NCBI GenBank assembly: GCA_016212705.1
Contig: JACREU010000015.1
Location: 1-35,012 of the forward strand
Length of the DNA stretch: 35,012 nucleotides
Reading direction: 5' to 3'
Source of the DNA: Deltaproteobacteria bacterium
GTDB taxonomy: Bacteria; Desulfobacterota; GWC2-55-46
In this document: in pieces, positions 1 to 35,012 of the stretch
How the letters are laid out: each line of letters starts with the position of its first letter
Numbering within the stretch: position 1 is the first letter of the stretch
Notes under the pieces: generated by a model
The model's database searches: none
Seen by the model: only the letters and a program-made list of their open reading frames with translations
Told to the model about the DNA's origin: nothing
Position numbers and translations under genes: made by a program

Positions 1-92
1 GCAGTAAGATCAAGGGCAAAACAACGTACAACAGCCCTGAATTTAGCCTCTGCGATTTTTGAACGGCTGTAATACCTATTTTTCTTCAGCAT
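1..92 (-). CDS. IS1595-family-like transposase, N-terminal fragment (runs off window)
   Basis: Reading leftward from an ATG at 92, about 30 codons are visible before the window ends. The peptide starts MLKKNRYYSRSKIAEAKFR and continues with a VVRCFALDLT-like stretch. This resembles the start of ISXO2/IS1595-type transposases, which have a KNRYYxRSxIxEAKFR opening followed by a helix-turn-helix and later a DDE-type catalytic domain. Only the N-terminus can be judged; the catalytic part is outside the window. Family assignment rests on remembered N-terminal similarity, not on a search. Confidence 0.6.
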   Translation of the reverse strand, partial: MLKKNRYYSRSKIAEAKFRAVVRCFALDLT

Positions 93-140
93 TTCGGAAG
101 CTTACCACATTTCTCAATGTCGTTTGCTTCCTAAGACCCT
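1..140 (-). mobile_element. left-edge end of an IS1595-like insertion sequence (partial)
   Basis: The minus strand here carries the N-terminus of a transposase (1-92) plus about 45 bases of upstream non-coding DNA. The element continues beyond the left edge of the window. The boundary is inferred near 135-140, because the reading frame of the truncated HD gene to the right is open only from there (in-frame stop TAA at 132-134). The minus-strand sequence just inside that point begins GGGTCTTAGGAAGC, which could be the terminal inverted repeat. The other end is not visible, so neither the repeat nor a target duplication can be verified. Confidence 0.55.
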
Positions 141-146
141 AAAGAA

Positions 147-1289
147 TTGGGTGTTATTTTTAAGAAATTCAAGGAAGCAAAACTTCAGGAAAATCTTTTG
201 AAAATATTGTATCCCGGCAGAAAGGGGATAGCATTATCTTTATTTGATCTCATTTCTTCAGATATTGATGCCGATAGAGCTGATTACATGTTGAGAGATG
301 GACAGACGAGCGGGATAGGCTTTGGTAATTACGATGTAGATCGATTGGTTGATGCAATGACTATTTATGAAGACAAAAATGATCCAAAACAAAAGTTCTA
401 TATAAGACCTAAAATAAAAGCTCTAAGTTCAGTTGAATCTTTTTTAATAGAAAGATTTAAGTTACATAAATGGTTATACTTCCACAAGCATGTCGTCTTT
501 ACAGATAGAATTTTAATGCTTTCACTCAGGTCATTAATAAAAGCAAATGATTATAAGAATCACCCTCTTAAGGGTTTGTTAACTATAGAAAATTTTCATT
601 TTTCAAATTATGTTTCTAATGACATTCCATTTGACGACGTTGCCCTAATTTCTATTCTTAGAGAAAGTAGGGGAATTGTAAGTAAATTTTTAAAACACTC
701 TGAAAATCATAAGGGAATTAGATATACCTTATCGGTTTATGATAAAATGTTGCGAATTCTTTTCGACAGAGAGAATTGGTCATTTGCTATTTGCAAAAAT
801 GTAGGTGAGTATGTCCAGCTAGAAGAAAAAATATATAACCATTTAGTAATTGATCGTTCTCAAGTAAGTTCATCAATATTAAATCAATATGCAGATATTT
901 TAGTGCATCCTATCGATTCCAACGAAAAACATTCTGAATTCCAACATACTATTTCGGCTAATTTGTCTGATGATGATTTTTTTATAATTGAAACAGAAAA
1001 GGGATTCAAGCCATACGAGCTTTTGAAGAGAGCGGCAAATAAAACAAGCAAATTCTTTTTGATTGATGAATCGTCAGAAAGCCATATCCCGCTAACTACA
1101 ATATCAACCCTAACAAGGTCTCTTTGGGATACATGGGAAAGAGAAATGCACTTATTTGTTTATGCTATTCAACTTAATAGTCAAGTTAGTCAAGAGAATC
1201 GCCGAAGTATATATCAGGACAGGATTGCAGAACATATTGCAAATTTGTGGAAAAAGGATATACTTATCCCCGGGGGAGATCATGACTAA
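147..1289 (+). pseudogene. 5'-truncated HD-superfamily phosphohydrolase (COG1078 / SAMHD1-like)
   Basis: The 380 residues after a TTG codon correspond to the middle and C-terminal part of a bacterial SAMHD1-like HD phosphohydrolase. The diagnostic stretch is SSDIDADRADYMLRD, then a GIGFGNYDVDRLVD-like segment near residues 37-69, which in COG1078 proteins follows the HD catalytic core. The N-terminal part that would carry the H..HD metal ligands is missing. Upstream lie an in-frame stop at 132-134 and then an IS1595-like element, so the gene looks cut by that insertion, and the TTG is only the first available start codon. Composition is clearly AT-rich compared with everything to the right, which suggests transfer. 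Full-length relatives act on nucleoside triphosphates and some sit in defence islands; activity here is unlikely without the HD motif. Confidence 0.65.
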
Positions 1290-1677
1290 AATAGGTCTAA
1301 GTGCTTGGAAATTCTTCTCAAATCCTGCGCGACCACAAATTGCAGCATCAGAGTGGCTAATTATCGCTAGTCTAAAGAATTGCTCCCCAAGATGCTCACG
1401 AGCAAATGGGTGTTCAGAAGATAAATTATTTGATCAGATAAGAAATAACTTGAAGACTATTTATAAGAGCAAACCAAATTTTTTCTTGCTTTTTAGCACG
1501 GGGTGCAACATAGAAACAGTACTGGATTATTTTGCTGAAAAGAATTTGGTTGAATTAAATGAGAAAAATAAAAAAATTTATTGGAAAATTACCGATGACG
1601 GAGAAACCTATATAAATAAAAAAGCTCCTTTTGCCGAGAAAGTCTTTGGTGACAAAATTGTGGGATTATTGAAGTAG
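1282..1677 (+). CDS. small AT-rich protein of unknown function, possible winged-helix fold
   Basis: 131 residues from the ATG at 1282, which overlaps the end of the HD gene by 8 bases and has a GGGGGA ribosome site just upstream. A longer frame open from 1156 lies wholly inside the HD gene and is not preferred. I do not recognise the family. The first half has four cysteines within about 25 residues, two of them in SPRCSRANGCSED. The second half (VLDYFAEKNLVEL, then KIYWKITDDGETYI) reads like the recognition helix and beta-wing of a winged helix, which is an inference. Tight translational coupling suggests it is the partner of the truncated HD protein. Its last 12 bases overlap the 3' end of the convergent ATPase gene. 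Confidence 0.6.
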   Translation: MTKIGLSAWKFFSNPARPQIAASEWLIIASLKNCSPRCSRANGCSEDKLFDQIRNNLKTIYKSKPNFFLLFSTGCNIETVLDYFAEKNLVELNEKNKKIYWKITDDGETYINKKAPFAEKVFGDKIVGLLK

Positions 1678-4371
1678 TTTTACTACCTTCTTCGTCCCCT
1701 TCCTCACCCACTTCACAATCTCCATCAGCACCAGCGGCTGTATCGAGGCCGCCACCACTATCCCCCAGTCAAATAGCGAGAGCGGCACGACCTTGAATAT
1801 CCCTTCGAGCGCGGGGATGTAGATGAGGAGGAGCTGGGTCGAGAGTATCACGAGGACCGATAAGTTCAGCGTCCTGTTCGAGAAGAAGCCAATTCTAAAG
1901 ACCGACTCGAAGGCGGACCTGCAGTTGAATACATGGAACTTCTGGCAGAAGACGAGGACCGTGAACGCCATGGTCTGGGCCTTTATTATGGACGAGCCCA
2001 GGTAATAGAGCTCAAGCGTAAATACGGCGAGCGTGCAGAGCGCGATGAACGCGCCCTGCACGAGCATGATCCAGATGAGCGCGTTCGTGACTATCCCTTC
2101 GTTCTTTGCCCTGGGCCTCCTCCCCATGACACCGGGGTCTACCGGCTCCATCGCGAGCCCGAGCGCGGGAAGCCCGTCTGTCACGAGGTTCGTCCAGAGT
2201 ATCTGCACCGGCAGGAGCGGCAGAGGCATTCCCGTCAGCGACGCTACAAGGAGTACGAGTATCTCACCGATATTGCAGGAAAGGAGGAAGTGGACGACCC
2301 TCCTGATGTTGTCGAATATGCCGCGCCCCTCCTCGACCGCCGAGACGATGGAGGCGAAGTTGTCGTCGGTCAATACCATGTCCGCGGCCTCTTTGGTGAC
2401 GTCGGTCCCGGTGATGCCCATTGCGACGCCTATGTCGGCCTCTTTGAGCGCGGGCGCGTCGTTGACGCCGTCCCCCGTCATGGCGATGATATCTCCCCGC
2501 TCTCTCCATGCCTTTACCACTTTAAGCTTGTGCTCGGGGTTTACCCTCGCGTAGACCTTTATCCTCGGGAGTTCCCTCCTGAACTCGTCCGACGACATCG
2601 CGTCGAGCTCTTCGCCCGTTACAGCCCTGTCGCCTTCATGGAATATCCCTAATTCTCTCGCTATGGCGACGGCCGTTGCCCTGTGGTCGCCTGTTATCAT
2701 GATAGGGGTGATACCGGCGGAGAGCGCCTTTTCGACCGCCCTTCCGACCTCTTCTCTCGGCGGGTCTATCATGCCTGAGAGCGCGATGAAGGTGAGGCCT
2801 TGCTCGAGCTCGTGTACCCTGTGGAGGTTGAACGGCTCCTTTTGTTTCCTGAAGGCGAGTGCGAGGACCCGTAGCGCGGAATTAGAGAACTCGTCGTTTG
2901 CGCGGGTGATGGAGGCTCGGTCCGCCTCGGTTACAGGCGCGACGCCGGACCCCTTGAGTATGCCGGTATAGAGCGGGTCCATCCTGTCTGGCGCGCCTTT
3001 GACAAAGGCATAATGGTATTCGCCGTCGGTAAATACCGTAGTCATCATCTTCCGCTCGGCGTCGAAAGGGACCTCGCCGAGGAACCTGAAAGTTTTAAGG
3101 AGCTCCGCTTTCTTAATCCCCGCTTTTTCCCCGAGCGTCAGGAACGCGCCTTCCGTCGGGTCTCCTATTACAGAGTAGACGCCCTTATCGTTCCTTTTAA
3201 GCTCCGCGCTGTTGCATAGGATGCCGGCAATGAGCGCCTCCTTGAGGACCGCGTCCTCCAAGGGGTCTATCTCCTCTTTGCCTTTTACGAACTTGCCCGT
3301 TGGCGCGTACCCGGTGCCGGTGACGCCAAGGGACGCGCCATTCCCGAGATATATCCTCTTTACGGTCATCTGGTTCTGCGTCAGCGTCCCGGTCTTGTCC
3401 GACGCGATGATGGTGGCGGAGCCGAGGGTCTCAACAGACGGGAGTTTTCTTATGAGCGCGTGCCTCTTGACCATCCTCTGGACGCCGAGCGCGAGGACGA
3501 TTGTTACGACCGCCGGGAGCCCCTCGGGTATCGCCGCGACCGCGAGGCTTACGGCCACGAGGAACATGTCGAGCACGGCCTCCCCCCGGAAAACCCCTAT
3601 GGCGAAGATGAGCGCGCAGACGCCCCCTGCCGCGTACACGAGCGCGCGCCCGAACTCGGCGAGCCTCTTCTGCAGAGGCGTCGGCTCGGCCTTTGCCTCC
3701 TGCAACATACGCGCTATCTTGCCCATCTCCGTCGCCATGCCCGTAGCTACGACCACGGCCCTCCCTCTGCCGTAGACGACGGTCGTGCCGAGGTACGCCA
3801 TATTCGTCCTGTCGGCGAGCGGGACCGTGTTCTCAAGGTCGTCCGTCGATTTTTCTATGGCCTGGGACTCTCCGGTAAGCGCCGCCTCCTGGACCTTCAA
3901 AAACTGCGACTCTACGACCCTTACGTCCGCGGGGATATGGTCGCCGCTCTCAAGCGCAATGATGTCGCCTGCGACGAGGTATAAGGCCGGGACGGTCGAG
4001 AGCGAGCCGCCCCGCAGGACCTTTGCCGAAGGCGCGGAGAGCTTTTTCAGCGCCTCCATGACGCGCTCGGCCTTTTCTTCCTGAATGAACCCTATTATGC
4101 CGTTAAGGACGACTATCGACATGATGGCGAGGGAATCTATCCACTCGCCCAACATCCCGGCGATGACGGCAGAGCCGATGAGGACGAGTATGATGAATTC
4201 GGTGAACTGCTTCGCGAATTTTTTAAGGCGAGACTCCCTCTCGGCCTCGGTCAACCTGTTCGGCCCCCATTTCTCAAGCCTTCCGCGCGCCTCCGCCTCC
4301 GGGAGCCCGTCTAAAGAGGTATCGAGCTCACGCAATACCGCCTCTGTTTTTTTCTGGTACCACTCCATCAT
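1666..4371 (-). CDS. P-type cation-transporting ATPase, P2A/Ca2+-ATPase-like
   Basis: A full-length P-type ATPase (901 residues from the preferred start) in the inner membrane. In order: an N-terminal cation-ATPase domain, the actuator TGES (about 166-169), the M4 motif PEGLP (282-286), the phosphorylation site DKTGT (Asp325), an ITGD motif, the hinge TGDGVNDAPAL, and a C-terminal membrane domain. Ligand positions known from SERCA/PMR1 site II are present: Glu in PEGLP, Asn and Glu in the M5 segment LSCNIGE, and Asn/Thr/Asp in NLVTDGLPA of M6. Ca2+ (or Mn2+) export is therefore the best guess; Na+ or other cations cannot be excluded. An upstream ATG at 4392 overlaps a TATAAT-like box, whereas GGAGGA at 4378-4383 lies 6 bases before ATGATG at 4371, so 4371 is chosen. 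The gene diverges from the waa operon. Confidence 0.9.
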   Translation of the reverse strand: MMEWYQKKTEAVLRELDTSLDGLPEAEARGRLEKWGPNRLTEAERESRLKKFAKQFTEFIILVLIGSAVIAGMLGEWIDSLAIMSIVVLNGIIGFIQEEKAERVMEALKKLSAPSAKVLRGGSLSTVPALYLVAGDIIALESGDHIPADVRVVESQFLKVQEAALTGESQAIEKSTDDLENTVPLADRTNMAYLGTTVVYGRGRAVVVATGMATEMGKIARMLQEAKAEPTPLQKRLAEFGRALVYAAGGVCALIFAIGVFRGEAVLDMFLVAVSLAVAAIPEGLPAVVTIVLALGVQRMVKRHALIRKLPSVETLGSATIIASDKTGTLTQNQMTVKRIYLGNGASLGVTGTGYAPTGKFVKGKEEIDPLEDAVLKEALIAGILCNSAELKRNDKGVYSVIGDPTEGAFLTLGEKAGIKKAELLKTFRFLGEVPFDAERKMMTTVFTDGEYHYAFVKGAPDRMDPLYTGILKGSGVAPVTEADRASITRANDEFSNSALRVLALAFRKQKEPFNLHRVHELEQGLTFIALSGMIDPPREEVGRAVEKALSAGITPIMITGDHRATAVAIARELGIFHEGDRAVTGEELDAMSSDEFRRELPRIKVYARVNPEHKLKVVKAWRERGDIIAMTGDGVNDAPALKEADIGVAMGITGTDVTKEAADMVLTDDNFASIVSAVEEGRGIFDNIRRVVHFLLSCNIGEILVLLVASLTGMPLPLLPVQILWTNLVTDGLPALGLAMEPVDPGVMGRRPRAKNEGIVTNALIWIMLVQGAFIALCTLAVFTLELYYLGSSIIKAQTMAFTVLVFCQKFHVFNCRSAFESVFRIGFFSNRTLNLSVLVILSTQLLLIYIPALEGIFKVVPLSLFDWGIVVAASIQPLVLMEIVKWVRKGTKKVVKLLQ

Positions 4372-4377
4372 CGGACT

Positions 4378-4383
4378 TCCTCC
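4378..4383 (-). promoter_or_regulatory. Shine-Dalgarno that decides the ATPase start
   Basis: On the minus strand GGAGGA (4383 to 4378) is followed after 6 bases by ATGATG at 4371-4366. The alternative ATG at 4392 lies upstream of this site and overlaps a TATAAT at 4396-4391, which could be the -10 box of this gene with a very short leader. No convincing -35 box accompanies it. Confidence 0.6.
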
Positions 4384-4440
4384 AGGGGCCATTATATCAA
4401 AAGGGGTTTTAAATAAAAGCGCCGGTAATACCTATTTAAT

Positions 4441-4471
4441 TTGACAATCCCCGCGTTATTTATACTATAAT
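4441..4471 (+). promoter_or_regulatory. sigma70-type promoter for the LPS core operon
   Basis: A perfect -35 box TTGACA at 4441-4446 is followed by TATAAT at 4466-4471. The 19-base spacer is longer than ideal; the overlapping TATACT at 4461 would give only 14. The region is AT-rich and lies 67 bases upstream of the waaF ATG, in the divergent gap with the ATPase gene. It is the best promoter match ahead of the waa cluster. Confidence 0.6.
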
Positions 4472-4537
4472 ATCCTATTGAGGTTTGCTCGTTTTCGGGC
4501 AGGGCCTCATGTCGAGCCTATCTTAACTTAAGGGAAT

Positions 4538-5599
4538 ATGGCGGGAAAAGACGCAAAAAAGATACTTGTCAGGGTCCCTAACTGGATAGGCGACGCCGTA
4601 ATGGCCCTGCCGGCGCTCGAGGCATTGAAGGCCCTGTACAGGAAGTCCGATATAACCGTTCTCGCGAAGGGCAGGACCGTGCCTGTGTTCCAGAACAACC
4701 CGCACATAAGCGAGATAATAGAGTACGACGACAAGAGGAGGCATAGCGGTATCTCCGGGAGGATAAAGCTCGGCGGAGAGATAAAGTGGCGCGGGTTCGA
4801 TACGGCCGTGCTCTTCCAGAACGCCTTTGACGCGGCCTTCCTGTCGTTCATCTCCGGGATACCGAAGCGCATAGGATATGCGCGGGACTTCAGGTCCAGG
4901 CTCCTTACCAACGCCATCCCGGTGACAGACGAGATAAAGAAGGTCCACCAGGCATTCTATTACCTGAATATCGTAAAGACGCTCGGCGGGGAGGTCCCTC
5001 CCAACCCCCTGCCGAGGATATATATATCTCCTGCCGAGAGGTCCTGGGTCGAGGAGTTCGTCTCTGACAACGGCCTCAAGCGCGCCTTTCTCATAGGAGC
5101 GGCGCCTGGCGCGAGCTACGGCCCGGCAAAGAGGTGGCCGCCGGAGAAGTTCGCCGAGGCGCTCACAATTTTATGCGAGGGTCGGAACGGCTTCCCGCTC
5201 ATATTCGGAGGCCCCGAGGACAAGGAGGCGTGCACCGGGGTCTCGAAGAGGCTCAAGATGAGGCACCTCGACCTCTCCGGCAAGGTCTATCTCCGGCAGT
5301 TCATGGCGCTTGTGGCGAGGCTGAACCTCTTTATCACGAACGACTCCGGCCCCATGCACGTAGGCTCGGCCTTGTCCACACCGACGGTTGCGATATTCGG
5401 CTCGACGGACGCCACACTCACCGGGCCGCTCGGGCCTTTTGCGAAGGTCCTTAAAAGGGAGATAGAGTGTTCGCCGTGTTTCGAGCGGACGTGCAAATTC
5501 AAACACTACAGGTGCCTTGAAGTAGGGCCCAAAGAGGTCGCGAGGGCGGGAGAGGCGCTTTTGAAGGAAAAAGAGGGTGCGGGCAAAGGAAGGAAGTAA
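4538..5599 (+). CDS. waaF: ADP-heptose:LPS heptosyltransferase II (WaaF-like, GT9)
   Basis: A cytosolic or membrane-associated GT9 enzyme that adds the second L-glycero-D-manno-heptose to the LPS inner core. 353 residues, normal length for WaaF. Visible: RVPNWIGDAVM near the N-terminus (Asp19 matches the catalytic Asp of the family), the WaaF-typical GAAPGASYGPAKRWP at 187-201, and TNDSGPMHV at 267-275 in the nucleotide-sugar site. The C-terminus carries a four-cysteine pattern (ECSPCFERTC, then a further C) shared with other GT9 proteins in this cluster. An AAGGGA site lies just before the ATG. It is the first gene of the operon and overlaps gmhB by 23 bases. Confidence 0.92.
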   Translation: MAGKDAKKILVRVPNWIGDAVMALPALEALKALYRKSDITVLAKGRTVPVFQNNPHISEIIEYDDKRRHSGISGRIKLGGEIKWRGFDTAVLFQNAFDAAFLSFISGIPKRIGYARDFRSRLLTNAIPVTDEIKKVHQAFYYLNIVKTLGGEVPPNPLPRIYISPAERSWVEEFVSDNGLKRAFLIGAAPGASYGPAKRWPPEKFAEALTILCEGRNGFPLIFGGPEDKEACTGVSKRLKMRHLDLSGKVYLRQFMALVARLNLFITNDSGPMHVGSALSTPTVAIFGSTDATLTGPLGPFAKVLKREIECSPCFERTCKFKHYRCLEVGPKEVARAGEALLKEKEGAGKGRK

Positions 5600-6164
5600 T
5601 ATAGCCGTCTTCCTCGACAGGGACGGGACGATAAACGAGGACACCGGCTATCTCCATAAGCCGGAAGAGCTCGTCGTCATAAATGGCGCGGCAGAGGCGA
5701 TAAAAAGGCTGAACTCCGCCTCTGTAACAGTCGTCGTCGTCAGCAACCAGTCGGGCGTGGGCAGAGGTTATTTTACCGATTCCGACGTCGAGGCGGTCAA
5801 CGATAGGCTCGTTGACGTTATCGGGGGCGATGGCGCGAGCATCGACGCCATTTACTACTGCAACCACCACCCGGACGAGGACTGCGTATGCAGGAAGCCC
5901 TCGACCGGGATGCTTAAGAAGGCCTCAGCAGAGCACGGGATAGACCTTACTAATTCCTATGTCGTGGGCGACAAGGGGTCTGATATCGAGCTTGCGTTTA
6001 ACGCCGGGGCAAAAGGCGTCCTCGTCCTTACCGGCAAGGGGCAGGACGAATCGCATAAGCTCAAACGCCCCGCTGACTTCGTAGCCGAAGACCTTATGAA
6101 CGCGGTCCTCTGGATACTCGACGACCTCAAAAAAAGACGGGCGGTTTCTTTGACGGACCGTTGA
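5577..6164 (+). CDS. gmhB: D-glycero-beta-D-manno-heptose 1,7-bisphosphate 7-phosphatase
   Basis: A cytosolic HAD-family phosphatase that removes the 7-phosphate in ADP-heptose synthesis. 195 residues. The nucleophile and acid/base aspartates are in FLDRDGT (Asp14, Asp16), motif II is SNQSG (56-60), and the metal-binding aspartate region is VVGDKGSD (129-136). A zinc loop of GmhB type is visible as CNHHPDEDCVCRKP, with ligands Cys95, His97, Cys103 and Cys105. The start is a GTG that overlaps the end of waaF and is preceded by a GAAGGA site. Adjacent heptosyltransferases and the downstream rfaE1 support the heptose role over histidinol phosphatase. Confidence 0.92.
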   Translation: MRAKEGSNIAVFLDRDGTINEDTGYLHKPEELVVINGAAEAIKRLNSASVTVVVVSNQSGVGRGYFTDSDVEAVNDRLVDVIGGDGASIDAIYYCNHHPDEDCVCRKPSTGMLKKASAEHGIDLTNSYVVGDKGSDIELAFNAGAKGVLVLTGKGQDESHKLKRPADFVAEDLMNAVLWILDDLKKRRAVSLTDR

Positions 6165-6173
6165 GCCTTGAAT

Positions 6174-7181
6174 ATGAAGGTCCTCATCATAAAGCTCTCA
6201 TCGATCGGCGACTGCGTCCAGACGCTCCCGGCCCTTTATTCATTGAGACAGGGGCTCGGGTCCAAGGGGGCGAAGGCGCGGATAGACTGGCTCGTGGAGG
6301 AGGCGGCAAGCTCGGTACTCAAGGACAACCCGCTCCTCGACAACCTCATAGTGGTCAAGAGGGGCTGGCTTAGGAATTTCAGGGAGAACCTCAAGGCCGC
6401 AAGACGCATCAAAAAAGAGGGCTACGACATAGTCGTGGACTTTCAGGGGCTCCTTAAAAGCGGCGTATGGGTGATGCTCTCAGGCGGCAGGCGAAAGGTC
6501 GGCTTCAGGAACGGGCGGGAGTTGAGCCACCTGTTCCTTAACGAAAAGCTCCCGCCGTTTGACATAGAGAGGCACGCGGTCGAGAGGTACCTCGACCTCG
6601 CCCGTTATCTCGGCGGGGAAAAAGGGGAGGCGGTCTTTCCGCTCGACGTGGAGCGCGAAAAGGCCGTTGTAAAAAAGAAGGTCGAAAAGGCGGGGATAAA
6701 AGGCCCGTTCTTCGTCATCGTCCCCCGCGCCAGGTGGGAGACCAAGCTCTGGAAGGACGAAAAGTTCGTCGAGCTCGCGAAGAGGCTCATTGAAAAGACC
6801 GGCCTCTCGGTTGTGATAGCCGGCGGCGCAGGGGATAAAGAGGGCCTCTCTGAGATGGCCCAGGCCATAGGTAAAAAAGCGGCAAGCCTCGCCGGAGCGA
6901 CGGACTTAAAGGAGCTTGCCGCGCTCTTCAGGCTCTCCAAGGGTGTGGTCACGGTGGACTCCGGCCCCATGCACCTCGCCTCGGCCTCCGGGGCGAAGGT
7001 AGTCGCCCTGTTCGGCCCCACGGCCCCGTGGCGGACCGGCCCCTACGGCGCCGGGCACGTCGTCATAAGAAAAGGGCTTAAGTGCAGTCCGTGTTTCAAG
7101 CGTACTTGCGCGGACGCCAGATGCATGTCCGGCATAACGGTCGACGAGGCGCTCGAAGGCGCGCTTAAAATCCTTAAATAG
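6174..7181 (+). CDS. waaC: LPS heptosyltransferase I (WaaC-like, GT9)
   Basis: Transfers the first heptose from ADP-heptose onto Kdo of the LPS inner core. 335 residues from the ATG at 6174. A TTG two codons upstream (6168) is also open, but MKVLIIKLSSIGD is the usual WaaC beginning and puts the catalytic Asp at residue 13, as in E. coli WaaC. Further marks are DFQGLLKSG, the PRARWETKLW segment, and VDSGPMHLASA followed by VALFGPT in the donor site. The C-terminus has the KCSPCFKRTC plus Cys pattern. The gap from gmhB is 9 bases, so it lies in the same operon. Confidence 0.88.
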   Translation: MKVLIIKLSSIGDCVQTLPALYSLRQGLGSKGAKARIDWLVEEAASSVLKDNPLLDNLIVVKRGWLRNFRENLKAARRIKKEGYDIVVDFQGLLKSGVWVMLSGGRRKVGFRNGRELSHLFLNEKLPPFDIERHAVERYLDLARYLGGEKGEAVFPLDVEREKAVVKKKVEKAGIKGPFFVIVPRARWETKLWKDEKFVELAKRLIEKTGLSVVIAGGAGDKEGLSEMAQAIGKKAASLAGATDLKELAALFRLSKGVVTVDSGPMHLASASGAKVVALFGPTAPWRTGPYGAGHVVIRKGLKCSPCFKRTCADARCMSGITVDEALEGALKILK

Positions 7182-7187
7182 GGCGAT

Positions 7188-7781
7188 ATGGAATTTTTTT
7201 CAAATATTGACAGGGAGGTCTTTCTCCTTGTAAACCACGGGTTCACATCAGGCGCGCTTGACTCTGTCATGGTCTATGTGACCGATAAGTTTAATTTTTT
7301 GGGCGCGATCATCGTCGCGGCCATATTGATACTCGTCCTCGGGAAGAGAAAAGACCGGGTCGGCCTCATCCTCCTCGTAGTCCTTGTGCTTTTTAGCGAC
7401 CTCGCCTCGAACCTCCTGAAGCAGGTCTTCATGAGGGTGCGGCCTTGCAACGCGATAGAGGGGGTGCGCCTCCTTGTCGGGTGCGGAGGCTCGTATTCGC
7501 TCCCTTCCGGGCACGCCACCAACATATTCTCCGCGATGGTCTTCCTTGCCTTGAGGTACAGAAAATTCGCCCCGGCCTTCTTCATTATGGCAACGGTGGT
7601 ATCGTATTCGAGGGTCTACGTCGGGGTCCATTATCCCTTTGACGTGCTCTCAGGCGCGCTCCTCGGCTCCCTAATGGCCTACGGGTTAACGGTTGCGGAG
7701 AAGAGGTTCATCACCGGGAAGTTCAAACCGCTTGAGGCCCCAAGGGACGAAGACAAGGAGAGGGGCCGGTTTGAGGCATAG
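7188..7781 (+). CDS. PAP2-family membrane phosphatase
   Basis: A polytopic inner-membrane phosphatase of the PAP2 family, 197 residues, with about five to six hydrophobic segments. The three phosphatase motifs are visible in order: KQVFMRVRP (KxxxxxxRP), SLPSGHATN (PSGH), and SRVYVGVHYPFDV (SRxxxxxHxxxD). The active site would face the periplasm. Members dephosphorylate undecaprenyl pyrophosphate, phosphatidylglycerol phosphate or lipid A; the exact substrate cannot be read from sequence. Its position between heptosyltransferases and a polyprenyl-linked sugar module favours lipid A or an undecaprenyl carrier. The end overlaps the preferred start of the next gene by 11 bases. Confidence 0.85.
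   Translation: MEFFSNIDREVFLLVNHGFTSGALDSVMVYVTDKFNFLGAIIVAAILILVLGKRKDRVGLILLVVLVLFSDLASNLLKQVFMRVRPCNAIEGVRLLVGCGGSYSLPSGHATNIFSAMVFLALRYRKFAPAFFIMATVVSYSRVYVGVHYPFDVLSGALLGSLMAYGLTVAEKRFITGKFKPLEAPRDEDKERGRFEA
7755..7763 (+). promoter_or_regulatory. Shine-Dalgarno that sets the TTG start of the GT39 gene
   Basis: AAGGAGAGG at 7755-7763 lies 7 bases before TTG at 7771. This supports a start overlapping the PAP2 gene by 11 bases rather than the much longer open frame, whose extra 26 codons would lie inside the PAP2 gene and add an Arg-rich head before the first membrane segment. Confidence 0.55.
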
Positions 7782-9264
7782 GAACCTTACCCTCTGCCTC
7801 ATCGCGGCCCTCGCGGTCTTAAGGGTCCTCTACATCGTCTACGGCCCATTTGACGTCTCGCCTGACGAGGCGCACTACTGGGAGTGGTCGAGGAGGCCCG
7901 ACCTTTCGTACTACAGCAAAGGGCCGGGCGTCGCCTACGTCATAGCCTTCTTCACCTCGATACTCGGTCCGACGGAAATAGGGGTGAGGCTCGGGGCCGT
8001 GGTATTTTCGTCCCTTACGACATACCTTATCTACCTCATCGGCAGGGATGTCTTTGAGAGCGAGTCCGCCGGGTTCTGGGGCGCGCTCCTCGTGAACGTC
8101 ACGCCTATATTCTCCATAGGCGCGATACTCATGACGACCGACGTCCTCTTTATCTTCTTCTGGGTCCTCGCCGTCTACTGCCTCGCAAGGGCCCTTAAAG
8201 GACAAGCCTGTTGGTGGTACTTATCCGGCCTCGTCATAGGGCTCGGCTTCCTCTCCAAGTACACGATGGTCTTCATGTATTTCTCGCTCTTCCTCCTCCT
8301 CGTCTTCTCGAAACAGGAGAGAAGGTGGTTTTTAAGGCCCGAGCCGTACGTCGCCGGGCTCATAAGCCTCATGGCCGTAACCCCCGTTATATACTGGAAT
8401 ATTTCCCACGGACAGGTTACAATCTGGCACACTATGGGGCAGGCCCACATGGGTAGCGGGGGCCTTTCTCTCTCCTCGCTCGGAGATTTTTTAGGTTCCC
8501 AGGCGGCGCTTGCGACCCCGCTCGTATTCCTGGGGCTTATATACGGGCTTGCGAGGTGCGCGGTTAAGGGCTGGAGAGAGGCAAAAAGCGGTCTCCTCCT
8601 CGTATTCTTCGCAGGCGCCCCGCTTTTTTTATTTTTCGCGATACAGTCCCTCCACGCCAAGGTCCAGGCGAACTGGGCCGTGGCCGCATACGCCGCGGCG
8701 TTCCCCGCGGCTCTTTGGGCGATCGAGGGGGTCGGCAAGGGCCGGGTCAGGGCCTTGAAGGCGGCTACGCTCGTCATGGCGTCGGCCGCCGCTTTGATAG
8801 CATACTTCCCGTGGACGCTCGGTGCATTTGGCGAGGGGATCATAAGGCGCCCCCCGTATAACAGGGTCACGGGCTGGGCCGAGCTCGGCGAGAACGTCTC
8901 GCGCCGAAGTATCGAGATGGCGAAAGAAGGCCCATTTTTCATAGCGAGCGACACCTATCAGATAACGAGCGAGCTCGCGTTGTATACGAAGGGCAACCCC
9001 GTCGCATACAACATAGTCACCGGCGGGAGGCGCATGAACCAGTACGACCTCTGGCCCGGGTACTTCGATTTGAAAGGCTATAACGCGCTCTACGTGAAGG
9101 GCGGCGATGTGGACGCCGGGGGAGAGTTCATGGAGGCCTTCGAGAGGTGCGAAAAAGAGGCGGTCACGCTCCACTGGGGGCGTGCGCCTCTAAAGGACTT
9201 CACCATTTTCCGCTGTTACGGCTTCAAGGGCATGGAAAGGCCCAAAGAGTACGAGACATACTGA
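7771..9264 (+). CDS. GT39/ArnT-like membrane glycosyltransferase
   Basis: A polytopic GT-C enzyme, 497 residues from the TTG at 7771. The first membrane helix is followed by a periplasmic loop with VSPDEAHYWEWS, where Asp32/Glu33 match the catalytic acidic pair of the PMT/ArnT family. A second loop region has the typical SYYSKGPG. Eight or more further hydrophobic segments follow, then a soluble C-terminal portion. Such enzymes move a sugar from a polyprenyl-phosphate carrier to lipid A, core or protein on the periplasmic side. The next gene encodes a DPM1-like synthase that could make that donor, and a flippase-like protein follows. The acceptor and sugar are unknown. Confidence 0.85.
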   Translation: MRHRNLTLCLIAALAVLRVLYIVYGPFDVSPDEAHYWEWSRRPDLSYYSKGPGVAYVIAFFTSILGPTEIGVRLGAVVFSSLTTYLIYLIGRDVFESESAGFWGALLVNVTPIFSIGAILMTTDVLFIFFWVLAVYCLARALKGQACWWYLSGLVIGLGFLSKYTMVFMYFSLFLLLVFSKQERRWFLRPEPYVAGLISLMAVTPVIYWNISHGQVTIWHTMGQAHMGSGGLSLSSLGDFLGSQAALATPLVFLGLIYGLARCAVKGWREAKSGLLLVFFAGAPLFLFFAIQSLHAKVQANWAVAAYAAAFPAALWAIEGVGKGRVRALKAATLVMASAAALIAYFPWTLGAFGEGIIRRPPYNRVTGWAELGENVSRRSIEMAKEGPFFIASDTYQITSELALYTKGNPVAYNIVTGGRRMNQYDLWPGYFDLKGYNALYVKGGDVDAGGEFMEAFERCEKEAVTLHWGRAPLKDFTIFRCYGFKGMERPKEYETY

Positions 9265-9283
9265 CACACGACGGAGGGTACGT

Positions 9284-10228
9284 TTGGAAGAGTCGGTTTC
9301 CATAGTCATACCGGTTTTTGAAGAAGAAGAGAGCCTGCCCCACCTCTACAAGGCTATAAAAGCAGTCACGGAAAAGCTCAAGAGGAAGTGCGAGATAGTC
9401 TTCGTGGACGACGGCTCCAGGGACGGGACCTTCAGGATACTCGAATCCATCCAGAAGAAGGACCCCTCGGTAGTCGTCGTATCCTTCAGGCGCAACTTCG
9501 GCCAGACTGCGGCTATGGCCGCCGGGTTCGAGTATGCCTCAGGCGACATCATCGTCACGATGGACGCCGACCTCCAGAACGACCCGGACGACATTCCGAA
9601 GCTCCTCGAAAAGATAAAGGACTGCGACGTCGTCAGCGGCTGGAGGAAGAACAGGCAGGACAAGTTCTTATCGAGAAGGCTCCCCTCGATGATGGCCAAC
9701 GGGCTAATTTCCAAGGTCACCGGGGTCTCGCTCCACGACTACGGTTGCACGCTGAAGGCCTACCGTAAAGAGGTCATAAAGAACGTCCGGCTATACGGAG
9801 AGATGCACAGGTTCATACCGGCGATAGCGAGCTGGGTGGGTGCGACCATCACAGAGGTCGAGACGACCCACCACGCGAGGAAGTTCGGGAAATCCAAGTA
9901 CGGGATATCGAGGACCATAAGGGTTATACTCGACCTCATAACGGTAAAGTTCCTGCAATCCTTCTCAACGCGGCCCATACACGCCTTCGGCCCCGGAGGG
10001 CTCGCCATGGGCGCGATCGGGTTTTTCATCGCGCTCTACCTGAGTTTTGAAAAGCTCTTCATGGGCAAGGCCATAGGCGGAAGGCCGCTCCTCATTCTCG
10101 CCGTCCTCCTCATAATACTCGGGGTCCAGCTCGTCATCATGGGGTTGCTCGGCGAGATGCTCGCGAGGGTCTACCACGAGTCGCAGGGCAAACCCATATA
10201 TACGGTTAAAAAGGTGTTAGGCAGATGA
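9284..10228 (+). CDS. polyprenyl-phosphate glycosyltransferase, DPM1/GtrB-like GT2
   Basis: A GT2 enzyme with a cytosolic catalytic domain (residues about 1-225) and two C-terminal membrane helices (about 232-254 and 268-292), the GtrB/ArnC/DPM1 layout. Motifs: VDDGSRDGT (41-49), the DxD-like MDADLQ (Asp94, Asp96), VSGWRKNRQD, and RKFGKSKYG before the membrane part. It would transfer a sugar from a nucleotide donor to undecaprenyl phosphate on the cytosolic face. The start is TTG at 9284 with ACGGAGGG 5 bases upstream. It ends in an ATGA overlap with the next gene, so the two are translationally coupled. Confidence 0.88.
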   Translation: MEESVSIVIPVFEEEESLPHLYKAIKAVTEKLKRKCEIVFVDDGSRDGTFRILESIQKKDPSVVVVSFRRNFGQTAAMAAGFEYASGDIIVTMDADLQNDPDDIPKLLEKIKDCDVVSGWRKNRQDKFLSRRLPSMMANGLISKVTGVSLHDYGCTLKAYRKEVIKNVRLYGEMHRFIPAIASWVGATITEVETTHHARKFGKSKYGISRTIRVILDLITVKFLQSFSTRPIHAFGPGGLAMGAIGFFIALYLSFEKLFMGKAIGGRPLLILAVLLIILGVQLVIMGLLGEMLARVYHESQGKPIYTVKKVLGR

Positions 10229-11193
10229 AGAACGTCATTTCGGTCATAGTAAAGATAGGCGTCTCCATCGCCATCCTGTATTTCCTCTTCAGGAACATCG
10301 ACATCGAGGCGTTTTTAAGGACCGTCCTCGCCGTCAACCCCTATGCGGTCGTCTTCGTCGCCCTCCTCTTCATAGCCTCTCAGGCGACCTCGGCCTTCCG
10401 CTGGTCGATAATACTCAGGAAGGACATGGACATATCATATTTTAAGCTCCTCTCCATCTACTTCGTAGGGATGTTTTTCAACAACTTCCTCCCGACGATG
10501 GTCGGCGGGGACCTCGTGAAGGGCTACTACCTCTACAAGCACACGAAGAAGGGCGACGTCTCGCTCGCCTCCATATTCATGGACAGGTACTCGGGTTTTT
10601 CCGCCCTCATGGTGATAACCTCCATCGCGCTCATCTTCGGATACCCGCTTATCAAAGGCACCGGGCTCCCGTTCTTCTTCGCGCTCCTCATAGGAGGGTT
10701 CACCCTGATGTCGCTCATCATCTGGGTGGGGCCGCTTCACAAGTGGGCGATGGACATGCTTGCCAGGGTCCATTTCTACGGCATAAACAAGAAGATAGAC
10801 ACCTTTTACAGGGTACTCATGGGGTACAAGAACCACAAGGACATACTCTGGAAGATATTCGTCTGCTCGGTCTTTGTCCAGGTCGGAGTAATGGTCGGGT
10901 ATTACTTCCTGGGGCGCGGCCTCGGCATGGACGTGCCGATAACGTACTTCTTCCTCTTTATCCCTTTGACCACGGCCGTCTCGATGCTCCCGATATCGCT
11001 ATCCGGCCTCGGCATAAGGGAGGGCGCGTTCGTGTTCCTCTTTACGCGCGTCGGCGCGACCACGGAGCAGGCGCTCACGCTCTCGCTCATGTGGTTCGTC
11101 ATACAGGCGTTGGTGTCCATCGCCGGCGGCATCGAGTACGTGAGGATGGGCGGGAAAAAAGCGGCGTTCGGCAAGGAGCCGCAGGACGGCTAA
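10225..11193 (+). CDS. flippase-like integral membrane protein (UPF0104 / LPG synthase TM family)
   Basis: 322 residues with about eight hydrophobic segments. The conserved pieces are FNNFLPTMVGGDLVKGYYL near 90-108, and late in the protein SMLPISLSGLGIREGAF, both typical of the MprF-membrane-domain/COG0392 family. Family members without a synthase domain are suspected lipid or lipid-linked-sugar translocases. The start ATG overlaps the stop of the GT2 gene (ATGA). Context suggests it could flip the polyprenyl-phosphate sugar made by the GT2 enzyme to the GT39 transferase. That role is inference. Confidence 0.8.
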   Translation: MKNVISVIVKIGVSIAILYFLFRNIDIEAFLRTVLAVNPYAVVFVALLFIASQATSAFRWSIILRKDMDISYFKLLSIYFVGMFFNNFLPTMVGGDLVKGYYLYKHTKKGDVSLASIFMDRYSGFSALMVITSIALIFGYPLIKGTGLPFFFALLIGGFTLMSLIIWVGPLHKWAMDMLARVHFYGINKKIDTFYRVLMGYKNHKDILWKIFVCSVFVQVGVMVGYYFLGRGLGMDVPITYFFLFIPLTTAVSMLPISLSGLGIREGAFVFLFTRVGATTEQALTLSLMWFVIQALVSIAGGIEYVRMGGKKAAFGKEPQDG

Positions 11194-11262
11194 AGCCTTT
11201 TCCGACCAGTTTTTTTGTGTTATATTCCAAGTTCTTAGAATTCTACGGAGGTAAATTCCCCA

Positions 11263-11433
11263 ATGCCGATAGACAAGGAGCTCCTCGATATCCTTGCATG
11301 CCCCAAGTGCAAGGGCAAGATAAGGCTCAACGACAAGAAGGACGGGCTCGTCTGCGAAAAATGCAGGCTCGTCTACCCCATCAAGGACGACATCCCCATA
11401 ATGCTCATCGACGAGGCGGCCCCTCTGAAGTAG
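11263..11433 (+). CDS. Trm112-like zinc-ribbon peptide
   Basis: A 56-residue protein starting MPIDKELLDILACPKCKG. Two CxxC pairs (Cys13/Cys16 and Cys31/Cys34) and the ending YPIKDDIPIMLIDEA match the bacterial Trm112p-like/YcaR family, in which E. coli YcaR lies beside lpxK and kdsB. GGAGGT at 11247-11252 stands 10 bases before the ATG. Eukaryotic Trm112 activates methyltransferases; the bacterial stand-alone form has no settled function. It lies 6 bases upstream of a WaaE-like glycosyltransferase, inside the LPS cluster, as is common for the family. Confidence 0.88.
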   Translation: MPIDKELLDILACPKCKGKIRLNDKKDGLVCEKCRLVYPIKDDIPIMLIDEAAPLK

Positions 11434-11439
11434 GCCTGC

Positions 11440-12189
11440 ATGGAGAAGGTCACCGTAACCATAGTCGCCCTGAACGAGGAGGACTGCATCGGTGAGTGCC
11501 TCAAGAGCGTCTCCTGGGCCGACGAGATAATCGTCTCTGACTCCGGCTCGACCGACAGGACGGTAGAGATATGCCGTTCCTACGGGGCGAAGGTCTTCTC
11601 TGACAAGTGGCTGGGCTTCGGGGGGCAGAAAAACCTCTGCGCCGGGAGGGCCGCCCATGAGTGGATACTTAACCTCGACGCCGACGAGAGGGTGACGCCG
11701 GAGCTTAAGTCCGAGATTGTGGATGTCCTGGAGGGGCCGGACAAGGACGGATATCATATCCCGAGGAAGAATTACCTCGGCAAGGTCTGGATAAGACACT
11801 GCTGGTACCCGGACTATACGCTCCGCCTTTACAGGAAGGAGAGAGGCGCTTACACGAATAAATGCCATGCCTCGGTAGTTGTAAAGGGGGCCGGCGGACG
11901 CCTCAAAAACCCTCTGGTCCACCTCTCATACAGGGATATCACGGATTACATGGAGCGGCTTCAGAAGTATTCCACCCTTGCCGCAAAGGATATGCTTGAG
12001 GATGGGAGGGAGGCCGCGGTCACGGACCTTGTATTCAGGCCCCAGGCCGCCTTTTTAAAGATGTACGTGATGAAACGGGGTTTTCTTGACGGGACGCTCG
12101 GTTTTATCCTATCCCTCCTCAACGCCTATTACACGCTGGCAAAGTACTCCAAACTCTGGGAGATGAAAAAGGGAAAGGCCGCGTCTTGA
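11440..12189 (+). CDS. LPS core GT2 glycosyltransferase, WaaE/KdtX-like
   Basis: 249 residues, a single GT2 domain without a clear membrane helix. Visible: VTIVALNEEDCIGECLKS at the N-terminus, SDSGSTDRT, GGQKN, and NLDADERV with the metal-binding DxD. The middle has the WaaE-type WYPDYTLRLYRKERG and a HLSYRDITDYMERLQKYS segment. WaaE/LgtF-like enzymes add a beta-linked glucose to the first heptose. The assignment to that family is good; the sugar is not proven. The gap from the Trm112-like gene is 6 bases. Confidence 0.82.
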   Translation: MEKVTVTIVALNEEDCIGECLKSVSWADEIIVSDSGSTDRTVEICRSYGAKVFSDKWLGFGGQKNLCAGRAAHEWILNLDADERVTPELKSEIVDVLEGPDKDGYHIPRKNYLGKVWIRHCWYPDYTLRLYRKERGAYTNKCHASVVVKGAGGRLKNPLVHLSYRDITDYMERLQKYSTLAAKDMLEDGREAAVTDLVFRPQAAFLKMYVMKRGFLDGTLGFILSLLNAYYTLAKYSKLWEMKKGKAAS

Positions 12190-12256
12190 AGAGAGGCTAC
12201 CCCGGCCCGAACGCTTTGATTTAGCTTTGGAATCCGCGGCCAACAGGCCTTTGGCG

Positions 12257-12280
12257 GCGCCTTGCGCTTAAGGCGCTTCT
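12257..12280 (+). terminator. weak hairpin in the 183-base gap, possible terminator
   Basis: GCGCCTT (12257-12263) pairs with AAGGCGC (12270-12276) around a 6-base loop, followed by a T-rich but interrupted tail. It lies between the WaaE-like and WaaQ-like genes. The short stem and broken T tract make it weak; it may attenuate rather than end transcription. I see no clear promoter in this gap. Confidence 0.3.
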
Positions 12281-12372
12281 ATTGCTTTTAGGCATTCGAC
12301 GGGGTACAATATCCCGGACCGGATATTCGGCCTCAGGCGTGTCGTTCAGAGGTCAATCGGAGAGGCGCGCGC

Positions 12373-13569
12373 GTGGAATTCAAGGGCGTAACAAAGATAC
12401 TGATACTCAAGCTCCGGCTCATCGGGGACGTGCTCCTCACCGTCCCGGTCATAAAGGCCCTGAAAGGGGCGTTCCCTGGGGCGCGCATATCCGTGCTCGT
12501 AAACTCCGGTACCGAGGAGATGCTCACGGAGAACCCGCTCGTCGACGAGATAATCGTCTTCGAGAGGGGGCTTAAAAAGGCCGCGCTCGCCGACAGGGTC
12601 AAAGGGGAGCTCCGGCTCGTAAAGGAGCTACGCAGGCGCGGCTTTGACATGACCGTCGATCTTACGAGCGGAGACAGGCCCGCGCTCCTCGGTTTTATGA
12701 CAGGCGCGAGGTACAGGCTCGGCTTCGACCCGGCAGGCAAGGGCTTTGCCGGGAAGAAATACCTCTATACGCATCTGGCGAAGAGGCCGAGACTCAAGCA
12801 CGTGGTCTTACGCGATCTGACGCTCCTGGAGGCCTTCGGCATAGGCAGGAAGGGCCTCTCGATAGATATTTATACCTCGCCTTCGGATGAGGCCTTTGTG
12901 GAGAGGCTCCTCAAGGAGGTAGCGTGCTCGAATTCCCGGTTCGTCCACGTCCACCCGACGGCCTCTGAGTTCTACAAGTGCTGGACGGACGAAGGCATGG
13001 CTCGGGTAATGGACGCGATTGAGGACGCGGGCCTTAGGGCGGTCGTCACCTCAGGCCCCGCCCAAAGGGAGCTTGATATGGTCGCCTCCATCTTAAGCCG
13101 CATGAAGACGAGGCCAATAGACCTCTCCGGGAGGCTGGGGTTAAAACACCTGGCCGCCCTCTCCAGGCGCGCCGTGCTTTTCTTCGGGGTGGACACCGCG
13201 CCCATGCACATAGCCGCGGCGGTCGGCGCCCCGGTCGTCGCGCTCTTCGGGCCGAGCGGCGCATTCGACTGGGGGCCGTGGGACAACGCGGAGAACTCAA
13301 GGCCGGGCAAGAGTTTCGGCGGCGACGGGGAGGCCTCGGTCCAGTCGCCTTATACGGAGTTAAGGGGCGTGCAGACCTCCGGCGCGCATACGATCATACA
13401 GAGGGGCTGGGAGTGCGTCCCGTGCGGAAAAAAGGGGTGTAAGGCCTCCGGCAAAAGCGACTGCCTCGCGGACTTGACGGCCGAAGAGGTGACTGCCGTC
13501 ATCATCGAAAGGCTTAAAGTACCGGCGTACAGGGGGGCTAAGGTAATACCGTTTCGCGGTATGCGTTGA
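12373..13569 (+). CDS. waaQ: LPS heptosyltransferase III-like (WaaQ/RfaQ family, GT9)
   Basis: 398 residues from a GTG start; GGAGAGG lies 7 bases before it. GT9 marks: ILILKLRLIGDVLLTVPV at the N-terminus with the catalytic Asp, and VDTAPMHIAAAVGAP in the donor site. WaaQ-type features are HVHPTASEFYKCWTDE in the middle and FGPSGAFDWGPWDN late in the protein. The C-terminus has the ECVPCGKKGC plus Cys pattern. WaaQ adds the third heptose as a branch on heptose II. It is longer than typical WaaQ because of an insert after the WGPWDN region (about 308-340). Confidence 0.82.
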   Translation: MEFKGVTKILILKLRLIGDVLLTVPVIKALKGAFPGARISVLVNSGTEEMLTENPLVDEIIVFERGLKKAALADRVKGELRLVKELRRRGFDMTVDLTSGDRPALLGFMTGARYRLGFDPAGKGFAGKKYLYTHLAKRPRLKHVVLRDLTLLEAFGIGRKGLSIDIYTSPSDEAFVERLLKEVACSNSRFVHVHPTASEFYKCWTDEGMARVMDAIEDAGLRAVVTSGPAQRELDMVASILSRMKTRPIDLSGRLGLKHLAALSRRAVLFFGVDTAPMHIAAAVGAPVVALFGPSGAFDWGPWDNAENSRPGKSFGGDGEASVQSPYTELRGVQTSGAHTIIQRGWECVPCGKKGCKASGKSDCLADLTAEEVTAVIIERLKVPAYRGAKVIPFRGMR

Positions 13570-13648
13570 GCTTGCCGTCAAAAAGACCCTGTATCCGATA
13601 GTCAGCCCCTTGGTAAACGGTTTTTTTTAAGGTCCTCTGTTGGGTGTA

Positions 13649-14761
13649 ATGGCAAAATTCCATCATAAGGCGCTGGAACTCATCTTCAGGACGATAAGCA
13701 GGAACGATGCCGCTTTGCCGGAGTTTTCTCCCGGCAAGGTCAAAGGCATCCTCCTTGTGAATACCACCGCCATAGGGGATACCCTCCTGTCAACTCCGGC
13801 GATACGGGCGGTGCAAAACGGGTTTCCGGATGCCCGCATATCCGCGCTTGTAAGCAAAAGCGCGTTCCAGGTCTTAAAGGGGAGCCCGAGGATAGACGAG
13901 TTCATAATGCATCCGGGGAAGCTTAACTTGGGGAACATCCTTAAGCTTCCCGGACTCGTCAAAGGCCTTAAAAGACGGGCCTTCGACCTTGTGATAGTCC
14001 TCCACGCGAAAGACCCGGACGCCGGGCCGCTCGCGTATCTTACGGGCGCCCCGTGGAGGATGGGCTGGACGGAAAGCAGGTTTTCTTTCCTCTTCACGAT
14101 GGCCGTGCCTACCACGGCCCCTGAGCACGGGGTCGATATAAAGCTTAAGAACCTGGAGAGGATCGGGGTAAGGTCTAATGAAAGGTCCCTTGAGATGTTC
14201 CTCACGAGGGAGGATGAGCTTGAGGCGGAAGCGGTCTTAAAGGAGATCGAAAAAAGAAAAAGGCCTTTTGCCGTTATCCACCCCTTCGGGAGCAAGGAAG
14301 TGAAGTGGTGGCCATTAGATAAAGTCGAAAGGTTTTGCGGGCTCCTTGCCGGGAGGTTTGACCTCACACCGGTGATCATAGGAGGCGCCTCGACGGCCTC
14401 CCTCGCCGAAAAGGCGGCGCAACGGTGCAACGGCATATCGACGGCGGGTAATCTTACGCTGCGCGGCGCGGCCGCGCTCATGGCCAGGGCGGCCTTTGTC
14501 GTCTCCACCGACAGCGGGCCGATGCACATGGCGCAGGCGCTTGGCGTCCCAACGATTGCGCTCTTCGGCCCCGACGACCCAAGGCTTACGGGCCCCTTGA
14601 ACGGCAACAGCAGTATTGTCAGGGAATTGCTCCCGTGCGCGCCGTGCAGGAAAAAACAGTGCATCTATCCAGAGGTCAGGTGCATGACCGCGATCTCGCC
14701 TGAAAAGGTCTTAAGCCATGCGGAAAAGCTTGTCTTTCAGCGTATGCATACCCGCGCATAA
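13649..14761 (+). CDS. GT9 heptosyltransferase-family protein
   Basis: 370 residues from the ATG at 13649. A TTG three codons upstream (13640) is closer to the AAGGT at 13629-13633 and could be the real start. An N-terminal extension of about 30 residues precedes the GT9 fold: ILLVNTTAIGDTLLSTPAIRA with the catalytic Asp, HPFGSKEVKWWP, and STDSGPMHMAQALGVP in the donor site. The C-terminal pattern PCAPCRKKQC with a later Cys matches the neighbouring heptosyltransferases. It probably adds a heptose or similar sugar to the core, but the linkage cannot be named. Its 3' end overlaps the next gene by 44 bases. Confidence 0.82.
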   Translation: MAKFHHKALELIFRTISRNDAALPEFSPGKVKGILLVNTTAIGDTLLSTPAIRAVQNGFPDARISALVSKSAFQVLKGSPRIDEFIMHPGKLNLGNILKLPGLVKGLKRRAFDLVIVLHAKDPDAGPLAYLTGAPWRMGWTESRFSFLFTMAVPTTAPEHGVDIKLKNLERIGVRSNERSLEMFLTREDELEAEAVLKEIEKRKRPFAVIHPFGSKEVKWWPLDKVERFCGLLAGRFDLTPVIIGGASTASLAEKAAQRCNGISTAGNLTLRGAAALMARAAFVVSTDSGPMHMAQALGVPTIALFGPDDPRLTGPLNGNSSIVRELLPCAPCRKKQCIYPEVRCMTAISPEKVLSHAEKLVFQRMHTRA

Positions 14762-15689
14762 CGAGGAAAATTGCATAACAGGGACCCTGGACTCCGTCCT
14801 TGAGGCCCTGAAGGCGACAGAGGCGCGCTCCGGAGAGATCGTCATCTGCGCCAACGCCTGTATTGACCAAACAATCGAGCGCGTGCGCCTCTGGGCCACA
14901 GGGCGCGCACTGGGTTTCAGGATACATGCCGTCGAGGGGGACGCGCCCGCAAAGGCCGATGGTTTCGTTACGGTCTTTGACACCAAAAAGCCCGGGAAGC
15001 CGAACGCGTGGAACGAGCTTAAGGACAGGGCAAACGGGGAGATACTCATATTCGCCGACGCGGACGTGCTCATCGAAAGAAATGCCTTTGCGCTTCTCTT
15101 GAAGGCGCTTGAGGAAAACCCCGGGGCCCTTGCGGCCGGCGCGGTGGTCTTCGCCCCGCCGGGGGTAGGCTCCGCGCTTTACAGGAGAACGGCCATCAAG
15201 ATGAAGGAGTTCGCAAGAAAACCCGCGCCCTACATAAACGGCCCGCTTTACGCCATCAGGAGGGGGGCGGTGGAAAGCGTCCCTGTTGGGATAATCGGCG
15301 AGGACGCGTACCTGAGCATGGTCGTAGGGCCAAAAAGGACGCTTAAGGTGCCCGGGGCCGTGGCCTGGCAGGTCCCTCCCAATACCTATGGAGATTATTT
15401 CAGAAGACGGACAAGGGATAACCTTTCGGACATGCAGCTTAAGTCCCTTTACGGGGGGCGTTACCTGGCCTTCAGGGCGGAGACCCGTGATACAAGGAGC
15501 AAGTCGGAGAGGCATTCCACGCTCACATGCTCCGAGCGCGTCTTTAAGAGGATAACGTTCCCGCAGATATGGCTGCTTAAGGTCCTCGATAAGATGGCTG
15601 AGAAGAAGGCCAGAGCCATGTTCAGGGCTGGGGACATAAGATGGTATACCATATCCTCCACCAAAACGGCCGCCAACGGCGATAAATAA
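14718..15689 (+). CDS. GT2 glycosyltransferase of unknown specificity
   Basis: 323 residues, a single GT-A fold domain: FSVCIPAHNEENCI at the start, an EIVICANACIDQT segment, the DxD-like IFADADVLIE, and the acceptor-side GEDAYLS (the ED pair). The mid-region YFRRRTRDN resembles the basic Q/RxxRW-type motif of processive GT2 enzymes, but no membrane helices follow, so it is probably not a synthase. The start overlaps the preceding GT9 gene by 44 bases, which indicates coupling. It lies directly before the O-antigen-ligase-like gene, so it probably extends the core or a capping glycan. Confidence 0.78.
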   Translation: MRKSLSFSVCIPAHNEENCITGTLDSVLEALKATEARSGEIVICANACIDQTIERVRLWATGRALGFRIHAVEGDAPAKADGFVTVFDTKKPGKPNAWNELKDRANGEILIFADADVLIERNAFALLLKALEENPGALAAGAVVFAPPGVGSALYRRTAIKMKEFARKPAPYINGPLYAIRRGAVESVPVGIIGEDAYLSMVVGPKRTLKVPGAVAWQVPPNTYGDYFRRRTRDNLSDMQLKSLYGGRYLAFRAETRDTRSKSERHSTLTCSERVFKRITFPQIWLLKVLDKMAEKKARAMFRAGDIRWYTISSTKTAANGDK

Positions 15690-15755
15690 AACGTAATCGA
15701 CGCGCACATCCGGGGCGTATCCGGCGCGCGGAAAAAAAGGCCGCAGAGGGCTGAG

Positions 15756-16907
15756 ATGAAGGGAACTGATAACATACTCAAATACGATATAACGTCGTTT
15801 GCGGAGAGGCTCGACCTCGTTGGGCTTTTTATAATGGCCGTTGCGCTCCCGCTCTCCGAAGGCGCCAAGAACATCGGTTTCGCCGTAGCCGTGCTCGGCT
15901 TTCTCCTGTCATTCCGGAGGAATAGGGGGCTCGTCGTCACCGCCTTCGGGTTCGGGCTCCTCGCGCTCTTTCTCTCCGGCGCCCTCTCCACAATAACGGC
16001 CCTCGACCAGAAGGCGAGCGTGAAGGGGCTCTGGGACGTCCTCAGGTACGGTATGGTCTTCCTCGTGGCCGCCAACTCCATCGTCACCGAGGGCGAGGGG
16101 AGGGCGGTCATATGGGGCCTCCTCGCCTCCCTTGCCATGGGCGGGCTCTGGGGGGCGTCCGCGATGCAGTGGACGGGAAAGCCCCTTGAGATACTCTCGC
16201 TCGGCCACTCCAACCATACCGGCATATTCGTCTCGATGGCCGCGGCAATTTCCTTGAGCCTCTTTCTCTTCGGCAGGAGCCGCTCCGAGCGCGTCCTCTT
16301 CGCGTTTGCCACGGTCTTCTTCATGATAATCCTCCTCTTAACGGCGTCGCGCGGGGCCTTCCTCGCCTTTATGGCCGCGGCCGTATCCATCCTCGCTATC
16401 AGGTACTCGTGCTCGAAGGTCAAGGCCGCGGCGCTCCTTGCCGTGCTCGTCATCTGCACGATAGGCTACTTTTATTCGCCCCTCAACGTGAAAAGCGGCG
16501 CATATGACAGCGAACGGTTCAATATCTGGCGGATTTCGATGAGGTCTTTCGAGGCCCACCCGCTCTCCGGGATCGGGCTCAACAATTTTTATCTTTCCAG
16601 CAGCGAGATGACCTTAAGCCATGCCCATAACCTCTATGTCAACACACTCGTCCAGAACGGCGTAATCGGCGCCGTCGCGCTTGCCGCCGTGCTCGGAGGT
16701 GCCGCAACGCTGCTCTGGAAGGCCCGGGGCTTAAGGGGCGCCGACGCCCTCTACGGCAGGTCCGTCTGGTACGGCGCGCTCGGCGTCTATGTTATCGTCA
16801 TTGTGGCCGGGTTGACCAACACGACACTCCATCACGAACACGCGATATTCTTTACCCTCGTCATGGGGTTTCTTGCGGCCGCCAGCCGGACAAGGCGCTC
16901 CGATTGA
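15756..16907 (+). CDS. O-antigen ligase-like membrane protein (Wzy_C / WaaL-like)
   Basis: 383 residues with about ten to twelve hydrophobic segments and a large periplasmic loop near residues 240-300. The loop region carries the Wzy_C hallmarks: LTASRGAFLAF (196-206), RFNIWRISMRSFEAHPL before SGIGLNNF (about 254-278), and SHAHNLYVN (288-296) with the conserved His. These proteins transfer an undecaprenyl-diphosphate-linked glycan to lipid A-core, or polymerise O units. Among core glycosyltransferases the ligase role is favoured, but no O-unit genes (wzx, wbaP) are visible here. An AGAGGG site precedes the ATG. Confidence 0.82.
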   Translation: MKGTDNILKYDITSFAERLDLVGLFIMAVALPLSEGAKNIGFAVAVLGFLLSFRRNRGLVVTAFGFGLLALFLSGALSTITALDQKASVKGLWDVLRYGMVFLVAANSIVTEGEGRAVIWGLLASLAMGGLWGASAMQWTGKPLEILSLGHSNHTGIFVSMAAAISLSLFLFGRSRSERVLFAFATVFFMIILLLTASRGAFLAFMAAAVSILAIRYSCSKVKAAALLAVLVICTIGYFYSPLNVKSGAYDSERFNIWRISMRSFEAHPLSGIGLNNFYLSSSEMTLSHAHNLYVNTLVQNGVIGAVALAAVLGGAATLLWKARGLRGADALYGRSVWYGALGVYVIVIVAGLTNTTLHHEHAIFFTLVMGFLAAASRTRRSD

Positions 16908-16992
16908 CCGGGGGCGCCCTGATAGCGATATTCCGCGCCCCCGCTCTTCCTTCCATAAGGCGCGCCGGTGTCTTTTTTTGGACGGGCCGGAG

Positions 16993-18036
16993 ATGAAAAA
17001 GGCGCTCTTCATAAGGAGGGACAACATCGGGGACCTCGTATGCACTACACCGGCCATAAGGGCTTTTAAAGACGCCCACCCGGAGTGCAGTGTCTCTGTC
17101 CTCGTAAACTCCTACAACGCCGAAGTCGTCGCCAACAACCCTGACGTGGACAAGGTATTCGTCTATGAGAAGGCTAAGCACTCGGGCGCGGCGCTATCCT
17201 CGCACTTGAAGAACCTCGCGCTCTTCATGCGCCTCCGGAGAGAGAGGTTCGATGTGGCCTTCGCCTGCAGCTACGACTATTCGCAGAGGGCGGCGAGGCT
17301 CGCCTTCCTCTCCGGCGCGCGCCTCAGGGTCGGCTACGCGACGGCAAAGGACGCCTCGGCCAGGATATTCCTCAATTGCCCGCTCCCGGCCCCGCCGGAC
17401 GGCCTGCACGAGGTCGAGGGGATAATCGGGCTCCTTGGACCTTTCGGGGTCAAGGGCACTGCGCCGAAGATGGTATTGAACCCCCTCCCGTCCGAAAGGG
17501 AGAAGGCGCTCCTTTATCTGAAGCGGCTCGGGCTTAAGGACCCCGAAGACGCCGTGATATTCCAGATAAGCTCGAGGAAGCCCGAGAACAGGTGGCCCGT
17601 CGAGAGGTATAAAGAGCTCGCAACCCTTATTGACGACCGCCTCAAACTCCCGGTCATACTCCTTTGGTCGCCTGGCGACTCCAGAAATAAGTTTCATCCA
17701 GGAGACGACGAGGCGGCCGAGTGGCTCATCTCAAACATGAAGACGAGGCCTTATCCATACAGGACGGAGAGCCTCTCGGAACTTGTGGCGGTCATGAGTT
17801 TCGGGGCCGTAGCCGTCACCCCGGACGGGGGCGCGATGCACATGGCCGCGGCGCTCGGAAAGCCCGTCGTCGCGGTCTGGGGCTCGACCGACCCGGCAAA
17901 GTGGGCGCCCTGGGGCGTTCGCCACCGCATACTCCAGAAGGGGTCGCTGAAGGCAAGCGACGTCACCGCGGAAGAGGCCTTCTCCGCCCTCCTCGCGCTC
18001 TTGTCAGGCGCGGGGCACAAGGGGGGATTGAAGTGA
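16993..18036 (+). CDS. divergent GT9 glycosyltransferase
   Basis: 347 residues from the ATG at 16993. A longer open frame from 16873 overlaps the ligase gene and is not preferred. GT9 fold: MKKALFIRRDNIGDLVCTTP with the catalytic Asp, QISSRKPENRWP in the middle, and VTPDGGAMHMAAALGKP in the donor site. The usual DSGPMH is changed to DGGAMH, and the four-cysteine C-terminal pattern of the other four GT9 proteins is absent. It may use another donor or acceptor. The stop overlaps the GTG of the next gene (GTGA). Confidence 0.8.
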   Translation: MKKALFIRRDNIGDLVCTTPAIRAFKDAHPECSVSVLVNSYNAEVVANNPDVDKVFVYEKAKHSGAALSSHLKNLALFMRLRRERFDVAFACSYDYSQRAARLAFLSGARLRVGYATAKDASARIFLNCPLPAPPDGLHEVEGIIGLLGPFGVKGTAPKMVLNPLPSEREKALLYLKRLGLKDPEDAVIFQISSRKPENRWPVERYKELATLIDDRLKLPVILLWSPGDSRNKFHPGDDEAAEWLISNMKTRPYPYRTESLSELVAVMSFGAVAVTPDGGAMHMAAALGKPVVAVWGSTDPAKWAPWGVRHRILQKGSLKASDVTAEEAFSALLALLSGAGHKGGLK

Positions 18037-19157
18037 GGATCGGTCTCGTCAGGATGAGGTACACGCCTTTTGGCGGGGCAGAGGTCTTCTTGAAGAGGTT
18101 CATCACGAAGCTCCTGGAGCGCGGGCACAGGCTCGACGTCTTTTCGTCCTCGTGGGAGGAGGAAAAGGGCGTCACGGTCCATAAGATCGACGCCGGGGGG
18201 CCGGCGTTTCTCCGCCCCTGGAGGTTCGCTACGAACGTCGCGAGAGAGGTCGGAAGGGTGAGGCCGGATATCACTTTGAGCCTCGAGCGGACGTTCTCGC
18301 AGGAGATATACCGCGCCGGCGACGGTTGCCACAGGGAGTGGCTCATACAGAGGGGGAAGCGCTCCGGGGCGTTAAAGAGGGCGTCGCTCTCTTTGAGCCC
18401 CAAACACAAGGTCCTGCTCGCCCTCGAAGAGAGGCTTTTCAAGGGCCCTGGGCTTAAAGCCGTCGTCGCGAATTCGAAGAGGGTAAAGGACGAGATTATA
18501 AGGCATTATGGTTTGCCTGCCGAAAAGATATGTGTTATATACAACGGGATAGACGCCACGGCCTTTGAGCCTGATGAGGCCGAGAGGGCGCGGCTCCGCA
18601 GGTCTTTCGGGGCCGACGAGGAGACGGTCGTCTGCCTCTTCACGGGCTCAGGTTTCGAGCGGAAGGGTTTAGCCGTAGCCATAAGGGCGCTGGCCCTCCT
18701 TAAGGACAAGGGGGACATAAGGCTCGTCGTTATAGGAAAGGGGTCGGTCTCCCCTTATCTGGAAGAGGCCAAAAAACTCGGGGTCTCGGAGAGGGTGGTG
18801 TTCATGGGGCCGGTCGAGGGGGCTTCCCGTTACTGCCTGGCAGGGGATATATTCGTCCTCCCGACGATCTACGAGCCCTTCAGCAACGCGTGCCTGGAGG
18901 CGATGGCCGCAGGGCTCCCGGTAGTCACCACGCGCGCTAACGGGGCCTCTGAGATACTTATTGACGGAGAAAGCGGCGGCATAGTCGAAGACCCGGATAA
19001 TCACGAAGAGGTCGCTGCCAAGATTGAGCCCTTCCTCGACAAGTCCTCAAGGCTTACAGCCGGAAGGCTCGCAAGGACCGAAGCGCTTAAACACCCGATG
19101 GAGAGGACCGTAGCGGAATTCCTGGACCTCATGGAGGGGCTTAAGATAACGATATGA
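18033..19157 (+). CDS. GT4 glycosyltransferase, WaaG-like
   Basis: 374 residues from the GTG at 18033, overlapping the previous stop; a run AAGGGGGG lies upstream. A long open frame further upstream lies inside the GT9 gene and is rejected. GT-B fold: an N-terminal acceptor half starting VRIGLVRMRYTPFGGAE, then a C-terminal half with CVIYNGIDATAF, FTGSGFERKGL, and the GT4 donor motif PTIYEPFSNACLEAMAAGLP (E-x7-E). WaaG adds the first glucose of the outer core to heptose II, and the early GDGCHREW stretch is like that family. The ATGA overlap with rfaE1 shows coupling. Confidence 0.85.
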   Translation: MRIGLVRMRYTPFGGAEVFLKRFITKLLERGHRLDVFSSSWEEEKGVTVHKIDAGGPAFLRPWRFATNVAREVGRVRPDITLSLERTFSQEIYRAGDGCHREWLIQRGKRSGALKRASLSLSPKHKVLLALEERLFKGPGLKAVVANSKRVKDEIIRHYGLPAEKICVIYNGIDATAFEPDEAERARLRRSFGADEETVVCLFTGSGFERKGLAVAIRALALLKDKGDIRLVVIGKGSVSPYLEEAKKLGVSERVVFMGPVEGASRYCLAGDIFVLPTIYEPFSNACLEAMAAGLPVVTTRANGASEILIDGESGGIVEDPDNHEEVAAKIEPFLDKSSRLTAGRLARTEALKHPMERTVAEFLDLMEGLKITI

Positions 19158-20158
19158 GACACCTGTTAAGTCATAAAAGGGCGAGGGCGATAATCGAGCG
19201 GTTCCGGGAGGCGCGTCTCCTCGTTATCGGCGACCTCATAATGGACCACTTCATATGGGGCAAGGTGCGCCGCATTTCCCCCGAGGCCCCGGTCCCGGTC
19301 GTCGAGGTCACATCCGAATCCCTCATGCTCGGCGGCTCGGCCAACGTCGTCAACAACATACACTCGCTCGGCGGAAAGTCCCTCGTGACGGGTGTGGTCG
19401 GCAGGGACGACGACGGCAGGAAGCTCATGGCCGCGCTCAAAGACAAGGGGATACCGACCGAGGGGATCATAGCCGATTCCAGAAGGCCGACTACCATAAA
19501 GACAAGGGTCATAGCCCACAACCAGCAGGTCGTCCGCTTCGACAGGGAGAAGAAGGACCGGATAGAGCCGGACTCCACCGCCAGGGTCTTCAATTACGTA
19601 AAAAAGGCGATGAGAAACTCCGACCTCGTCATAATATCGGACTACGCAAAGGGGCTCATAACCGAGTCCCTCGTCGAGGACACGGTCGAGGCGGCAAGGA
19701 AGCTCGGCAGGCCCGTGGCCGTAGACCCTAAGGTCGAGCACTTCGATTATTACAGGGGCGTTTCCATCGTGACGCCGAATAACCTCGAGGCCTCGCTCGC
19801 CTCAGGCGTTGAGATAACCGACGACGCCTCGCTCCACAGGGCCGGGGAGGTCCTCTTCAACAAGATCGGGTGCGAAGCGCTCCTAATTACGCGCGGCGAG
19901 AACGGGATGAGCCTGTTTGAGCCGGATTCCGAGACCCATATACCGACGGTCGCGCAGGAGGTCTTTGACGTAAGCGGCGCCGGGGATACCGTCATCGGCG
20001 CGCTCGGCCTCGCGCTCGCCTCAGGGGCGTCCTATAAGGAGGCCTCGGTCATAGCGAACTTCGCGGCCGGGGTCGTCGTCGGCAAGGTCGGCACCGCGAC
20101 GGTCGCGCCGGACGAGCTCGTCATGGCGATAGAGGCCGGCCTCAGGAAGTCGAGATGA
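19154..20158 (+). CDS. rfaE1: D-glycero-beta-D-manno-heptose-7-phosphate kinase (RfaE domain I / HldA)
   Basis: A PfkB-family kinase making heptose 1,7-bisphosphate in the cytosol, the substrate of GmhB. 334 residues, i.e. only the kinase half of E. coli HldE; the ADP-transferase half (HldC/RfaE2) is absent and not elsewhere in the window. Visible: GDLIMDHFIWG (26-36), SPEAPVPVVEV, GGSANVVNNI (60-69), and the ATP/catalytic motif DVSGAGDT (272-279) with base Asp278. The ATGA overlap with the WaaG-like gene makes it the last coupled gene of the LPS cluster. Confidence 0.92.
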   Translation: MRHLLSHKRARAIIERFREARLLVIGDLIMDHFIWGKVRRISPEAPVPVVEVTSESLMLGGSANVVNNIHSLGGKSLVTGVVGRDDDGRKLMAALKDKGIPTEGIIADSRRPTTIKTRVIAHNQQVVRFDREKKDRIEPDSTARVFNYVKKAMRNSDLVIISDYAKGLITESLVEDTVEAARKLGRPVAVDPKVEHFDYYRGVSIVTPNNLEASLASGVEITDDASLHRAGEVLFNKIGCEALLITRGENGMSLFEPDSETHIPTVAQEVFDVSGAGDTVIGALGLALASGASYKEASVIANFAAGVVVGKVGTATVAPDELVMAIEAGLRKSR

Positions 20159-20238
20159 TTGCGCGAGCGAACTCGATGCCGCAATCTGATATATGTATTC
20201 ACGGCTGATGCCCGGCTTTTCCAGGAGGTCTTCAATAG

Positions 20239-21111
20239 ATGGCTAAATCAATGACCGGCTACGGCCGGGGGGATATCCTTATCGGCGCGGACGCCTTTGC
20301 CGTCGAGGCGAAGGCGCTGAACCACAGGTTCATCGACATAAGCCTGCGCATGCCCGAGAGGTTCTACCAGTTCGAGGGAAAGATAAGGGACGAGGTAAAA
20401 AAGAGGTTCTCAAGGGGCGCGTTCTCGATATTCGTAAACGCGGTCTCTGCCGAGGCCCCGGCGTTGAAGCTCAACCTGCCGCTCGCCAGGGCCTATATGG
20501 ACGCCGCCGAGGACGTGAAAAAGGAATTCGGTCTTAAGGGCGCGCTCGATATCGAGACGCTCTTCAGGCTGAAGGACATATTCACCGTCGAGAAAAAGGA
20601 TGCTGTCGCTGAAAAAGACTGGGAGAGCGTGCAGAAGGGCTTCGACGAGGCCTTTGATAAGCTCTCGGCGTGGAGGGTCGCCGAAGGCAAGGCTTTAAAG
20701 GCCGACCTCTTTGCCATGATAGACACGCTCGTCGGGCTCCTCTCCAGGATCGAGGCGCGGGCCCCGCAGGTGCTTGAGGCGTACAGGCAGAGGCTCAAGG
20801 AAGAGATGGAGAAGTTCCTGAAGGACCGTGTGGACGAGTCCCGCATACTTCTTGAAGCGGCCGTTTTCGCGGACAGGACGGCCGTAAGCGAGGAGATAGT
20901 GAGGCTTAAAAGCCACCTCGATATGTTCAGGGGGTACCTGAGGGTGGTGGACGAGCCGGTCGGCAAAAGGCTCGACTTCCTCTGCCAGGAGATCGGCCGC
21001 GAGATAAACACCATCGGGTCGAAACCGAGCGATGTGCATATTACCCAGATAGTGGTCGAGATGAAGGGCGAGGCGGAAAAGATAAGGGAGCAGGTCCAGA
21101 ACATAGAGTAG
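20239..21111 (+). CDS. yicC: YicC-family endoribonuclease / RNA-binding protein
   Basis: 290 residues, full length for the family. N-terminal MAKSMTGYGRG and the C-terminal DUF1732 region with GREINTIGSK and ITQIVVEMKGEAEKIREQVQN are diagnostic. E. coli YicC has been described as an endoribonuclease affecting small RNA turnover; most family members remain functionally open. AGGAGGT at 20223-20229 lies 9 bases before the ATG. The gene order yicC-gmk-rpoZ is widespread; here the small RemA/DUF370 gene often found between yicC and gmk is missing. Confidence 0.9.
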   Translation: MAKSMTGYGRGDILIGADAFAVEAKALNHRFIDISLRMPERFYQFEGKIRDEVKKRFSRGAFSIFVNAVSAEAPALKLNLPLARAYMDAAEDVKKEFGLKGALDIETLFRLKDIFTVEKKDAVAEKDWESVQKGFDEAFDKLSAWRVAEGKALKADLFAMIDTLVGLLSRIEARAPQVLEAYRQRLKEEMEKFLKDRVDESRILLEAAVFADRTAVSEEIVRLKSHLDMFRGYLRVVDEPVGKRLDFLCQEIGREINTIGSKPSDVHITQIVVEMKGEAEKIREQVQNIE

Positions 21112-21171
21112 CGGGGCGGCGCAGGGCAGGGGCTTTCAGGTTTGATAAATCCATTACGCTAACCAAAATAC

Positions 21172-21786
21172 ATGGGCGGCATACCATTCATAGTATCGGC
21201 CCCTTCCGGCGCGGGAAAGACCACCCTTTGCAAGAAGGCGGTTGATTTTTTTCCGGATCTGAGGCATTCTATCTCGTACACTACGCGCCTGCCTAGGGCC
21301 GGCGAGGTGAACGGCGTGGACTACTGGTTCATTGAGGACCGGGTCTTCGACGAGATGATAGCGAGGGGCGAGTTCCTTGAGTACGCAGGGGTCTACGGCA
21401 AGAGGTACGGGACCTCGAAAAAAGACCTCGACCACCTCCTCTGCGAAGGCTTGAGCGTCATACTCGAGATCGACATCCAGGGCGCGGACCAGATAAGGGA
21501 GAAAATTCCCGGCGCAGTAGGCGTATTCATACTGCCGCCTTCCATTGAGGCGTGCAGGGTGAGGCTCAGGCAACGCGGCAAGGACTCCACGGAAGAGATA
21601 GAGAAGAGGCTCAGCATCGCCCTTGAAGAGGTAAAGAGGGCGCCCCTTTACGATTATATCATCATAAACGACGACCTCGAGGCGGCCTTTGAGCGCTTCA
21701 AGTCAATCGTCGCCGCGGAAAAGGCGCGGACCCCGAGGATGCTGGAGGCTGTCTCCGGCATATTCGGGGCCGCAACCGAAAAATAA
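21172..21786 (+). CDS. gmk: guanylate kinase
   Basis: Phosphorylates GMP to GDP with ATP in the cytosol. 204 residues, normal size. The P-loop is SAPSGAGKTT (9-18). The GMP-binding part is visible as ISYTTRLPRAGEVNGVDYWF and EFLEYAGVYGKRYGT, the Walker B region as VILEIDIQGA, and the lid as RLRQRGKDS. The ribosome site is poor: no clear GGAGG before the ATG at 21172. The gap from yicC is 60 bases and no terminator is seen, so they are probably co-transcribed with rpoZ. Confidence 0.95.
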   Translation: MGGIPFIVSAPSGAGKTTLCKKAVDFFPDLRHSISYTTRLPRAGEVNGVDYWFIEDRVFDEMIARGEFLEYAGVYGKRYGTSKKDLDHLLCEGLSVILEIDIQGADQIREKIPGAVGVFILPPSIEACRVRLRQRGKDSTEEIEKRLSIALEEVKRAPLYDYIIINDDLEAAFERFKSIVAAEKARTPRMLEAVSGIFGAATEK

Positions 21787-21814
21787 GACAGGTTTAATAA
21801 AGAGGAGAATATAC

Positions 21815-22030
21815 ATGGCAAGGATAACCGTTGAGGACTGCCTTAAGAAGGTGCCGAGCCGTTTTACGCTCGTACACCTCGCCTCCCAGAGGGCGAGGAC
21901 GCTCATAAAGGGCGCGCCCTCGATAATCAAGACCGAGAACAAGTCGGTCGTTACCGCGCTTAGAGAGGTCGCGGCAGGGTTTATCACCGTAGCGGATACC
22001 GCAAAGAAAAAGGGCGAACTCTCCGAGTAA
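21815..22030 (+). CDS. rpoZ: RNA polymerase omega subunit
   Basis: 71 residues starting MARITVEDCLKKVPSRF, with the conserved LVHLASQRARTL helix and ENKSVVTALREVAAG, typical of omega. It assists assembly of the beta' subunit and, in some bacteria, ppGpp binding. AGAGGAG at 21801-21807 lies 7 bases before the ATG; a longer frame from 21689 overlaps gmk and is rejected. It is the last gene of the yicC-gmk-rpoZ unit and is followed after 12 bases by a strong terminator. Confidence 0.93.
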   Translation: MARITVEDCLKKVPSRFTLVHLASQRARTLIKGAPSIIKTENKSVVTALREVAAGFITVADTAKKKGELSE

Positions 22031-22042
22031 GCCTTTATGTGT

Positions 22043-22073
22043 AAATCCGCCCCTCAGGGGGCGGATTTTTTTT
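22043..22073 (+). terminator. intrinsic terminator after rpoZ
   Basis: An 11-bp perfect stem, AAATCCGCCCC (22043-22053) with GGGGCGGATTT (22058-22068), encloses a TCAG loop, followed by T's to 22073. It ends the gmk/rpoZ transcript. The next gene's open frame begins only 4 bases later, which argues that translation of that gene starts further downstream, behind its own promoter. Confidence 0.93.
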
Positions 22074-22148
22074 GCAGTGGCTGATTCTGCTCCTTCGATC
22101 CTTAGCCAGGCTCTTAATCGGGGCGTTAACCCTCTTTGGGCGTTTAGA

Positions 22149-23990
22149 ATGAGATGCATCATAGAATGGATTAAAGGTCACAGTTACCTGTTCTCATTCC
22201 TTTTTTTCACGGCTTTCTGGTATTCCCTCCTTCTGCTGAACGGCACCCTCTTCGCTGGTTTCCATTTCACTGACGATCATCAGATATTATCCATCGCAAG
22301 CAAGCTACCGGAATCCGGTTTTTTAGATACGCTCCAAGGCATGATCAAAGAAGACCTCCGTATAGGGAGGTTCCGCCCTTTTTATAACCTTCACAGGCTT
22401 TTGGAAATAGGGATATTCGGGACGGATCTCGCGCGCTGGGCCGTTTACAATGGCCTACTTGCTTCTCTGACATCCTTGTTCATGTTTGCGTTCATGAGGG
22501 CCGTCGGGTTTTCAGTGATTGCATCCCTCGTATTCCCGTTGTTTTCACTTGTAGGGACCCATTCAGGCATATGGTGGAGGCTTGGGCCCGCCGAAACCAT
22601 CGGCATGGTTAATTTATCATTGGCGCTCATGTACACGGGGTTAGCTGTCAAAACGCGGTCGCGTCTGAACGGCCTTATCTCCGTTTTATTCATGCTCCTC
22701 ATGTCTCTTTCCAAGGAGACGTTCATCCTTATCATACCGGCGTTGGTCTATATTAAATTATGGAGAGATAAAAAAAGCGGCTGGGCCGAGGCCGTCGGAC
22801 GGAACCTCCATTACATCATCCCGTCAATGGCCGTCTTCACCGGGTTGTTGCTTTTTATAAAATATTTTGTAGGCACTGCCGGGGTCGGCTATGCCGGTTA
22901 CGGCGGATTTGACGTATTCAGGTTCCTGAGCGCCTTTCTCAGGCTCGCCATATTCGGCCACGTATGGATAATCCTGATCGGGCTTGCGCTCGCGGCAGTC
23001 ATGTTTGTAAAAAAAGAGGCGAGCCTCAGTTCATTGGCGGAGTTTGCGGCCCCTTTAGTCCTGTTGTCCCTGATAACGATACCGCAGGCGCTTATATACG
23101 CCAAGTCAGGCATATCCGAGAGGTATCTCTTTCCCGGCATACTCGCGTATGCATTTTTTCTGTCGTATCTCTTGAATTTTCTCGGTAGAAACACGGAGGA
23201 TGGCGCCGCTGAAAGAGGCATCAGGCCTGCTCTGGCATCCGTTTTCGGCTGGATAGCGATCGTGGGCCTTTTATTTGCAGAGCAGATATTCCTGAACCAC
23301 AGGATGTTCAAGGTAGTCTTCGATTCCGAGGCGCTTAGGTACCTTTCGGACATCAGGGCTGTGCCCCCGGCAAGCTTCTTCATGGCGCGGCTCAATGAGT
23401 CGATAAGAAGCACCTGGTTTTTTCCGATTGCGTTAGGCTTTTTTTCAGGTCTTGTCTTTCTCTCGGCAGGCCTCGCAAGGCCTGTCATCAAAAAAATGCT
23501 CAGCAGGTATTCGTTTTATCAGCTTCTGCTGGCCGCCGCCGTGATATTCAATTTAACCGTATGCTTCGACAGGGCGTATACATTCTCGTTCGAGTGCAGG
23601 AATATACAGGACTGGATGAGGTCGATAGAGGAGAACACGGCGGAGGATGGCATGGTCCTTGTCGTCGCGGACCCGATCCGCAATTCCGAATGGGGGATGT
23701 CGATAAAGGCCTATCTGAATCACAAGGCCGGGCGCAATAACCTTTACATCTACCCTCTGAAGGGTGACGGGGCGACAAGGAACGAGGCGAGCCCTTTTGA
23801 ATCGTTCAGTTTAGTTTACGGCGATAAGAGCGTGGACAATGTCCATGATAAACAAGAGATCGGCGCGGTGGCGATTTTTCCGGGGCTGGAAGAAAAGTTC
23901 CTACAAGGGTCTTCCGGGTGGTTTGACCCTTCCGCGTTTGAAAGGTACTTCAATGAATTCGGGTTTGTAAGCTATTATAGGCGAAAGTAA
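22149..23990 (+). CDS. polytopic membrane protein, GT-C glycosyltransferase-like
   Basis: 613 residues from the ATG at 22149. The open frame extends to a GTG at 22077, but that lies right behind a terminator and has no ribosome site. There are about twelve hydrophobic segments. The loop after the first one has FTDDHQILSIA and later GRFRPFYNLHR; an acidic pair here followed by an RP/RF motif is the usual look of GT-C (PMT/GT39-like) enzymes. A soluble C-terminal domain of about 120 residues starts near the motif FSFECRNIQDW. No family can be named with certainty. Codon choice is less GC-biased than in the genes on both sides, suggesting later acquisition. It is convergent with the ABC ATPase gene (4-base gap). 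Confidence 0.6.
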   Translation: MRCIIEWIKGHSYLFSFLFFTAFWYSLLLLNGTLFAGFHFTDDHQILSIASKLPESGFLDTLQGMIKEDLRIGRFRPFYNLHRLLEIGIFGTDLARWAVYNGLLASLTSLFMFAFMRAVGFSVIASLVFPLFSLVGTHSGIWWRLGPAETIGMVNLSLALMYTGLAVKTRSRLNGLISVLFMLLMSLSKETFILIIPALVYIKLWRDKKSGWAEAVGRNLHYIIPSMAVFTGLLLFIKYFVGTAGVGYAGYGGFDVFRFLSAFLRLAIFGHVWIILIGLALAAVMFVKKEASLSSLAEFAAPLVLLSLITIPQALIYAKSGISERYLFPGILAYAFFLSYLLNFLGRNTEDGAAERGIRPALASVFGWIAIVGLLFAEQIFLNHRMFKVVFDSEALRYLSDIRAVPPASFFMARLNESIRSTWFFPIALGFFSGLVFLSAGLARPVIKKMLSRYSFYQLLLAAAVIFNLTVCFDRAYTFSFECRNIQDWMRSIEENTAEDGMVLVVADPIRNSEWGMSIKAYLNHKAGRNNLYIYPLKGDGATRNEASPFESFSLVYGDKSVDNVHDKQEIGAVAIFPGLEEKFLQGSSGWFDPSAFERYFNEFGFVSYYRRK

Positions 23991-23994
23991 ACCG

Positions 23995-25863
23995 CTATGG
24001 GAGCTTCCACGACGAGAGCAGCGAGGCGTCTATCTTCGGCACCGCCTCAAGCAGGCGCTTGGTGTATGCGTCCTTGGGGTTTGAGAATATCTCTTCGGTA
24101 GGCCCCTGCTCGACGATACGCCCCTCGTACATGACCGCGACCTCGTCCGCTATGTACTCTACTACGCCGAGGTCGTGCGTTATGAAGAGGAAGGATAAGC
24201 CGAAGTCCCTCTGTATGGATTTAAGGAGGTTAAGTATCTGCGCCTGAACGGAGACGTCGAGCGCGCTCACCGCCTCGTCGCACACGATGAACTCCGGGTC
24301 CACGGCCAGCGCCCGCGCAATCCCCACCCTCTGCCTCTGCCCGCCCGAGAACTCGTGAGGGTATCGTAGCATCGCTTCAGGGCCGAGGCCCACTCTATCG
24401 AGCGTCCAGGCTATCTTTTCCTCACGCGCCTTTTTAGCGAGCCCCGGGTTCAAGGCCTTTATCCCTTCCTCTATGGTCTCTTTTACGGTAAGCCTCGGGT
24501 TGAGGGAGGAGTACGGGTCCTGGAATATTATCTGCATCCGGGACCTGAATGGCCTGAGCCCCTTTTCCGAGAGCGTTGTCAGGTCACTTCCCTCGAATAT
24601 TATATTCCCCTCGGTAGGCCTTATGAGCTGGATGATGGACTTCCCGGCGGTCGTCTTTCCGCACCCGGATTCCCCGACGAGCGCGAGTGTAGAGCCTTTC
24701 CTTACGGTAAGGTCTATGCCGTCCACGGCCTTCAAGTGGACCGCGACCCTCTTGAACAACCCCTTCCTTATCGGGTAATAGGTCTTGAGGCCCTTTACCT
24801 CAAGGAGCGCCTCCTTCTCCCCGTGCGGGACTGCGAGAGGCGGCAATACGTCAGGCTCATGCCTTAGGGGCCTCGAATACGGCTTTGACATGAACTCCGC
24901 GTCATGGAGATGGCAGGCTACCGAATGGAGCGGAGAGCACTCAACGAGCGGCGGCTCGATTCCAGAGCACCCTTCCATCTCCCTCGGGCATCTCCCTGAA
25001 AAACGGCAACCGACGGGGTACGAGGTCGCCGGGGGCACGGCGCCGGAGATGGTGTCGAGCTTAAGCCCTCGCTTTTCCTGCCCCGGTATGGAGCGGAGCA
25101 ACTTAACCGTATACGGGTGCATGGGGTTTCTAAAGAGCGTCTTCGTGGGGGCGAGCTCGACGATCTTGCCCGCGTACATGACGCCTACGGTCTCGGCGTG
25201 GGTGTAGACGAGCGCCATGTTGTGGGTGATGAGCAGGACCGCCGTAGACGTCTCGCGCTTGAGCTCGTCGATAAGGTCGATTATCTGCGCCTGTATGGTG
25301 ACGTCGAGCGCGGTCGTCGGCTCGTCCGCTATCAAGAGGTCCGGCCTGCATGACAGGGCTATGGCTATCATCACCCTCTGCCTCATGCCGCCGGACAACG
25401 AGTGCGGGTACGCGGAAAGGAGGGAGGCCGGGTCGGGTAGCTTCACCCTTCCGAGCATCTCGATCGCCGCTTCTCTCGCCTCTTTTCGCGTCTTCCCCTG
25501 ATGGAGCGTTATAGCCTCCATTATCTGCTCGCCAATCGTCAGGACCGGGTTCAGAGAGGTCATCGGCTCCTGGAATATCATCGAGATATTGTTCCCGCGT
25601 ATCCCCCTCTTTTCGCGCTCCGTAAGACCGGTTATGTCGCGCCCGTTAAGGAGCACCCTTCCGCCGGCGATGTAGCCGGCGGGCTCGGGCACGAGCTGGA
25701 TTACGGAGAGGGCTGTCATGGATTTTCCGCACCCGGACTCTCCTACGAGCGCGAATGTCCCGCCTTTGGGGATTGCGAAAGAGACCCCGTCAACGGCCTT
25801 CGCTGTCCCGCGCGGGGTCTTGAAGTAGGTCTTCAGGTCTTTTATTTCGAGGACTGAGTTCAA
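23995..25863 (-). CDS. fused double ATPase of an oligopeptide-type ABC importer (YejF/DppDF-like)
   Basis: Two ABC ATPase domains in one chain, 622 residues from the TTG at 25863; a further TTG at 25905 is also open. Domain 1: Walker A GESGCGKS (about 41-48), signature LSGGMRQR (156-163), Walker B LLIADEP. Between the domains is an oligo_HPY-type tail with the cysteine cluster CRFSGRCP plus two more Cys, which in DppD binds an Fe-S cluster. Domain 2: GESGCGKT, FSGGQRQRVGIARAL, and FIVCDEAVSALD. Both sites look catalytically complete. It energises import by the permeases encoded upstream (26111-28525). The gap to the upstream permease gene is filled by two repeat elements. Confidence 0.92.
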   Translation of the reverse strand: MNSVLEIKDLKTYFKTPRGTAKAVDGVSFAIPKGGTFALVGESGCGKSMTALSVIQLVPEPAGYIAGGRVLLNGRDITGLTEREKRGIRGNNISMIFQEPMTSLNPVLTIGEQIMEAITLHQGKTRKEAREAAIEMLGRVKLPDPASLLSAYPHSLSGGMRQRVMIAIALSCRPDLLIADEPTTALDVTIQAQIIDLIDELKRETSTAVLLITHNMALVYTHAETVGVMYAGKIVELAPTKTLFRNPMHPYTVKLLRSIPGQEKRGLKLDTISGAVPPATSYPVGCRFSGRCPREMEGCSGIEPPLVECSPLHSVACHLHDAEFMSKPYSRPLRHEPDVLPPLAVPHGEKEALLEVKGLKTYYPIRKGLFKRVAVHLKAVDGIDLTVRKGSTLALVGESGCGKTTAGKSIIQLIRPTEGNIIFEGSDLTTLSEKGLRPFRSRMQIIFQDPYSSLNPRLTVKETIEEGIKALNPGLAKKAREEKIAWTLDRVGLGPEAMLRYPHEFSGGQRQRVGIARALAVDPEFIVCDEAVSALDVSVQAQILNLLKSIQRDFGLSFLFITHDLGVVEYIADEVAVMYEGRIVEQGPTEEIFSNPKDAYTKRLLEAVPKIDASLLSSWKLP

Positions 25864-25915
25864 TTTATATCGCCTGTGCTTGTTGACTTCTGCATAAGTA
25901 GACAATAGAGCAATC

Positions 25916-26008
25916 TGTCATTCCCGCGATCTTTTAAGCGGGAATCCAGCGTTTTAATGCTTGATAACGACCAAAACCGGATTCCCGATTAAAACCTCGG
26001 GAATGACA
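25916..26008. repeat. repeat family A: inverted pair of GGGAATGAC hairpin units
   Basis: Bounded by TGTCATTCCCG (25916-25926) and CGGGAATGACA (25998-26008). Each half is itself a hairpin: CATTCCCGC with GCGGGAATCC, and GGATTCCCGA with TCGGGAATGAC. The same units, arranged in the opposite order, lie at 34516-34599. Such CTGGATTCCCG/CGGGAATGAC units are common dispersed palindromes in bacterial genomes. This one lies between two genes of the ABC operon. Confidence 0.85.
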
Positions 26009-26024
26009 ACCATGGGATGTTAAC

Positions 26025-26104
26025 TCCTCCCCTTTACAAGGGGAGGTTGGGAGGGGTCTTGAAGCGAAGGCGACCTCCCCCGGCCCCTCCTTGTAAAGGA
26101 GGGG
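26025..26104. repeat. repeat family B: intact 80-bp imperfect palindromic element
   Basis: Starts TCCTCCCCTTTACAAG and ends CTTGTAAAGGAGGGG, with internal GGGAGGTTGGGAGGGG and CCTCCCCCGGCCCCTCC. The whole element can fold on itself and each end is also a small hairpin. A second copy, interrupted by a MITE-like insertion, is at 34441-34724. It lies between the permease and ATPase genes, 7 bases from the permease stop codon. It may be transcribed as part of the operon and could affect the mRNA. Confidence 0.85.
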
Positions 26105-26110
26105 AGATTA

Positions 26111-27334
26111 TTACCTGTACCTCAGCCTCGGGTCGAGCGCGTCCCTTACGGCGTCCCCGAATATGTTCGCCGGGAGGACCAGCGCGAACATGGCGCCAAA
26201 GGCGGCTAAAAGGTTCCACCAGACGACGGGCTCCCTGGAGAGTTCAAGCCGCGCCGTGTTTATCATGTTCCCCCAGCTACCCGTCTCCGGGCCGACGCCT
26301 ATTCCTATGTAGCTCAATATCGCCTCGGCGAGCACAAGCCCGCTGAACTGCAGGACGAATGTTATAAGGACGAGGTGCATGACGTTCGGCACGATGTGCC
26401 TGTATATGATGGACAGGCGCCCGGCCCCGAAGGCCTTTGAGGCCTGCACGTACTCAAGCTCCCTGAGCTTTAGCGTTTCGCCCCTGATGAGCCTGCAGAG
26501 GTCTGTCCACGACGTTATGCCGAGTATGACGCAGAGCCAGAATAATCTGTCGTTCAGGACAAAGGCCCGCCAGACGAGGTGGACATCCGATACGAGCCCG
26601 CCCTGGTAGCCGCTCGAACCGAAGAGCAGCATGAAGGCGACGATAAGCAATACGCCGGGGATGGACGATAGAGTCGTATATATGTACTGGACGATATCGT
26701 CGATCGCCCCGCCGTAGAACCCGGCTATGACGCCGAAGAATATGGCGAAGGGGATGATGACGAGCGTCGTGCCCGCGCCTATTACGACGCCTGTCCGAAC
26801 CCCTTTCAACGCGATAAACAGGACGTCGTTACCGACCCTGTCGGTCCCGAGCCAGTGGGTACGCGGGTATTTAAGGGGCGGGTAGCCGCGGACGATTGTC
26901 ACGCCGGCCCCCTCCATCGATTCCTTCGCGTACGAGTGCGTCGCAAAAGGCGCGGAATAGGTCTTCTCTGTCCGGGTCCTCATGCCTGATAAAGCCCTGT
27001 CAAGGAGGCTCAACGCCTCGGGGCTGTATATGACGGAACCGCCCTCTGAGAGAGCAGGGACGCCGTCGTCCCCGATGACGGCGTCCCTGTAACGGACGCT
27101 GTCGAGGAGGGCGACGGCCACGTAGAATGCGAGGAACGCCATGCAGACCACGGCGAGCCTGTTCCTGGCGAGCTCCCTCCTTACGGCCTTCAAGGAGCCG
27201 TCCTTCCGTGAGGCGATTATGAAATAGACTATCGCCCCGACGAGGAAAAAGGTTATGAGGTCAGTTGCAAGTATTACGGGCATTGTTTTGTCTTGTTCGT
27301 ACCTTCCGAGCGGCGGGTTTTCCAGTCCCGTCAT
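26111..27334 (-). CDS. oligopeptide-type ABC transporter permease (YejE/DppC-like)
   Basis: 407 residues from the ATG at 27334; an internal ATG at 27283 (residue 18), just before the first membrane helix, is an alternative. After the second hydrophobic segment (about residue 60-80) there is a long periplasmic insert to about 170, as in YejE/OppC proteins, then YPRTHWLGTDRVGNDVLFIALKG, the usual opening of the DppC permease core. The EAA-loop motif is visible as YVQASKAFGAGRLSIIYRHIVPN. About six helices form the core. It pairs with the permease encoded at 27545-28525. The upstream gap of about 210 bases holds a family C repeat. Confidence 0.9.
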   Translation of the reverse strand: MTGLENPPLGRYEQDKTMPVILATDLITFFLVGAIVYFIIASRKDGSLKAVRRELARNRLAVVCMAFLAFYVAVALLDSVRYRDAVIGDDGVPALSEGGSVIYSPEALSLLDRALSGMRTRTEKTYSAPFATHSYAKESMEGAGVTIVRGYPPLKYPRTHWLGTDRVGNDVLFIALKGVRTGVVIGAGTTLVIIPFAIFFGVIAGFYGGAIDDIVQYIYTTLSSIPGVLLIVAFMLLFGSSGYQGGLVSDVHLVWRAFVLNDRLFWLCVILGITSWTDLCRLIRGETLKLRELEYVQASKAFGAGRLSIIYRHIVPNVMHLVLITFVLQFSGLVLAEAILSYIGIGVGPETGSWGNMINTARLELSREPVVWWNLLAAFGAMFALVLPANIFGDAVRDALDPRLRYR

Positions 27335-27375
27335 CTTCTATTTTCTTTCAGTTTGCAATTTTTTTTAGAAAGCCT

Positions 27376-27527
27376 TTTTGCGCGCTGACTGCGCGCTTTC
27401 GGCATAGGGGTTCGCTCCCGTCGCCCTCCCCCTCCCATTTGCTCGCCCCTTAGGGCGCTGGCGCGCCTTTTTACTTCCCCGGCTCGCTCATATAGCTTCC
27501 TCCCTTAAGGTCGCTCACCCTATGCCG
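27376..27527. repeat. repeat family C: element with 10-bp terminal inverted repeat
   Basis: The core is bounded by CGGCATAGGG (27400-27409) and its perfect inverse CCCTATGCCG (27518-27527). Inside are GTTCGCTCCCGTCGCCCT and TTAGGGCGCTGGCGC. The shared block with the second copy at 34749-35012 extends left to about 27376 (TTTTGCGCGCTG). It fills the gap between the two permease genes. No coding capacity is convincing here. Confidence 0.75.
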
Positions 27528-27544
27528 TGGGATTTTAAAAACAA

Positions 27545-28525
27545 CTACTCAAACCTTACCCTCGGGTCGACGAGGGTGTAGCTGATGTCCGTCAGTATTA
27601 GACCGATGATATATAGTATCGACCCCAGGTATACCATCGACCTTACTATGGCGAAGTCCTGGGCCTGTATCGCGTCTATCGTGAAGCTCCCGAGGCCGGG
27701 TATCGCGAAGAACCGCTCCATTAGGAGCGAGCCGTAGAATAAGAACGGTATCGAGACTACGACGTTCGTAAGCACCGGTATCATCGCGTTCTTAAGGGCG
27801 TGTTTGAAGAGGACCGCGCCTTCGCTCAAGCCCTTTGCGCGGGCGGTCCGCACGTAGTCCCTGTTTATCTCCTCAAGGAAGACGGTCCGGTAGAAGCGGA
27901 CGCCGACGCCCAAAGAGCTCAAGACGCCGATGACGACCGGCAGGACCAGAAACTTTATCGAGTCTATCCCTGTATCGAACCCGGAGATGGGGAAGAGCTT
28001 CAATACCTTTCCGAGGAGGTATTGCCCGCCTATGATGTAGAAGAGGGTGGAGACCGACATAAGGACGACGGCGAGCACCACGCCCCAGACGTCGAGGTAC
28101 GTTCCCCTGTAGTACGCGAGCATCATCGCGAGGAAGAGGTCGAGTACGAGGGCGAAGGTGAAGATCGGGAGGCTTATGGCGAGCGAGGGGAACATGCGCG
28201 TCTTTATCTCTCCCCCTATGTCGATGTTGTTCCTGTCGGACCTGCCGAAGTCGAGCCAGAGGAGCGGGAGAGATTTCCTGAAGAAGATCGTCTCCGATAT
28301 CTTTGCCGCGCCTTCTTCGGCGCCGTTAAAGAATACCGGGAGGTTGTATCCGTGGTCCCGTTTCCAGTTCTCGACCTGCGTCGCGGTGACGTTCTTCTCG
28401 CCTAATATCTTCCTCGCCATGTCGTCGGGCGTGTTCACGTAGAAGAAGAGTACGGCGGTCAAGAGGTTGACCCCTATGACTATCGGTATGGCGTAGAGTA
28501 CGCGTCTTATTATGTAAGTGAGCAT
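27545..28525 (-). CDS. oligopeptide-type ABC transporter permease (YejB/DppB-like)
   Basis: 326 residues beginning MLTYIIRRVLYAIPIVIGVN, the usual DppB/OppB start, then a periplasmic region containing FGRSDRNN and four to five further helices. The EAA loop is visible as YVRTARAKGLSEGAVLFKHA. The ending TDISYTLVDPRVRFE is typical of the family. The start ATG lies one base after the stop of the binding-protein gene, so translation is coupled. With the second permease it forms the membrane pore. Confidence 0.92.
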   Translation of the reverse strand: MLTYIIRRVLYAIPIVIGVNLLTAVLFFYVNTPDDMARKILGEKNVTATQVENWKRDHGYNLPVFFNGAEEGAAKISETIFFRKSLPLLWLDFGRSDRNNIDIGGEIKTRMFPSLAISLPIFTFALVLDLFLAMMLAYYRGTYLDVWGVVLAVVLMSVSTLFYIIGGQYLLGKVLKLFPISGFDTGIDSIKFLVLPVVIGVLSSLGVGVRFYRTVFLEEINRDYVRTARAKGLSEGAVLFKHALKNAMIPVLTNVVVSIPFLFYGSLLMERFFAIPGLGSFTIDAIQAQDFAIVRSMVYLGSILYIIGLILTDISYTLVDPRVRFE

Positions 28526-28526
28526 G

Positions 28527-30731
28527 TTATCGTCTCTTGGCGCGCCCGAGTTTTTTCCGGACGCTTATGACGGCCGGTACGGAGCCGAGTATGAGGACCG
28601 CCGCGATTATCGCAATGGGCCAGAGGTTCGGGGTATTCCACTCGCCCCTTGAATTTTTTCTAAGCTCAGGGTCGATCCTCAAATATTTCATGGTGTTGTT
28701 CGCCATCGAGTTCGGCTTTACGTTCGACATCCATCGGTGGTAGAGTCCGAAGGCGACGGGGTGGTGGCCCCATACCCAGGGGGAGTCCTTTTGGGCGATT
28801 GCGAGCATCTCGTTTATGACTTTCTCTCGCGCCGGAGAGTTGTCCATGTTCTCCATGATTTTAAAGAGCCTGTCGAACTCGGGGTTCGAGTAGTTGGAGA
28901 CGTTCTCGCCCTGGTGCCTCACCTTGCTGTTTGAGCCGATGAGGAGAAAGAGGAAGTTCTCCGGGTCCGGGTAGTCGGCGTTCCAGCCCCAGGAGAATAT
29001 CTGGAAGTTCCCCTTGAGCATCTTCTCCTGGAACCTGTTGTAGTCGGTTGTCCTGTTCTCGAGCTGTATGCCTAAGAGCCTCATGCGCTTGATGTACCAG
29101 TTTATCATGGGTGTGGAGTCGGCGCCTGTCCACGGGTTGTCGAAGGTTAAGACGAGCGGGCGTCCGTTTTTATCTCTCCCGTTCGGGTACCCGGCCTCTG
29201 CCATGAGCTTTCGGGCGTATTCGATCGACTTTCTAACAGTTTTCTTTCTGGAAGGGTCCCACTCGTAGACATAGGGGTTTATTCCGTCCTTGCCCTCGGC
29301 GTGGCCGAATATGCCGGGCGGTATCGGCGACATGGCGGGGACGCCCCTGCCGTTATTGAATATCTCTATGTACTCCTCGAAATCAAGGGCTATGGAGACC
29401 GCCTGCCTGAGTTTTTGCTTTTCAGGCGAGTACCCGCCGATCGCGTCGTCGTCCATGTTGAATCCGGTGTAATATATGGAGGGCCTGACGGACGTCTGGA
29501 GCGTTATGCCTTTTTCCTTCATGGCGTCCGTTAGCCCGGCCTCACCGGCTGAGGAGAATGAGACGGCCTGGTCGAAGCTGTCGGATGTAATCCCGGAATT
29601 GTCGTAATAGCCCTGCAGGAACTTGTTCCAGCGCGGGATTACCTCCTGTTCGAGCTTGAATACGAGTTTGTCCGCAAAGGGGAGGCGGCCTCCCCCGTCT
29701 TTGAGGAGCCCCTTATCCGCGTCCCCTGCCTCGCCCGCCAACGGGTACTCCTCGTAATGGAAGTTGGGGTTCCTGGAGAGGATTATCTCCATGTTCGGGT
29801 TGAAGGTCTCCATCATGTAGGGGCCGGTCCCCACGGGGAATCGGTCGATTGTGATATTCTTTTTCGCAAGCAGACCCTGTTTGTAGAATAGGCGGGCCTC
29901 CTCCGGGACAGGAGAGAAGAACGGCATGGCGAGCCAGTATACGAACTGGGGGTATTTTGTCTTAAGTATTATCCTGAAGGTGTGCTCATCGACGCGCTCG
30001 ACCCCGGGGAGCCTGTGCTTTTGATAGTCGAGTACGACCGGGTTCTCCTTTTCGTCCGCCTCCTGGTTGTAGGAGACCCCGGCCTTTGCCCTCCGTTCTT
30101 TCCTTATCCCGTCGAGGTCGCGCCTTAAGGCCTCGGAGTATTCTTTCAACCCGAGTATGTACTTTTCGAATATCGGCAGGACAGGGCTTTCTATCTCCGG
30201 GTCGGCAAGACGCATTATTTCAAGTATGTAGTCGTCGGACTTAAGCTCCCGGGTCCCCTTGACCTTGAAGCCGCTCACTCCATCGATGCCTTTAAGGTCC
30301 GTTGGCGAGAGGTTCATGTAGAGCGCGGAGCCATCCGGCCCTTTGGCAAAGGCCGGGTGGTCCTGGTAAAGGACGCCCTTCCTGACCTTTATTTCGTATA
30401 CGGCCCTGGCGACTTTCCCCGGCGCAGAGTCATGGGCGAGCCTTTTGCCGTTTTTGTCGTAGTAAAGAGGCGATGGCACCTCCTCGATGGTCGTGGGGAT
30501 GAGCTCGTAGGGGCGGTTGAGGTAATGGTATTGCAGAGGGGGTTCGTAGATCTGAGCGAGGAAGTCGTATTCTTCGGACGAGTACGCGCGTGCCGGGTCG
30601 AGGTGCTTGGGAGGCTCGAAAAAAGTGGAATAAAACGTGTTCGCGCCGGCTTCCGAGGCCCTGTACGGGTCGTTGGGCGTGCAACCGCCTGAAAAAAGGG
30701 CCAGGAAGATACCAAGTAAGACCCCTCTCAA
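28527..30731 (-). CDS. extracellular solute-binding protein family 5 (peptide-binding lipoprotein)
   Basis: The binding component of the ABC importer, about 734-742 residues. An N-terminal lipoprotein signal (GVLLGIFLALF, then SGGC with the lipid-bearing Cys) is followed by an SBP_bac_5 domain: AEAGYPNGRDKNGRP, LRQAVSIALDFEEYI and FSWGWNADYPDPENFL are typical. Unusually, a hydrophobic segment (WPIAIIAAVLILGSVPAVI) and a basic tail end the protein. The start is uncertain. TTG at 30731 gives a compact signal peptide but has no ribosome site. A strong GGAGGAGGG at 30767-30759 points instead to an ATA at 30755. TTG codons at 30782 and 30830 are also open, but 30830 overlaps a TATAAT. It is first in the four-gene operon. 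Confidence 0.85.
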   Translation of the reverse strand: MRGVLLGIFLALFSGGCTPNDPYRASEAGANTFYSTFFEPPKHLDPARAYSSEEYDFLAQIYEPPLQYHYLNRPYELIPTTIEEVPSPLYYDKNGKRLAHDSAPGKVARAVYEIKVRKGVLYQDHPAFAKGPDGSALYMNLSPTDLKGIDGVSGFKVKGTRELKSDDYILEIMRLADPEIESPVLPIFEKYILGLKEYSEALRRDLDGIRKERRAKAGVSYNQEADEKENPVVLDYQKHRLPGVERVDEHTFRIILKTKYPQFVYWLAMPFFSPVPEEARLFYKQGLLAKKNITIDRFPVGTGPYMMETFNPNMEIILSRNPNFHYEEYPLAGEAGDADKGLLKDGGGRLPFADKLVFKLEQEVIPRWNKFLQGYYDNSGITSDSFDQAVSFSSAGEAGLTDAMKEKGITLQTSVRPSIYYTGFNMDDDAIGGYSPEKQKLRQAVSIALDFEEYIEIFNNGRGVPAMSPIPPGIFGHAEGKDGINPYVYEWDPSRKKTVRKSIEYARKLMAEAGYPNGRDKNGRPLVLTFDNPWTGADSTPMINWYIKRMRLLGIQLENRTTDYNRFQEKMLKGNFQIFSWGWNADYPDPENFLFLLIGSNSKVRHQGENVSNYSNPEFDRLFKIMENMDNSPAREKVINEMLAIAQKDSPWVWGHHPVAFGLYHRWMSNVKPNSMANNTMKYLRIDPELRKNSRGEWNTPNLWPIAIIAAVLILGSVPAVISVRKKLGRAKRR

Positions 30732-30758
30732 AGGGGTCGACGGGTTCTTTATTATCGT

Positions 30759-30767
30759 CCCTCCTCC
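30759..30767 (-). promoter_or_regulatory. strong Shine-Dalgarno facing ATA codons (start of the binding-protein gene)
   Basis: GGAGGAGGG (30767 to 30759 on the minus strand) is the best ribosome site near this gene, but the codons 3-9 bases downstream are ACG ATA ATA, with no ATG, GTG or TTG until 30731. Either ATA at 30755 is used as a rare start, or the site is within the coding region of a longer form from 30782, or an ATG was lost. Confidence 0.45.
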
Positions 30768-30818
30768 AGCGTATTTCCTCAAGGAATTCAGCAAGGTGAC
30801 TGAGATTACAGCGCGGTA

Positions 30819-30824
30819 ATTATA
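30819..30824 (-). promoter_or_regulatory. possible -10 box for the ABC operon
   Basis: On the minus strand TATAAT lies at 30824-30819 in an AT-rich stretch of the divergent gap with rpoD. The -35 position about 17 bases upstream is poor (TTTTAA). If used, transcription would begin near 30812, downstream of the farthest open TTG (30830), which would exclude that start. Confidence 0.4.
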
Positions 30825-30918
30825 TATCAAATATATTCCGATTAAAAGGTTTAAATCGGCGTAGGCCCCTTCGCCCGAAGAAACCGTTATTAAACCGGCA
30901 TTTGACGGTGCTTGACTT

Positions 30919-30946
30919 TTGATGTAGAGTTATGTTAGGCTATAAT
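30919..30946 (+). promoter_or_regulatory. sigma70-type promoter for rpoD
   Basis: TTGATG at 30919-30924 and a perfect TATAAT at 30941-30946 with a 16-base spacer. A start of transcription near 30953 would lie downstream of the farthest open TTG (30932) and upstream of the ATG at 30992, supporting the latter as the rpoD start. Confidence 0.6.
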
Positions 30947-30991
30947 GCTTTATTGTCCTTGATAAGCCAATCCTATTCCCCGAGGCGGGCC

Positions 30992-32518
30992 ATGACCAAG
31001 AAAAGCAATAGCAACCATACTACCACCACCCACGCCGCGCAGGGCAACGACATATCGAGCCTCATCGACATAGGTAAGGACAAAGGGTTCCTTACTTATG
31101 ATGAGATAAACGACGCCTTCCCGCAGGACAACTTCTCCGTCGAGGAGATGGACACCCTTCTTGAGACCCTTGGCGACCTCGGCATCGATGTAGTCGACAC
31201 CGCCGAAAAAGGCGAGCCCCAGGAGGCCGCGGAGGCCAAGGAAGAGGCGATAGACGTAGAACGCGTCGAGGACCCCGTCCGCATCTACATGCGCGAGATG
31301 GGCGCGGTCCCGCTCTTAAAGAGGGAAGAGGAGATAGTATACGCGAGGAAGATTGAGGAGTCGAGGGCCGAGCTCCGGCGCCTCACGCTTTCGAGCCCCT
31401 TCGCGCTCCGCGAGGTCCTGCGCCTTGTAGACAGGGTAAGGGCCGGTCACGCGTCGCTCCGCGACCTTATCGAAGAGGCCGAGGAAACATTACAGTTAGA
31501 CGATACATATTCGGACGAGGCGCTCGACAAGCTCGAGAAGCTCAAGAGGCGCAAGCCCGAGGGCGCGTACAAGGTCCTCAAGGACACGAACCTGAGCAAC
31601 AGCCTCATCCGCAGGGTAGTAAAGCGGATCGTCCGGCTCGAGCACCTGATCGAGCGCGAGGAGTCGAAGAAGGGCCCGCGCAAGGCCGAAAGGGCGAAGC
31701 TCCGCATAAGAAGGATAATGAAGCGCCTCGAGATGAAGAGGTCGGACCTTAAGGAGCTCTCCAGGACCGTAAAGGTGCACGACTTCAACATGTGGGAGGC
31801 GAAGCAGAGGCTCATCGAAGCGAACTTAAGGCTCGTCGTCTCCATAGCGAAGAGGTACGTGAACCTCGGGCTGAAATTTTCGGACCTCATCCAGGAAGGC
31901 AACATCGGCCTCATGAAGGCCGTCGACAAGTTCGACTACAAGAAGGGATACAAGTTCTCGACATACGCAACATGGTGGATAAGGCAGGCGATAACGCGCT
32001 CCATCGCCGACCACGGCAGGACGATCAGGATACCCGTCCACATGATAGAGACGATAAACCGCCTCCTCCAGACCTCTCGCCAGCTACTTAAGGAGCTCGG
32101 CAGGGAGCCTTACCCCGAAGAGATCGCCGAGAGGATGGACATCCCTATCGCCAAGGTAAGGCGTATCCTCCGGCTGATGAAGCAGACCCTGAGCCTGGAG
32201 ACGCCCATCGGCGACGACGAGGAGAGCTCGCTCGGGGACTTCATAGAGGACGAGAAATCCCCGTCCCCGGCGGACGCGGCGATTGAAAAGGACTTGTCCG
32301 ACCAGACGAACCTTGTGCTTGAGTCCCTCACGCCGCGCGAGGAAAAGGTCCTCCGGATGCGCTTCGGCATAGGCGAGAAGCAGGACTACACGCTCGAAGA
32401 GGTCGGCAAGGTCCTCGGCGTCACCAGGGAGAGGGTGAGGCAGATAGAGGCGAAGGCCATAAGGAGGCTCAGGCACCCCACAAGGGCCAAGCTCCTTAAG
32501 GGCTTCAGCGAGGGCTAA
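30992..32518 (+). CDS. rpoD: RNA polymerase primary sigma factor (sigma70 / RpoD)
   Basis: 508 residues from the ATG at 30992 (GAGGCGG nearby). The primary sigma regions appear in order: region 1.1 near [20 protein letters not shown], 1.2 as [16 protein letters not shown], a short non-conserved region, 2.1-2.4 as [46 protein letters not shown] and RTIRIPVHM, region 3, then 4.1-4.2 with [15 protein letters not shown] and the helix-turn-helix [20 protein letters not shown]. Presence of region 1.1 and the exact RIPVHM identify a housekeeping sigma rather than RpoS or RpoH. It has its own promoter and terminator. Confidence 0.95.
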
Positions 32519-32597
32519 GGGCCTGTGTTTGGGGCCTGTCTGACACGGGCTCGCAAAGGTACGCAAGTCAGGTTTTGTCAATCGAATATACATCGGG

Positions 32598-32635
32598 AAA
32601 GGGACACCTTGGGGCACAGGGTGTCCCTTTTTTTT
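32598..32635 (+). terminator. intrinsic terminator after rpoD
   Basis: AAAGGGACACC (32598-32608) pairs perfectly with GGTGTCCCTTT (32620-32630) over an 11-base loop, followed by T's to 32635. It separates rpoD from the diguanylate cyclase gene. Confidence 0.9.
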
Positions 32636-32737
32636 GTTTTAAGATAGAATAGTTATTGGAATCCATGTATAGAGCTATTGGCGTCCGCCGGAACCGCGGG
32701 CGAAATTAACGCCGGAGACGACTGAAGGGGCGGAAAG

Positions 32738-34399
32738 ATGATATCTTTTAAAAAAAGTCTCAGGGCGAAGTTCACCCTGATACTCTTCGTGGTCGGTATA
32801 GTCCCTCTTGCCGCCACATCCATATTCTTCTATTACACCGCCAAGGACGCGCTCTTCAAGAACGTCTTCAAGGAGCTCAAGTGGAACGCCGACGAAATAT
32901 CTGGCGTCGTAGAGTCCCACTTTTCGGATACCGGCAAGGACCTCCTTATAGCCTCCCAGAACACCGCGTTCAACATGTACTTCCTGGACCCCGCGAACAG
33001 AATGAAGTGGGTAAGGGAGCAGCAGAATACGCTAAAGTACCTCCGTACCGTCTATCCGGACGTCCTCGACGAGGCCTGCTTCATAGACGCGGCCGGACAG
33101 GAGGTCTCAAGGATAGTCTTTGACGAGCTCGCCCACGAGCACGAGCTTTCCTCCGAGGAGGGCCGCTCGGAGTTCTTCAAGGGAGCGTTCCTCCTTGAAA
33201 AGGGAGAGGTATTCCAGGGCCGCCCCATGATATCCGAGGACACGAAGAGGTGGGTCCTCCCGAACGCGACCCCCATCGTGGTGAACGGGAAAAAAGCCGC
33301 GATCCTCCACTTCGAGGTCACGATGACCTATTTTCAGCGCCTCCTTAAAAGCCTCATAAACCCCGACCGCGGCTACGGCTTCATATTGAACGACGAGGGC
33401 GCCTTCATGGCGCACACACGCCTTGATATGAGCGAGAAGGACCCGTTTCCCGCCGCGATAATACCGGGGGTGCCGCCCGCGCTCGAGGCCATCTACAAGA
33501 GGATGATGAACGCCGAGAGCGGGATAGAGGAGTTTGCGGAAGGCGGCGAGAGCTACTACATCATCTTTAGGCCCATAAACATCTCTTACCAAAAGGGCAG
33601 GAACGAAAACATTTGGTCGCTCGCCTACGTCATCCCGAGCGAGAGGGTCTACGTCGAGCTCTCGATACTCAAGTACAACGTGATAGTCGTCGCCTCTACC
33701 GTCCTCTTCATAATAGTCCTCGCCTACGCGGTCGGCAACTACGTGACGAAGCCGATAAGGGAGCTCGCCGGGGCGACGAAGAGGGTCGCCGGAGGCGAGA
33801 TGCCCAAGGTGGACGTGAAGCGCGACGACGAGATAGGCCAGCTCTCGGACTCCTTCAACATCATGGTCGATGCGGTAAAGAGGAGGGACGAGGCGTTGAA
33901 TGCCCTGGCTATAACCGACGGCCTGACGGGCCTTTATAACCACAGGTACTTTAAATCCGAGCTTGACAGGCACGTCAAAGCGGCACAGAGGTTCTCGCGC
34001 CCGCTCTCGCTCATTATCGCGGATATCGATTACTTCAAGCACTACAACGACAGGAACGGGCATGCGCAGGGCGATGTGGCGCTGAAGGCCGTCGCCTCCG
34101 TATTCATGAAGAGCGTGCGCGAGGTGGACATGGCCGCGAGGTACGGAGGGGAGGAGTTCGTGGTGATACTCCCGGAGACGCCCATGGAAGGCGCGCTTGT
34201 CGCCGCGGAGCGCATAAGGAAGAAGGTCGAAGAAGAGCCTGTCCTGAACGAGGAGACACAGCCTAACAACAGGCTTACGGTCTCGATAGGTGTCGCCACC
34301 CTGAAAGACGGCGACGATATGCTTAAGTTGATCGAGGCCGCAGACCAGGCCCTTTACAGGGCCAAGGATGGGGGGAGGAACAGGGTGGAGGGGGCGTAG
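32738..34399 (+). CDS. membrane sensor diguanylate cyclase (Cache-HAMP-GGDEF)
   Basis: Makes c-di-GMP from two GTP. 553 residues: membrane helix 1 (about 11-33), a periplasmic Cache-like sensor (about 40-300), helix 2 (313-335), HAMP (336-388, starting with TKPIRELAGATKRVAGGEM), and a GGDEF domain (392-550). The active site is ARYGGEEF (GGEEF at 470-474), so it should be active. The product-inhibition I-site RxxD is present as REVD (461-464), exactly five residues before the motif. The ligand of the sensor is unknown. GGGGCGGAAAG precedes the ATG. It probably has its own promoter in the gap after the rpoD terminator, but I could not pick a convincing one. Confidence 0.92.
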   Translation: MISFKKSLRAKFTLILFVVGIVPLAATSIFFYYTAKDALFKNVFKELKWNADEISGVVESHFSDTGKDLLIASQNTAFNMYFLDPANRMKWVREQQNTLKYLRTVYPDVLDEACFIDAAGQEVSRIVFDELAHEHELSSEEGRSEFFKGAFLLEKGEVFQGRPMISEDTKRWVLPNATPIVVNGKKAAILHFEVTMTYFQRLLKSLINPDRGYGFILNDEGAFMAHTRLDMSEKDPFPAAIIPGVPPALEAIYKRMMNAESGIEEFAEGGESYYIIFRPINISYQKGRNENIWSLAYVIPSERVYVELSILKYNVIVVASTVLFIIVLAYAVGNYVTKPIRELAGATKRVAGGEMPKVDVKRDDEIGQLSDSFNIMVDAVKRRDEALNALAITDGLTGLYNHRYFKSELDRHVKAAQRFSRPLSLIIADIDYFKHYNDRNGHAQGDVALKAVASVFMKSVREVDMAARYGGEEFVVILPETPMEGALVAAERIRKKVEEEPVLNEETQPNNRLTVSIGVATLKDGDDMLKLIEAADQALYRAKDGGRNRVEGA

Positions 34400-34401
34400 C
34401 G

Positions 34402-34434
34402 TTGCCTGTTCAGGTCTGCGACCTGAACAGGCAA
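34402..34434 (+). terminator. perfect 15-bp hairpin after the diguanylate cyclase gene
   Basis: TTGCCTGTTCAGGTC (34402-34416) pairs perfectly with GACCTGAACAGGCAA (34420-34434) over a TGC loop, starting 3 bases after the stop codon. No T tract follows (AGAGATA), so it is not a textbook intrinsic terminator. It may stop transcription weakly in both directions or protect the 3' end of the mRNA. Confidence 0.5.
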
Positions 34435-34455
34435 GAGATATCCTCCCCTTGCCAA

Positions 34456-34649
34456 GGAGACCTTGGTACAACTGCGTCTCTCGTCAAATTTTTTTTGCGC
34501 GCTGATTTCAAGATACTGGATTCCCGCTTGAAACGCGCGGGAATGACAGTATTATAAGTGTTTTGCATGTCATTCCCGAGGTTTTTATCGGGAACCCAGT
34601 CCTGAAAAACTCGATGTCATGCAGACATACGGGTTATGCAAAGGTCTCC
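34456..34649. mobile_element. 194-bp MITE-like element with TIRs and 7-bp target duplication
   Basis: The ends are GGAGACCTTGGTACAAC (from 34456) and, read on the minus strand from 34649, GGAGACCTTTGCATAAC: 14 of 17 positions match, the first nine perfectly. It is flanked by identical TTGCCAA at 34449-34455 and 34650-34656. Removing the element and one TTGCCAA restores a family B repeat, which fixes the insertion boundaries. No coding sequence is inside; it contains two family A hairpin units (34516-34548 and 34568-34599). It would have to be moved by a transposase encoded elsewhere. Confidence 0.8.
34516..34599. repeat. repeat family A: hairpin units in opposite arrangement
   Basis: A forward unit (CTGGATTCCCGC with GCGGGAATGACA, 34516-34548) is followed by a reverse unit (TGTCATTCCCGA with TCGGGAACCCAG, 34568-34599). 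In the copy at 25916-26008 the reverse unit comes first. Both units are inside the MITE-like element. Confidence 0.8.
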
Positions 34650-34748
34650 TTGCCAAAGGGAGGCAGGGTGGGGTGATTTTAATTCAGAGACGACCTTCCC
34701 ATGCCCCTCCTTGGTAAGGAGGGGTGAAGACACTTTTACTAAAGGTCA

Positions 34749-35012
34749 TTTTGCGCCCTGCCGGGCTTTTTTTCGGCATAGGGATTCGCTCCCGTCGCCC
34801 TACCCATCCCCCGCTCGGCGTACGGCCAATTTCAAATCGGGTCACTTAAGTCTACCTGAAGCACAGTTGTCCGATACGGATTTGTCAGTCCGGCGAGGTA
34901 CTTGGCGTACGGCCAATTTCAAATCGGGTCACTTAAGTCTACCCGAAGCACAGCTGTCCGATACGGATTTGCCAGTCCGGCGAGGACCGCTCGCCTCTTA
35001 GGGCGCTGTCGC
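34749..35012. repeat. repeat family C copy, interrupted and cut by the window edge
   Basis: 34749-34816 matches the left part of the element at 27376 onward (TTTTGCG, then CGGCATAGGG at 34774-34783 and TTCGCTCCCGTCGCCCT), and 34993-35012 matches its continuation (TTAGGGCGCT). The two parts are separated by a tandem repeat (34817-34986) with the 6-base direct repeat CCGCTC on each side (34811-34816, 34987-34992). The right terminal inverted repeat, if present, lies beyond the window. Confidence 0.65.
34817..34986. repeat. two tandem copies of an 87-bp repeat
   Basis: Copy 1 at 34817-34903 and copy 2 at 34904-34986 both begin GGCGTACGGCCAATTTC and differ by only three substitutions (all T to C from copy 1 to copy 2) before the end of copy 2, which lacks the last four bases. 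The period is 29 codons, so any open frame through it also repeats, but no ribosome site or known domain supports a gene. Confidence 0.88.

Follow-up and report, generated by a model that had tools for sequence, protein, structure and literature searches.

The window analysed here, a stretch of DNA of 35,012 nucleotides, is contig 51 (C51) of the 1.98-Mb assembly of a groundwater deltaproteobacterium (G000). Near its end lies a composite repeat, in which a palindromic repeat of the family denoted B is split by a gene-less element of 194 bp (34456–34649, forward strand). The gene directly upstream (32738–34399) encodes a dCache-HAMP-GGDEF protein of 553 aa, likely a membrane diguanylate cyclase, and the composite repeat is immediately followed by an 87-bp unit (GGCGTACGGCCAATTTCAAATCGGGTCACTTAAG...) in nearly two tandem copies that are 96% matching (34817–34985).

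The ends of the 194-bp element read GGAGACCTTGGTACAAC and GTTATGCAAAGGTCTCC and are complementary at 14 of 17 positions, a value that was reached by 4 of 200,000 segments of the same length drawn at random from the window. The right terminal inverted repeat (34633–34649, reverse strand) is the intact reverse complement of the family end GGAGACCTTTGCATAAC, whereas the left one (34456–34472, forward strand) is degraded relative to that form; with respect to the GAGACCTTTGCA ends of the BrickBuilt/ATR type, the right end is intact, too, and the left one is degraded beyond GGAGACCTT. The element is directly flanked by two exact copies of TTGCCAA, a 7-bp target-site duplication (TSD; 34449–34455 and 34650–34656). 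The coordinates, the length, the 14 of 17 end match and the TSD had been reported by a reading of the sequence alone, and all were exactly reproduced on recomputation. There is no open reading frame of 100 aa or longer inside the element which, together with the flanking arms, folds into a single long hairpin (z = −8.1); an Rfam scan of the window matched no family. All the hallmarks of MITEs are present, namely, a length of 50–450 bp, no transposase gene, inverted ends, a TSD, dispersed copies and filled/empty polymorphism (for the latter two, see below), and the segment 34456–34649 is a MITE with IS5-type ends inserted in a family B palindrome.

The palindrome that is split, of the kind exemplified by CTCCCC-TTTACAA-GGGGAG, is the left arm of the family B repeat: half of it, with one copy of the TSD, remains on the left (34442–34455), and the remainder of the repeat follows on the right (34657–34724), both on the forward strand. 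Removal of the element along with one TTGCCAA gives a rejoined sequence of 82 bp. As the sequence-only reading had maintained, this form aligns with the uninterrupted, insertion-free family B copy at 26025–26104 (forward strand; 61 of 79 positions identical); it does so better than the filled form (score 39 vs 32), and it aligns best with the copy at locus L013 (72 of 81 identical; score 60 vs 53 for the filled form). That a precisely bounded, TSD-flanked MITE is nested in family B is confirmed. The further claim that the insertion is proven by an empty-site relative was an overstatement: the copy at 26025–26104 is a paralogue rather than an orthologous empty site, and the orthologous locus in the closest relative, a genome of the same genus described below, contains neither family B nor the MITE.

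Copies of the element and orthologous loci

The sequence-only reading had made its case depend on the existence of other copies, and three more were found in the same genome, 193 or 194 bp long and 95–98% identical (contigs C106, C92 and C7); the genome-wide counts given here for G000 are based on pattern searches. All four near-full copies sit within a family B arm, those on C51 and C106 in one orientation relative to family B and those on C7 and C92 in the opposite one, and the direct flanking 7-mers differ between copies (TTGCCAA, TTGCTAA and TTGTAAA). Given the two orientations, the different TSDs and the fact that most family B copies lack the 194-bp interior, family B does not contain the inner sequence as a fixed component, an eventuality that the same reading had named as fatal to its interpretation. 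The family B parts of the C51 and C106 composites are alike at 63 of 75 aligned positions and thus less alike than the MITEs, which are 96.4% identical; this fits separate insertions rather than copying of the composite.

The copy on C92 (L003:1501–1721, that is, G000:C92:7854–8074) has no direct duplication; its flanking loops are reverse complements of each other (TTGTAAA/TTTACAA). The simple insertion model does not explain this arrangement, so that one insertion or a later rearrangement falls outside the model; inversion of the loop or recombination between copies could be responsible. As a general rule for the elements, the inverted loop was rejected, the inverted 7-bp identity being 3.34 against the expectation of 3.28 from re-paired flanks.

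In another genome of the same genus (G003), the loci orthologous to those on C51, C92 and C23 (the last holding a shorter relative of the element) were located via flanks that are 90–95% identical. The element is absent from all three, which bears out the filled/empty polymorphism anticipated by the sequence-only reading. At the C51 locus, family B is missing as well as the MITE, so that it is only from the nesting that we infer the order of events, that is, family B first and the MITE second. At another locus in G000 (L032, approximately 1490–1560; G000:C25:143058), a lone intact GGAGACCTTTGCATAAC end is found in CCCCTTTACAA next to an unrelated interior and may be what is left of a longer insertion sequence.

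Palindromic targets of elements with the same ends

An exact search of genome contigs for AAGGAGACCTTTGCATAAC returned 72 stretches, from Deltaproteobacteria, Nitrospinota, Chloroflexota and a few other groups. Among 59 genomes of relatives, the ends were present in 10 and a reversed control pattern in none. The pattern used for the genome contigs, and one other, led with AA and therefore favours TTNNNAA centres, although not G/C stems; the pattern used for the 59 relatives and one further pattern are free of this bias. From all loci, 61 distinct paired elements of 57–420 bp were gathered. An exact 7-bp TSD flanks 25 of these, compared with an expectation of 0.98 from left and right flanks re-paired among elements; the mean identity of the 7-bp flanks is 4.84, against 3.23 for re-paired flanks, with a maximum of 3.74 in 2000 shuffles. 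Another 25 of the 61 elements have no exact TSD of at least 2 bp, presumably as a result of decay or mis-pairing of ends. The TSD is 7 bp long here (TTNNNAA) and 4–5 bp in some relatives, the whole group spanning 4–8 bp.

What stands out most in the family is a tendency to insert on palindrome axes. A stem of at least 5 bp is found at the insertion site in 69% of 29 rejoined targets, compared with 7–8% of random sites. Where the stem is at least 6 bp long (23 targets, two full-length insertion sequences included), the axis lies within 1 bp of the TSD centre in 20 cases and coincides with it exactly in 12. Examples of such targets are CTCTCCTCC-TTACCAA-GGAGGAGAG and GATTCCCGC-TTTC-GCGGGAATG, the latter holding a Dehalococcoidia MITE within the loop of a GGGAATGAC hairpin. 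Elements with the same ends also occur in palindromes unrelated to family B. The 4-bp and 7-bp TSDs belong to different phyla and could reflect different transposases rather than a read-out of loop length. Two Dehalococcoidia MITEs (L155:4173–4306 and L182:1662–1788) have ends of the same type and are located in the 4-nt loop of a GGGAATGAC hairpin; in both, the 4-bp TSD is the hairpin loop itself.

A candidate mover: IS5-family transposases

Full-length insertion sequences with such ends were found outside the host genome. An insertion sequence in a Chloroflexota genome (L157:161–1353), with the same ends at a distance of 1193 bp, encodes an IS5-family transposase (NF033581, E = 1e-85; PF01609 and PF05598), and the TSD of this insertion sequence, TCAA, lies on the axis of CCCTCTCCC-TCAA-GGGAGAGGG. 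In a second genome of the same class (G055), related ends flank a transposase that is 30% identical (L211). Among plasmid sequences annotated as IS5 family, the insertion in Rhizobium (L331) has the ends GGGACTGTTGCA and lies exactly on the axis of CACTTCTCCC-CGACG-GGGAGAAGTG, and the one in Moraxella (L332) has the ends GAAACCTTTGCA...TGCAAAGGTCTC and the TSD TATGA, with no palindrome at the target site; two other plasmid records annotated "IS5 family transposase" (L333 and L334) have no such ends. An IS5 derivative is marked by ends that recur in an insertion sequence coding for a DDE transposase of the IS5 family; L157 and, with near-identical ends, L332 provide this.

A search of the G000 assembly, which is 86% complete, for an NF033581 (IS5_4) transposase found none, that is, no autonomous partner in the same genome, so that the copies may be stranded, or else the gene may reside in the missing 14%. 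A MITE can outlive its partner and, therefore, the missing partner lowers the probability of the IS5 assignment without excluding it. The search for a transposase gene with matching ends, proposed by the sequence-only reading, succeeds for insertion sequences elsewhere, such as L157, and not in G000; with no such gene found in the assembly, we infer the mobilization of the G000 copies by an IS5-type transposase. In the same-genus genome G001, the ends are found at eight contig edges, four per end type (GGAGACCTTTGCATAACTC and ...CATAACTA), all in family-B-like arms with CTCCCC-TTGTAAA-type targets; judging from these end sequences, they are consistent with a multicopy insertion sequence left unassembled. 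One of the G001 ends encodes MERMMHKRMGQMSLSDVLVDSRNIFLSDVDGLV, a 33-residue N-terminus that, by its sequence, looks like that of a transposase. This peptide had no match in 395 genomes of the phylum, NCBIfam or plasmids, and a search for the body of the insertion sequence by its end in 63 genomes of the class returned contig edges only.

Some other family of DDE transposases might use these ends in the genus, in which case the link to IS5 would be a coincidence; indeed, the genus's own transposase was not recovered, and the only readable part, the N-terminal fragment from G001, matched no family. We consider this very improbable because an IS5-family transposase lies between such ends in the independent full-length cases L157, L211 and L332 and because the ends of ISNme1 and ISPg1, as published (PMC4596501), tie such ends to IS5.

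The MITE is thus probably mobilized in trans by an IS5-type transposase with a preference for palindrome axes. The explanation that we consider very probable as a whole is that of a non-autonomous element nested in family B: an IS5-family DDE transposase would act in trans on ends of the type GGAGACCTTTGCATAA, would favour the axis of short palindromes rich in G/C as its insertion site, and would duplicate the central bases of the target (7 bp here, 4–5 bp in some relatives). Palindromes of this kind are present in family B repeats, hence the nesting of the MITE in them. The directly observed part of this explanation comprises the copies, the exact ends and TSDs, the two orientations and the absence from orthologous loci, as well as the palindrome-centred targets and the transposase between the same ends elsewhere; the palindrome itself, as a sequence or as an extruded hairpin, would be the recognized feature.

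Judged by their ends, the closest published relatives are BrickBuilt of Porphyromonas gingivalis and the ATR MITE of Neisseria (PMC4596501). The authors of that paper matched the BrickBuilt ends (GAGACCTTTGCA/TGCAAAGGTCTC) to the IS5-family ISPg1/ISPg9 as well as to ISNme1, from which ATR is proposed to derive. Like the 194-bp MITE, BrickBuilt has similar ends, is gene-less and is intergenic, and it is proposed to have trapped and spread an internal repeat; unlike it, BrickBuilt has an interior consisting of a 23-nt tandem repeat and irregular TSDs (CT, GAAA or an A-run), and the passages of PMC4596501 considered report no targeting of palindrome axes. ISNme1 (IS1106, IS5 family, Neisseria meningitidis), compared here by its published ends only (GAGACCTTTGCAAAA; PMC4596501), tends to occur near REP sequences (PMC1525189); unlike the insertions of the present family, this is a "type 2" nearby association only, with no axis insertion shown. 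Insertion sequences that insert at REP palindromes have been known since 2006 (PMC1525189). ISRm22 resembles the present family in that it inserts on the axis of REP palindromes and has direct repeats of 6 bp (PMC1525189) but is filed under IS4, whereas the group described here is IS5-type, has TSDs of 4–8 bp and includes many MITEs. Chunjie of Geobacter uraniireducens, likewise a deltaproteobacterium, is a MITE of 178–235 bp with conserved ends, direct repeats and truncated copies; the likeness is one of description (PMC10969869).

Palindromes carried by the element

The interior of the MITE contains two GGGAATGAC hairpin units, one on the forward strand (CTGGATTCCCG...CGGGAATGACA, 34516–34548) and the other on the reverse strand (TGTCATTCCCG...GGGAACCCAG, 34568–34599), which are oriented towards each other and base-pair when the element as a whole is folded. 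Among 50 elements chosen by their ends alone, 37 have an interior GTCATT/AATGAC motif, compared with an expectation of 3.6 based on dinucleotide shuffles; the motif is spread over several palindrome types (GTCATTCCCG, GTCATTCTGAG, GTCATTGCGAG and GTCATTTCGAG), so that the association is real and general. This count suggests, without proving it, that MITEs help carry such palindromes. The proposal of the sequence-only reading that the MITE may be the means by which the GGGAATGAC palindromes are dispersed holds in part: an end (up to 4 mismatches) is located within 160 bp in 12 of the 38 G000 loci that contain CGGGAATGAC, compared with 0.1% of random positions, but the remaining 26 have no end nearby, and three relatives (G006, G008 and G054) possess the hairpins with no ends at up to 2 mismatches. 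The MITE carries such palindromes; a role as their main vehicle goes beyond this evidence. The GGGAATGAC hairpins of the MITE resemble dRS3, ATTCCC(N8)GGGAAT, in which Neisseria is rich (PMC3898611).

It could also be that what moves is the hairpin pair itself, as a REPIN mobilized by a RAYT transposase, and that the GGAGACC ends are incidental. The MITE does hold two facing REP-like hairpins, the paired inverted arrangement of a REPIN, which is also seen in an outward-facing pair elsewhere in the window, and many of the 55 exact CGGGAATGAC sites in the genome lack the ends. Nevertheless, no Y1_Tnp/RAYT gene (PF01797) was found in G000, the precise TSDs are at the GGAGACC ends rather than at the hairpins, and different interiors are found in other elements with these ends, which together make this origin very unlikely. 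Least likely of all is that the interior is a constant, original part of a longer palindromic repeat of 222 or 284 bp, from which short family B copies arose by deletion: C106 does hold a near-full composite copy, and the BLAST matches on C92 and C7 extend to 222 bp, beyond the proposed ends, but the extra bases are only the shared family B arm, same-ended elements sit in unrelated palindromes, most family B copies have no such interior, and the two orientations relative to family B, with different flanking 7-mers, rule out the 284-bp composite as one element.

A broader proposition can be put forward tentatively, as a possibility that we ourselves doubt: a group of IS5-family transposases in several phyla would recognize palindrome structure in its targets, perhaps as an extruded hairpin, and duplicate the bases at the centre; as a result, its MITEs would systematically colonize REP-like repeats and repeatedly carry GTCATT-type palindromes. 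If true, a single targeting rule would build the repeat landscape of these genomes. The findings connect a class of unnamed intergenic repeats of uncultivated bacteria with an identifiable transposase of the IS5 type; they also yield a testable rule, namely, that insertion occurs on palindrome axes and duplicates the central bases. Literature searches by repeat sequence turned up nothing about the GTCATTGCGAG or CTTTACAAGGGG repeats and, for GTCATTCCCGC/GGGAATGAC, mostly unrelated sequence coincidences. Each ingredient is already known; the combination of IS5-type ends, axis-centred TSDs of 4–8 bp and a GTCATT interior across phyla was not found described in the literature searched, which is weak evidence given that subscription papers were little covered.

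The outward-facing (GTCAT) pair of GGGAATGAC hairpins in the window (25915–26008, about 90 bp) adjoins the intact family B copy; pairs of this kind recur at other G000 loci and differ in arrangement from the inward-facing pair of the MITE. In G054 (for example, L072), at least nine 58-bp matches to the hairpin part have identical scores, with no GGAGACC ends found, which suggests another recently spread repeat.
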